A DNA stretch of 64,000 nt from Anthracocystis setariae (taxonomy: Eukaryota > Basidiomycota > Ustilaginomycetes > Ustilaginales > Ustilaginaceae), in NCBI GenBank assembly GCA_928724745.1, contig CAKMXJ010000006.1, positions 186,001 through 250,000 on the forward strand, in the 5' to 3' direction. The first letter of the stretch is position 1. Every line of letters starts with the position of its first letter. Both the position numbers and the translations under genes were made by a program. The notes beneath the pieces were generated by a model, which saw only the letters and a list, made by a program, of their open reading frames with translations, ran no database searches and had not been told where the DNA came from. Of the stretch, positions 1 to 64,000 are shown piece by piece.

Positions 1-53
1 TACGAGGCGGGGACTGGTCGCTGACATCTTTTGTTCTTCCCGTTTGAATGCAG

Positions 54-1900
54 CGACAAGATCCTCCACCCGGCGCGGTGGTTCCGACTCCGGGGTAGCG
101 GGAGGCTCTGCCCCCGCCCCCGAACAAGCAATGGTCGTGGACGAGTCCCGGGGCGTTAGTGCCCCGGAGGTTGTGGACGAGTCCCGGGGAGTGAGTGCCC
201 CGGAGGTCGTGGACGAGTCGGGCCGGTACGTGGCCCAAGAGGGAGACGTGGTCTCCCTGTACGCGGACGAGTCCCCCGCTCGGGAGGGCGGGGAAGCTGG
301 AGCCGAATTGATCCCGGCTCCCAGGGTTGTGGACGAGTCCTCGGCGCAGGACACATCTCCGCGCCGGGAAGATGGGCAGCAGGCTCCCGGGCTCCCGGGC
401 CAGGATGCCAGCACCGCGGTGGCCTCCCGTAGTGGGGTCACCCCCGGGCCCTCGAACGTGGCCGCCCCGACTCCCGGGGTTGGCGTAGCAATCGGGGATC
501 CCGGGAGGCTGGCGGAGTTGGTCCGGGAGGTGCGAGCACGGGGTACCCCTCCCGCTTCTGAGGGGTACGGGCACTGTTGGTCTTGCGCCAACAGCAAAAA
601 GAAGCCCCACCCGCAGTGCTCCCTGGGCTATGCGCACCGGGACGTCGGGGGTCCGGAGGACCCCCGGGACGGTCAGCATGCCGCATGCGAGCGTTGCCAC
701 GCCGCGGGGTATCCCTGCGACTGGCAGGGGCGCGTCCCGGACATCACGGGACGTCAGGAGGGCGGCTTCCTGATGGAAGCCTATCTTGTCCTCCGGGCCC
801 GGGGTCAACGTCCAAACCCCGGGATGCCCTTCACCTCGTTCTCCGCGGCAGACCTCCCGGATTACCTGGCGGCCGAGTACGCCCCTGCGCGTGCTCGGTA
901 CGAGACTCGTCGACAGGCCAAGGCGGGTAGTCGTCCCCGGGCTCCCGAGTCTCCCGCTGGGACGTCGTCCGGTGCTGGCGGCAGTGTCCCGGGCTCCCGG
1001 CCTCCTCGGGGTCAACGGGGGTGGAAGCAGACCACCCTCATCCCCGATGCTCCCTTGGCCCTGCGCCAAGTTTGTCCCTTCGATGCTCCGGGGGACCAGC
1101 ATATGGCCGGGGCCCGGGAGGCGGCATCCCACGCGGCGGGAGTGATCGCCGCGCTGGTGCAGGTCCTTCGCCGGACCGCTGCCGTGGGGGCGGAGCGACG
1201 TCTCTCCTGGTCGTACCGGGACGAGAACATCCTCCGCTACGTGGAGGGTGTGAGCCATGCCTTCGGGGGTATCACCCAGGAGCTTGGCGTCCCGCCTCCT
1301 CCCCCGCCCCCGGTTGGGGCTCCCGCTGCCCCTGCCCCTGTCCCTGCTCCCGCCGCCGTTCCTGCTCGCGTGGCGGCTGCTCCCCGCCCCAGCGCTGAGG
1401 CTGGGCCGTCCCGACCCCGGAGGTCCTCTCCTCCGGGATACGCTCCGGCCACCCCGGAGGTGGCGCGCGCGAAAAGGCAGCGCCCAGGGACCCCGACGCG
1501 GGAAAGGCCCCCCCGGGCTGGAGGGTCTCGTCCCCAAACCGGGGGGAAACGCCTGCCTGGGGGCTCTCAGACGGGAGGGAAACGCCTCCCGGGGAGCTTC
1601 CAGACCGGGGGAAAGCGCCTCCCGTTGAGTGGGCTTCGCCCCGCCTCTCCCGAGCCGGAGAGACGTGCCCAGCGACGCCGCGCCCAGGCGGTGGTGAGGG
1701 AGATGCGGGCCCCCATCCGACCCCGCCGCCGTGGCAGCTCTCGGGAGGACTCCCGGGACGACTCCCGCGACGAGGAGTCCTCTGGGGCTGAGGGCCGCAG
1801 CCGGGAGTCCGGGGAGGACTCCGACGAGGATGTGGTGATGGTGGACTCGGATGTGTACGAGTCCCGTCCCCGCACTCCTTCTCGCAGGGGGCGTCGGTAG
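54..1900 (+). CDS. Opposite-strand accessory protein of element A (exon 2), Cys-rich zinc-finger-like
   Basis: Large final exon of a gene on the strand opposite to A's gag-pol. An intron tail precedes it (pyrimidine-rich, acceptor AG at 52-53); the first exon, two codons plus one base by analogy with element B, lies outside the window. With that exon the protein is 617 aa. Residues 177-224 hold six cysteines spaced CX2CX10CX22CX2CX6C; the second half resembles a Zn2Cys6 cluster. The N-terminus has repeated VDES units, followed later by a proline/alanine-rich segment (about 420-465), three QTGGKRLP repeats (about 497-526), and an Arg/Ser/Asp/Glu-rich tail ending in RRGRR. Function is unknown; nuclear or nucleic-acid-binding is only a guess. 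It is convergent with gag-pol, 324 bp away, and its protein sequence is conserved in element B. Confidence 0.85.
134..205 (+). repeat. 36-bp in-frame tandem repeat (two copies plus a partial)
   Basis: Two adjacent 36-bp units start at 134 and 170, with a partial third at 206. Each encodes a VVDESRGVSAPE-like 12-mer. More isolated VDES/ADES units follow (about 263 and 331). Element B has the same repeat, so it predates the split of the two copies. Confidence 0.85.
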
Positions 1901-2224
1901 GCTCCCGGGAGCCCGGCCGTGTAGTGTGTCCGGGGTCATTAGGACCCCGGGAATAACAATGAAAATGTGTCCGTAACGGAACCCTGAGTGCTGTGTGTGT
2001 GTGTGACTGGGGAGTGTTCTGTCCTTCGGGTGAGAATGGAGAGGTGAGGCATAACCCTGGACGTAAAGCGGCAGTCGGGGGGAGCTGTTCCCGACGTGCA
2101 CCCCGTGTCCCGGGCAAAGGAGGATTGTCACGCCCCGCCCGCGAGTCACTACAGGAAGGGGTCGTGGGAACGACAGACGACCTGCCGGCCTGCCCATCCG
2201 GGACTGCGCGGTGGCAGCCGGGAG
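1901..2224. other. Convergent spacer between accessory gene and gag-pol of A
   Basis: 324 bp between two convergent stop codons. It holds a short TG-rich run (about 1992-2007) and no ORF of note. It presumably carries the two overlapping 3' UTRs; I cannot identify poly(A) signals with confidence. Confidence 0.6.
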
Positions 2225-5200
2225 TCAGTAGCCCGGGGGGTCCTCCTGGCTCCCGGGTTGTTGCTCATGGAACTCCCGCAGTAATTCTTGGCTGTTTTCA
2301 AGATGAACTGCTGGCTCCCAGGTAGGTTGGGTGTACCCGACCCATTTCACCCGGTACTGTCGTCCCCGGCGCGTGTCCCGGGAGGCTAGGATGCCTTCAA
2401 CTTCAAAGTCTTGTCGGTCGTCCTCCAGGCGCCGGGACGTCGGGGCGTGCTCAGAGGGCCGGGTATCCGGGGAGTATGGTTCCAGGAGACTGACGTGAAA
2501 TACCGGGTGAATTTTCCAGGCGGGTGGGAGGTCTAGCTTGTAGGCCCGGGGGCCTATTGCTTGGAGGATGCGAAACGGTCCCGCCAGCGGGTTCCCTAAC
2601 TTCCGGGACGGACGGTCCTGTCGGAGGTGCCGGGTGCGGAGCAGTACCATTTCACCCCCGGAAAAAGACCGGTCCATCCTGGAACGGTTCGCGTATTTGG
2701 ACATGGTCAGGGAGGCCCGGTCAATGTTGGCTTGGCATTGGCAAAGGAGTTGGTGGAAAGAAGATTCGGAGGGTGGCCTACCACCCGGGGAGAGGGCCGG
2801 CGAACCGGGGAGGGTACGCGGGGTGAAGCCAAACAGGGGGAGGGTGGCCGGGAGCCCGGTCGTGGCTGACACCCGATTGTTGAGCGTAAGCTGGGCGTAG
2901 GGCAACCAGGTGGCCCAGTCGTCTTGTTGGTAATTGATGTAAAAACGGAGGAAAACTTCTAAGTTTTGGTTGACCCGCTCCGTTTGGCCATCGGTTTGGG
3001 GATGATAAGCTGTGGAAAGAGCCGGGGTGGTCCCGAGGGCGGTTAATATGTCTTTCCACAGGGATGATATGAAAGTGCGCCCCCGGTCCGAGACGATAGT
3101 GTCCGGGAGTCCAAAGTAGGCAAAGACACGGGAGAACAGCATGTGGGCGAGGTCTTTGGCTGTATCGGACTTCCGAGCCGGGAGGAAAAGTGAGTATTTG
3201 GTGAGGCGATCGACGACAACGAGAACGGAGTCGAATGTGAGACCACCGGCCCGGGAAGGCGGGAGACCTTCGATATGGTCCATGGTGATGGTCCCGAACG
3301 GCCGGGACGGGGCCTCAAGCGGGAGTAGCAGTCCATAAGGCTTATGCCGGGGTGCCTTAGCGCGCTTACAGGCTCCGCAGGTCCGGACGTACTCCGTAAC
3401 ATCATGCTTGAGGGTCGGCCAGGAATGGTGACGACGGACTAGTTCGAGGGTCGCGGCCACTCCCGGGTGTCCCGCCGTTGGGTGGTCGTGATAACGTTCT
3501 AGGATTTGCTTAACTTCGGTGGGGGACACGGGACTGGCCGGAAGGGGGTCGGGGGCCGGGGCTGCGTCAGATATGCGGTGCGCAGCCGGGGTTTGCTGTT
3601 CCGCCAGCCCGGAATTTTGGAACAGGTAGGGGGGTAGGAGGACCGCAACGTTAGCGGGGTCATGCTGATGATTGGTAGTGGTGGTGTTGGGATGACCATC
3701 GGAGCGCCGGGACAGAGCGTCCGGGCGGGTGGCCTGGGTCCCGGGTCGGTACGTAATGGTGAACGTGAACTCCCCGAGAGCCATGCTCCACCGGGCCTGC
3801 CGCCTGTTAAGTTGCCGTTTCGTTTGGAAATATTGGAGGGCCTGGTGGTCGGTGAGCACCTCAAACGGCTCCTGGAGCCCGTGGAGATAATGTCTCCATT
3901 CCTGCAACGCGTCCACGATCGCTAGGAGCTCCTTATCGTGTATTTCGTAATTGCGCTCTGCGGGCTGCATTTTCCGCGACCAATAGGCTACCGGGTGAAG
4001 CCGGTGGGTCGAGGGCCGGGGTACGGTCCCGGGGTCGGTTCCCGGGATGGCATACCACTGGGAGAGTACGGCAGCCACGACGTAATCACTGGCATCTGTC
4101 TCGATCACCGTGAGCCGAGAGGGGTCGAAGTGTTGTAGGATTGGGGCAGTAGTGAAGGCTTCTTTGAGACGGGTGAAAGCTTCCCGCTCCCGAGGCTCCA
4201 AGATGATCTTCCCGGCGGCCTTGTTCTTGAGCCGATCGGTGAGCGGGGTCGCCACCCGGGAGTAGTGGCGGATAAAACGACGATAGAAGTTGGCAAACCC
4301 TAGGAAAACCTGGATGTCCCGGATGGTGACCGGTTCTGGCCAGGACGTCACCGCGTCCACTTTACCGGGGTCCATGCTGATCCCTCCGGGGCTGACCCGG
4401 TACCCAAGGAATTCGACGGACGAGGTCCTGAAGTCGCATTTTTCCGGGGCACAGTACAGCTTGTGGTCCCGGAGGCGCCTTAGCACCTCCCGGACGTGAG
4501 AGGTGTGTTCTGCGGGGTCACCCGAAAATATGAGGATATCGTCCAAATACACTATCACCGTGACATCCAAGAGGTCGTGGAGGACGTGGTTCATAAGACG
4601 CTGGAAGGTAGACGGAGCGTTACATAGTCCAAAGGGCATAACTAAGTATTCGTAGCTCCCGTACCTGGTCCGGAAGGCTGTTTTCCATTCGTCGCCCTCC
4701 GCGATGCGAACAAGATTGTAGGCCCCCTTAAGATCCAATTTCGTGTAAATCTTAGCCCGGGAGAGGCAGTCCAGGTGCTCGGAGATCAGGGGAATTGGAT
4801 ACTTGTCTTTGACGGTGATGCTGTTGAGGGCCCGGTAGTCGACGCAAAGGCGGAGTTTGCCATCTTTCTTCGGGACGAAGATGATAGGGGCGGCTGCCGG
4901 GCTCTTGGACGGCCGGATGAACCCTATCTCAAGCATCTTATCAAGATAGGTCTTAAGTTCCTCCATTTCTCTCCCGGAGAGGGAGTATAGCGCGCCATGT
5001 GGGATCTGAGCTCCGGGGAGGAGGTTAATCTGGTGGTCGTGAGGCCGGCGAGGCGGTAGCACGTCGGCGTTGGCCTCATCGAACACGTCCGAGAAGTCCC
5101 GGTACTCCTCCGGGAGGCCTGGGGCCCGGGGTGGCTCCAAGGGACTAGGGTGGATAGCGAAACAGTTCTCCCCCGGGACGGGATCCTGTCCATTGGTAAG

Positions 5201-7132
5201 CAGCGGAGGGCCGGTAGGTTGAACCGGGGTGGTGGCGTAACCCCCTCCTCCCGGGAGCGGGAAGTGCATGGTTTGGGTTTGATAGTTGAGTACCGGTTCG
5301 GTCCTTTCAATCCAATCCATTCCGAGGATGATATCATAATCGGAGATGCGGGGGGCGACATAGAATTGATGATTCGGGGTAACCGGGACTCCCGCAAGGC
5401 TGACCGATGCCCTGAGAGTGTGGGTGATAGCCTCTGAGCGGGAATCGAAAGTTGCCGTGCGCACCGGGGCCTGGAGGGCCTCCGGGACGCCCACCTCCCG
5501 CTCCAGCATGGCCCTGTCCACAAAAGAAGCGGTAGCGCCCCCGTCAATTAGGGCCCGGGCCCGGCACCCGGCCAGCGTGACCCAGCACTCATACACCGGG
5601 ATGCTGGGGTGCCGGTGTACCCGGATGGTGTCCCCACTGATCACCGGCTCGGCGGGAGGGATGAGGGCCGCTACATGGCTCCTGAGATCCACGAGTCCCG
5701 GATCCTGGCGAAGTTGGGCGATGTTGGCCCTCACCGGGGGAGATTGAGGATGGTCGGTGGACTCGGGGTCCCACTCCGGGTCATAGGACAGGATGGAACG
5801 GTCATCAGGTAGGTCATCCTCGCCATTGATAGGTGTGGCTTCGTCTTCACCGGACCACCGGGTCTCCGGGACGTCCGGGACCAGGGGTTGGACCAAAAGC
5901 TCGCCGTTGGCGGGGTCCAGGATAGCCACGTTGGCCCGGAGGGACCGAGTCTGGGCGGCCTTTGGGCAGTCCCGGACTGCGTGGGGGCCCCCGCACCCGT
6001 AGCAGAGGTTGTTTTCCCGACGATACTTGCGGACCTCGTCGGGAAGCTCCCGGCTGGCCAGCCCGGGGCGGGGCGGATCACCCCGCTTGTTGGGGGGCTC
6101 GCGACGGGGTACCATCGGATTGGGTGAGCGGCCGCCCCGACCTTCGGGGCGGCGTTCCGGGCGACCCGGGGTGTCCGGGTGACCCGGGGTCACCAGGCCG
6201 ATCTCGTACATTCGCTGCTCGGTTCGGATGGCGGTGTCAATGTACTCGTGCAGATCGTAGGTCTCCACGTGGAGGAGCTTCTGCCGGAGGCTCTCCCGGA
6301 GGCTAAGCTGGAAGGTAGTCAACAATTGCTGATTGTCGGTAGCGTTAGCCTTAGTGGCTAGGGCCAAGAACTCGGCAGCGTGAGCGCTAACGCTTCCCGA
6401 TTGACGCAACCGCTGGAGCTTGACCCGGGCGGTGTGTCCCGGGTTGGGATCCCCATAGGTGCGGCGAAGATCGGCACAGAACGTATCCCATTTGTGGAAC
6501 AGGTTGATTTCCGGGCGGGCCTGGCGCAGGTTGCGGAGTCGCTCCCGGGGTACACCCGAGATATGGGCTAGGGCCCATAGGACACGGCGGGGGTCGGAGG
6601 GGAAGCGTGCCGGGTTAAGATCGAAATGGAGGGTGCATTGTTCGATGAAAGCCTCCAGCTCGTCGCGCTTACCGTCCCAGGAAGGAGCGGCAACGCTAAC
6701 TTCCGGGGCCTTAGCCCGGGAGGAGTAATCCTCCGAGGGGTCCCAGTTGGGAGCCACTGCAGGGGTTCCCGGGGGACCCGGCTGCTGGGTGACCTCTCGC
6801 TCGCCCATCAAACGGGTCGCACGGGCGTACCTGTCCTCCGAGGTCTCGCGCTCAGGGAGGAAGTCTCCCGGGTAACCCGTGGTTCCTCCCGGCTCGCGGG
6901 GAGGCGGGAGGGTCGGCTCTGCCGGGGTCGGGGCGGCGGGGTCGAGGACCCGGCCGCTGTTGAGCGCCCGGATCTGGTCGGCCAATCCTCCGACCAGGGC
7001 GGTGAGGCTCTGGACGGCGGCGACCAGTCCCTGGACGGGATCGCCTCCCGAGCCGGGGCTTTCGGGGGTAGGGCTGCCCGAACTCGGAACGGAGTCCGGG
7101 GAACCGGGACGAGGCTGGCTACGGGTTTGCAT
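2225..7132 (-). CDS. Gag-Pol polyprotein of element A (intact, 1,635 aa)
   Basis: A single uninterrupted frame encodes the whole polyprotein. In order: Gag (to about 330), a CCHC knuckle CX2CX3HX4C (about 376), an aspartic protease whose active site reads IDGGAT instead of D(S/T)GA (about 528), reverse transcriptase with YLDDILIF (about 860), RNase H with ETDAS (about 1010), integrase with an HHCC zinc finger and the D,D,E triad (in MDHIEG, VSDRG and QTERVN, about 1284, 1346 and 1385), and a C-terminal chromodomain (about 1575-1620, ending near VKWVGY and WEP). The chromodomain identifies a chromovirus, a group known to target heterochromatin. Single-ORF Gag-Pol is common in this group. All catalytic motifs are present apart from the protease variant, so the protein could be active. 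Confidence 0.95.
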   Translation of the reverse strand: MQTRSQPRPGSPDSVPSSGSPTPESPGSGGDPVQGLVAAVQSLTALVGGLADQIRALNSGRVLDPAAPTPAEPTLPPPREPGGTTGYPGDFLPERETSEDRYARATRLMGEREVTQQPGPPGTPAVAPNWDPSEDYSSRAKAPEVSVAAPSWDGKRDELEAFIEQCTLHFDLNPARFPSDPRRVLWALAHISGVPRERLRNLRQARPEINLFHKWDTFCADLRRTYGDPNPGHTARVKLQRLRQSGSVSAHAAEFLALATKANATDNQQLLTTFQLSLRESLRQKLLHVETYDLHEYIDTAIRTEQRMYEIGLVTPGHPDTPGRPERRPEGRGGRSPNPMVPRREPPNKRGDPPRPGLASRELPDEVRKYRRENNLCYGCGGPHAVRDCPKAAQTRSLRANVAILDPANGELLVQPLVPDVPETRWSGEDEATPINGEDDLPDDRSILSYDPEWDPESTDHPQSPPVRANIAQLRQDPGLVDLRSHVAALIPPAEPVISGDTIRVHRHPSIPVYECWVTLAGCRARALIDGGATASFVDRAMLEREVGVPEALQAPVRTATFDSRSEAITHTLRASVSLAGVPVTPNHQFYVAPRISDYDIILGMDWIERTEPVLNYQTQTMHFPLPGGGGYATTPVQPTGPPLLTNGQDPVPGENCFAIHPSPLEPPRAPGLPEEYRDFSDVFDEANADVLPPRRPHDHQINLLPGAQIPHGALYSLSGREMEELKTYLDKMLEIGFIRPSKSPAAAPIIFVPKKDGKLRLCVDYRALNSITVKDKYPIPLISEHLDCLSRAKIYTKLDLKGAYNLVRIAEGDEWKTAFRTRYGSYEYLVMPFGLCNAPSTFQRLMNHVLHDLLDVTVIVYLDDILIFSGDPAEHTSHVREVLRRLRDHKLYCAPEKCDFRTSSVEFLGYRVSPGGISMDPGKVDAVTSWPEPVTIRDIQVFLGFANFYRRFIRHYSRVATPLTDRLKNKAAGKIILEPREREAFTRLKEAFTTAPILQHFDPSRLTVIETDASDYVVAAVLSQWYAIPGTDPGTVPRPSTHRLHPVAYWSRKMQPAERNYEIHDKELLAIVDALQEWRHYLHGLQEPFEVLTDHQALQYFQTKRQLNRRQARWSMALGEFTFTITYRPGTQATRPDALSRRSDGHPNTTTTNHQHDPANVAVLLPPYLFQNSGLAEQQTPAAHRISDAAPAPDPLPASPVSPTEVKQILERYHDHPTAGHPGVAATLELVRRHHSWPTLKHDVTEYVRTCGACKRAKAPRHKPYGLLLPLEAPSRPFGTITMDHIEGLPPSRAGGLTFDSVLVVVDRLTKYSLFLPARKSDTAKDLAHMLFSRVFAYFGLPDTIVSDRGRTFISSLWKDILTALGTTPALSTAYHPQTDGQTERVNQNLEVFLRFYINYQQDDWATWLPYAQLTLNNRVSATTGLPATLPLFGFTPRTLPGSPALSPGGRPPSESSFHQLLCQCQANIDRASLTMSKYANRSRMDRSFSGGEMVLLRTRHLRQDRPSRKLGNPLAGPFRILQAIGPRAYKLDLPPAWKIHPVFHVSLLEPYSPDTRPSEHAPTSRRLEDDRQDFEVEGILASRDTRRGRQYRVKWVGYTQPTWEPAVHLENSQELLREFHEQQPGSQEDPPGY

Positions 7133-7168
7133 GGTGACTGGAGTCTCCGCGTTGATGGCAACGGGGAG

Positions 7169-7178
7169 GTCGATTGTA
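7169..7178 (-). promoter_or_regulatory. Predicted self-priming PBS of element A
   Basis: On the minus strand TACAATCGAC starts one base after the LTR end and is exactly complementary to GTCGATTGTA inside the LTR (7352-7361). No tRNA-type TGG follows the LTR. This is the arrangement known for Tf1/sushi elements, whose mRNA 5' end primes reverse transcription. Confidence 0.6.
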
Positions 7179-7179
7179 A

Positions 7180-7378
7180 TGTTATGCTCCTGGGGTCTGG
7201 GAACCTCGGAACGTGGCGGTGCGTCTGTATCGAGGCCAGGGGCGTGGTACCGGGTGTTGTTCCCGGGATCGTTGCCTAGATAGCGGAGCGGGTGAGCGGG
7301 AGATCGGGAGAAGGTCTGATATTTCCACCTACTATAGTGAGTAAGCTAAAATACAATCGACGTCCTGACGTGAGTTAG
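7180..7378 (-). repeat. 5' LTR of element A, R-U5 part
   Basis: On the minus strand it ends in CATAACA at 7180 and by eye is about 95% identical to the 3' half of element B's LTR. Similarity is lost a few bases before position 7378, where element B is inserted. The predicted transcript start of A (GTCGATTG, about 7361) lies only about 17 bp from the insertion point. Confidence 0.85.
7374..7378. repeat. Target-site duplication of element B (left copy)
   Basis: GTTAG directly before the TGTTATG start of B's 5' LTR. The same five bases follow B's 3' LTR at 15585-15589. Five-bp duplications are typical of Ty3/gypsy integrases. Confidence 0.9.
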
Positions 7379-7736
7379 TGTTATGATTGGGATATCGGGA
7401 GAGTTAGTGATTGGTTTCAGTATCAGAGCGGGCAGGAGTGGTCCCCCCGATGACGCCCGGATCGGGGATCGGGGGCAGACTGCGGCATCACCCGGGGGGT
7501 ATCCGGGAGGCCACATAATCTCACGTCCTAAGTCCACCACACTCACGACAGGACGTCGATTGTATTTTAGCTTACTCACTCTAGTAGGTGGAAATATCAG
7601 ACCTTCTCCCGATCTCCCGCTCGCCCGCTCCGCTATCTTGGCAACGATCCCGGGAGCAACACCCGGTACCACGCCCCTGGCCTCAACACAGACGCACCGC
7701 CACGTTCCGAGGTTCTAAGACCCCAGGAGCATAACA
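7379..7736 (+). repeat. 5' LTR of element B (358 bp)
   Basis: Starts TGTTATG, ends CATAACA. GTCGATTGTA at 7555-7564 is complementary to the PBS and, by analogy with Tf1, should be the 5' end of the transcript; that gives U3 of about 176 bp and R-U5 of about 182 bp. Confidence 0.95.
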
Positions 7737-7737
7737 T

Positions 7738-7747
7738 TACAATCGAC
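7738..7747 (+). promoter_or_regulatory. Predicted self-priming PBS of element B
   Basis: TACAATCGAC one base after the LTR is perfectly complementary to LTR bases 7555-7564; allowing two mismatches the match extends to about 15 bp. Same arrangement as in A. No tRNA-like TGG PBS is seen. Confidence 0.6.
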
Positions 7748-7783
7748 CTCCCCGTTGCCACCAACGCGGAGACTCCAGCTACC

Positions 7784-10700
7784 ATGCAAACCCGTAGCCA
7801 GCATCGTCCCGGCTCCCCGGACTCAGTTACGAGTTCGGGCAGCCCTACCCCCGAAAGTCCCGATTCAGGAGGCGACCCCGTCCAGGGGCTAGTCGCCGCC
7901 GTGCAGAGCCTAACCGCCCTGGTCGGAGGATTGGCCGACCAGATCCGGCTGCTCAACAGCGGCCGAGCCCCCCGACCCCGCCGTCCCGACCCCGGCAGAA
8001 CCGGGCCTTCCGCCCATGGAGCACCCGGGAGACCCCTTTCCGGAACGCGAGACCTCGGAGGAAAGGTACGCCCGCGCTACTCGCCTTATGGGCGAGCGCG
8101 GGTCCAATCCCCAGCCGGTGCCCCCCGGGAGCTCCCGTCGTGGCTCCCAACTGGGACCTTACGGAGGACCATTCTTCCCGGGTCAAGACCCCGGAAGTTA
8201 GCGTTGCCGCCCCCTCCTGGGACGGTAAGCGCGATGAGCTGGAGGCTTTCATCGAACAATGCACCCTCCATTTCGATCTTAACCCGGCACGCTTCCCCTC
8301 CGACCCCCCGCCGTGTCTTATGGGCCCTAGCCCATATCTCGGGTGTACCCCGGGAGCGGCTCCGCAACCTGCGCCAGGCCCGCCCGGAAATCAACCTGTT
8401 CCACAAGTGGGACACGTTCTGCGCCGATCTCCGCCGCACCTACGGGGATCCTAACCCGGGACACACCGCCCGGGTCAAGCTCCAGCGGCTGCGCCAATCG
8501 GGAAGCGTCAGCGCTCACGCTGCCGAGTTCTTGGCCCTAGCCACCAAGGCTAACGCTACCGATAATCAGCAATTGCTGACGACTTTCCAGCTTAGCCTCC
8601 GGGAGAGCCTCCGGCAGAAGCTCCTCCACGTGGAGACCTACGACCTGCACGAGTACATTGACACCGCTATCCGAACCGAGCAGCGAATGTACGAAATCGG
8701 CTTGGTGACCCCGGGTCACTCGGACACCCCGGGTCGCCCGGAACGCCGCCCGAACTTCGGGGCGGTCGCTCACCCATTCGACGGTACCCCGTCGCGAGGC
8801 CCCCAACAAGCGGGGTGATCCGCCCCGCCCCGGGCTGGCCAGCCGGGAGCTCCCCGACGAGGTCCGCAAGTACCGTCGGGAAAACAACCTCTGCTACGGG
8901 TGCGGGGGCCCTCACGCAGTCCGGGACTGCCCAAAGGCCGCCCAGACTCGGCCCCTCCGGGCCAACGTGGCTATCCTGGACCCCGCCAACGGCGAGCTTT
9001 TGGTCCAACCCCTGGTCCCGGACGTCCCGGAGACCCGGTGGTCCGGGGAAGACGAAGCCACACCCATCAATGGCGAGGATGACCTACCTGATGACCGTTC
9101 CATCCTGTCCTATGACCCGGAGTGGGACCCCGAGTCCACCGACCATCCTCAATCTCCCCCGGTGAGGGCCAACATTGCCCAACTTCGCCAGGATCCGGGA
9201 CTCGTGGATCTCAGGAGCCACGTAGCGGCCCTCATCCCTCCCGCCGAGCCGGTGATCAGTGGGGACACCATCCGGGTACACCGACACCCCAGCATCCCGG
9301 TGTATGAGTGCTGGGTCACGCTGGCCGGGTGCCGGGCCCGGGCCCTAATTGACGGGGGCGCTACCGCTTCTTTTGTGGACAGGGCCATGCTGGAGCGGGA
9401 GGTGGGCGTCCCGGAGGCCCTCCAGGCCCCGGTGCGCACGGCAACTTTCGATTCCCGCTCAGAGGCTATTACCCACACTCTCAGGGCATCGGTCAGCCTT
9501 GCGGGAGTCCCGGTTACCCCGAATCATCAATTCTATGTCGCACCCCGCATCTCCGATTATGATATCATCCTCGGAATGGATTGGATTGAAAGGACCGAAC
9601 CGGTACTCAACTATCAAACCCAAACCATGCACTTCCCGCTCCCGGGAGGAGGGGGTTACGCTACCACCCCGGTCCAACCTACCGGCCCTCCGCTGCTTAC
9701 CAATGGACAGGATCCCGTCCCGGGGGGAGAACTGTTTCGCTATCCACCCTAGCCCCTCGGAGCCACCCCGGGCCCCAGGCCTCCCGGAAGAGTACCGGGA
9801 CTTCTCGGACGTGTTCGATGAGGCCAACGCCGACGTGCTACCGCCTCGCCGGCCTCACGACCACCAGATTAATCTCCTTCCCGGAGCCCAGATCCCCCAT
9901 GGCGCGCTATACTCTCTCTCCGGGAGAGAAATGGAGGAACTTAAGACCTATCTTGATAAGATGCTTGAGATAGGATTCATCCGGCCATCCAAGAGCCCGG
10001 CAGCCGCCCCTATCATCTTCGTCCCGAAGAAAGATGGCAAACTCCGCCTTTGCGTCGACTACCGGGCCCTCAACAGCATCACCGTCAAAGACAAGTACCC
10101 GATTCCCCTGATCTCCGAGCACCTGGACTGCCTCTCCCGGGCTAAGATTTACACGAAATTAGATCTTAAGGGGGCCTACAATCTGGTCCGCATCGCGGAG
10201 GGCGACGAATGGAAAACAGCCTTCCGGACCAGGTACGGGAGCTACGAATACTTAGTTATGCCTTTTGGACTATGTAACGCTCCGTCTACCTTCCAGCGTC
10301 TTATGAACCACGTCCTCCACGACCTCTTGGATGTCACGGTGATAGTGTATTTGGACGATATCCTCATATTTTCGGGTGACCCCGCAGAACACACCTCTCA
10401 CGTCCGGGGAGGTGCTAAGGCGCCTCCGGGACCACAAGCTGTACTGTGCCCCGGAAAAATGCGACTTCAGGACCTCGTCCGTCGAATTCCTCGGGTACCG
10501 GGTCAGCCCCGGAGGGATCAGCATGGACCCCGGTAAAGTGGACGCGGTGACGTCCTGGCCAGAACCGGTCACCATCCGGGACATCCAGGTTTTCCTAGGG
10601 TTTGCCAACTTCTATCGTCGTTTTATCCGCCACTACTCCCGGGTGGCATCCCCGCTCACCGATCGGCTCAAGAACAAGGCCGCCGGTAAGATCAACTTGG

Positions 10701-12674
10701 AGCCTCGGGAGCGGGAAGCGTTCACCCGCCTCAAAGAAGCCTTCACTGCTGCTCCAATCCTACAACACTTCGACCCTTCCCGGCTTACCGTGGTCGAGAC
10801 AGATGCTAGCGATTACGTCGTGGCTGCCGTACTCTCCCAGTGGTATGCCATCCCAGGAACCGACCCCGGGGCCGCACCCCGGCCCTCGACCCACCGGCTT
10901 CACCCGGTAGCCTATTGGTCGCGAAAAATGCAGCCCGCAGAGCGCAATTACGAAATACACGATAAGGAGCTCCTAGCGATCGTGGACGCGTTGCAGGAAT
11001 GGAGACATTATCTCCACGGGCTCCAGGAGCCGTTTGAGGTGCTCACCGACCACCAGGCCCTCCAATATTTCCAAACGAAACGGCAACTTAACAGGCGGCA
11101 GGCCCGGTGGAGCATGGCTCTCGGGGAGTTCACGTTTACCATCACGTACCGACCCGGGACCCAGGCAACCCGCCCGGACGCGCTGTCCCGGCGCTCCGAT
11201 GGTCATCCCAACACCACCACCACCAATCATCAGCATGACCCCTCTAACGTCGCGGTCCTCCTACCCCCTTACCTGTTCCAAGATCTCGGGCTGGCGGAAC
11301 AACGAACACCGGCTGCCCACCGGATATCGGACGTAGCCCCGGGCCCCGACCCTCTCCCCGACCAGTCCCACGTCCCCCGCCGAAGTGAGACAAATCCTGG
11401 CACGCTATCACGACCACCCGACGGCGGGACACCCGGGAGTGGCCGCTACACTCGAACTAGTCCGCCGTCACCACTCCTGGCCCAAGCTCAGGCACGATGT
11501 CACGGAGTACGTTCGGACCTGTGGAGCCTGTAAGCGCGCCAAAGCGCCCCGGCATAAGCCCTACGGACTGCTGCTCCCGCTCGACGCCCCGTCCCGGCCG
11601 TTCGGAACCATCACCATGGATCATATTGAGGGTCTCCCGGTTTCCCGGGCCGGTGGTCTTGCATTCGACTCCATCCTCGTCGTCGTCGATCGCCTCACCA
11701 AGTACTCCCTCTTCCTCCCGGCTCGGAAATCCGATACAGCCAAAGATCTCGCCCACATGCTGTTCTCCCGCGTCTTTGCCTATTTTGGGCTCCCGGACAC
11801 TATCGTGTCGGACCGGGGGCGCACTTTTGTAGCATCCCTGTGGAAAGACATTTTAACGGCCCTCGGAACCACCCCGGCCCTCTCCACAGCCTATCATCCC
11901 CAAACCGATGGCCAAACCGAGCGTGTTAACCAAAATCTCGAAGTTTTCCTCCGATTCTATGTCAACTACCAGCAAGACGACTGGGCTGCCTGGCTGCCGT
12001 ACGCCCAACTTACGCTTAACAATCGGGTGTCAGCTACTACCGGGCTCCCGGCCACCCTACCCTTGTTTGGATTCACCCCAAAAACCCTCCCCGGCTCCCC
12101 GCCCCTCTCCCCGGATGGTACCCCGCCGTCCGATTCGGTGTTCCGGGAGCTTCTACAGCACTGCCAAGCCAACATCAACCACGCCGCCACCCTAATGTCC
12201 AAGTACGCAAACCGTTCCAGGATGGACCGGTCTTTTTCCGGGGGTGATATGGTGCTGCTCCGCACCCGACATCTCCGACAAGATCGTCCCTCCCGGAAGT
12301 TAGGGAACCCGCTAGCGGGACCGTTTCGTGTTCTCCAGGCGGTAGGCTCCCGGGCTTACAAGTTGGACCTCCCGCCCGCCTGGAAAATTCACCCGGTGTT
12401 CCACGTCAGTCTCCTGGAACCGCACTCCCCGGATACCCGGCCCTCCGAGCACGCCCCGACGTCCCGGCGCCTGGAGGACGACCGGCAGGACTTCGAAGTG
12501 GAAGATATCTTGGCTTCCCGCGAGACACGTCGGGGGCGGCAGTACCAAGTTAAGTGGGCAGGCTACACCCAACCCACGTGGGAGCCAGCGGTTCACTTAG
12601 AGAATAGCCAGGAACTGCTCCAGGAATTCCACCAGCGGCAGTCCGGGAGCCAAGTTAGCGCCCGGGGCTGCTGA
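7784..12674 (+). pseudogene. Gag-Pol of element B, broken by about eight frameshifts
   Basis: Same domain order as A's Gag-Pol (Gag, CCHC knuckle, DGG protease, RT, RNase H, integrase, chromodomain), but the frame changes near 7975, 8125, 8306, 8748, 8788, 9727, 10409 and 11358. Six shifts are +1 and two are -1; most of the +1 shifts are one extra C or G in a run of C or G. There is also a short deletion near 8010 relative to A. Between shifts the protein stays nearly identical to A's, with YLDDILIF, integrase and chromodomain preserved, so the damage is recent or is a sequencing/assembly artefact. As written it cannot make a full polyprotein. Confidence 0.9.
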
Positions 12675-13025
12675 CTCCTAGCTGCCCCCGCCTCCCGGAC
12701 GCCAGCGCGGGAGCAACCAGCGCGGTCACCGTGGGAAGCACCGGCGAGGGAACGGGCGACGCACTGTCCCGACCCGGAAAGCGGGCCAGTAGTCGGGAGC
12801 CATGCGCCCCGGCACACTCAGCTCGTCCCGGTCGACTTCCCGACCCGGCCACCGTACCCGGGGGACAGAAGACTCGCTGACACACTCACACACACGCCCA
12901 CACTCTTACCCTCACTCTCACACACGCACACACACACTCAACACGCGGGAACTCGGGGTAAGTACAATCTTATTCCCGGGATCCTAATGACCCCGGACAC
13001 ACGACAGAACATGGCTCCCGGGGGC
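12675..13025. other. Convergent spacer of element B with CA-rich tract
   Basis: 351 bp between the stop of pol and the stop of the opposite-strand gene. A CA/CACT-rich simple-sequence stretch lies at about 12880-12943, matching the TG-rich run in A's spacer. No convincing ORF. Confidence 0.6.
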
Positions 13026-14951
13026 CTATCGACGCCCCCGACGCGGAGGGGTGCGAGGACGGGACTCGTATACGTCCGAGTCCACCATCACCACATCCTC
13101 GTCAGAGTCCTCCCCGGACTCCCGGCTCTGGTCCTCCGCCCCCGAGGACTCCTCGCCGCGGGACTCGCCCCGGGAGTCTTCCCGGGAGCTGCCCCGACGA
13201 CGGGCACGGATCGGGGCCCGCATGTCCCGCACCACCGCCTGAGCACGGCGGCGCTGGGCACGCCTCTCCGGCTCGGGAGAGGGAGGGCGGAGTCCACCCA
13301 CCGGGAGACGCTTCCCGCCCGTTTGGAAGCTCCCCGGGAGGCGCTTACCCCCCGACTGCGGAGGGCGCTTTCCTCCCGTCTGTGGCCGAGAGCCACTAGC
13401 CCGGGGAGCTCGCTCCCGCGTTGGCGTCCCGGGACGCTGCCTTTTGGCACGCGCCAACTCCGGGGTGGCCGGAGCGTATCCCGGGGGAGGGGAACCCCGG
13501 CGTCGGGACGGCCCAGCTTCAGCATTGGGCCGCGGGGGAGCCGCCACGCGAGCAGGGGCGGGGGCGGGAACCGGGACAGGGGCAGGGGCAGGCGCAGGCA
13601 CCATCGGGGGCGGGGGAGGTGGCGGGACGCCAAGCTCCCGGGTGATGCTCTCAAAAGCACCACTCACACCCTCCAGGTACCGGAGGATGCTCTCGTCCCG
13701 AGAGGACCACTCGAGACGCCTCTCCGCTCCCACGGCAGCGGTCCGGCGAAGGACCTGCACCAACGCGGCGATGACTCCCGCCGCGTGGGATGCCGCCTCC
13801 CGGGCCCCGGCCAGATGTTGGTCCCCCGGGGCATCGAAGGGACACACCTGGCGCAGGGCCAGGGGAGCATCGGGGATGAGGGTGGTTTGTTTCCACCCCC
13901 TTTGACCCCGAGGGGGCCGGGAGCCCGGGGCACTGCCGCCCGCACCGGAAGACGGCCCAGCGGGGGACTCGGGGGCCCGGGGACGAGTGCCCACCTTGGC
14001 CTGGCGCCGAGCCTCGTACCGAGCACGCGCGGGAGCGTACTCGGCCGCCAGATACCCCCGGCAGGTCTGCCGCCGAGAAGGAAGTAAAGGGCATCCCGGG
14101 GGTTAGGACGCTACACCCGGGCCCGGAGGACAAGATAGGCTTCCATCAGGAAGCCGCCCTCCTGACGCCCCGTGATGTCCGGGACGCGCCCTTGCCAGTC
14201 GCAGGGATACCCCGCGGCATGGCACCTCTCGCACGCAGCATGCTGGCCGTCCCGGGGGTCCTCCGGACCCCCGACGTCCCGATGCGCGTACCCCAGGGAG
14301 CACTGGGGGTGGGGTTTCTTCTTACTGTTGGCGCAAGACCAACAGTGCCCATACCCCTCCGAGGCGGGAGGGGTTCCCCGTGCCCTGACCTCCCGGACCA
14401 GACCTGCCAGCCTCCCGGGATCCCCGATCGCTACGCCAGCCCCGGAAGTCGGGGCGGCCACGTTCGAGGGCCCGGGGACAGTCCCACTGGAAGGGACCAT
14501 CGCGGTGCTGGCTTCTGGGCCCGGGAGCCCGGGAGCCTGCTGCCCAACTTCCCGACACGCGGCCGAAGCCTGTGCCGGGGACTCGTCCACGCCCTGGACG
14601 CCCGGGACCAAATCGGGGCCAGCTTCCCCGCGCGGGAGCACGGGGGACTCATCCACATACAGGGAGACTACGTCTCCCTCTTGGGCCACATAGCGACCCG
14701 ACTCGTCCACACCCTCCGGGGCACTCACGCCCCGGGACTCGTCCACTACCTCCGGGGCACTCACGCCCCGGGACTCGTCCACGTCATTGCTGTTGCCAGG
14801 GGCGGGGGCAGAGCCTCCCGACACCCCGGCACCGGAGCCGCCTCGCCGGGCGGAAGATCTGGTTGCTGTCAGAAAAAAAAAAAATAAAAAGAAGAAGACG
14901 TTAGTACGGTCCACGCCACTCTCCGGGTCCCGAACAGTACTTACCGGGCAT
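13026..14951 (-). pseudogene. Opposite-strand accessory gene of element B (two exons, two +1 frameshifts)
   Basis: Exon 1 is ATG CCC G (14951-14945); an intron follows (14944-14866); exon 2 runs from 14865 to 13026. Splicing gives MPATRSS, which aligns with A's ATRSS start. The six-cysteine core is identical to A's. The frame breaks by one extra base near 14105 (a stop follows RARV) and another near 14063, after which the original protein resumes to RRGRR. The C-terminal part still differs from A mainly at synonymous sites, so the shifts are recent or artefactual. A TATA box lies about 85 nt upstream. Product function is unknown. Confidence 0.8.
14866..14944 (-). other. 79-nt intron of the element B accessory gene
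   Basis: Read on the minus strand: donor GTAAGT directly after ATGCCCG, a TACTAAC branch-point sequence, a long T-rich tract, and acceptor CTGACAG. Removing it fuses ATGCCCG to CAACCAG in the frame conserved in element A. Confidence 0.85.
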
Positions 14952-15033
14952 CTTGGCTGAAGTTAGTGTTCCGAATCTTGAGGAACGAGGTTGTGGGGGA
15001 AGGGAAGGAACCAGGAACGGTAGAGAGCCGGGT

Positions 15034-15039
15034 CTTATA
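15034..15039 (-). promoter_or_regulatory. TATA box of the element B accessory gene
   Basis: TATAAG on the minus strand, about 85 nt before the start codon at 14951 and inside the element rather than in the LTR. It suggests the opposite-strand gene has its own promoter. Confidence 0.5.
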
Positions 15040-15212
15040 TGCGAAATAGAAGCCAGCGCTCAGCCCACCGCGCACGTCCCGCCAGGCACACAAAGCGTCC
15101 GTTCCTGACTCCTTTGTTCTCAGCGCGGACCACGCGTGGTGGGCCCGGGGACCTCCCGGGTGGAGCTTAAGACCCGGGAGTACCAAAAGGCCACGAGGAC
15201 GTCGGCCTTCCC

Positions 15213-15226
15213 GGGGGGGGGGGTAA
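15213..15226 (+). other. Polypurine tract of element B
   Basis: A run of 11 G followed by TAA directly before the 3' LTR; this is the expected plus-strand primer position. Confidence 0.7.
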
Positions 15227-15584
15227 TGTTATGATTGGGATATCGGGAGAGTTAGTGATTGGTTTCAGTATCAGAGCGGGCAGGAGTGGTCCCCCCGATG
15301 ACGCCCGGATCGGGGATCGGGGGCAGACTGCGGCATCACCCGGGGGGTATCCGGGAGGCCACATAATCTCACGTCCTAAGTCCACCACACTCACGACAGG
15401 ACGTCGATTGTATTTTAGCTTACTCACTCTAGTAGGTGGAAATATCAGACCTTCTCCCGATCTCCCGCTCGCCCGCTCCGCTATCTTGGCAACGATCCCG
15501 GGAGCAACACCCGGTACCACGCCCCTGGCCTCAACACAGACGCACCGCCACGTTCCGAGGTTCTAAGACCCCAGGAGCATAACA
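15227..15584 (+). repeat. 3' LTR of element B (358 bp)
   Basis: Same length and, by eye, the same sequence as 7379-7736, including TGTTATG/CATAACA ends. Followed by the GTTAG duplication. Confidence 0.95.
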
Positions 15585-15740
15585 GTTAGTTGCGGGGAGG
15601 ATCTTTGGTGTGACCCCCGGGAGCCCCTCCCGGAGATTGCCGCAGTTCCACCCTGGACCCCGATTCCTGACCTGGATCGGGAAAGCCTCCTCCCGCTTGT
15701 CACACTACTATATTATTGCCCGGCACTGATGTTCGTAACA
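15585..15740 (-). repeat. 5' LTR of element A, U3 part
   Basis: Begins with the GTTAG target copy and, read on the minus strand, starts TGTTACG at 15740. Joined to 7180-7378 it gives an LTR of about 350 bp with TGTTA/TAACA ends. This U3 half matches B's U3 only poorly, in contrast to the well-conserved R-U5 half. The outer end is inferred from the terminal TGTTA and the expected length; the matching duplication is outside the window. Confidence 0.65.
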
Positions 15741-16667
15741 TCCCCTCCCCCTCATCTCCTCCCTCGCGAGCACCGCGCTCTCAAACCCGAGGAGATCGCA
15801 ATCTTCAACCCGGCCAACAACGACGACGTCGAAGTCTTTTGTCGCCGCATTAAAGATATGACGTTCGCCAAGGGTCCGGTGGCAGTTTGTGAAGTCCTTC
15901 CTCAATGCCTGCGTTCTACAGCAACGGAATGGTACACCAACCTCGACGAAGAGGATCATAACACCCTTCGTACTAGTCCCGAAACTTGGACCCGCCTCCT
16001 TCGCGCGCGATTCGGGATTAGCGTGACCGAAGCGCACAACCAGCTCGGCACCCTTCGCTATGACCTTAACACCGACTACCATGCCTACCATGAACGTAAG
16101 GTCCGCCTTGCCCGCCTCGCCGGAATCCAGTCTCCAGAGCTGGTGGTTCAGCACATCTTTGCGGGTCTGCCGTTTGAAATGCGCAACGCTTTGGCAAGCT
16201 GTCTCGAAGGTCCCGACGCTAGCGACCTCAATCTCTTTCGCCGCCGCTGCCTTGCTCAACGTGCTACTCTCCTGTCTCGCCGGGGTGATCAGCGCTCCAC
16301 TTCCAAGACTTCCGCCGCCGCCCACCCTCAGGCTCCGGGTCCCGTTCCTCGCTCGTCCACCCCTCAGCGGGCTCTAGCCGACCGCTCGGTCCAGCGTCCC
16401 CCTCCTCGTCCTTGCCGTCACTGCAACGGCCCACACTGGGACAGTGATTGCCTCAAGGCGTCGCAGCCGGCGCGGGCGCCCGTGATCGCGGCTCATCACG
16501 CAGATGCATCTCCCTTCAACGAGCAGGATTACGCCGCCCTTGATTACCAACGCCTCGAACAGGTTTACGCGGCCAGTACTAGCTCTTCTTCCTCCGACAC
16601 TGACACCGCTCCGGGTCTGTCCCATTCGCCCGACGTCTCGGCGGATACCTCCTCTAGTTCCGCCTAG
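15741..16667 (+). CDS. Gag of element C (N-terminus cut off by element A)
   Basis: Open frame from the insertion point to a UAG at 16665-16667. The upstream ATG at 15729 belongs to A's LTR and is not the natural start. The middle resembles retrotransposon Gag (trimer-like helices with a WYTNL motif). A CCHC knuckle CX2CX3HX4C (in CRHCNGPHWDSDC) and a Ser/Asp-rich tail follow. The frame continues without shift into protease/pol after the single stop codon. Confidence 0.8.
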   Translation, partial: SPPPHLLPREHRALKPEEIAIFNPANNDDVEVFCRRIKDMTFAKGPVAVCEVLPQCLRSTATEWYTNLDEEDHNTLRTSPETWTRLLRARFGISVTEAHNQLGTLRYDLNTDYHAYHERKVRLARLAGIQSPELVVQHIFAGLPFEMRNALASCLEGPDASDLNLFRRRCLAQRATLLSRRGDQRSTSKTSAAAHPQAPGPVPRSSTPQRALADRSVQRPPPRPCRHCNGPHWDSDCLKASQPARAPVIAAHHADASPFNEQDYAALDYQRLEQVYAASTSSSSSDTDTAPGLSHSPDVSADTSSSSA

Positions 16668-19600
16668 GATCTCGCGGAGGGGATATCTCCCACCTCCCCT
16701 CCACCTGAGCCCCCGCCCGATGTCACCTTTGTTGGTCTAGTCCACTCGGCCGAGCCGGTTATCATCGACGCCGTCACGTCTCCGGACACCTTTCAGCTCT
16801 CCCCAACGTACTTACGCCTCAACGTCTGCCCCCCGGGCGGACTGCCCTTCCCAGCCTGCCTCGACACTGGCTCCTCCGTTTCCCTCATTGATCGCAAGAC
16901 CCTCACCCTCTTCCGTCACGAGCTTGCCGAGAGCGCTGCCATCATTACTACCGCCACCACCCCCACGCCGGTCGAAGGGGTGGCCACTCTCGCGATCCAC
17001 GTTCCTTGTATCAATGGTCACACGGCGCGCGCTCAACTCCGCTGTTTCGTCCTCCCCGTCCTTCCGCCTCGCCTAATCCTCGGTATGGATTTTGTTCTAG
17101 CGCATGGTATTCTTTACGACGCCATCAAGAGTGTTGTCACTCTGCAATCGTGCGGGCTCCGCGCCAGCGTCACGGGCAGCTCCAAGCAGTCAGCGGCGGT
17201 CGTCGCTCACGTTACATCTCCACCCGCTGACCCAGTCCTCGCCCCCGACATGCGAGCGCCTCCCGACATGGACGAATACGCTCTGCCTTTCACCATCATG
17301 CCAGATCATCCACACTCCGACGCGCTTCCTGAATTTGATCCGAATACAACGGCAAGCTTTCGCCAACGTTTCCTCGCAATCTTCGCACAGTTCCCTGAAA
17401 TTTGGCGCCCGGAGCTCGGTCTCCTCCGCACCGGTGAGGCAATGCGGCTGCCATCCAAGCAGCTGGACAGTAACCCGCGCATGTTTAAACCGCGCCTCTA
17501 CCGTGTTTCCCTCCGTGATCGGAAAGCTATCGACGAAGTCTTCGATGAACTGACTCGCCAAGGTCGCCTGTCTCCTGCTCCGGCCGGCACTCCCTGCGGC
17601 TGGCCAGTCTTTGTGGTGTACCGCCATGGTAAACCCCGTCCAGTTGTTGACCTCCGTCAGCTCAATGACGTCGTTGACCCGGACGCTTATCCCTTACCGC
17701 CGCCAGATGAGCTCCGCGAGCGCCTTGCCGGAGCTCGGTACATCACCACCTTCGATCTCCGCAAGGCCTTCTACCAAATGCCTTTGCACGCCGACGATCG
17801 ATGGAAAGCGACCGTGCTCACACATCGGGGTCAAGAAACGCTAGCCTGTACGATTATGGGTCAGTCTCGCTCCGTGGCTTTCCTTCAACGCGTGCTGACC
17901 GACGCTTTCCGCAAAGCCGGTCTAGCGGACGTCGCTTTCGTCTATGTGGATGACTTCGGAGTCCGCTCAGACTCCCTTGAAGAACACGAGCACCACGTTC
18001 GCGCCATCCTCACCGTTATTCAGGAGCTCGGCCTCACCCTAGCTCGAGATAAAGCTCACGTAGCCCGTGCCGAAGTCCCTCTGCTCGGCCATCTAGTCTC
18101 CGGCTCCGGCACCCGCACCACGCCATCCAAATGCGCAGCAATTGCTTCCATTCCCTACCCCGCCACAGTCGATCAGCTTGAGCACATTGTCGGGTTTTTC
18201 TCTTACTACAAGAACTATGTGCCTCGCTTCGCGGCCTTGCTTGCTCCTCTTCTCCGGCTGAAAAAGCTTCTCCTCCATCCCGCGCCCAAAGCCGGCCAAG
18301 CGAGAAAATCCTACTGCGTAGGCACATCCGTTCCAGACGAACCCGCGGCCCGCCAATCCCTCATTGAACTCAAACAGATTCTACAGGATCGCGCCCTTCG
18401 TTTCCCTGACTACGCCAAACCCTTCTTGCTGTATGTAGACGCCTCTCAGCAACACGGCTTTGCCCTCGCTCTCCATCAAAGTCGCTCCGCATCGGACCTC
18501 ACCTCAGCCACTTGCGCTGATGCCATCGATCCAGCCTCGCCTGACGCCGCGGCGGAAGTTCCGATTTGGTTCGACTCCCGCGCACTCAAGCCTGCTGAGC
18601 GTGCCTACTGGCCCACAGAGCTCGAAGCGGCCGCCGCGGTCTGGGCCCTCGGCCGCGTCCGACGATTTCTGGACGCTTCCCCGGGGCCGCATCTCCTGTT
18701 CACGGATCACCTGGCGGTCACGTCTATTGCCGATGCTAAGCCTTTTTCCTCTACTCCGGCCGCTCGGAACCCGCGTCTGGTGCGTTTCGCCCTCCTGTTG
18801 GCTGAATTCCGCCCGAAGCTCCGCATCCTTCATTGCAAAGGCATGTACATGGCACACGTCGACGCCCTTAGTCGGATTCAGGCAAGCGAAGTTGCAGCTA
18901 ACGTTTTCCACGCATCCGATATTGCCCTCAGCGCTGGCCTGGAATCCGATATTCGCCGCTCTCAGATCGCCGACTCAGCCATGCAACGCCTTCGCGACGA
19001 ACTTCTCCAAGCCGCCGGGCAAACCCGCCCCTACGATAATGGCTCATTCGGCATCAAGGAACCGGATCTCCTGTACAAGGTGGATTCCAACGGTCTCTGG
19101 CGCCTTTGCATTGGCCCCCTGGCCTTGCCGCGGCTCATTGCGTTAGCTCACGTCGGCCATCTTGGCGTCCGCGCCACGTTCGATCGTTTCCGGGCCGTTG
19201 CATACTCTCCACACTTGCTACGTCACATCGAGGACTATGTGCGGCGCTGCACTCACTGTCAACAAACACGAACGCTGCGACATCGTCCTTATGGTGCTCT
19301 CCAACCACTACCAGCCCCAGATGCGCCTTTTGTGACATTGTCTTGTGATTTCATCGTTAAGCTTCCGACAGCCCGCGCACCGTTCGATCTCGAAGCTAAC
19401 GACACCGTCCTTGTTTTAACTGATACGGGCACTCGCCGCGTTTACCTTCTCGCCGGTGCATCCAACTGGTCAGCAGAACGCTGGAGTCAAAGATACGCTG
19501 ACCGCCTCTTGCCTCACATCGGATGGCCACGCAAACTCATTAGCGATCGCGACTCGCGCCTTACTTCTCAGTTCTGGCGAAGCCTCAATGAACGTTACGG

Positions 19601-20396
19601 TTGCGAGCTCGCCACGTCCACCGCTCATCACAAAAGCGATGGCCAGAGCGAACGCGCAATCCAGTCCGTCGAACTTCTCCTCCGCGGTCTGTGTAACGCG
19701 TGGGCCGATGACTGGCCAACGCATCTAAGCCTCGTTGAACTCTTGCTTGGTAATCGAGTAAACGCCTCTACGAACGCAGCTCCAAACGACCTCCTCTACG
19801 GCCTCAAGCTTCGCGATCCGTTCACCGCTATGCAGCCGGCCACGGCATTGGGTGAGCTCTCCTTGCCAGATCGTCGCATCGTCATGCGTCAAGAAGCCCT
19901 TGATCACCTTGCTATCGTCCAAGCGTACATGCGTCAACGTTACGATCAGTTACACGCCAAACCTCCGTCCCTCTCCGTCGGTGATTGGGTCTGGCTCCAG
20001 CTAGGCGATGGGTACTCTCTGCCCAAAGGGCTGTTACCCCCTGATCGCCGGTTGGGCGTTCAACGTGTGGGGCCTTATCGGATCAAGCGCGTTGTTAGCC
20101 CGCTCGCCTACGAGCTTCAATTTCCAGCCGGTAGCCGTCTCCACCCGGTAGTGTCCATTCAGCACCTCGAACCCTACGTTCCGTCAGACAAGCCTGTTAC
20201 CTCCGCGACCATCACCGCTATCCTCAATGAACGCACCGGTCGGACACGGGGTAAGATGTACCTTGTCCGTTTCGAACACGCCGGACATGATAAATGGGTC
20301 CCAGCATCCACTGTAACAGATCCGGCTGTTCTCGACGCTTGGGTTCAACGTCAAGCTGAGGCCGGGCCCCCGGTCCCTACCGCTACCACCACCTAA
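16668..20396 (+). CDS. Pol of element C (protease, RT, RNase H, integrase, chromodomain-like), behind an in-frame UAG
   Basis: Same frame as Gag, separated only by UAG. The protease active site is LDTGSS about 65 codons in. Reverse transcriptase has YVDDFG in place of the usual YLDDI, and MGQSRSVAF where most Ty3/gypsy elements have FGLxNAPxxF. RNase H (VDASQQ), an HHCC finger and an integrase D,D,E triad (in SCDFI, SDRDS, QSERAI) follow. The C-terminus (MYLVRFEHAG, KWVP) looks like a degenerate chromodomain. No other stop or frameshift is seen, so the protein may be functional if UAG is read through. Confidence 0.88.
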   Translation, partial: DLAEGISPTSPPPEPPPDVTFVGLVHSAEPVIIDAVTSPDTFQLSPTYLRLNVCPPGGLPFPACLDTGSSVSLIDRKTLTLFRHELAESAAIITTATTPTPVEGVATLAIHVPCINGHTARAQLRCFVLPVLPPRLILGMDFVLAHGILYDAIKSVVTLQSCGLRASVTGSSKQSAAVVAHVTSPPADPVLAPDMRAPPDMDEYALPFTIMPDHPHSDALPEFDPNTTASFRQRFLAIFAQFPEIWRPELGLLRTGEAMRLPSKQLDSNPRMFKPRLYRVSLRDRKAIDEVFDELTRQGRLSPAPAGTPCGWPVFVVYRHGKPRPVVDLRQLNDVVDPDAYPLPPPDELRERLAGARYITTFDLRKAFYQMPLHADDRWKATVLTHRGQETLACTIMGQSRSVAFLQRVLTDAFRKAGLADVAFVYVDDFGVRSDSLEEHEHHVRAILTVIQELGLTLARDKAHVARAEVPLLGHLVSGSGTRTTPSKCAAIASIPYPATVDQLEHIVGFFSYYKNYVPRFAALLAPLLRLKKLLLHPAPKAGQARKSYCVGTSVPDEPAARQSLIELKQILQDRALRFPDYAKPFLLYVDASQQHGFALALHQSRSASDLTSATCADAIDPASPDAAAEVPIWFDSRALKPAERAYWPTELEAAAAVWALGRVRRFLDASPGPHLLFTDHLAVTSIADAKPFSSTPAARNPRLVRFALLLAEFRPKLRILHCKGMYMAHVDALSRIQASEVAANVFHASDIALSAGLESDIRRSQIADSAMQRLRDELLQAAGQTRPYDNGSFGIKEPDLLYKVDSNGLWRLCIGPLALPRLIALAHVGHLGVRATFDRFRAVAYSPHLLRHIEDYVRRCTHCQQTRTLRHRPYGALQPLPAPDAPFVTLSCDFIVKLPTARAPFDLEANDTVLVLTDTGTRRVYLLAGASNWSAERWSQRYADRLLPHIGWPRKLISDRDSRLTSQFWRSLNERYGCELATSTAHHKSDGQSERAIQSVELLLRGLCNAWADDWPTHLSLVELLLGNRVNASTNAAPNDLLYGLKLRDPFTAMQPATALGELSLPDRRIVMRQEALDHLAIVQAYMRQRYDQLHAKPPSLSVGDWVWLQLGDGYSLPKGLLPPDRRLGVQRVGPYRIKRVVSPLAYELQFPAGSRLHPVVSIQHLEPYVPSDKPVTSATITAILNERTGRTRGKMYLVRFEHAGHDKWVPASTVTDPAVLDAWVQRQAEAGPPVPTATTT

Positions 20397-20707
20397 CCTC
20401 GCTCTTCGTCCTCTCATTTTTCTCGTCTTGGGTTCCTGTTCCTGTTCTCCTCCCTTCGAATCGTTCTTGCACAGCGTCCAACACCGCTCCTCTTGGCTCG
20501 CCTACATACCTTCAACATGGTATGCCCTCAGTTCTTGTTTGCATCGCAACAGTTTTGCATTTCCCGCTCCGGTTCTCCTGTTTTCGGATCGTTTTCATGG
20601 TTTCCGTCGGTTGTTCTCACAGTTACGATACAGGCCCTGGTTCTGTAGTTGCAGTGGTTTCTTCGCTCCTCTCTCAGAGACCGCCGCCTTCTTTTTAGGA
20701 GGGGCAG
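20397..20707 (+). other. 3' untranslated region and polypurine tract of element C
   Basis: About 300 bp of pyrimidine-rich non-coding DNA after pol, ending in AGGAGGGGCAG (20697-20707) directly before the LTR. No further ORF. Confidence 0.7.
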
Positions 20708-20891
20708 TGTTACGCCGATGCGTAACCTCTCGCGCGAGATAAGCGCGCGAGCCTCATTCACATGCCTTACGGCATGTGAGACGCATATAGCTATGTGCAG
20801 CTGGTATGTATATAGCTCTCATTGTCGTCACTCCTTCCTGAGAATCCATCATCTTGTTATCGTATGCCACCGTGTGTGTGTACGTGTAACA
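20708..20891 (+). repeat. 3' LTR of element C (184 bp)
   Basis: Bounded by TGTTAC and GTAACA and preceded by a polypurine tract. The first 70 bases contain three successive perfect inverted repeats; a TATATA-like stretch lies near 20811. The partner LTR is outside the window, so the duplication cannot be checked. Confidence 0.8.
20709..20778 (+). repeat. Three tandem hairpins at the start of LTR C
   Basis: GTTACGC/GCGTAAC (20709-20726, 4-nt loop), CTCGCGC/GCGCGAG (20729-20751, 9-nt loop) and CACATGCC/GGCATGTG (20759-20778, 4-nt loop). All stems are perfect. Confidence 0.85.
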
Positions 20892-21307
20892 CTAGACGCC
20901 ATAGAGTGGCCCAAGCTCGCATGTTTCTGTAAAGTTGCGATTCATTATTCCTGTGTCAAGAGTCAAACTCACGGATCTACACCATCCGAACTCACTTAAT
21001 CCACTCCACACTCGTGTACCGGCCGGTAATAATTCCTTCTCATATGGATCTTGTCTCTCAGTCGCCAGCCCCACGGCTGTGCCGCACGGACAAACGCAAA
21101 CGAAAGCTGCTTTTCTTTGACACATGTAACCCTTGGAATTTCTGGAAGCCCCCTCCCCCAAAAAAAAGTCAACCAAGAAGAGTGAAAGAACAGATGTGAT
21201 GGCAAAGGACAAGGAGTCGGCTAGCAAGCCGAGTGCATTGCACTGCTGTATGGTTCTAAGTTTCTGCCTGGCCCGAACCCCGAGCCAAGCAGAAGCGGCT
21301 CCGCCAA
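20892..21307. other. Spacer between element C and the CSL gene
   Basis: 416 bp with no convincing gene. It presumably holds the 3' UTR of the minus-strand CSL gene. Confidence 0.5.
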
Positions 21308-25903
<4,596 letters not shown>

Positions 25904-28900
25904 GGTTGGAAGGTTACTGCTGACACTCGAGCCAACGTGGCGGAGGTGCCTTGCGGCAAGCGGAACGGCAAAAGCTTGCTACAAGGGGAGGTCGCGGGCG
26001 CTTTTAGAGAATGGCAAGGCTACTGGACCAGGCTGAGGCTGTCAACTGATCGGCTGATGAGGGACCTGACACGACAACAAGGACTTGGAAGCGTAGAGGC
26101 TAGGAGCGTTTCGGACTCGCCTGGTCACAATGTGTCCAAAAATATACGCGAGTGATCGAGAGGGTCAATACTGGACGCGGAAGTGGCAGTGGGCCAAACG
26201 GAACAAGGCGACTAGCAGAAGCGGGCCATTTACAGGTAGAAGAGATGGGTGGCGCGGGGTTTGTGGAGATGGATGACAGCAAAGCTAGAATGCTCCACCG
26301 AGTGGCGGCCAAATCGAGTCGAATGATCGAAAGAGTTGACGAAGGGGAACTAGGTAGGATACGGGCGTCGTCCGGTCGGCTGAGGGGAGAAAGGAGAATC
26401 GATTCGATGCGATGCGATGCGATGTTTGGCAACGCCAAACCGGTGGTGATGAAGGAGTGCGTGGGGACGGAATTGCCAAAAATGAAGCAGATGCAGAGGA
26501 CGGGAATGCAAGCAACCGGCTGGCTGATTGCAGCATGCGAAGGTTGGAAGCGGGCCGGAATGAAAGGATACAGTAGCGGACGGGTTGGGGACAAAAGTCG
26601 AGAGGTCGAAGCTGCCGGCGTGATAAGGTTTGAGTGGTTGGTGTGGTGCAGCTGTAAGATTGGACGAGAAGATCCGGAAGTTTGTGAGTTGGCCGAAAGA
26701 CAAGATCGAGATGGCTTGTGTGTGAACAAAGCCAAGCGGTGGACTGACAAATATACCCACTGCTCCAGGGCAAAATGAAGTCAAAATGGTCGCCGAAAGC
26801 CAGGTCAATGGCAGAGCAGCATGCGAATCCAAAGAAATCGATAAGGTTCCAAGGCCAAGGCGAATGACAATGTATCCGGTGGGAGAAGGACCAAGTTTGG
26901 TCAACAGCCGACGCCACGGCGGATTGATGGGAATGCGTTTCGTACGTGGAGCTCTGCAGCTTTGAGCTATGCAAACGTCAGGTTGAAGAGTCGGATAGGT
27001 ACGGTCTTGCACTGTACAGAGCAATACTGGGATGGGTGACGAGGTGGAAGAGACAGGAAAGAGACGGTTTGTGGCTTGGGCGCTAAACGTATCAGAAGGT
27101 GGAAAGCAAGCTCAGGCCACTTTGCCGATGCGAGCGAGTTACGACTGTATGGAGCAAGCCGATGCGGAGACCTGGCTCGGAATCAACCCGCAGCGTAGAA
27201 TTGCAGAGTGGAAATTGCAAGCAGCAGCAGCAACAGCAGCACCCGTCCAAACAGGCGCCCGCGGGTCTCTTTGGTTGGATTTGGATGGCTTGAATTGGCA
27301 GCCTTGAGGCGCGATTTCCTGCACCTTGACTCTCGTCAGACTCACACTCTCATACTTTACCCTCAGAACTTACCCGCCCTGACAGGCACCCTTGCCGTCC
27401 ACTGTCTGGCAACATCCGCAGGGCAGCAACAATTAAAAATAAAAAATAATAATGATAAAAGTTCCATGCATTCCTACTGGACAGTCAGATTTGACCGGGT
27501 TCCATTTGGCACGACGACCTGCATTGCCAATCAGGTCGGTCCAATCCGTGTGCACGTTCTGCACGATCACTGAACAATGGACCAGCAACGCCCAAAACGC
27601 AAGAGGAGTGTACAGTTCAGTGTGGTGCAGTGCGGTGCAGTCCAGCGAGTGTAGATGATTCTGCAAGCTGGAAGCGAATTTGGTCGGATTTGGTCGGATG
27701 AGCTCGCTTGAAGAACGCAGATGCATGAGTTAGGCTTCGCATGGATGCGTTCCGGTGTATAGTGGTTCTTCCACAATGTAACCCTGTTTACAGTACAGTA
27801 CACTACAGTACACGTAAATACCGTACGGTCTCTGTAGGTCAAGAGCCATGCAAGCGATGCATTCGGCTCTCCAGGCGGCTAGCAAATGGATCCAAACTGC
27901 CCTTGCCTCAACCTGAAATGATCCTAATAAAATAATGAAATCGACCATATAATCGCCTGGAAGCGGCGAATTTGCAGGGAGGACCTCTTCTTGCTTTTTC
28001 TGTTTAGGCGCCGGCGAGACACTTGCAGCAGAGCAGCTTTGATTCCTAAATGTGATGTAATTGTGAATTGACTTCCCCATTTGGCATGCTGTTGGCATCG
28101 CAGCAGCCCGGGTTTCGTTCAGGTGTTGCGATCTCATGCGTTACTTCTGCGAACCGGGGACCTGCTCTCTTAGACGCCGTCGAGGGTGCTTTTTTATATA
28201 GATCACGCAGACAAGATGTTCACCTTTCGCTACGACCTTCCGTTCTTGTCACTAACGGGGTTCTGAAGCTCTATGTCACTTGCATCCGTTTCAGCCAACA
28301 TTAATGGCTCCTCATATTGAGACTCTTTATACTGTTCTGTACGATTGACTTCTCTCTGGACGCCTAGGAACCCGCCTTGTGACAGGCGGAACCAGTTTGA
28401 AATGGCCGTGATCAAGACTTGGCAGCAAGGACTCACTGTAGGGTTCCTTTTCCTTGCCTTTTGTTGGCCTTCAATTCGCTTCCATTTCTCCATTTTTCTT
28501 TCTTTTCTTTTCTTTTTTCTTTTCATTCTCAGTGGTTTCATTTTCAAGTTCATTATTCTGTCTTTCATTCGTGATTGGCGTTGAAGCCCAAATCAATCAC
28601 ATACATGTGACCTCCTCCGACTCGCCCGTCGCCTCGCAAACTGACCCGCGTCTGGTAGTAGCGCTTCGTCTCGACCAAGCGACATGGCCAAGGCTCCGGA
28701 TGGCAAAGAGCTCCAACCTCGTCGTTTCGGGTGGCTCAGACAGATATCCACTTGGTACTAAGGCTGCAAGAGCTGTGTGGCTACCAGCTCGGCAACACAC
28801 GTTCATCTATCCATGATCCCCTATCTGTGCAGTATGGAGGTGTGAAAACTGGTCCGTCTGTTGCGCAGCTTGAATGGAAGGCAGAAAAAGCTCAACACAA

Positions 28901-31826
28901 CAATAGACATGGCAATCGACGTTTCGTACGAAAGTGTGCAGGTAGCCGAAGCACGTCGAAGTCGGAAAAGCAAGTCAAGGGTTCGGGCCGGACCGGTCAA
29001 ACCAAAACAGTACAGTACAGTGCAGGACAGCACAGTACACTAGAAGCCCCACACATGCAAATGCGATGCAAGTCGGGTTGGCCGACGGCCCGTCAGATGC
29101 CAAACCTGCACCGGAAGCAAGAGGGGGAGGATATGTTCTACTGTACAGTACTGTAAAGGACAGTGTTGTACTACACAGTGCATTTCAGATGACGGCTGAA
29201 GAGCAACGGCTAAAGAGCAACAGCTGAGAGGCAAGCGCTCAAAGGCTCAGTGCACAGTAAGTAAGTCGCCCGGACGAATTTGGGAACCCGCGCCCTTGTT
29301 CGGTATGTTGCGCTTGCAAGACCACATATCGGCGCCGTTCGTCCGACAAGAGCTGTTCGAGTTTTCATACCTGACCCAACAGCCTCGAAAGCCCAGGGTG
29401 AATTCGATTCCACCGTAGACTCCACCATGCCTGACACCAGGGCCACTGGCTCTGCACCACGCGGATTGGTCGAGTCAATCGCGAGCGGAACCCGAGTTCG
29501 CATTCTGGCCCTGCAAAGACGGAATGTGTGCGGTCATCCGTTTGTTCGGCAACACGAATACGAGCAGTATATAGTGTGTCAATAAGGAACTGGGCGAAAC
29601 TGAAAGCAGGGGCTGGCAGAGACCGAGAAGGAGAGCTAGGCGGGGTGGTGGGTGGAATTCGCGGGGGACGGAAACGACACAGGAAGCCAGCCCGAGAGCA
29701 CCGAAAAGCGCCCATGGATGGTTGTTAACGGTCAACCTTGAAGCCAGTCGGGGTTTCATCGTAAAGGACAGTGTGCAGTCCAGTAGTACAGAATGGTTTT
29801 ACCGATCACCCAGTCGCACTCGTCATGGCCAAGGGCCGAAGCTTCGGAAAATGTCCGTAGCAAAGACGAATCGATCGACTGCCACTTGCATAGCATGAGT
29901 GAAAGGCCTGTCTCGTACGCTACTTGGTGTACTGTACCGGCACGGATCTACGCACGTCCATGAGTAGTGGATGATGGAACTTGAGATCGGATCAGAGACA
30001 GTGGACGTTGGCAGCGGAGGAATCACTGGTCGGCGCGGCAAGTTCCGTGATGGCCTACTCTGTACTGTTCCTGGCGCGGCTTTAGAGTGCGGATGAGATT
30101 CAGACACAATTTTCCGCCCCGCGCTGGAATTTTAGCGTCGACCGACAAGCAGGCGAAAAAAAAAAAAAAAAGGCCCGAAGCGCGTTGTGATTGGCTGGGC
30201 TGTTGTCCACCTCGCCTAACAGTCTCGTTTGCAATTAGATTCCCCTCGTGGCTGTTGGAGGCTGCAGGCCAACTCGACCCGCAACCAACCCCGCTTTGGT
30301 CGCTTTTAAGCTCGGTGTACAACTGCACAGGTATATACGTACACTACAACACAATACAGTCAACAGGTAACATTCACATATTGTTGGACTGCATAGCGCA
30401 TTACACGCTCTCTACCCCACCTGTCTCGCTTTTTTTTTTTCTTTTCTTTTCTTTTTCTCCTTGGCAGTGCGACTGGATTGTAGTTTGCCGGCCAAAAATA
30501 TTCCTCCGCTCATCTTGTTCTGTCTCGGCCAGTTTTGCTGCCGTCTGCAAATTGGTTGTCCGCTCTCGCCAACTCCTTCTGCGCACACCGGTCAGACCCA
30601 GACCGCCCTTGCACCTCGGACCGCTTATCGGTGCCTGAACGTTTAGAAATCTACTGGACTGGAAAGTACTGTAGACTCAAACCGGTCTTCAGTTTCCCCA
30701 ATTGGTAGAGGCCCTCGTTGCAGGCAAATGGCCTTCACCGTCTCAGTTTTCCGTATGCCTTTCTCCGCATTCCTATCGCCCAATCCCAAGCCCTGTCGCG
30801 GCCGCCCTGTCCATCCGCGATACAGTACTGTACTTTTACAGCACAGTCCAATGCAGTCAAGTTCTCATCATTTTTGTTCCGGTTCGGTTCGGTACGGTTA
30901 CCAACGGCTGCTGCAACAATTTCCCCTCGCTTCTCCTTTTTCTCCTTGGCTTGATGATCTTCCGCTACGCCATGCTTTTGCCACGGACCCCAGCCGCCGA
31001 AAATATGCCCTCTGCATTCATGGATCCCCCCACTTTTTGTTCCGCTCATCCTTGTCTGCGCATGAGACCTCGATTATAATAGCCTCGCTTCGGGCGTTAC
31101 CTCACTCCAGGCGTCGGTCCTGTATATTCCGGTCGCTCAACTTCGGCCGTGCCCTGATGCCGGCAGCCTGCAGCGATCCGTGTGATCCGACCGACCCCAC
31201 TGGACTGTAGTCGCATGAGATTCCTGAACCTGACCCTGACCTTGATCCTGCTTGGGATTTCTTTTCTGTCAGTCTGCCCTCTCGTGGCCGGCCCCCTTGT
31301 CAGCCTTAGTTCCTCGCCAAATACAGACTCTGTCGCACTGCATTGCAATGTTCTTGCACGCTACCGCCACTTTACTCGAGCTTCTTGTCACCTTTGCTTG
31401 GCCCTTTCCCCACCTTTGAGTGTGCTGCACAACCAACGCACTGTCTCGTGCTTGCCTCAGGAACCAAATCTCCGTCTCACTCCTATCCTGTCAGCTGCCT
31501 GTCCATCCCATTCTCTTCTCTCCTCATTGCCCCGTCCCTGTCCTCGTACTTTCGTCCCTGCTGTCATCGCTCCCTACCTCCTGCTACCTTTGTTCTCCCC
31601 CACCATAGCCAGCCTCGATTCAGTCCCTCCGCGCCATCAATCCTTCATTTGACGCCATCGTTCAGCTCGTGCTCCAATCACAGCCACCGAAAGCAGAGCA
31701 TCCCATCAGTTGCTTGCAAACGCACATTAAAGCAACATCGACTCTCCGACCAAACAGCCAATCGATACACTTGGTGTAGCATAGCATATCGCATCATTCT
31801 GCTGCCAGGATAGCCTCTCCATCACC
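25904..31826. other. 5.9-kb gene-free region between two divergent transcription-factor genes
   Basis: No ORF with recognisable domains or codon bias on either strand. It contains long pyrimidine-rich leaders, poly-T/CT tracts (28495-28530, 30429-30455), an A-run near 30158 and many TACAGTAC/CTGTACAG motifs (for example 27790-27813, 29008-29040, 29139-29155, 30823-30835). It probably combines long 5' UTRs and regulatory DNA of both genes; an unannotated lncRNA cannot be excluded. Confidence 0.6.
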
Positions 31827-34118
31827 ATGGCCGTATCAGGGAACCGTCCTGCATCGCACGAAGCCAGGCTGCCACCGTTGTCACCATCTCTGTCCAACCA
31901 GTCCGAGGCCCACGCATCGTCGAGCTCATACAGGTCTCAGCAGCGTTCTCCGCCCTCACTCTCAGCTGCTTCTTCAGCTACAGGGCCACTCCCACCGCCA
32001 CCACCCCCTCGGCTTCACTCCTATCACCATCCCATCTCAGCTTCATACACTTCCAGTAGCAGCTACTTTGATCGCAACCGACAACCTGCGCCTTCGCTTT
32101 GGAAGGACTATAGATCACCACCGCTGGAACATCGATCCTCGGAAGCTGCTGCGGCTTCTTCCTTTTCTCGCTTGCTCCCCCCGCTCTCCACTTCGGGTTC
32201 GAGCAGCAACGGCAGCAACACTGCATTCCAGCTGCCCTCTCTGTCCGCAAGTCTGCCGTCTTCAAATTCTTGGCACGGTCGGGAAAGCCAGCCCTCGCCT
32301 AGCATCAATGGTACATCTGCATCGTCTTTCCGAGCAACGCGAGAAGCGCACGTCAATGAAGCGCGTAGACTTGCGCAGGATCCCAAGCTTGCTTCCTCAT
32401 CGGCACATCTTGGTGACGCGCAAGCCTCTGAAGTTGCCGCTGCAGCGCTCGTCTCGCCTACCGTAGAGGAGCCTTTGCAGACTGGCCGCAAGCCTGCCAA
32501 AGCGCACGTCCCGTCTGCTTGCCTCAACTGTAAGCGCGCGCATCTTGCATGCGATGTCAGTCGACCTTGCCGTCGTTGCGTCAATCTTGGCAAAAGTGAT
32601 ACCTGCATTGATGTTCAGCACAAGAAAAGAGGCAGACCTCGTTTGAAGGATCGGCCGTCATCCCAGACGGGCGTCGCTACGATCCAGTCGCTTGAGGGCA
32701 GGAGCGACGTTTCTGGCTCACCCGCTTCGGCATCCTACACGCAACAATCGCCTAGTTCCGAGTCTGGCTACTTTCGATCTCCTTCCCGGACTACCGATCT
32801 ACTTTCTCCACCATTGCTTTCTTCAAATTCAGTGATGCAAGTCAACGGTCGAACGCACGGCGCTGGCGCTCCTTCTCGAAGTGCTTCCAACTCGGTTTCG
32901 GCCTCGAGCTATCCCTACTCCCGGCCCGACCATGTTCGACATCCCTCGGACGTAGGTGCTCACAATGGCGGCGGATACGGCGCTTCATCTTGGTCGTACC
33001 ACCAGCAACAGAACGAGCACCATGGCCGCGAAGGGTTCAACAAGGCGTCGCCGGTGCATTCGACCAGCGCTCGTCATCAACTGCATTCGCAATCCTACGA
33101 GCAGCAGTACCCCTCGTACCAGCAGCAAAGTTCGCAGCAGCAACAGCACCATGGACACGCGCAACATTCCGCTCCACCTCCTCAAAGTCCTCATCCGGCT
33201 TTTGGTGCATCAGATTCGGCGGATGGAATGGTATCGGCGTTGGTCACCATGATCTGCTCGACGAACCTCCAATGCGCACGGATCTCGGAAGAGTGCACTG
33301 CGCTGCTGGGGTATCAGCCGAGTGAGTTGAACGAGCGTTCGCTGTTCGAATTGGTGCATCCTTCGGAAACAAGCCGGTTGCAAGACATCTGGACGTCGCT
33401 GATTGACCCAGTTGGCGTGGTGCCGCAGGCGGTGCCCGCTGCTGCCGAAGTGGTGATGAGCACGCCGCCTGCTCGGCTGATGACGCCGGCAGCCGGGACG
33501 ATCTTTGTGCAGGAGAACATGCGTCTGAGGCAGCGCAACGGGATGTACGATTTTTACAGCGTGCGTCTGCATCTTGGCGGCGGCTTTGGCGTGGATTTGT
33601 ATCGAAGAGAGACGCTTGATCGAGCCTATATTGTTGCTAGTCTGCTCAAGCTAGGCAACGATGCTGTTCATCCGGATCCAGCTATCCTTCGCTCACCGTA
33701 TTCGCACGATGCTGCTCAAACGCGCAGCTTCCGAACGCCTAGAGCTCCTCCTGCTCTCGCTGCAAATCGACCAGCAAAGTGGGAAGCGGAAGAGACGGGT
33801 CAACGTTCGCGTTCGGACTCGGTCAATCATCGAGCAGCCACGACCACCACGACGGCCCATGTCGAAAACAACGTTGGTCGCGATGACGAGTGTCAACCTT
33901 GCAACACTGCGTTTCAAGAACCATGCCGAGGCGTCAAACGCTCCAGTGCCGAAATGGACCAAGACGACACTCCTCGTCGCAAACCCTCTGTCTCGCTAAC
34001 TCCAACCTCGACTTATAAGAATCCTTCCACCCGATCTCCGCCGCCACCCGCACCCGTGGTTCGCTCGCTCATCAACGACCGAACACGCACCGCCAGTCGC
34101 GATGGCATCCTATGCTAA
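31827..34118 (+). CDS. Zn2Cys6 transcription factor with PAS domain
   Basis: 763 aa. A fungal binuclear zinc cluster (CX2CX6CX5CX2CX8C, residues about 230-260) is followed by a basic HKKRGRPRLKD segment that resembles an AT-hook. A PAS-like domain (about 466-530; ALLGYQPSEL, LVHPSE) lies in the second half. This combination is known from the ERT1/AcuK-type and related PAS-containing zinc-cluster regulators of carbon metabolism, but the exact subfamily is not resolved. The rest is Ser/Pro/Gln/His-rich. The start (CACCATGG context) has no in-frame upstream ATG seen. The leader is pyrimidine-rich. Confidence 0.85.
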   Translation: MAVSGNRPASHEARLPPLSPSLSNQSEAHASSSSYRSQQRSPPSLSAASSATGPLPPPPPPRLHSYHHPISASYTSSSSYFDRNRQPAPSLWKDYRSPPLEHRSSEAAAASSFSRLLPPLSTSGSSSNGSNTAFQLPSLSASLPSSNSWHGRESQPSPSINGTSASSFRATREAHVNEARRLAQDPKLASSSAHLGDAQASEVAAAALVSPTVEEPLQTGRKPAKAHVPSACLNCKRAHLACDVSRPCRRCVNLGKSDTCIDVQHKKRGRPRLKDRPSSQTGVATIQSLEGRSDVSGSPASASYTQQSPSSESGYFRSPSRTTDLLSPPLLSSNSVMQVNGRTHGAGAPSRSASNSVSASSYPYSRPDHVRHPSDVGAHNGGGYGASSWSYHQQQNEHHGREGFNKASPVHSTSARHQLHSQSYEQQYPSYQQQSSQQQQHHGHAQHSAPPPQSPHPAFGASDSADGMVSALVTMICSTNLQCARISEECTALLGYQPSELNERSLFELVHPSETSRLQDIWTSLIDPVGVVPQAVPAAAEVVMSTPPARLMTPAAGTIFVQENMRLRQRNGMYDFYSVRLHLGGGFGVDLYRRETLDRAYIVASLLKLGNDAVHPDPAILRSPYSHDAAQTRSFRTPRAPPALAANRPAKWEAEETGQRSRSDSVNHRAATTTTTAHVENNVGRDDECQPCNTAFQEPCRGVKRSSAEMDQDDTPRRKPSVSLTPTSTYKNPSTRSPPPPAPVVRSLINDRTRTASRDGILC

Positions 34119-34385
34119 ACCCTATCCCTTCCATCCCTCACTGTAGTCTACCCTACCAACCTCACATGACGAAAAGAAACCCAAGCAGCCATTTTTGCAT
34201 TCCAAACCCTTTCTCTCTCCTAGAGCAAAAAACTAAACTCACGCCTTCTCTGACGAGACTCACCAGCACACCCCACCCTTTGAACCGAAAAATGCAGTTA
34301 CACGAATCGTACAAATACAACGAGACCAAAAAAAAAAACAACCCCCCCTTTTGAACGGCGAGGGAAGAAGAAAGAGAAGTTACGG

Positions 34386-35276
34386 CTAAGCCATATTATT
34401 AGTATTCACGAGCGCGTCGATGAGGATCCTATCTGACGAGCAGCCATTCCTGATGGACTCTAGCAATGAGAGTTCCACTTGCCGCGAAGTCGTCGACTTT
34501 ATCGCTGGATCCTGTACTTGCGGCGAGTTGTTCATGGACGTATGAATCTGCTGCAACGAACCTGACAGTGCCTTCCAGTTGGCCTCCCTGTCCCTCAAAG
34601 CATGCAGACTCAGATTGGCTTCGGGGAGGGGTGAGGATGTTGCCAATGCCGCGCTCGAAGTCTCGGGCGTTGGGGGCAGCTTGAACGTCGCACCGTCGAG
34701 ACCGGACAGGTCGATAAACGCTTCGAGCATGGACAAGTTGTGACCTCGAGCGGCAGAACCCGCCTTGCCCGTCTGCCTTGCCTCGGCGCCAACCGGTAAT
34801 GTGAGGGGCGTTAGCTGAGCATCGCTGAGATACTTGACTGCGCTACGAAGAGAGTACTGCACTTGGTTGAGGATGGTGAACCAGTGCTGTGCTTTCTCTT
34901 CAAACGCCTTGGCGCCCGTCGCTGGTGTTTCCGAGGTGGGCGACAGCTTAACTGTGTCGGGGGATGGTGGAGTGACGGGGAGGAGTGCACGCATCGAGTC
35001 GGCGGCCTGCGAGAGAAGCGCGGCTAACCTCTCATCGACGTGCATGAGCAGAAGAATCTGCTGATCGGTCTGCTGGTTGCGTGTGCGCTGCTTGGCTTCA
35101 CGAAGCACATTGCGAGCTTGCTGACGTTGCTCGCGGATCTGTGCAAACTTGGCCGCCATGATGGTGTTTTGCAGCTCAGCAGGCAGCAGGTCGAGGTTGT
35201 CGTCCTGGCTGGAGGAATCCGACGAACGCCGCGACGGGCTGATGTATGTGAAAGACGCTTTGGGTGTTGACGACAT
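34386..35276 (-). CDS. MED11: Probable Mediator complex subunit 11 (Med11)
   Basis: 296 aa, mostly helical. VDERLAALLSQAADSMRALLP followed by EEKAQHWFTILNQVQYSLRSAV fits the Med11 pattern: an N-terminal helix with ERL and a conserved small-residue patch, then a second helix. Med11 pairs with Med22 in the Mediator head. The protein is longer than animal Med11 (about 117 aa), with Ser/Pro-rich extensions as is common in fungi. It is convergent with the Zn2Cys6 gene (267 bp between stops). Assignment rests on short motifs only. Confidence 0.5.
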   Translation of the reverse strand: MSSTPKASFTYISPSRRSSDSSSQDDNLDLLPAELQNTIMAAKFAQIREQRQQARNVLREAKQRTRNQQTDQQILLLMHVDERLAALLSQAADSMRALLPVTPPSPDTVKLSPTSETPATGAKAFEEKAQHWFTILNQVQYSLRSAVKYLSDAQLTPLTLPVGAEARQTGKAGSAARGHNLSMLEAFIDLSGLDGATFKLPPTPETSSAALATSSPLPEANLSLHALRDREANWKALSGSLQQIHTSMNNSPQVQDPAIKSTTSRQVELSLLESIRNGCSSDRILIDALVNTNNMA

Positions 35277-37670
35277 GGCGGGAGGCTATGCTGCGAGTAC
35301 GTGATGTCGGCTAGTTGAATCTGGAAACAACGACAGTGTCGAGACGGGACGGGTCGAAAGAGATGGCGCAACGCCCAGACGAGAGCGACGACTGCTGAGC
35401 GCAGCTAGCAACTTGTCCAACGTGTATGAGCAAAGTTGAAGAGCAGCAGTCGCGGGAGACGCGCGCGCGGAGCTATTGTAGTGAGGATGAGTAGGTGATG
35501 GTTGTGGGTGATGTAGCGTGGAGAGGTGTGCCTTTTGAGGAAAGAGAAGAAAGCAAGGCTGTTATCGAGTCAAGTCGGGACGAGGGCGGGCCGAAACCAA
35601 GTGTTCCGCAGGGGGCTGACGAGCTGAGAGACTCGAGCGCTTGCCAAGTGAATGAGGTGCACCAACGAGATCGGCGGCGAGCCGAGGTTGTTCAGTTGAG
35701 GTATGCAAGTCGAAGAGAGAGAGAGAGCGAGCGAGCGTCAAGGCTGGTGCAAGAACAACTCACGCTGCACTGGTTTGTACTGTACTGCAGCACGAAATGG
35801 AGCTTTGGCGATGATGCAAAGGATTCCAGATGGGCGTCGATCGGTCGGTGGTGTCGGTCTGCAGAGGCTGCAAATGTAGATTGGACTGTATGGTAGTGTG
35901 GGAGCGTGTTTTGCGAACGGCACTAGCAGAGTCAATTTTAAGTTTTGCGATCGCATCATAGAATCATGTACTGTACAGTGTACTTTTTATGGTACACTGC
36001 CATCGCAGCATTATTACTGTATTTTAGTATTATTTTCTCTCTGGAAATAAGCCGACATGTCTCTAAAGTCAGGAATCTCGATCGCAACTCTTCTCTGCCC
36101 TTTGTCCCGCCGAGCCAGCCCTAGCCTCGGTCTCGGTGGACTGCACTTTAGCCTATCATGGGTATATCCGTCGGCGTCGATGAGTTTATGCCAATTGTCT
36201 AGCTCCAGCTCCAGCTCAAGTTGCAAGCAAGCATCCGTCCATCCGATGCTGACTTTTACGTGACACAGTACTATACTATCGACTCGACAAACCAAGCGCA
36301 AGCGTGGTTGGGTCCATGTCGACATCTGCAAACATAGCCGGTGGTCCGTTGTTCTTGTTCTATGCGATATGAAACAAATGGCACGGACGCATGAAACCTG
36401 CACCATGCAGTGCGCCTTTCCAGCTTTGCACGTTGCTAATTTGAGGGCGTGGAACGGCTTTGACGCATCCAAGGCGTGACGAAGCTAGTGGATGAGATCT
36501 CTTGGTTGCGCACTCAAAGTCAAGAATGAGGGGGGATGGGGGAGGGAGGATCATCTCAAGCTCGGCGGACCCGCAAGACCTGAAGCGACCCAACGAACCA
36601 AAATCGAATTCACCATGAATAAAATGACGTAGTAGCCACGAACCATTACTCTGCTCTCACGCTTCTTTTCGAGACGCACTGTGCTGGTTACTACAGATGC
36701 AGTGCAGCGAATGAATCTGTTTCTCAACTCGATTGCTAGCTGTGAAACGCTCCGACTTTCTCGACGCTTCATGCGGAATCGACGCTGCAATCCAAACATG
36801 AACAGGCTCGAACCCTTCTTTGCATCAGCCTTGTGGGCGAGTGGGAGTCCGTAATCTCGGTGGGGCTTGTTACAACACCCACTCGTAGCTTTGTCAACTA
36901 TCTCGTATCCGGATGGCATGGACCGATGATAGACAGTGTGGCTTGGTGCACTTAGCAACTGTGTTGCAGCTCGTGTAGAGCAACGCGGCTCGCTTTGTTG
37001 CTAGCGTGAATTTGCAAACCATCTCGACTGGAACACCAGCAGGATGTCGACCCTACAGCTTACAGCAAGTGCAACAGCCCTGTGTGTTCTGACAACCAGT
37101 AGCCGCGGCCCTTGAACACCTGATGATTTAGTTGGTCGCCAAGGCCAGGCTTTCGATCACTTAGGACTAGAGCTTTATGCAGACATGCTTAAGCGAGCAA
37201 CCACTTTGCGCTTTAATTTGTTGCTTTCTCACCAGCGTTGTTGCATTAGCCTGCAAGCGATGTTCGATCTCGATCCTTCTTCTGCATCAGGTCTCATCTA
37301 GTGAGCATCAAGACATGCAACCAGCGGCACCGTGCATCATGCTGCTGCAAGTTTCACATCGATCGAGGGACCATTGAAACTCCAAGAATTGCATCGAGGT
37401 ATGTTAGACTTTTTAAATTCACAATAGGTTTTGGCTAGAAGTTACATCGCAGCAAAAATAGGATCGGCAACACGATGAGATCCGATGTGTTGAACGACGA
37501 CAGGGTCCAAGCTGGAAGCAGCCGTTTGTGCGTTTTGCGCTTCGACGTGGCCTCGAGTTGCAAAGCATCATCATCATCATCACATTCTTGGCAACAACAG
37601 ATCCTAACTCTACTCGTTTTGCCATATCACATCCATCCCTCTTTCCGCTTGGCACCATTCACGTACAAGC
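35277..37670. other. 2.4-kb intergenic region
   Basis: Divergent upstream DNA of the Med11-like and SPC3 genes. No credible ORF. It contains a GA-rich repeat (35717-35738) and TGTACTGTACAG-type motifs at 35774-35787 and 35966-35985. Confidence 0.55.
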
Positions 37671-38408
37671 ATGCATAGCACACTCTCGCGCCTCAATGCC
37701 GTCTCCGCACTTGCCACCACCATCATCCTCGTCCTCGTAGTGCTCATCGACTTGACCCACATCACATCCCACAAACCCTCGGGCCATGTCGTCATCAACC
37801 AACTCGAGGTCGTTCGAGGCAAAGCTGCTTGGCACATGGACAGAAGCGTCCAGGACTTTGTCCAAGTCACCTTCAACATCGATGCCGACTTTTCGTCCCT
37901 CTTCGACTGGAATACCAAGCAGGTCTTTGTCACTCTCGCCGCTCAGTACCACTCTGCCAAACACGTAAGTATCCTCCACCCCCTGTCACCGCATCGATTG
38001 CATCTCACCTGGCTTAATTCTCGCCTTGGCTGCTTCCATATAGGTCAAGAACCAAGTCGTCATCTGGGATCGTATCCTCCGAAGCAAACAGGACGCCCAT
38101 ATCGCACTCAACTCAGCTAATAACAAGTACGGCTTCAGAGAAGTCGCCAAGACCTTCAAGTAAGCCTCAGATCTTCACCCCATCTCTCTTACTTGCCCTT
38201 TCATATCACTGACCATGCCTCCACCTCATTCCTCCCTTACACAAACAGCGATATCCAAAACACAACCTTCACGCTGAAATACAACATCATGCCAAAAGTC
38301 GGCCTCCTACATTACCACGACGAATTCATCTCCCAATCCATCCCCATCCCCAAAAAACAACTCCTCCCCAACGCAGAACAACCCAAAATCCAACGACTAT
38401 ACTACTAA
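37671..38408 (+). CDS. SPC3: Signal peptidase complex subunit 3 (SPC3/SPC22-23)
   Basis: Three exons: 37671-37964, 38044-38159 and 38249-38408, with GT-AG introns of 79 and 89 nt; the spliced protein is 189 aa, close to the family's usual 170-190. Residues about 8-30 form one transmembrane anchor, followed by an ER-luminal domain with FNIDADFSSLFDWNTKQVFV, VIWDRI and a KYN segment, all characteristic of SPC3/SPCS3. This subunit supports the catalytic Sec11 in cleaving signal peptides in the ER membrane. The reading frame is continuous across both junctions. Confidence 0.93.
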
Positions 38409-38525
38409 GCACACTCACCCACTATCCCTTCCTAATGCATAAATCCCAACGTTAACACTCCACACTTGACTTGTGCGCACGTTGAACTGCTTCAACCGAT
38501 CTTGCTTACATGTGATGACAAACGT

Positions 38526-41500
38526 TCAACCGAACACGGAAAACAGCGTGTTTCGCTTCTTCTTGGCAGCATTTGCCCCGGCCCTCTTCGACGCCGGCAC
38601 TGGCCCCTTGCGCCTGTTCGGACCGTCGTTGTCCGATGAAGTGGACGTGGCGCTGCTTGAATCGCTCTCGTAGTCCGACTCGCTCTCTTCGACGATCGTC
38701 CTACCCTTGCCCGTGGCCTGGCTGGGGAAGAACGACGACGTTGTTGCATTATTTCCACCACCACCTACAGGCGTTGAACCACCCGTGCTGAGCGGTGAAC
38801 CCGGCTGCGACATATTCTGACGCAATGTCGACGGCTTGAGATCCGACAAACGCGTAAACGGTGTAGACTTTTGCACCGTATTGGGCGCGCTCGTCTGTGG
38901 ACTCATCCCACGCAGAAACGGATTACCCACAGCTCCAAGTTGACTAGACTTGGGTACACTCCTGCTATCACCCTTCGGTTCGGATTCACTTTCGCTGTCG
39001 GATGATGAGCTCGACTCGGACGCCGACTTGGATCCAGACTCTGACTCCGTTTCCGAACTGGCTGACGAACTTTCAACCTCAGACGTAGCCGATTCCTCCT
39101 CCTCCTCCTCCTCCTCCTCCTCCTCCTCCATCGCTTCGATCGTCTTCGCCGGCGTGGCCTTGACGACATCCTCATCCTTCTGCGCAGCAGCCAGCGCTAT
39201 CTCGCCATCCGAATCCGAGTCTGAGTCCGAGTCATCATCGCTGCTGTCACCATTGTCAGAAGTATCGGAGCTCGTCACCGAGGCCGACCTAGACCGCCTC
39301 GACGCAGGCACAAGATCGCGCAGCGAACTTTTCGGACTCGACGTCAAGCCACTCTTATCACCCATCTTTATCCGCCGTTTCCTTTCTTCCAACTGCTGTG
39401 CCGCCGAGCTCGTGGATTGTGAAGCCATCGGATCGACGTCCATGTCATCGGCCTCCCGCGGTGCTGCTGCAGTCAGCAAGGGACTCGTTGCAAGCTCAGC
39501 TTCCGATGACTCCGAAGGCGCTCTGAGCCCAGCAACGTTTCGCGATGCCGATTGCGACGCGTTTGACTTGGCGGGCGAGGACGGCGTGAGCGCAATCTTC
39601 GGCTCAGATTCTTCGACAGCGGCAGTGGCAGCGGCTGTCACGCTCTTGCCCTGCGTCCGCGTTGCCTTACCGACTGGCTTCTTCAGAGGTTCCAGTGTAG
39701 GCACTTCGATGCCAGAAGGAGGCGGCAGAGTGGACTCGGCGGCAGCATCCTTTTTTGCATCTTGGCCTTTCATTGCAGCAGCTGTGGCACGCGTTCTTCT
39801 CTTTACCGCTGCCGACTCAGGCTGTGCTACTCCATCGGTCGCGGTCTGATAAGGCGCCGCGTCTGAAGCTTGGGTCGAAACGGCTTCTTGCGAAGGCTTT
39901 GTTGATTCTTGAGTCGCAACACTCTCGTCCTGGCTACCGCCCATCTGAGACGAGAGCCAAGTCATCAACACAGGCTGCGCCTCCTTGTCTTGCTTGCTCT
40001 TCCTCAACTTGGTGCGGATCTTGCCCAACAGCTCAAGGATCGCCTGAGGGCCCTCTTTGAAGATCTCACACTCTTCGCGATCATGGTTAGGCGACTTGCG
40101 GCACACCACGCAAGACCCTGGTTCATCCGCTGCCGCTCCCGTCAATTTGGCGGCACGAGCCTTGGCGGCGGCCGTAGCGAGCTCGGGGGGACTTGGCGCT
40201 GATTCTTCAGCTGTGCCTTCGGTGGGTGCTGCAATCGGTTCAGCGTTCACAGCGTCGGTGGGCTTTGCAATCGTTTTGGCGTTCACCGCGTCGTTAGGTT
40301 GGCTTGCAGGCACAACAGGCAGGGATTCAGTCGCTGCCGCTTCGACCGCTTCAGCGCTAACGGGCGCTGATGCTTCAAGCGCGGGAGCGATCAAGGCGGC
40401 AGCATCGCCGGCTTCATTTGCTGCAGCGTCCTTAGTTGCTCGCGTGGCTCTCCTGTTTGCAGGTGGCACGGCTTCGTCATCCGCTTGGCTCTCGAAGACG
40501 ACATCTGTACCAGCAGTAGCGGGGTCCGCCGCTTCAGCGGCCGATTCTGTCGTCGAAAGCGACTTCTTCGGGGGGCGGCCTCGGCGCTTTGCCACGACAG
40601 GAGTTGCAGGCGGCTCAGTCTCTGCAGCAGTAGTAGCGCTCGCGGTCGACGGTGCCTCTACCGTCTCCTGAGTCTTCTCTGGCAGTTGCGAAGCGGTAGC
40701 CTCATCAGGCTCCGTGGCAGCTTGGGATGGCGCGAGCGAATTCTTCGGAGGTCGTCCCCGTCTCTTGGCGGGTGGGGGATTGGCTGCTGTGGCGCCTTGA
40801 GCAGGAGCGACCGCGACATTAGCAGCTTCCACAGCCACTTCAGCGGTCTGCAGCGACTTCTTCGGGCGACCACGAGGCTTCGGAGTCGGAGTAGAGGTTG
40901 TCTCGATAGGAGCGACGCTGTCACCAATCTCGACAGCCTCGGTGGGAGCATCGGTGACGGATGAGAGAGGAGTAGCTGCAACATTCGCTTGAGCTGCGGC
41001 CTCGGTATTGGCGACGGATTTTCTGGGGCGACCACGCGGTTTTGCAGCAGGAGCGGTGGTCTCAGGTGGAGCGACTGTAGCAGAGTCTGGAACAAGAGCA
41101 GGCTCCGACCCAGAAGATGGAGGAGCCGCTGCAGCTGCCGTAACAGCACTAGTTTCGGTGGCTGCAATTGGCTTTTTAGGTGGCCGACCTCGAGGCTTGG
41201 GGGTAACTGTTACTGGAGACGCTTGCGGCTCGCTCTGACTGGCTTCCACGTTCGACTCGGATCCCTGCTTCAAAGTGCCTGCTTGTGGCTGCGCAGAGGC
41301 CGGGAGGTCCGCTGGGGCAGCAGCAGCCTTGTTGGCATGTTTGTCACTTGCATTCTTGGGTGTTTCATGCGTGGCCTGCTCCTGTACAACAATTGCAGGA
41401 GCGGTAGCTGGTGAAGCACTCGCCTGGCCGCTCACTGCGTCGTGATGGGCTGCGCCGTTGGCGGTGATTGCAGAGGCAGCGGACGCGCGGGAGCGGTGTC

Positions 41501-42410
41501 TGAGCTTCTTAGCAGCTGGCGCGATTGGGGACGAGGGTATCTGGACAGCTGGCGTTGGCGGCGGTGGTGAGTCTTGCGTGCGTTTCCTCTTGGTAGAGGT
41601 AGCATCTGAAGCAGTGAGCTCTTGTGATGCTTTGGTCGCGGGTGCTGGGGCATCCACTTGCACAGCAGCCGATGCTGGCTGCTGCATAGGTGAGGGAACG
41701 GGCAGTGGGTGGGCAGATGCGGATACTGCCGGGCCTTTCTGGGAAGATTCGACCGTCTTCAACAGTTCCGGCTGTGGAGGCTCGGGGTTCAATGCTCGAT
41801 GTGGTTTGGATGAATGTTGTTGTGCTTTGCTCGGAGTGGAGATCGGAGGGTGCATGGATCCGTTTCCGTTGATCGATGGTTGGATTGGTGGAACAGAAGC
41901 GGATGATTCGGAGACTTGACCATCTGTGGGGACATCCGGTGTGCTGACGTTAACTTTTAGCTTGTGGGCGATGGCCGCATGTGCAGCAAAGGCGCGCAGG
42001 TCTTGCTCGTCATCCAGATCGCACACATCGCCATCCGGGTTGACGTAGCTCATTTCGACAGAGGCGGAGGGCGCGAGCTTGAATTTGGACCTTGCCATTG
42101 TTTTGAGCTTTTTGAGCGACTGAGGGAATTCATCATCGTGAATACGCTCAAAGCCTTTGCCAGCCGGGCCTTTGAAAAGGATGACCGAGGGAGAAGACGG
42201 TTGGACAGGTTTTGGCGAGGATTGCGAAGACGCGAATGTGAATGGCGAAAGAGTATCGAGGTTGCGCTGCGAGAGAATGCGGCTGATAGGAGTTTGCGGC
42301 GAGGAAGGGTCAACGTCCTGAGTCAATGCGAGTTGTGAAAGACGAGGACCTTTGCTCCTCCGTCTCTTGCGACCATTTTGTTTGTCATCCTGCTTGTCCG
42401 AAGACATCAT
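38526..42410 (-). CDS. Large nuclear protein with five AT-hooks and a zinc-knuckle-like motif
   Basis: 1,294 aa. The N-terminal about 160 residues are folded-looking (SVILFKGPAGKGFERI, then LKKLKTMARSKFKL and YVNPDGDVCDLDDEQDL), possibly related to the Dnt1/Net1 nucleolar N-terminal domain (weak). Five GRP-core AT-hooks lie near residues 403, 455, 510, 547 and 604. A CX2CX5HX4C cluster sits near 764-775. The C-terminal third is very acidic/Ser-rich with an 11-Glu run, and a basic end (SKRAGANAAKKKRN) may be a nuclear signal. Likely a chromatin or nucleolar protein; function unknown. It starts Met-Met and shares its promoter region with the divergent ArfGAP gene. Confidence 0.7.
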   Translation of the reverse strand: MMSSDKQDDKQNGRKRRRSKGPRLSQLALTQDVDPSSPQTPISRILSQRNLDTLSPFTFASSQSSPKPVQPSSPSVILFKGPAGKGFERIHDDEFPQSLKKLKTMARSKFKLAPSASVEMSYVNPDGDVCDLDDEQDLRAFAAHAAIAHKLKVNVSTPDVPTDGQVSESSASVPPIQPSINGNGSMHPPISTPSKAQQHSSKPHRALNPEPPQPELLKTVESSQKGPAVSASAHPLPVPSPMQQPASAAVQVDAPAPATKASQELTASDATSTKRKRTQDSPPPPTPAVQIPSSPIAPAAKKLRHRSRASAASAITANGAAHHDAVSGQASASPATAPAIVVQEQATHETPKNASDKHANKAAAAPADLPASAQPQAGTLKQGSESNVEASQSEPQASPVTVTPKPRGRPPKKPIAATETSAVTAAAAAPPSSGSEPALVPDSATVAPPETTAPAAKPRGRPRKSVANTEAAAQANVAATPLSSVTDAPTEAVEIGDSVAPIETTSTPTPKPRGRPKKSLQTAEVAVEAANVAVAPAQGATAANPPPAKRRGRPPKNSLAPSQAATEPDEATASQLPEKTQETVEAPSTASATTAAETEPPATPVVAKRRGRPPKKSLSTTESAAEAADPATAGTDVVFESQADDEAVPPANRRATRATKDAAANEAGDAAALIAPALEASAPVSAEAVEAAATESLPVVPASQPNDAVNAKTIAKPTDAVNAEPIAAPTEGTAEESAPSPPELATAAAKARAAKLTGAAADEPGSCVVCRKSPNHDREECEIFKEGPQAILELLGKIRTKLRKSKQDKEAQPVLMTWLSSQMGGSQDESVATQESTKPSQEAVSTQASDAAPYQTATDGVAQPESAAVKRRTRATAAAMKGQDAKKDAAAESTLPPPSGIEVPTLEPLKKPVGKATRTQGKSVTAAATAAVEESEPKIALTPSSPAKSNASQSASRNVAGLRAPSESSEAELATSPLLTAAAPREADDMDVDPMASQSTSSAAQQLEERKRRIKMGDKSGLTSSPKSSLRDLVPASRRSRSASVTSSDTSDNGDSSDDDSDSDSDSDGEIALAAAQKDEDVVKATPAKTIEAMEEEEEEEEEEEESATSEVESSSASSETESESGSKSASESSSSSDSESESEPKGDSRSVPKSSQLGAVGNPFLRGMSPQTSAPNTVQKSTPFTRLSDLKPSTLRQNMSQPGSPLSTGGSTPVGGGGNNATTSSFFPSQATGKGRTIVEESESDYESDSSSATSTSSDNDGPNRRKGPVPASKRAGANAAKKKRNTLFSVFG

Positions 42411-42962
42411 GGTGACGATGCAGACGGAATGTACCAGGGGATAGTCGAGACGTGTGATGCGGAACTAGACACTTGAAAAGAAGTTGCTCGCTTAGTGCTC
42501 AGCTAGTCGCATTACGATACCTCCGATACCGCGCAGTCGGGTTGGAGAATTCCGATACGAAGGGATCGCCAGCCGTCTTCCAGCAGATTAGTTTCGCGTT
42601 GATGGTCGATCCAGGACCATCTAGTCGAGATGGGAAGAGAGTCTTGATGAGGATGGTGCGGTGTGGTGATGGTGGTGGTGGTGGTGGTGGTGGACGGGTG
42701 GAGGCGTTGGTTGCATGCAAAGCGAACCGTTTCCCAAATTCATCTTTTTCTTCTTGCATTCCAACATTGATTTTCTTCACTGCGCAGAATGCATTCGATG
42801 CGATCTAACAATACAGGGATCCAAAAAAAGGGTCAGTAGAGTCGTTCGGGCCAACATGACAGCATGCGCGCGTGTCACTGTCACTTACACATGCCTCCAA
42901 CAACAACTACGCATTCACCTTTCACTTGCACATCTACGCAAGAGGAGCAGTGTAAGCACAAC
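42411..42962. promoter_or_regulatory. Divergent promoter region (AT-hook protein / ArfGAP)
   Basis: 552 bp between two divergent start codons, with a GGT-repeat tract (42668-42692). No ORF supported. Confidence 0.5.
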
Positions 42963-44149
42963 ATGTCGCGCGTAACCCAGTCCAGAGCGCAAACCGAGGC
43001 CAATGCCAAGATCCTTCGTGCTCTCGTCAAGAATCCGGACAACAAAGTCTGCGTCGACTGCAAGAAGAACGATCCGCGATGGGCCTCGTGGAACCTTGGA
43101 TGCTTCCTCTGCATTCGCTGTTCGGGCATTCATCGATCCATGGGAACACACATCTCCAAAGGTAAGCTTGCATCGTCCTCGACTCCAAGTTGCGCTCATG
43201 TTCTCGTCAAGATGGCTGACCGTTGTCGTACCTCGCTCATGTTGCCACAGTCAAATCAATCGACCTAGACATCTGGACACCTGAACAAATGGAATCGGTC
43301 CAAAAGTGGGGCAATCGCCGCGCAAATCTTTACTGGGAAGCCCATCTCAAACCTGGCCACATCCCCGCAGACCACAAGATCGAAAGCTTCATTCGAAGCA
43401 AGTACGAATCTCGCCGATGGGCCAAAGATGGTCCGCTCCCGAGCGATCCTTCCACACTGGATGGTGGTGCCGCTCCTGCTGCTGCTGCGAGTACTAGCGC
43501 TGCAACAGCCACTCCTACTGCTGTATCCAAACCTGCCGCTGCAGCTCCAGCTATCGATCTTCTCGACGATCCCTCGCCTGTGCCTGCTGCTGCGCCCAAA
43601 GTACCCGAAGCAAAACCCGCTGTCGCTGCTGCTGCTGTTGCCGCCCCACCAAAGCCTTCGGGTGGCGGAGGAATCTTCGACCTAGACTGGCACGAACCTG
43701 CACCTTCCGTCACCTCGCCCACCTCGCCCACCGGAACCGCTGGTGCAGCCAAGGGCAAGAACGATATCATGTCGCTCTTCGCCTCGCCTCCGCCAGTTGC
43801 CACTCAGCCTGCTGGAGCGGCGGCCAGTTCAGCGTTCGGAGACTTTGGCTCGTTTGCATCTGCTGCACCTGCACCTGCACCTGCAGCTTCGTCCGGTATG
43901 GGCGGTCTCAGCTCCACTTTCGGCGGTCTGGATCTGGGTGCAGGCTCAACCAACAAGCCGGCGGCGAGCAACCCATGGTCGACACCACCACCAGCAGCAG
44001 CAGCTCAACCGAAGACTTCGAGCGGCGCAGGTGGATTGTTCGACACGCAGGATGTTTGGGGCTCGTCTGGCGGTGCAGCATCAAGTACAGCCACAACCGC
44101 AAAGCCTAAAGACGATGCATTTGCCGATATCTGGGGCGACTTCAAGTAA
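42963..44149 (+). CDS. ArfGAP protein, Age2/SMAP type
   Basis: Two exons (42963-43161, 43251-44149) around an 89-nt GT-AG intron; the spliced protein is 365 aa. The N-terminal ArfGAP domain has the zinc finger CVDC...CFLC..C and the catalytic-arginine region (CSGIHRSMGTHIS), followed across the splice by VKSIDLDIW and ANLYWEAHL. FIRSKYESRRW after the domain is typical of Age2/SMAP proteins. The remainder is Ala/Pro-rich with short FG/WG-like motifs and a C-terminal ADIWGDFK, plausibly coat/clathrin-binding. It activates GTP hydrolysis on Arf in post-Golgi traffic. I chose the ATG at 42963 because the domain begins soon after it. Confidence 0.9.
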
Positions 44150-44396
44150 ACCTCGAGGCAAAAGCACGCATTGTAGAAGGCATTGGGCATCAGAATACAA
44201 TGCAAGTGGTTCCAACGACTTTTCAAGGTCGTACTGTCTTAGGGAGATTTGATCTTTGGGTTTGTGCTCCTACTACTTGAGTTCTTCTCGTCAAGATTGC
44301 GAAATCGACGGTTCTTCAATCTCTTGCTGACGTATAATCAATGCATTGATGCTTCACCAAAACGGAATGAACAAGAACATGCAAAACAACAACCAT

Positions 44397-47300
44397 TCAA
44401 GCTACTGAAGCGACTTTGGTTCGTCCCTCACCCTCTGCCTCTGCTTCCGTCGCCACCTTGCCGTCCTTCCTTCCCGCGGATCCCTTGAGACCACTATCGT
44501 TCGTCGCCTCTCCCTCTTCCTCCTCATCACTCTGGAACACCGTCGCATTGTTCTCCAATCCATACAGAACATCATCCCTCCTTCTCGATAACAAGCTTGC
44601 CTCCTCCACCAACATGGACCTGTACTTTGCCTCGATTTGACTCGGCCCATTCTTTGAGCCCTTCCTAGCACCCACCCCTCCGGTCACGCTCCCGGGGAAT
44701 CCAGAGCGGGCCGCTGCGTCTTGGATCAGGTTGGTCTCGCTGTCCGCCCTTCCTGGGATGGTCGACGAAATGCCCGGCTTGCGCGAAAGCGGACCCGTTT
44801 CGGAATCGCTGTGCGCGCGACCTACATCCTTGGTCTCGGCGCGAAGAAGATTCACCTGCGAAGGAAGAGGAGAAGCGTTCGTTGCCTCTGTGACAGGGGG
44901 CGACGCGCGGGGCTGGACCGCAAGTTTAGGGCTAGAGAGACGGTTGGACCCCTGCCGGTTCTTCTTGGGAATCACCATGATCGGTCCGTCGTCGTCATCT
45001 TCGTCTTCCGCATTGGCTCCCTCATCATCCGCATCGTGCTCCTGCACGGTTTGTGAAGTGTGGGCCGAGTCAGCGACCGCCTCACTCTGACCAGTCGACT
45101 CATTCGCCCGTGCAACAGACTTGAGCGGAGATGGAGCTGTAGATGCACCGGCGGCTCTCTGCTTCGCCATCGGCCCACTGCTCATATTCTCCTGCTGCCT
45201 CGTTTCCGCCCTTTCCCTCTGCTCATCCAGTTGATCTCTGAACTCCTCAAACAGCAACGAAATCCAAGTACCCAAAAACGAAATCACCTGCTTGGCCTCC
45301 GGCATCAACGAAGACATCTGCAAGAACCCGTGACTCCATCCTTCGATGATCCTCATCTGCACCCAATCTTCCGGGCTCTCCTGCTCGATAGGGTCCAATG
45401 GCATCTTGGACTGTGCGCTGATCGGCGTTGTACGCAGTCCTTCCCCAAACCTGGCGCTAGCCATGGCACGCCTGCGCTCAAGATCCGCCTTCTTTGCCAG
45501 CTTGGCTTCCCTGATCCTCCCCGCCATGACCACCGTATCATCGCAGAGCGGATCCTTCTCTCCACAGATGAACAGCACCGGCGGGAATTCGGCAAGCAAA
45601 TGTGGTGGCGCAACCACTGGCGAGAGATAATAGTCGTGATCCAAGTCTGGCTGCCTCTTAGGTCCGATGTACAGGATGGCCATGGCCCTCAACATCCCCT
45701 GTGTGATGATTCGGTCTTGGAAATACCCAGCCATTGAGGTTACCGTCAGTCGTGTATTGAAAGGGGCCCTCTTGACGTCCTTGTTCCTGCTATCAGCCGC
45801 CTCAGCCGCTTGCTGCAACAGCTTCTGCTCCTTGTCAAACTTGGCCTGCGCTTTCTTCTCCTGGCGATCGGCAATCTCGTCCAACCTCGCCTGGTGTGCG
45901 ACTTGGCCCCAAGGTAAACCGCCCTTCTCCCACGAAGGAGTCAGGGCATTCTCTGCCCAGATCCTATCGTAAACGCCATCCTCATCATCGGCTTGGTCGT
46001 GCTCGCGTCCACTTGCATCGTCGTTATCGTCGGTGGTCGGGTCCACTTCGGCATATCTCGCCCTTTCATCCAAATGCAATTCCGCCGTGCTGGTGAGCGA
46101 CTGGTACGACCTGGGATCTTTACTCCTCTCCTTGCTACGTGCACGGATGGCTTGCGCTCTCTTCCTGTCGGCCGCACTCGCCGTGCTGGCCAAATTGGCG
46201 GCCGACCGACGCCTACCGCGCAGCGAGCCGGAGGACGAAGATGTGGCGACTGCGGTCTGTTGTTGGGCGAGGTTGTCAAGATTCACCTCGCTCTGTTGGC
46301 GCAAGAGCCTGAGGTGCTCGGGCTTCATCCAGCTGGAGAAGCCAAAGTTGAGACTCGGATAGCTGAGAACCATACCGATGGGTTTGGGGAGAGGCGGAGG
46401 TTGCCTCTTGTCTGGGCTGTTCCGGGCGGTGAGCGACGCATACGCTAGCTGGATGCGTGGTTGCGGATATTGGATGATCTTGAGAGCTACGCCGGTGGCA
46501 AGGTTACCTCCTGCACTGTCGCCTGTGAGAACGATGCGGAAGTTGGACGAGCCGGACAAACCAACCACCTTTCCGGCTGTCTCATGAAGCGTACGATACA
46601 AGTCGAAGCATTCCTCGAGGGCGAACGGATAGGGGTATTCGGGCGCTTTGCAGTAGTCGACAGCAAGGACGGGCTTTTGCATCTCCTTGGCGAGCTGCCT
46701 GAGACGTTCTTCGTGGTGCTGGGGATTCATGCAGATGTAGCCTCCGCCGGGCAGATCGAGCACAAGCTCTTCTTCCATACGCAGCTGCCTTTCGCTCTTT
46801 GCATAGAAGAGCCAGACTTTGATGGGCCTGGTATGATGTGCTCCGACTTGGGGTCGAGGGATGAGCAGTGGTCGGGCGATGGGCAGACGCGGACGATGGA
46901 ACCAGGTGACGAATCTGACGTAAGGATTGGTCGTTTTCTCCCAGGTTGTCCTCATCATCTCGACGGTGCAGAAGGCCCTGTACTTTCTCAACTTTTCGTC
47001 CGCCTCATTGGCATAGACGACGTAGTACGCCGAAAAGACAATGCTCATGATATCACGCAACCACTTGGGTTTGATGTTCATGGCAGTGGCGAAACCTGCA
47101 TCGAGCGCAGTGACGAGCCAAGTGGTGCGGTAGAAGTTTTTCGAGTACATTCTTGCGAGCGGTTCGGGAGCGCCGAAGCCAAGAAGCGAGTCGAGATGGC
47201 GTATGGTGTAGATGCCGATCGAGGAAAAGACGACAATCTGCCAGGGGGAGAAGCGCTTGAACTTGGCGTTGAGCTTGCGGATCAGTGGACTGGGACCATC

Positions 47301-47402
47301 ACGTCTACCAGTGGCCAGGAACCAGAGCCAGAAGATGATGACGGAAAAGATTTGGACGCGCTTGAGCCGGGTGGATGGTCGACCCAAAAGATGGTCAAGC
47401 AT
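44397..47402 (-). CDS. Hormone-sensitive-lipase-like alpha/beta hydrolase, membrane-anchored
   Basis: 1,001 aa. The N-terminus has one probable transmembrane segment (IFSVIIFWLWFLATG, about 18-32). The hydrolase core has the oxyanion motif in the form LDLPGGGYI (the family's HGGG with Pro for His), the nucleophile elbow GDSAGGN, an acid region GEKDPLCDD, and a histidine region WSHGF. A charged, poorly conserved insert splits the core (about 390-530), and a 280-residue Ser/Glu-rich tail follows it. Family members hydrolyse acylglycerols or sterol esters; the substrate here is unknown. It is convergent with the ArfGAP gene (247 bp). Confidence 0.85.
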   Translation of the reverse strand: MLDHLLGRPSTRLKRVQIFSVIIFWLWFLATGRRDGPSPLIRKLNAKFKRFSPWQIVVFSSIGIYTIRHLDSLLGFGAPEPLARMYSKNFYRTTWLVTALDAGFATAMNIKPKWLRDIMSIVFSAYYVVYANEADEKLRKYRAFCTVEMMRTTWEKTTNPYVRFVTWFHRPRLPIARPLLIPRPQVGAHHTRPIKVWLFYAKSERQLRMEEELVLDLPGGGYICMNPQHHEERLRQLAKEMQKPVLAVDYCKAPEYPYPFALEECFDLYRTLHETAGKVVGLSGSSNFRIVLTGDSAGGNLATGVALKIIQYPQPRIQLAYASLTARNSPDKRQPPPLPKPIGMVLSYPSLNFGFSSWMKPEHLRLLRQQSEVNLDNLAQQQTAVATSSSSGSLRGRRRSAANLASTASAADRKRAQAIRARSKERSKDPRSYQSLTSTAELHLDERARYAEVDPTTDDNDDASGREHDQADDEDGVYDRIWAENALTPSWEKGGLPWGQVAHQARLDEIADRQEKKAQAKFDKEQKLLQQAAEAADSRNKDVKRAPFNTRLTVTSMAGYFQDRIITQGMLRAMAILYIGPKRQPDLDHDYYLSPVVAPPHLLAEFPPVLFICGEKDPLCDDTVVMAGRIREAKLAKKADLERRRAMASARFGEGLRTTPISAQSKMPLDPIEQESPEDWVQMRIIEGWSHGFLQMSSLMPEAKQVISFLGTWISLLFEEFRDQLDEQRERAETRQQENMSSGPMAKQRAAGASTAPSPLKSVARANESTGQSEAVADSAHTSQTVQEHDADDEGANAEDEDDDDGPIMVIPKKNRQGSNRLSSPKLAVQPRASPPVTEATNASPLPSQVNLLRAETKDVGRAHSDSETGPLSRKPGISSTIPGRADSETNLIQDAAARSGFPGSVTGGVGARKGSKNGPSQIEAKYRSMLVEEASLLSRRRDDVLYGLENNATVFQSDEEEEGEATNDSGLKGSAGRKDGKVATEAEAEGEGRTKVASVA

Positions 47403-48187
47403 GGTGCTGGGAGGTGCGGATGGTGGAGAGCAGCAACTACCTTGAACTCCTCTTCACCCACGACACCACAACAACGGAAGGGGTAGTGTCTGCAATCCCT
47501 TTCGATTGAGACGAAACGGTGGGGCGCAAAGGGGAAGCGGTCAATGATGGAAGTTGAAGAAAAAGCCAGGGAGGTGTACTTTACTGCAAGGTACAGTTCC
47601 GGTTCAGCAGGCTTGCGACTAAGCTCCGGCAAAAATGTCAGCTTTGAAACCGGAGTGACAGCTGCCAAGAAGAACCAAGCGACTGGCTTGATTCTGCTGG
47701 CGGAAGTGTTGTTGGTCGGTGCTGTAGCAGCCAGTCTTGGCTCAAAAAGGCGTTTGGCATGTCTCAGGCTCTCTATCGCCAATTTTCGTAGTGTATGCCT
47801 GAATCACGCAAGCTGTTACTAATACAGTATCGCAGCAGCAACTGCAGCAATCAAAGTGGCTTTTCAAGGTTCAAAAGGAGTGCTTCTCCGTGTGTCGTGA
47901 ATTGTTTTCGGCAGTTCGCTGCACCCGTGAAAGCTCAGGGTTCCCGAGGCGCACCATATTCTGGCCCTCCACTCCGGCACTGTGCGTCGAACGTGAAAAG
48001 TGACAGCTTCAATTCCACGCTCAGACCAGACAATCTCAACTACTACTCCTACGCTACCGAAGGCTCGCCGTGGGTTTTTTACACGGATGCATGCGGGTCT
48101 ACAGTATTATTGACAAATTCAACACAACCCATGAAATGCTATGAAAATTCAGTCGAAAGATGCTGGGGGGGGGGGGGGGGCAAAAAT
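47403..48187. other. Intergenic region with a 16-G homopolymer
   Basis: 785 bp with no credible gene. A run of 16 G occupies 48165-48180, next to the tRNA terminator. A GTACTTTACTG-type motif lies near 47577. Confidence 0.6.
48182..48186 (-). terminator. Pol III terminator of tRNA-Gly
   Basis: Five T on the minus strand, beginning two bases after the last base of the mature tRNA. Confidence 0.75.
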
Positions 48188-48287
48188 GCAACCGCCGGGG
48201 TTCGAACCCGGGACCTCCTCTTATCACACGGATCTGCCTTAAGCAGTGATTGGGAAAGAGACATACTAACCACTATACCACGGCTGC
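48188..48287 (-). tRNA. tRNA-Gly (anticodon CCC) with 28-nt intron
   Basis: The 100-nt gene folds as a tRNA: acceptor stem GCAGCCG/CGGTTGC (one G-U), D arm GTAT-AGTGGTTA-GTAT (B-box and A-box sequences present), anticodon stem TCTCT/AGAGG, loop TTCCCA then A, variable loop AGGTC, T arm CCGGG-TTCGAAC-CCCGG. Removing 48223-48250, at the canonical position after base 37, leaves 72 nt. Anticodon bases are 48252-48254. Confidence 0.85.
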
Positions 48288-49748
48288 GTACGTATCGCTG
48301 AGCGAGCTGTATATACGTTCTATATACCCATTGAGCTTATCGGGTCCTCGTGTGATCTGCTGTTGCGTTGCCTTGTTGGTCACCATCAGAACAACTGGAG
48401 TTCAGGCTCGTTGAGTATTGCTAAGTATTGCAAGAGTGTAAGTTAACAAAAACTCCAACTCATGCGAACACCGAGACTCGGAATGCGCTTACAGCTCATG
48501 CGGCAACACGGCTAAACCCTGCATCATGGTGACCAAGCCCGCCCTGGTCATCTGTACTGGTACAGTGGTGTGAGTGTTTTTAGCCCGCATCAGCAAGCAC
48601 ATCAATGGATGCTGTCCTCGTTGACGGACGAGTCATGGTCACGCGCAACGATCTGGGGGAAGATTGTGTTGTACTGTGCAAGCCCGACCCCGGACATCAA
48701 ACGGGCAAAGTGATGATGGTCGATTTAACCGCTAGCAGCACGAATTTGTGGGGCTCCGAAGCTATAGCCGTCCACAATGAACACGATGGATCGTCGCGAC
48801 AAAATACAGTAGTTTGTAGGAAGCTAGTCAAGTCGAAGCCTATGCAGTGCTTAGAAGAGGAACTGCGATTCGGGCCAAGAAGGATCACGCGAAAGCTACT
48901 TGTTGGTCGACTGGTTGCGGTTTCAGCGTTGGATTCACTAAACTTGTTTTTGTGGCCATTCGTCCGTGTTTCCGCCGCGAATCCCGACACGAAAAAAAAA
49001 AAAAAAAAACCCTCGAGGCAGAGTGGTTCTTCCGTGCAGGGAGGGGGAAGCTGCGAGATGTTTGCTAACACGCGATTCTGTGTTTCTCTGAATCTCTCCA
49101 GTAGCCGCCGTGATATCCTCTGGTACTGTAGACCTGACGCTTTTTTTTTTTTTTTTCAACAGCCCACGCAGCCCTGAACACACTGAAACGCACCTCACAT
49201 TGGAACTCTATAGCTGACAAAATGAAAGAATTCCTCGAATCAGATCGACCTCGGCTGGCCCAGTCGAGATCAACTCTGTAGAGCATAGCAAGTGCTGCAT
49301 CACCAGAAAAGGCCTGAAAGGGTTGAGCGCTGTCAAAGGTGGTTGGTTGACTGGTGGTCACCGGCCCGCAAGTCACAGCGAATTGCAGTTGAGGTAAGCC
49401 ACCAGACGGCGACGTGGCGACAGCTTAGCCAAGACAAGGAAAAGTCGGCCCCAAAAAATGCGACTCGTGCATATTCTTTTCGCCACGCACGCATCGCAAA
49501 CTGCCGTCGACCCGCGGTGGCTCTCGGCACAATTCAGGCTTCCGCAGCACAGTCACCGCAACACTCGAAAACCTGTCTTCCTGAAAAGCGCGTGACATTG
49601 ATCCCAACTTGGCATAACACATATATTATTATTATTGTTACTTTACCACCTTCCATCACGCCACCATTGTCTCTGTAGTTGATTGTTTCCCTATCCGTCT
49701 TCGTTAGTGTTCGCTTCTCGCTGGCGATCACGCTCCATCATCGAAAAC
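48288..49748. other. Intergenic region before cytochrome P450 reductase
   Basis: About 1.46 kb without a credible gene. It contains an A-run near 48992-49009 and a T-run near 49141-49156, which could pair. The last part is probably promoter and leader of the reductase gene. Confidence 0.55.
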
Positions 49749-51917
49749 ATGGCGTCGCAACTTGACTTGATCGTTCTCGGTCTCGGAGGTCTGCTCGCCG
49801 TCCTCTACCTTTTCCGCGAGACCATCTTTGGCGGAGCCAAGGAGACCAGCTCCAAGCTCGCCAACGGCGCTCCCCTTTCCTCTTCCGAAGAAGCCGGCGC
49901 TGATTTCGTCTCTAAACTCAAGTCTCAGAAAAAGCGCATCGCTATCTTCTACGGATCTCAGACCGGTACTGCCGAGGAATACGCTACTAAGCTGGCCAAG
50001 GAGGCCAAGGCTCGTTTCGGCACTTCTTCGCTCGTCCTCGATCCTGAGGAGTATGAATTCGACAAGCTTGACCAAATGCCTGACGATTGCGTCGCTGTCT
50101 TCGTCATGGCTACCTACGGCGAAGGTGAACCTACCGACAACGCCGTCGGCCTGATGGAATTCATCGAGAACGAATCCCCCGAGTTCTCCAACGGCAGCGA
50201 GCGTCTCGAGAACCTCAACTATGTCATCTTTGGTCTCGGCAATCGTACCTACGAACACTTCAATGCTGTTGCCCGTAAGCTCGACTCCCGACTCCAGTCT
50301 CTCGGTGCCAAGCGCATCGGCGAGCGTGGCGAGGGTGACGATGACAAGAGCATGGAGGAGGACTACCTGGCTTGGAAAGACTCCATGTTCGAGGCTCTCG
50401 CCTCTTCGCTCAACTTCGAGGAGGGCGGAGGAGGTGATGTGCCCGACTTTAAGGTTACCGAGCTCGCTGATCATCCCGACGACAAGGTCTACCACGGCGA
50501 ACTTTCTGCACGCGCTCTGCTCGGCACCAAGGGCATCCACGATGCCAAGAACCCCTACAACGCTGTTGTCAAGGAGGCTCGTGAGCTCTTCGTTGAGGGC
50601 ACTGCTGACCGTACTTGCGTCCACGTCGAGTTTGACATTGAAGGATCTGGGATTTCGTACCAGCATGGCGACCACATCGCCGTTTGGGCTCACAATCCCG
50701 AACAGGAGGTCGACCGTGCTCTTGCCGTCTTTGGCCTGCTCGACAAGCGCACCAATGTCATTGACGTAGAGTCGCTCGACCCTACCCTCGCCAAGGTTCC
50801 CTTCCCCGTGCCTACCACCTACGAAGCCGTCTTCCGCCACTATCTCGATATCACCAGCCACGCCTCTCGTCAGACGCTCAACAATTTTGCCAAGTTTGCC
50901 CCCTCGCCCGAAGTTCAGGCCAAGCTCGAGAAGATTTGTGCCAACAAGGACACTTTCCAAGCCGAGATTGGCTCTCGCTGCCTCAAGACCGCCGAGGCTT
51001 TGCAATGGATTGCTGGTGAGGACCTTCAGGCCGACGTCAGCTCCATCAAACCCTGGAACGTCTCTTTCGACCGCGTCATTTCGGATCTCCCCCGCGTTGG
51101 TCCTCGCTTTTACTCGATCTCGTCTAGCCCCAAGATGCACCCCAAGTCGGTCCACATCACTGCTGTTGTGCTCCGCTACCAGGCCCAGAAGTCCGGTCCA
51201 TGGGTTCATGGCCTTGCCACCAACTTCATCAGCACCATCAAGATGGAGAAGAATGGCGAGAGACCCACGGGACCCAACGATCCTCGATTTGGCACGCCCA
51301 AGTACTCGATTGCCGGTCCTCGAGGAGCTTACACCAAGGACGGTTTGTTCCGTGCTCCCATTCACATCCGACGATCCAACTTCCGCTTGCCCACTTCGCC
51401 CAAGATCCCGGTCATCATGGTCGGCCCAGGTACCGGTGTCGCGCCTTTCCGCTCTTTCGTTCAGGACCGCGTCTGCAGTGCCGAAAAGGCGGTCGAAAAG
51501 GCCAGCGGCAAGTCGGTTGAGGAGGCTCTCAAGGACTGGGGCAACATCTGGCTGTTCTATGGATGCAGGAAGGCGAACGAAGACTTTCTCTATCGCGACG
51601 AGTGGCCAGAGTACGCCAACAAGTTGGGCGGCAAGTTCCACATGGAGACGTCGCTTTCGCGAGAGAAATTCAAGCCTGATGGCTCCAAGATCTACGTGCA
51701 GGACTTGCTGTGGGAGAACCGAAAGCAGATCGCAGACGACATTCTGGAGCGCAAGGCGTACATCTACATTTGTGGTGAGGCCAAGGGCATGGCTCAGGAT
51801 GTCGAGGCCATGTTCAACAGGATCCTCGAGGACGCCAAGGGTTCAGCAGACGAGGCCAAGAAGGAAATGAAGCTGCTGAAGGAGCGTTCCAGATTGCTCC
51901 TCGATGTTTGGTCTTAG
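49749..51917 (+). CDS. CPR1: NADPH-cytochrome P450 reductase
   Basis: 722 aa from the ATG at 49749, preferred to the upstream ATG at 49683 because it gives the usual N-terminal membrane anchor (LIVLGLGGLLAVLYLF). The FMN domain starts with YGSQTGTAEE (about 71); FAD binding shows RFYSISSS (about 453); NADPH binding GPGTGVAPFR (about 559); the C-terminus is the diagnostic DVWS. It passes electrons from NADPH to ER cytochromes P450 (ergosterol synthesis, detoxification) and other haem enzymes. No intron is seen. It is convergent with car2, 278 bp apart; this looks like coincidence rather than a pathway cluster. Confidence 0.96.
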   Translation: MASQLDLIVLGLGGLLAVLYLFRETIFGGAKETSSKLANGAPLSSSEEAGADFVSKLKSQKKRIAIFYGSQTGTAEEYATKLAKEAKARFGTSSLVLDPEEYEFDKLDQMPDDCVAVFVMATYGEGEPTDNAVGLMEFIENESPEFSNGSERLENLNYVIFGLGNRTYEHFNAVARKLDSRLQSLGAKRIGERGEGDDDKSMEEDYLAWKDSMFEALASSLNFEEGGGGDVPDFKVTELADHPDDKVYHGELSARALLGTKGIHDAKNPYNAVVKEARELFVEGTADRTCVHVEFDIEGSGISYQHGDHIAVWAHNPEQEVDRALAVFGLLDKRTNVIDVESLDPTLAKVPFPVPTTYEAVFRHYLDITSHASRQTLNNFAKFAPSPEVQAKLEKICANKDTFQAEIGSRCLKTAEALQWIAGEDLQADVSSIKPWNVSFDRVISDLPRVGPRFYSISSSPKMHPKSVHITAVVLRYQAQKSGPWVHGLATNFISTIKMEKNGERPTGPNDPRFGTPKYSIAGPRGAYTKDGLFRAPIHIRRSNFRLPTSPKIPVIMVGPGTGVAPFRSFVQDRVCSAEKAVEKASGKSVEEALKDWGNIWLFYGCRKANEDFLYRDEWPEYANKLGGKFHMETSLSREKFKPDGSKIYVQDLLWENRKQIADDILERKAYIYICGEAKGMAQDVEAMFNRILEDAKGSADEAKKEMKLLKERSRLLLDVWS

Positions 51918-52195
51918 ATTAGTGTAGATCGAGTTGGTGGGGTCAGCGCTGACAGCTTCGAGTACATCTCGACGCGAAGCACTGCCGCATGATCTCATTG
52001 TGTAAATAGAAAACTTGCGGACGTACCATATTGTGCTCCTTGCCGCATCGTATGTGTCGCTTGGCTGGGATCATTCTACATCATCAACGTGACTGTCGAA
52101 ACAACGAGGTAGGATTTCCTAACCGAACCAATCAATCTACAGTTACAGTCCAGCGCTCATGTTGTGGATTAAAAAGTTTCAGTTGGGATTTGGCT

Positions 52196-54259
52196 TTATG
52201 CGGCCAAGTAAACGGCCTTGATGGCCTTTGCGATTCGTTGGGGGTTTGACAAGCTTGCGCGTTGACCGGACTGAATCTGTTGATGGGATTGGGTTTGGAT
52301 GCTAGTTCCGATGGCGGCGTAGACTGAGCAAGCGGCTTTAAGACCTGCGCGAGCTGGACGATTGGGGATCTGTGCCAAAGCTGGATACGATTGATCGTAA
52401 AGTTGTTCGGAGATCTGAAGTAGTCGCAGTGCATACTTGCGCACGTCTTGCGGTTGAACATGGTTCAGCTTCTTCTCGCCATCGCGATTGCGGATGTCCA
52501 CCTTGCCCTGAAGCAGCAGATCTTGCATACCTTCGTCTTCCTCGTCAAACATCTCGGCAGGTAAGTAGCAGCGATGCAAATCGACCGAATCTGGTACAAT
52601 GTCTCGAGCGATATTGACTAGTTGCAGACTGACTCCCATGCGTCGTGCTTCATACAGTAGTGCGTGCAGGTCGGTTGCTTGCGATAGGTCGAGCCTGCCT
52701 ACCGAAGCAGCTTTGTTCGGCTTCGAAATCGTGGGTTCCAGAGAGATGCTCCTGTCGACATGCAAGTCGAGCGGCACAAGCACTCCGCATCGACCCAGAA
52801 TGACGCGCGTGCACATTTCACCCACTACTCCTGCAACGCACTGCGAGTACTCGACAAGCTCGTCCATCGTTGTCAGCCTCGTCTTGCTCGTCGGATGTGG
52901 ATGCTCGAAGCGCAAATCCGTGCTGTAACCGTCCAGCATTTCATACCAGAGACGCTTGGGAATGTAACGTGTGAGCGGTGCTATCGATGCTGCTGAGGCA
53001 CGGATATCCACCTTGGTTTTGTCCGACAGTTTTAAAGGGTCGAGCTTCAGACGTATGCGTTCTCCGATGGTATCTGACGATAAGATCGATGGAGCTTTGG
53101 CGCCATCTGTGCTTGAGTAGATAGCATCGACGATTCCTCTGATGACCTCGAGGTTCTGCGACTTGGCTTCGATTCCTTCGGCTTCGTCATCCACCAGATC
53201 GTCAGCTACTCGGCAGAAAGCATACAGACATCCCAGGTCGGAACGCAGATCCCACGGCAGCAGCAAGCTGGCAGCGTTGAACGATTTGGATGCGGCTTTC
53301 AGCACCTTCAATGAGGCGCAAAGATCCTGCGGCTCGACGCACGCCGATGTTGATGTTGTCGGAAAAGGCTCCGTGTTCGATCGCACAAAGGCCGACCACA
53401 GCCGAATATACGTCGAAAGCGAGCTGAGAGGCAGATAGCTGGGTGACAAGGGCGTGGAATCCGCTGCAGCAGTCTGTCTGCAGATGGCGACGCAGCGATC
53501 AAAGGTGAAGCAGGCGCTGACGAGGATGACGTTGGTAACGACGAAGAAGAGCATCTCCTCGATGGGCAGATCCGGAATGGGAAAGATGTTAAGAGACGTC
53601 TCCTCGTTGATGTGCCACGTACCGCGACGCAAAGCGTAAACGTCTGAGCACCACAGATAGACAGTAGGAGCACCAACGGATAAAACGAAGGGCACAAGAC
53701 CGGCGCGGATGCCCATGTTGCGGATAAAGTCGATGGATCCCCACAGAAGCAAAGCCAGCGGCAAGGAAGCCCACCACGAGATCATGCCAAAGTAGTATGA
53801 ATGCGTTTCAGGCACGGCGAATCTGAGGCCAAGGATGAAGCAAGCTGTGCACGCCAACAGTGCTGGGGAGGATAGCCGGCATTTCGCAGAGGACGACGGA
53901 AACAAGTATAGGTTGGGAAGGTGCCATCGTGTGAGAAGTGTGCACCAGAGCGTTGAAATGAGGCTCTGGATGATGAAGAAGAAGTATTCTTCGATGGGAA
54001 CGTAGCCGATGGTGAACCAGATGCAGTGACGATGGTAGAACCACGCGCGATTTTTGACGATGAGATTATCCCATGGCGTGGTCCAAACGAATGCGATGAT
54101 AGGGAGTAAGATGAGCTTGGCGCGGTCGAGCTTGGTAAGGAAAGGGCGCGCAACAAGAAAGAGCACAGCGCAGAGTGGCAAGGTCCAAAGAAGGTGGAAA
54201 TGGCGATATCCGAGCGTGCAAGCTGGCCAGTCCGGATTGGGCGCTGAGTGGTTGGCCAT
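52196..54259 (-). CDS. car2: Bifunctional lycopene cyclase / phytoene synthase
   Basis: 687 aa from the ATG at 54259, chosen over the ATG at 54376 because the family begins close to the first membrane helix. The N-terminal about 250 residues are hydrophobic with several transmembrane helices and the CarR-type lycopene cyclase motifs ([18 protein letters not shown]). The C-terminal part is a phytoene synthase with both aspartate-rich motifs: DDLVDDE and ARDIVPD. It condenses two geranylgeranyl diphosphates to phytoene and cyclises lycopene to beta-carotene. This fusion is specific to fungi (al-2, carRA, car2). A phytoene desaturase and a carotenoid oxygenase are not in the window. Confidence 0.95.
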
Positions 54260-55620
54260 GATGGACGAATGGAGCTGTTTCGGAGCACAATGACTTATGA
54301 GGGGCCCGCTGCTCGAAAGGAGTGGTGGGTTCAGAGATTGAGTTAGGCTCGAGGCATGTTGGCTGAGGGACAGCAATGATACGTGCTGATCGTTGAACGC
54401 TGTTTCGATGAACCAATCGTGGCACAGGCCAAGTCAAGTCAAGCCAAGCTAAGCCGCCGGTTCGCAGATAAGCGCGTATGGCGTGCGGGACCTTGGCGTG
54501 GGTCGAGAAGGCAGATACCACTCGGTTGGCGAGGCAAGATGAGGATGAGAAGGAAGGAGGATAAGATGTTGCGGAAGAGAGCAGTTTCAAGACAAACTTG
54601 AAGGATTACAGAATTGCGTCCACCCGGCCGGCCTTGATAAGCCTCAGGAAAGTACTACAGACACCACGATTGCGATGAGCAGCTGCTAATTAATTGTGAA
54701 TTCATGAATGCCCTCCGATCGGCTAATCCGGAGCGGTGTTTTTGTTTTTCCAAGGGTTCTCTGAACTTGCAGACCTTTGCAGCCGTTTGTTGCGTCAGAG
54801 GGCGTTCGTTTACCGCGTTTGGCTGACGGCGGCCTCGGATGATGCCGTGGACTTTGGCTGGAAACCGGTTGAACCCTGGGAAAACGTCATGCGCGACCCG
54901 ATCTTTGGACGATGCGTTTGCTGCAATCTTACATGTCAGAGCGGATGACAGGCAAAGTCATGGCCACGACCCGGCAAAAGAACTGGAATCGATTGCAACG
55001 TGCGTGATCCCATCTGCTTCAGAGTGTACGTCGGGCTCGGGCTTAAGACGGATTCAAACGACGAAGCGTGATCGATCCGATCGAGTGAAACGAGCGTGTT
55101 CGGACGAGGCTGCTTGGCCAGGACCCCATGCTTCCATCGCGCATCCAGTCCGCATCCCACGGTTCTAAAAAATGGTTTCCTTGATCACCCGAATGGGGTC
55201 ATAACAACCAGGAAGATGGCCATGACCAAGGCTGCCTGATACAGGATTGCTCATGCGGACCGCTGCGAAGAAATGGAATCCAGGCGAAGCGATTGATTGT
55301 CGGTCTGCCGGTCGCTGGATCGCAACGTGTCCTGTCTTACAGAAGGTCTATCCGTACATGGGTCGAGAGATGAAACACGGAAGTAACGCTCTGAATCCAA
55401 CCATGCTATTGTACAGTACTGGGGCATTGCGACTTGCGAGCTACCTATGAACTCGCTTTCCTTTATTGCACATAATAAAGAATCAAGACTTGCAGACGCT
55501 CGTACAGCAGAACCGAGAACGTCAAGTACGAGCACGGCTTTCGATCAGGGTTCTGCAAAGACAGCGCGGCAACGACGCAACTTTTGTTCCGCAGCTTCAT
55601 CAGTGCTGATCGTGGGTGAT

Positions 55621-55647
55621 GTACTGTACTGTACTGTACTGTACTGT
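55621..55647. repeat. (GTACT)5 microsatellite
   Basis: Five tandem GTACT units. It is an expanded version of the motif scattered through intergenic DNA of the window. Confidence 0.9.
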
Positions 55648-56000
55648 ATTGCACTATAGTTCGTTGCGCTGCACTGAGGCAGTTTGTTTTGGCAGATACC
55701 AACAACCGTGCATGGCAAAAACGCGCTGCGCAAACAGCGAGCGTTGCAGCGTACCAAGTCGACACCATTTTGCAATGTTGTTGGATCCAATCCTGTACCC
55801 TGACCACGAGTGCAAACCCATGCTGTACCGTACTATCCTGTACAGCTCGGCAGACGCACCAGCCCACCCGTTTTTGGACAGCTGAGACAAATAGAGACAA
55901 CCGAACCGACAAGGCCCAGAGTGGCGATGAAAGCAAGACACCAAACAAATCCGGCCGCCTTTTCCATGCAGGCCGCGAGTGACGTTCCCGGCTGTTCTGT

Positions 56001-56024
56001 CTGCCTGCCTGCCTGCCTGCCTGC
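56001..56024. repeat. (CTGC)6 microsatellite
   Basis: Six tandem CTGC units, non-coding. Confidence 0.85.
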
Positions 56025-56421
56025 AGTCCTTGGTGTAGTGCTTGCAGCCCCTTACGCAAAGAGAAAGGGGGACGCATCGCATGCTAAATGTTAGATCCCG
56101 CGCGCTAGAGGATTCATATGGTTCGGCGGGAGCGAGTCTGAAGTATGTGCAACGCTAGGCTGAAGGGAACTGGCACTCTTGCACTTGCACTTGCGCTTGC
56201 AACCTGGCCTGGAGAAAAAGACATGGCATCCACTCAAAGCTACCTGAATTAGGAAGGAGTTTACCTTGCCAGCTGTTCAGACAGAGAGGGTGTAAGGTCG
56301 GCACTATACATTATAGCCTAGTCGTGGTAGTTTCAAAGTCCGAATGCATGAGCAATCCGAGCGCGTGTGTGAAGCTCGGAATTGAAGCTCACACTCAGAC
56401 TCGAAAGCCCTGTTGTATAGA

Positions 56422-56455
56422 ACTGCACTGCACTGCACTGCACTGCACTGCACTG
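56422..56455. repeat. (ACTGC)6 microsatellite
   Basis: Six tandem ACTGC units followed by a partial one. One-base variant of the GTACT repeat 800 bp upstream. Confidence 0.9.
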
Positions 56456-57418
56456 TTTTTCTCAGTAGTCTGTGATTTAGAACGACGCAAATGGACAGTT
56501 CAGCGACACTGCGTGCTGCTGCCTGTAATATATGTCTCACACTCCAGCGAACCGACCGACACTCTCGCTCACCTGGACTCTGTTCGGTCTGAGCTTCACT
56601 CGCTCTTCGGCACGCAACTATAACAACTCACTCTCTTTTTGGGGCCCTTCGACGGTGACTTGGACATCGTTTCTCCATCAAACCTTCCTTCCTCCTCGCT
56701 CGCTTGCTTGCAATCCACCCCTTTTGGCATCGGTCGCGCCTTGACCCAAATCAACTCGTTACTGCCACCACGTTGCTTTCGAACACCGAATCCTGTCCCT
56801 CGTTATTCTCTCGGCGCTTTATTAGGGCTCGACTGAACTGAGATCTCAGGTGCATCTTTGCAACTACGGTCAACCCTACTTTGCCAGACCTCTCCACCGA
56901 CACTCAACAGAGGCGGATTCATCCTTGCTCGTTTCGAGCTCGCTAGTACATCCGACCGCTGCTGCCGTCGTCTTCTGCAACCCCCTACATTGGGATCAGT
57001 TTGCACTCGTTCGGATATACCGCTTCATTCCACAGCAGGCATCGGAATTGCCTACAGTTCGCGCCAACAGCCTAGATCGATTTTGGCCTCGATAGGACAG
57101 CTTGCCGAGCAATCACGATCCATTGTATCTCCGATCGTCTCTCGCTTCGGGCTCAGTAGCTTCACCATCTGCAGCGCTCATCGTTTGCCATCTCGATGAG
57201 CCAGACATCTTTGGTTCGAAGACCGCAGCACCGACCAAGACTACCCTTTTGCTTCAGATGTCGACTTGAAGCTCTGTTCTGACTCTCTTCTAGCCAAACT
57301 GCCGCAGCGCCTCGGCGTGTGCCGACCACAACAGCCCAAGGGCGACTCGTCGTCTCAACCTCCTTTCAGCAACGTTGGCAGATTCTGCGACACGTCTGTG
57401 CGCCTCCATCTCTGAAAC

Positions 57419-60400
57419 ATGGACCGCAATCCAGTCTCTCTCGTCTCTTCGTCGAGTGGCAGCGGTCCACAACAAGCAACTGGACGCACATCCGAGGCCG
57501 GTCGAAACAGTTCTTCCTCATCTGCATCGTCGCTGTCGGCCACTACGCCGAGATCCTACGTTCCAGCTTCACTCGGCATTGGCACTTCCAACGCTCCGAC
57601 AACGTCGCTGAGCGAAAGGCTCCGGCTCTCCAAAAGCCCTGCAGCTTCAGCTTCCGTTTCAGCATCTTCATCCTCGACTAAAGTCAGGTCCACCGACGGC
57701 CTTCAATTCTCCAACGCAAACACATCTGGGCGCGACCAGAACGACTTTGGCTCTTTTCCTTCCATACAAAGTTGGGGCCCACAAACTCAGAACAACTTCT
57801 CGAGTCCTCCAAAACGCCTGTCCGCTAGCAACAGCACTGGCTCTCTGACTTCAGTATCCAGCTCAGGCTCATCGCGCAATTTCCTGATCCCCATCGGTGC
57901 TACGGGCGCACGTCAGAAGCTTTCCATCGCAAATGCTTCGCAAAGGCGGCGACTTGCTGTCTCCGAAGATGACAAGCTGGCTGTAGAGCTTCCACCAGCC
58001 CACAATGGCGCCCAGCATCACCGCGATGCATCAGGTCTGCATCATTCACAGTTCGACGTTCAAAATTCGGCTGCTGCCTTTGCGCCCCATCAGATCTTGC
58101 AACGATCTTCCTCTTACGGTATTCTCGCATCCAATTCAGCCTCAAAAGAAGCTAGTTCCTTGCGACCAACTTCGGATGCACAGTTCACCTCTGCAGAGTT
58201 GATGCGACAGGCTGCAATGCAGCGTCTTTCCTCGCAGCGCATCCTGCCACCAGCCAAAGCACGGAGTGTTTCTGACAATGCTCTCACCACACGAGCTGCA
58301 TCCGTCTTTCCATCCCCCGATTCAAGAAGGCCTGCGGACGAATCGTCTCCCAACTTTTCCACTGCCACCGCCATGCGCCCCACAACCGTCACAGTACCTG
58401 ATCGCACCACCTCGAGCCGTAGATCGTCCTCGCGTTCTCCCCTGCCCGCTGCCATTAGACTTGAAGGCAATCATGGAACAATCGAAACCGATGGCGTCAA
58501 CCGAGACGATGAACCCGACGTCAGTGCACCGCCGCTCACTCTCGCCGAATCGTATAAGCGTGCTATGCTGGAGCGCGATGCTGTCAAAGCCGTGCCGTCA
58601 CCGAACCTCGAGCAAAAGGCGCCCATGACAGTACCAATCTCGCCGCAGAAGGCTGCCCCCACACTCGATCTTGACTTGCCAACCTCGAGCTTCTTCTTTG
58701 ATGACGACGACCCACGGTCTGTTCCGGCTCTAGCCCCTGCATCTAAACCAGCCTATGTCAGCACCACACGCAATGGCGATGCAGCTGAGTCGAAAACACG
58801 CAATCTCGACAGTCGCATTGACGGCAAGACTGCGACCTCAATTGCAATCACTCGAGCTAACGGCAAACATGTTCCAACTTCAGCAAGCAGATCGCCAACG
58901 CAAGCAGGAGGCGTCCCGTCTTCTCTGCAGAACGTCCCTGACGATGCCAAGAATGTCCAGGACCGCATTCAGAACGACCGTCTTGCTCCATCGTACCTTG
59001 CTCTTTCTGACGATGAGCCAGACAGTATCCATGTTCCAACATCCCAGGTCGCTCTTGATCAGGTTACATCGCGTTTGCAAACTCCGCGAGTCGGTGCTTC
59101 TGCTCCGTCTGGTTCCAAGACACTGGGTTCAGCTGCCGATACTCAGACGCTGCAAACGCGCCCCACTGACAAAAGTTTCGATCAGTCGAACCCGCACGCA
59201 GACAACAATAGAAAGCCAAAGTCTGGGGTGGAATCCTACACCCTCCCTCCATCGCACAATGGTACGCAGTCATCGATCGAATCAGGCGAGCTTGCCCGGC
59301 CGGCTTTGCCGCGCGAATCTTCGCTCAAGACATTGCGCTCGATACCGCACAAGCTTGAAAAACAGCCTGACCCGCAAGAAGGGGCGGCTTTGGTTGCCGG
59401 CGCAGCGGCCGCCACCTCCACGTCACCCCACCCAACATCCTTGGAAGTGACTGCGACGCAACTGACCTCTACATACTCACCAACGATCAATGGCGAGCGC
59501 ACCGTCCAACCACACGATGAGGGACAAGATGGAGCTAGATGGGGACGCAGTCAGGACGTTCTTGCTGCCTTCTCCCCTGCGCAGCAGAGCCGCTTCTCAG
59601 AAACCAGCACCGATCTTTCGGACTCACGAGCACCGACCCGAAACGAAAATCGATTGTCCGGCAGAGCATCCAGCATCTCCAGCGGCGATGGTCTCGAGGA
59701 GGAATCCATCGATGGCCATATGCTTCCAACTAGCGCATGGCAGGAAGTCGAAAACGCGCTCGGAAGATTCCGCGACAGGTCTGTTAGCGCTCCTGCCGAT
59801 CGTGGCAACCTGCTGCGTGCCGTGCTGCTGCCCTTTTTGGCGCTCGAGGCCGAGACGGCCACAGTCGATGTTATTGGACCTGGTGTATACGTCAAGGCCA
59901 AAGCAAGGCGTGCCCTCTTCTTCGACTGGATCAACTCGTTACTATTGGAACTCCAGCACGCCCAGACCTCAGCGGATCGGGGTGCTATCCTCGAAAGCAT
60001 CGCCTGCATTATCGAGAGCCGCAACTTCTCGGCCGCCAATCTCAGCACGAACCCTGAGGATCAAGCACGCTTTTCGTCCGTCTTTGGCCATATTCTTTCC
60101 TACGCGATCGGGGAGCTCAACAAGAAGGGTGTCTATCAAAACACCTTGATCTTCTCAGGACGATTGTTGGCAGTCGCCTTCTTCCGAATCGACGGAGTCG
60201 CGAGCAAATTGCTACGTGCCCTTCCGGTCAATCGCTTCGCCCTCGAGCGCGTGGCACGTGAATTTGACTGGCAGATGAAGCGTCCAACCGATTTCGCCAA
60301 GTTTGTCGACCGATTTCCTCCCACTTTGCGCCCGCTTTGTTACAAGGATTCGCGTGAATACCTCAAAATGCTGGATAGCGAGTCCATGGCAGGGAGCGGC

Positions 60401-62374
60401 TCCGACACAGCCGAGGATGACCGGTTTCTGGTCTGTCAACCTGAAGTTGAAGTCGAGATGTCAGGCAACTGGCTTCGGCGATGGCAGTCGGACGATTCCG
60501 AGCTTTTCTTCAGCTTCTGTCGCAGCTATCATCGCCAGCTCGCCAGCTTATTTGCAAGTTCCAAGTCATTGGAGAGTGCTTCCAAGTACTTCTTTGGCGG
60601 TCCAGGCTACGCTCATCTGGCCACATGCGTCCATCAGAAGTGTCTCGCGCTGGTACACCGTGTCATCTTGTCCGTCACGACGCTCTCGTCGCAGAAAAAC
60701 TTCAATCCGGCAGGTGAAACGGCAAACGTGCTTTCGGGAAGCACAGCAGGCAAACCACGAATCTTGGAAGCAGCCAACCGCCGATGTACAGCAATCGTGG
60801 TTGACATCGTACGGGCGCCGGCGGGCACAAACATGATTTTTGCACCCATGCTTGGCCTGCACATCAAGGCGCTGATCAAGCGCACCTCGCTGTATGATGT
60901 CCAAGGTGTCTTTTGTCTGCTCGATTGGCTCGACGGGGTGATCAGCCATATGGACTCGAACGATCTGATCAACGAGGGTCTGGTGGACGTCTCGTTCATC
61001 ATCACTACCATCGGTATGCTTCTTGAGCATGCTGACCATGCGCTTGCGCTCATGCGTACGATTGCTTTCTGCTACGCCAATTTTGGCGTTCTCACTGCCA
61101 CGACGGAGAATCGAGTCTACTTTTGCGAACAGATCTTGCTCAAGCCAAGCGTCTTTCATAAGCTGTTCCTTTCTTGGTCCTTCACCATCCGGGCTTATTA
61201 CCTTCATCTGCTCGTCTTCCGACTTGCCCGCATCCGCGACTTCCCGTCGCCAAGAGATGACCCGACCGGGAGGACGGCGATCCGTGTGGTCCGCCTCTTT
61301 AATCAGCGCCTCGAAGCGCTGCGAAAGCGGCACGACTCGCTTTCGCCGGAAATCGACTCGAGCTCGGACGACAACAAGTCTGAAGGCAGTAAGTCGCGGC
61401 AGTCAGGTACATCCACTTTTGTCAGCACCATCAAGCGAACCTCGACCGACGGTACTGCCGCCAGCTCGGAAGGAAGCGGCGACGGGCGTCCCAAAGCCGA
61501 AAAGATGAAGGCCATGACGGCAGCGATTCCACCGCCGAGTCCATCAACAAAGACCGAGACCAAGAAGTCGGGCCAATCCAAGACCAAGAGCTGGCTCAAG
61601 GCCTTCCGAGGAAACTCGTCTCGAGATGCAAAGCAGGATGCTGGCCGGGTATCCACATCGTCCACAACTGGCAGGGCCGTTTTGGCTGAGTCGGACGATG
61701 ACAGCAAGACCATCGGAAGCGCCAGAACCACTCCGCGGACCTCGTTGGAGTCGACGAGCTCCGAAATGTCGGATGCTTCGACGCTCGCTGGCAGCATAGT
61801 GGGTGGAAGAAGCTCGAGATCTGGTAGCAAGTTTGAGTTCGACATCAAGCAGCAGCAGGTGCCGCAACAGCAGCAGTCCTTGGTTTCTCAGTCTTCATCA
61901 TCATTGGCAGCGACTGGAGTCAACGCCGGTAGCCTTTCGCCCACCCATGATGCTGGCATAGCTAAGGACACGGTGTTCGACCTGCAATCGACGCACACGC
62001 ATCCGCCTCCAACACCTGGAAAGGCGCCTCAGTCTCCTCGCGTGTCCAAGGCCTTTTCGCGCCGTGCTTCGATGCTACCTGGACCAGCATCCGAGCTCGT
62101 CATCAACGTGGTGGAAGGCGAAAGCGGCGAAGTGCCGCCTGTGCCTGATTTGCCTGTTGACCAATTTGGCCTAGGGCTTAGTGGCATGAACGGCGACAGC
62201 GCCGAGCTTTACGACGAGACGCTGCATATCTATGCAGTGCAGAGTCTGCGAGAGTATGAGCAAACGGTCCAGGAGCACGACGAGTTCTTTGCCTCGCTTC
62301 CTGACGATCAGTCCGCACAGGTGCCTCGATTGCCTGTCAACTGGCCAGCTATGTGGTCTTCGACGGGCGAATAG
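57419..62374 (+). CDS. Large DUF1765/UPF0592-like protein
   Basis: 1,651 aa in one exon. Residues 1-750 are low-complexity (Ser, Thr, Pro, Asn). A folded region (about 767-1320) contains segments such as LLRAVLLPFLALEAE, RALFFDWINSLL, NWLRRWQSDDSELFFSFCRSYHR and YFFGGPGYAHL that I recognise as the DUF1765 fungal family (S. pombe UPF0592 member, budding-yeast Ahk1, a scaffold of the HOG osmosensing branch). The C-terminal about 330 residues are again Ser/Lys-rich with short polyQ. A signalling-scaffold role is inference from Ahk1. The start codon is in good context (AACATGG), and the leader is pyrimidine-rich. Confidence 0.6.
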   Translation: MDRNPVSLVSSSSGSGPQQATGRTSEAGRNSSSSSASSLSATTPRSYVPASLGIGTSNAPTTSLSERLRLSKSPAASASVSASSSSTKVRSTDGLQFSNANTSGRDQNDFGSFPSIQSWGPQTQNNFSSPPKRLSASNSTGSLTSVSSSGSSRNFLIPIGATGARQKLSIANASQRRRLAVSEDDKLAVELPPAHNGAQHHRDASGLHHSQFDVQNSAAAFAPHQILQRSSSYGILASNSASKEASSLRPTSDAQFTSAELMRQAAMQRLSSQRILPPAKARSVSDNALTTRAASVFPSPDSRRPADESSPNFSTATAMRPTTVTVPDRTTSSRRSSSRSPLPAAIRLEGNHGTIETDGVNRDDEPDVSAPPLTLAESYKRAMLERDAVKAVPSPNLEQKAPMTVPISPQKAAPTLDLDLPTSSFFFDDDDPRSVPALAPASKPAYVSTTRNGDAAESKTRNLDSRIDGKTATSIAITRANGKHVPTSASRSPTQAGGVPSSLQNVPDDAKNVQDRIQNDRLAPSYLALSDDEPDSIHVPTSQVALDQVTSRLQTPRVGASAPSGSKTLGSAADTQTLQTRPTDKSFDQSNPHADNNRKPKSGVESYTLPPSHNGTQSSIESGELARPALPRESSLKTLRSIPHKLEKQPDPQEGAALVAGAAAATSTSPHPTSLEVTATQLTSTYSPTINGERTVQPHDEGQDGARWGRSQDVLAAFSPAQQSRFSETSTDLSDSRAPTRNENRLSGRASSISSGDGLEEESIDGHMLPTSAWQEVENALGRFRDRSVSAPADRGNLLRAVLLPFLALEAETATVDVIGPGVYVKAKARRALFFDWINSLLLELQHAQTSADRGAILESIACIIESRNFSAANLSTNPEDQARFSSVFGHILSYAIGELNKKGVYQNTLIFSGRLLAVAFFRIDGVASKLLRALPVNRFALERVAREFDWQMKRPTDFAKFVDRFPPTLRPLCYKDSREYLKMLDSESMAGSGSDTAEDDRFLVCQPEVEVEMSGNWLRRWQSDDSELFFSFCRSYHRQLASLFASSKSLESASKYFFGGPGYAHLATCVHQKCLALVHRVILSVTTLSSQKNFNPAGETANVLSGSTAGKPRILEAANRRCTAIVVDIVRAPAGTNMIFAPMLGLHIKALIKRTSLYDVQGVFCLLDWLDGVISHMDSNDLINEGLVDVSFIITTIGMLLEHADHALALMRTIAFCYANFGVLTATTENRVYFCEQILLKPSVFHKLFLSWSFTIRAYYLHLLVFRLARIRDFPSPRDDPTGRTAIRVVRLFNQRLEALRKRHDSLSPEIDSSSDDNKSEGSKSRQSGTSTFVSTIKRTSTDGTAASSEGSGDGRPKAEKMKAMTAAIPPPSPSTKTETKKSGQSKTKSWLKAFRGNSSRDAKQDAGRVSTSSTTGRAVLAESDDDSKTIGSARTTPRTSLESTSSEMSDASTLAGSIVGGRSSRSGSKFEFDIKQQQVPQQQQSLVSQSSSSLAATGVNAGSLSPTHDAGIAKDTVFDLQSTHTHPPPTPGKAPQSPRVSKAFSRRASMLPGPASELVINVVEGESGEVPPVPDLPVDQFGLGLSGMNGDSAELYDETLHIYAVQSLREYEQTVQEHDEFFASLPDDQSAQVPRLPVNWPAMWSSTGE

Positions 62375-63149
62375 ATGCCTCAGTATCAGATTCCCATGCA
62401 TTGATCCAATCACTTGATGTAATAATAGCTTTGTATGTTCGTCTGAGCAATGGTCAGCCCACGATGAGTTAGATTTGTACCCTATTGTGTGTTGAAGGCT
62501 TGCTTTGTTGAATGCCAGACTTGGTTAAAACGTGTTCCATGGGATCCTGACGCTGTGTCTCCAGTATTTGACTTGTGTGCTGTACATCACTGTGCGGGTC
62601 GGTCGAATCTGCGATGCTTGAAGTCCATCCATTTTTCATGGTGGATTTCTGAAGAAGCCCAAGCTTTTCGAAGCTGTACAGTGTTGGACAGTACTAGGCA
62701 TGCGTCTGGACTCCTTGAGACATTTCTGATATGAATCAAGTCTCGTGGTGATGAGAAAATCAATCTATTTAATTGTTAGTTGTTCCTCGAATCTGGCGTG
62801 ATTTTCTGCAAAAGTAACGAATTGTTCCGCCGATCGGGGCCAATCGAGACGAGGAGGATGGACTGACTTGCGCTGGACATATAAGCGGGAGAGTTTAGCC
62901 TCGTCAACGCCGCGGACATTGAGTTGCAAGGAACCGCATCAGTACGGTACAGTACAGTACATGAAGTGGAGGAAGCTGAGCCTTGGATGAGTGAGCTGAC
63001 CCAGCCGTGTCGTTTGGTTGTGCAGCTGTCGAACCGAATGTTGGTCCCCACACTTTCTTGCACTCTTCCCCATGTTCCTACCTCCAACGATAAAGATCTG
63101 TACCTTCTTCGATTGTCGGTACTGTCACTATTTGCGACGATCATCAACA
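62375..63149. other. Intergenic region
   Basis: 775 bp, no gene seen. TACAGT-type motifs at about 62677-62695 and a GGTACAGTACAGTACATG stretch at about 62946-62963. Confidence 0.55.
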
Positions 63150-64000
63150 ATGTCGTCGTCCCAACGACCGTTGGTGCAGGACACCAACTTCAGTGCCGAT
63201 CCATCTCCCACCACTACGACCACCAAGAACCATGGCGATGGTGTCTGCACATATAGCGAAGACGCCGTCCGAGCCGACAACCCAGCCTTGGCACCCAAAC
63301 CCACCACTGCCTCTTCTCGCGTTGTAGCTCCAGATCTGTTGCGAGGCCTCATTCTTCCGCTGATGGCACTCGACCATGCTGCCCTGTTTATGGGCGCCTG
63401 GTCTCACGGCACGACAAAACAGTCCGAAAGCGCTGGCTCCGTCTTCACTCAATGGAACTTTGATTCTGCCTGGTACAGTCGTACGCTTAGCCACATCTGC
63501 GCTCCAGGTTTCTTCTTCCTTTTGGGAATGGGTACTGTTTACTTTCACCGCTCAAGGGCGAGGTCGGGATGGGCTAAGTGGAGGATGGCAAAGCATTTCT
63601 TCCTACGCGCCGTGGCCTTGACGGCTGTAAGCGAAATCATGGGACAGACCCTGATGAAGGGCAGACATATCCTGATCATCAACATTGTGCTCATCGGTCT
63701 GGCGTTCGACTACCTGTTTACCGGGTTGCTTTGCTTGCTGGTGAACGAGACGGAGCAAGCGCTTGCAAAACGTCTTGACAAGCTCTTCACCGCCAAGGGT
63801 GAGCAAGACGAAGAGCGGAGCGCACTGCTTGGGAACCAAATCCAAGGACGAGACGCAGAGGCGGAGGAAGAAGAAGCGTCCCCCCGCTCCAAGAATCTCT
63901 CGTTCTGGCTGCACAACCTCGTTCTCGCCCTTCTCACCTTCGTCACCATCTTCTGGAATGTTTGGCTAAACCCGACTCAGGGCCGATGCGACACCAACCA
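63150..64000 (+). CDS. HGSNAT-like multi-pass acyltransferase (5' part, runs off the window)
   Basis: Open from the ATG at 63150 to the window edge (283 codons). After a polar N-terminus (about 55 residues), APDLLRGLILPLMALDHAAL begins a membrane domain; SRTLSHICAPGFFFLLGMG, a third helix (HILIINIVLIGLAFDYLF) and a fourth (LVLALLTFVTIFWNVWL) follow. The RG...DH and HxCAP..FF pattern matches the heparan-alpha-glucosaminide N-acetyltransferase catalytic family (also DUF1624), which moves acetyl groups across membranes. Fungi lack heparan sulphate, so the substrate is unknown. An acidic loop lies at about 212-247. The C-terminus is missing. Confidence 0.7.
   Translation, partial: MSSSQRPLVQDTNFSADPSPTTTTTKNHGDGVCTYSEDAVRADNPALAPKPTTASSRVVAPDLLRGLILPLMALDHAALFMGAWSHGTTKQSESAGSVFTQWNFDSAWYSRTLSHICAPGFFFLLGMGTVYFHRSRARSGWAKWRMAKHFFLRAVALTAVSEIMGQTLMKGRHILIINIVLIGLAFDYLFTGLLCLLVNETEQALAKRLDKLFTAKGEQDEERSALLGNQIQGRDAEAEEEEASPRSKNLSFWLHNLVLALLTFVTIFWNVWLNPTQGRCDTN

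Follow-up and report, generated by a model that had tools for sequence, protein, structure and literature searches.

Nested chromoviruses carrying a gene opposite to gag-pol

The window, a stretch of 64,000 nucleotides, contains two nested LTR retrotransposons, A and B, and in each of them the region that separates pol from the 3' LTR holds a long gene encoded on the other strand from gag-pol, an arrangement noted in a preliminary description of this DNA and with which the coordinates and the Pfam matches agree. The gag-pol of element A lies on the minus strand (2225-7132), where Pfam recognises gag, protease, reverse transcriptase (RT), RNase H, integrase and, C-terminal to the integrase, a chromodomain (residues 1576-1623, E 1.2e-9). 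This Ty3 domain order, together with the chromodomain at the C-terminus of pol, makes A a chromovirus, as had been claimed; Pfam also finds a chromodomain in the pol of two further loci of the genome, L033 and L040. The gag-pol of element B, which is frameshifted, lies on the plus strand (7784-12674, delimited from the list of open reading frames, a Pfam gag match and alignment with A), flanked by a 5' LTR (7379-7736, +) and a 3' LTR (15227-15584, +) that are identical over 358 nt. Its target duplication is GTTAG, and the G-run adjoining its 3' LTR (15213-15223, +) is likely the polypurine tract; at the same place the aligned copies show a C-run when read on the antisense strand. B was inserted in the 5' LTR of A, since the joined flanks are present whole in the other LTR of A.

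Several further observations concern the nest and its surroundings. The nested insertions span 7180-15741, and A itself seems, by eye, to be inserted within the gag part of another Ty3-type element, the third of the nest, with TCCCC flanking it on both sides; at locus L016, a gag-like frame was seen by eye to the left of A. Despite its identical LTRs, B has several frameshifts in gag-pol and in the antisense gene (7784-14951), which reflect either a broken template that was copied or assembly errors in runs. Just after the 5' LTR of B (7737-7756), the reverse complement matches the LTR of B at its position 177 over 10 nt (GTCGATTGTA), a match reached in 12 of 5000 shuffles, which suggests self-priming of the kind for which we take Tf1 as the comparison. 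The nest adjoins a host-type gene (21308-25903, minus strand) with LAG1 DNA-binding, beta-trefoil and TIG domains, presumably a member of the CSL family. At 32517-32630 on the plus strand, a Zn2Cys6 match (PF00172, 25.3 bits) falls within an open frame of 777 codons that is likely a host transcription factor.

Anatomy of the antisense gene

The antisense gene of B extends over 13026-14951 on the minus strand. As read from the sequence text, a first exon of 7 nt (ATGCCCG, 14945-14951) would be followed by a predicted intron of 79 nt (14866-14944; GTAAGT...TACTAAC...CAG, with TACTAAC at 14900-14906) and by exon 2 (13026-14865), which was traced from pieces in three frames and by alignment with A. 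The gene is frameshifted after residue 250, so that B does not hold an intact copy. Exon 2 of A (54-1900, plus strand) is open to its stop, and the corresponding exon 1 lies just outside the window, upstream, as seen in L016. A core containing six cysteines is located at 521-799 (+) in A and, by alignment with A, at 14120-14398 (-) in B, over 93 codons. Upstream of the gene of B, a TATA-type box, CATATAAGAC, stands at 15032-15041 (-), about 85 nt before the ATG.

These elements recur in other copies of the same family (family 1), of which 30 loci were surveyed for sequence patterns only, 20 being aligned and eight of these viewed. At 28 of the 30 loci, exon 2 is preceded by an ATG and, a few bases further on, a GTAAG or GTGAG donor; the exceptions are L027 and L029. 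The exon of 7 nt appears as ATGCCCG, ATGCCTG or ATGCGTA, and the donor, a branch-like CT(A/G)AC and the acceptor recur across the aligned copies. On the antisense strand upstream of the ATG, a box of the TATATAA or CATATAAGAC type occupies the same place in the aligned copies, which also have CCGTTCCTGGTTC in common upstream of the start. At the other end of the gene, 3' of its stop, an inverted block of the type CCGGG(G/A)TCATTAGGA(C/T)CCCGG and an AAT-rich stretch are kept within a spacer that is otherwise divergent; between A and B, 120 of the 301 aligned sites in the spacer between the two stop codons differ. Blocks of the type CCGGGGTCATTAGGACCCCGG lie after the antisense stop at 12985-13005 in B and at 1928-1955 in A, and such a block is perhaps a 3' end signal. 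The gag-pol and the antisense gene are convergent, with their stops about 350 nt apart. From these patterns we infer that the antisense gene would be transcribed from its own internal promoter and give a spliced mRNA.

Copies in the genome and selection at the codon level

A tblastn search with the exon of B yielded 71 matches in the genome (21.47 Mb, 36 contigs). By hand count, 51 of these rows, spread over about 40 places, belong to family 1 as pieces with 44-100% identity; one of the 20 weaker rows falls in a family-1 locus, and the others match a second family with 31-47% identity, in stretches of the core and of what lies C-terminal to it. Exon 2 is open over at least 560 codons at 22 of the 30 family-1 loci examined. 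Twenty of these 22 loci were used to compute pN/pS, L012 and L025 being dropped because their last part is in a shifted frame; L019, among the 20, has a short stretch near the start that is shifted and then restored. The ratios were counted by the Nei-Gojobori method, with codon bias ignored and pairs that are not independent; they are consequently rough, and the contrast between frames constitutes the main evidence.

The cores of A and B differ by 22 substitutions in 20 codons, with 20 synonymous changes and 0 non-synonymous ones, over 211 non-synonymous and 68 synonymous sites at which random changes would be about three-quarters non-synonymous. The earlier count of 22 substitutions, 20 codons and no amino-acid change is therefore exact with B at 14120-14398, whereas the interval first given, 14121-14399, is one base out of register and produces 190 mismatches. 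Over the whole of exon 2, the pN/pS between A and B is 0.247, compared with 0.155 for gag-pol; among the parts of the latter, whose limits were set roughly, it is 0.22 for gag, 0.02 for the protease, 0.07 for RT-RNase H, 0.17 for the integrase and 0.14 for the chromodomain. The constraint on the antisense gene between A and B thus resembles that on gag.

Across the 20 copies of family 1, the antisense frame has a pN/pS of 0.264 and no stops, a value far below 1 that bears out the purifying selection proposed beforehand. The other five frames give 1.82 (154 stops), 1.85 (167), 1.37 (0), 0.37 (171) and 2.08 (156); in the frame at 0.37, third positions face third positions, and it therefore echoes the real frame. 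It could be argued that the antisense frame is open as a shadow of GC-rich sequence, or that it is conserved through an overlapping gene on the sense strand, which is itself open in one frame (reverse frame 0), with 0 stops in the 20 copies of family 1 and in nine copies of family 2. However, the pN/pS of this sense frame is 1.37 in the former and 1.74 in the latter, which identifies it as the shadow and places the selection in the antisense frame; this reading is refuted, and we attach practically no probability to it.

Along the gene of family 1, windows of 50 codons give a pN/pS of 0.10-0.13 over codons 151-300, the value that applies to the core, 0.11 over codons 351-400 and near 0.9 over codons 101-150. 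The closest pairs (pS < 0.03, 17 pairs) stand at 0.50 and the older pairs at 0.19-0.29, and a weaker constraint in recent pairs would follow from selection that operates while the lineage replicates and ceases once a copy is dead. The antisense gene is real and has been long retained, and its protein is under purifying selection.

A protein with a six-cysteine core

The antisense protein, of about 600-630 residues, consists of the cysteine core, another conserved region at codons 351-400 and low-complexity tails, basic and acidic. The cysteines of A and B are spaced CX2CX10CX22CX2CX6C, exactly as first described, and this core probably binds zinc. Basic stretches of the KRxR type are present on reading of the alignment, and the acidic end of the protein carries VVMVDSD. 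Short acidic stretches rich in valine and isoleucine (VVMVDSD, VIEIPSS, EIIDLADV) were seen by eye in families 1 and 2 and in the proteins of the L042 type described below; we take them to resemble SUMO-interacting motifs.

The statement that the core is unrecognised stands after searches of Pfam, NCBIfam and solved structures, which returned no real match. The antisense proteins of A and B match no Pfam family at E <= 1, that of family 2 gives a chance match alone (SOG2, E 0.46), and none of the chromovirus antisense proteins reaches a curated Pfam cut-off. In NCBIfam, no match was found for families 1 and 2. A profile of the two families returned one chance match among solved structures (E 9.4), and a scan of viral contigs with the two-family alignment gave 56 pattern matches and 0 relatives. 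An AlphaFold model of the core of A, with B as second row, had a mean pLDDT of 39 and no usable fold. The L040 protein gave NCBIfam matches to L-aspartate oxidase models (E 0.017 and 0.15) that are far under the cut-offs and are attributed to chance.

Antisense genes in two further chromovirus groups

At L033, which represents family 2, a pol with a chromodomain lies on the minus strand and a frame of 600 codons on the plus strand, the core of which aligns with the protein of A. This first alignment was made without composition correction; with correction, matches in the genome from one family to the other go down to E 3e-15. Identity between families 1 and 2 is 26-28% in the alignment, and five of the six core cysteines, together with CDWxGRxP...EGxxLMEAYLxxRxxGxRPNP, are invariant in 15 rows. 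The antisense gene of family 2 is homologous to that of family 1. Its pN/pS is 0.152 over up to 453 codons in nine copies out of 14 loci, the frameshifted or partial ones (L036, L037, L040, L043 and L044) being excluded, and four of the other five frames hold 69-127 stops. A partial pol of family 2 (five loci, 865 codons) gives 0.095.

A reversed gene is also present in a third group of chromoviruses, which share 37-43% identity with A at the pol end. One of its loci, L040, has a frame of 382 residues with WSCERCWRLGVPCF...CTNCHVAGMGKC, which as a query obtained 24 matches in the genome. Three of these are near-identical; the remaining 21 are weak (31-36% identity, E 1.5e-7 to 6e-4) and all have a single TAA in the matched stretch. 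At L059, this TAA falls within GTAAGT, the donor of an intron predicted inside the cysteine core (930-1010; GTAAGT...CTGAC...CAG), whereas L040 reads through the same place without an intron. Read across the predicted intron, L059 would encode SCQHCADLDVPCF...CCHCLTAKKKC, and the comparison of the two loci supports splicing of the antisense RNA, with a loss or gain of the intron between them. Group 3 shares with families 1 and 2 the place, the strand, a predicted intron and the six-cysteine core; in a profile comparison with these families (probability 16.1), essentially the cysteine stretches alone align.

The association with pol was evaluated by counting a pair wherever the gene lay on the other strand and no more than 4 kb beyond the end of pol, fragments being left out; all counts hold among the matches listed. 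The preliminary description had named an ORF absent or disrupted in most copies as an outcome that would speak against the gene. Absence is not what was found, as the gene stands beside 35 of the 37 pol ends of family 1 (median distance 1447); disruption does occur, exon 2 being broken or incomplete at 10 of the 30 family-1 loci examined, B included. The two family-1 pol ends without a listed gene within 4 kb are at C20:439533-440003 and C27:85417-85887. All 18 pol ends of family 2 are accompanied by the gene (median distance 460), as are 23 of 27 in group 3, three at a distance of 292-293 and 20 at 799-825. No pair of gene and pol on the same strand was listed in the three groups, and gene matches without a listed pol end amount to 3 of 38 in family 1, 5 of 23 in family 2 and 1 of 24 in group 3. 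The aORF-3R class is defined by antisense ORFs that lie past pol, before the 3' LTR, in most copies, and by position, strand and frequency these genes fall in it; as regards the antisense transcript, a further mark of the class, they present a promoter-like box and an intron pattern.

Extra genes in Ty1/copia elements

Extra genes were also observed after the pol of Ty1/copia elements, on the same strand (L042:6296-7663 (-), L045-L052 and L053-L058, with L058 not tied to pol). The L042 protein, of 456 residues, has 53 matches in all, 16 of them near-full. By eye, the L042 and L053-L057 proteins are encoded on the same strand as, and 3' of, the Ty1/copia RT-RNase H; RVT_2 was tested, and found, for L055 and L057 only. 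The core is spaced CX2CX6C-X16-CX2CX6C in L042 and CX2CX6C-X19-CX2CX6C in L055, and neither of these measured cores reaches the cut-off of a Pfam model. A six-cysteine extra gene at the 3' side is therefore present in both kinds of LTR element, forward in copia and reversed in the chromoviruses. In profile comparisons of the copia sense ORF with the chromovirus antisense protein (probability 6.9) and with group 3 (probability 10.2), essentially the cysteine stretches alone align. It is rather doubtful, in our estimation, that the Ty3 chromoviruses and Ty1/copia elements of this fungus share a self-encoded family of cysteine-cluster nuclear regulators. If they did, the extra gene would be an exchangeable, lineage-wide module that gives elements control over their own expression or a choice of chromatin, and a fungal counterpart of the regulatory proteins of retroviruses.

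Proposed role of the antisense protein

What is established here is that the gene exists, that it lies opposite to gag-pol, that selection acts on its protein and that it has been kept in different chromovirus groups. We propose, with a probability of roughly 0.55, that it is an accessory chromovirus gene with its own antisense promoter, the protein of which acts through its core as a nuclear regulator of the element cycle. The gene would be read from this internal promoter as a short spliced mRNA, and the protein would enter the nucleus, where its core would bind DNA or RNA of the element, or chromatin. It would thereby regulate a step of the element cycle, such as transcription, protection from silencing or the behaviour of the integration complex, with a mode of action like that of retroviral antisense proteins. 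Such a role is suggested by the cysteine core and the basic stretches, from which we infer zinc binding, a nuclear site and a regulatory function. By analogy with the antisense proteins of plant elements and retroviruses, a nuclear regulator that binds nucleic acids is the most likely role. The preliminary description had already suggested that the protein may regulate the element or the host.

It can also be hypothesised that the protein steers the integration complex, through target choice or nuclear import, and does not act on expression, a reading that overlaps with the one that we favour. The pol already ends in a chromodomain, which is a targeting module, and VVMVDSD and VIEIPSS look by eye like SUMO-binding stretches; such short motifs are nevertheless common by chance, and we consider this proposal unlikely. 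A structural or packaging helper, nucleocapsid-like or envelope-like and located in the cytoplasm or the particle, would be in keeping with a cysteine core and basic tails that could bind RNA, and the extra 3' ORFs of plant elements include env-like ones (PMC7264820). Nonetheless, the predicted promoter of the gene and its opposite strand would uncouple it from gag, and the KRxR-type stretches, on reading of the sequence, suggest the nucleus, and we hold such a helper to be unlikely. The convergence of the two genes has suggested a further explanation, in which the product is the antisense RNA itself and convergent transcription keeps the element in check through double-stranded RNA and small RNAs. 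This possibility is raised in PMC7264820, and abundant retrotransposon small RNAs are described in Botrytis (PMC8365987). Since neither synonymous change in one frame nor an intact frame is predicted by a function at the RNA level, we judge it very unlikely as the explanation of the gene, although an antisense RNA effect could act in addition to the protein.

Comparison with known systems

The nuclear regulator proposed here can be compared with several known proteins. Fungal Zn2Cys6 domains (PF00172) also have six cysteines, with the usual spacing CX2CX6C-linker-CX2CX6C, and their second half, CX2CX6C, is found in family 1, whereas the first half differs in families 1 and 2 (CX10C in family 1). 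The copia ORFs and, in group 3, L040 come near to Zn2Cys6 with CX2CX6C-X16-19-CX2CX6/7C, though their linker is long; the same would hold for L059 once its predicted intron is removed. PF00172 gave no match with the proteins of A and B at E <= 1 or with group 3 at E <= 10, and a weak one, under the cut-off, with one copia ORF (E 2.3). HBZ of HTLV-1 is a bZIP protein, whereas the gene described here encodes a cysteine core, and the antisense proteins of A and B have no Pfam match to bZIP at E <= 1. HBZ is reported as an antisense retroviral protein that is nuclear and important in the virus cycle (PMC11963269); the antisense promoter of HTLV lies inside the 3' LTR (PMC7264820), in contrast to the promoter-like region here, which is outside the LTR.

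The closest likeness in position, strand, presence in most copies and conservation like that of other element proteins is found in LTR elements with antisense ORFs between pol and the 3' LTR, of which Grande, RIRE2, Retand and PvRetro13 are plant examples (Vicient and Casacuberta, PMC7264820; PMC11963269). Grande has its own promoter upstream, to which the promoter-like region may be likened (PMC7264820). In Retand, antisense coding regions occur in all clusters, 97% of them with a TRP28 domain, and DNA binding has been proposed (PMC11963269). The plant elements nevertheless belong to another kingdom and lineage, Retand being a non-chromovirus and the present elements chromoviruses with a six-cysteine core; TRP28 (PF04195) had no Pfam match in the antisense proteins of A and B at E <= 1.

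The preliminary description had known of no fungal case, but one had been published: Boty of Botrytis and Sclerotinia contains brtn, an ORF located past pol, ahead of the 3' LTR, and in antisense orientation (Zhao et al. 2011, as described in PMC7264820); brtn is the extra ORF of BcGypsy1 (PMC8365987). Antisense extra ORFs are thus a recognised class with a published fungal member. As judged from the description in PMC7264820 alone, brtn has the same position and strand as the gene described here, but its host is an ascomycete and ours a smut-like fungus. Boty/brtn was the sole fungal case found in the literature searched on smut LTR elements and on fungal and basidiomycete antisense ORFs, most subscription journals being outside its scope, and the main text of PMC9603552, on smut LTR elements, contains no occurrence of 'antisense'. 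As far as this literature shows, a smut-like fungus is here seen for the first time to have chromoviruses with such a gene, one that encodes a cysteine core and shows selection at the codon level. What antisense genes do in LTR retrotransposons is regarded as an open question (PMC7264820, PMC11963269). With codon-level selection, about 40 places in a small genome, three chromovirus groups and a promoter and intron pattern, this fungal gene makes that function testable, and regulators encoded by the elements themselves may be common in fungal retrotransposons.
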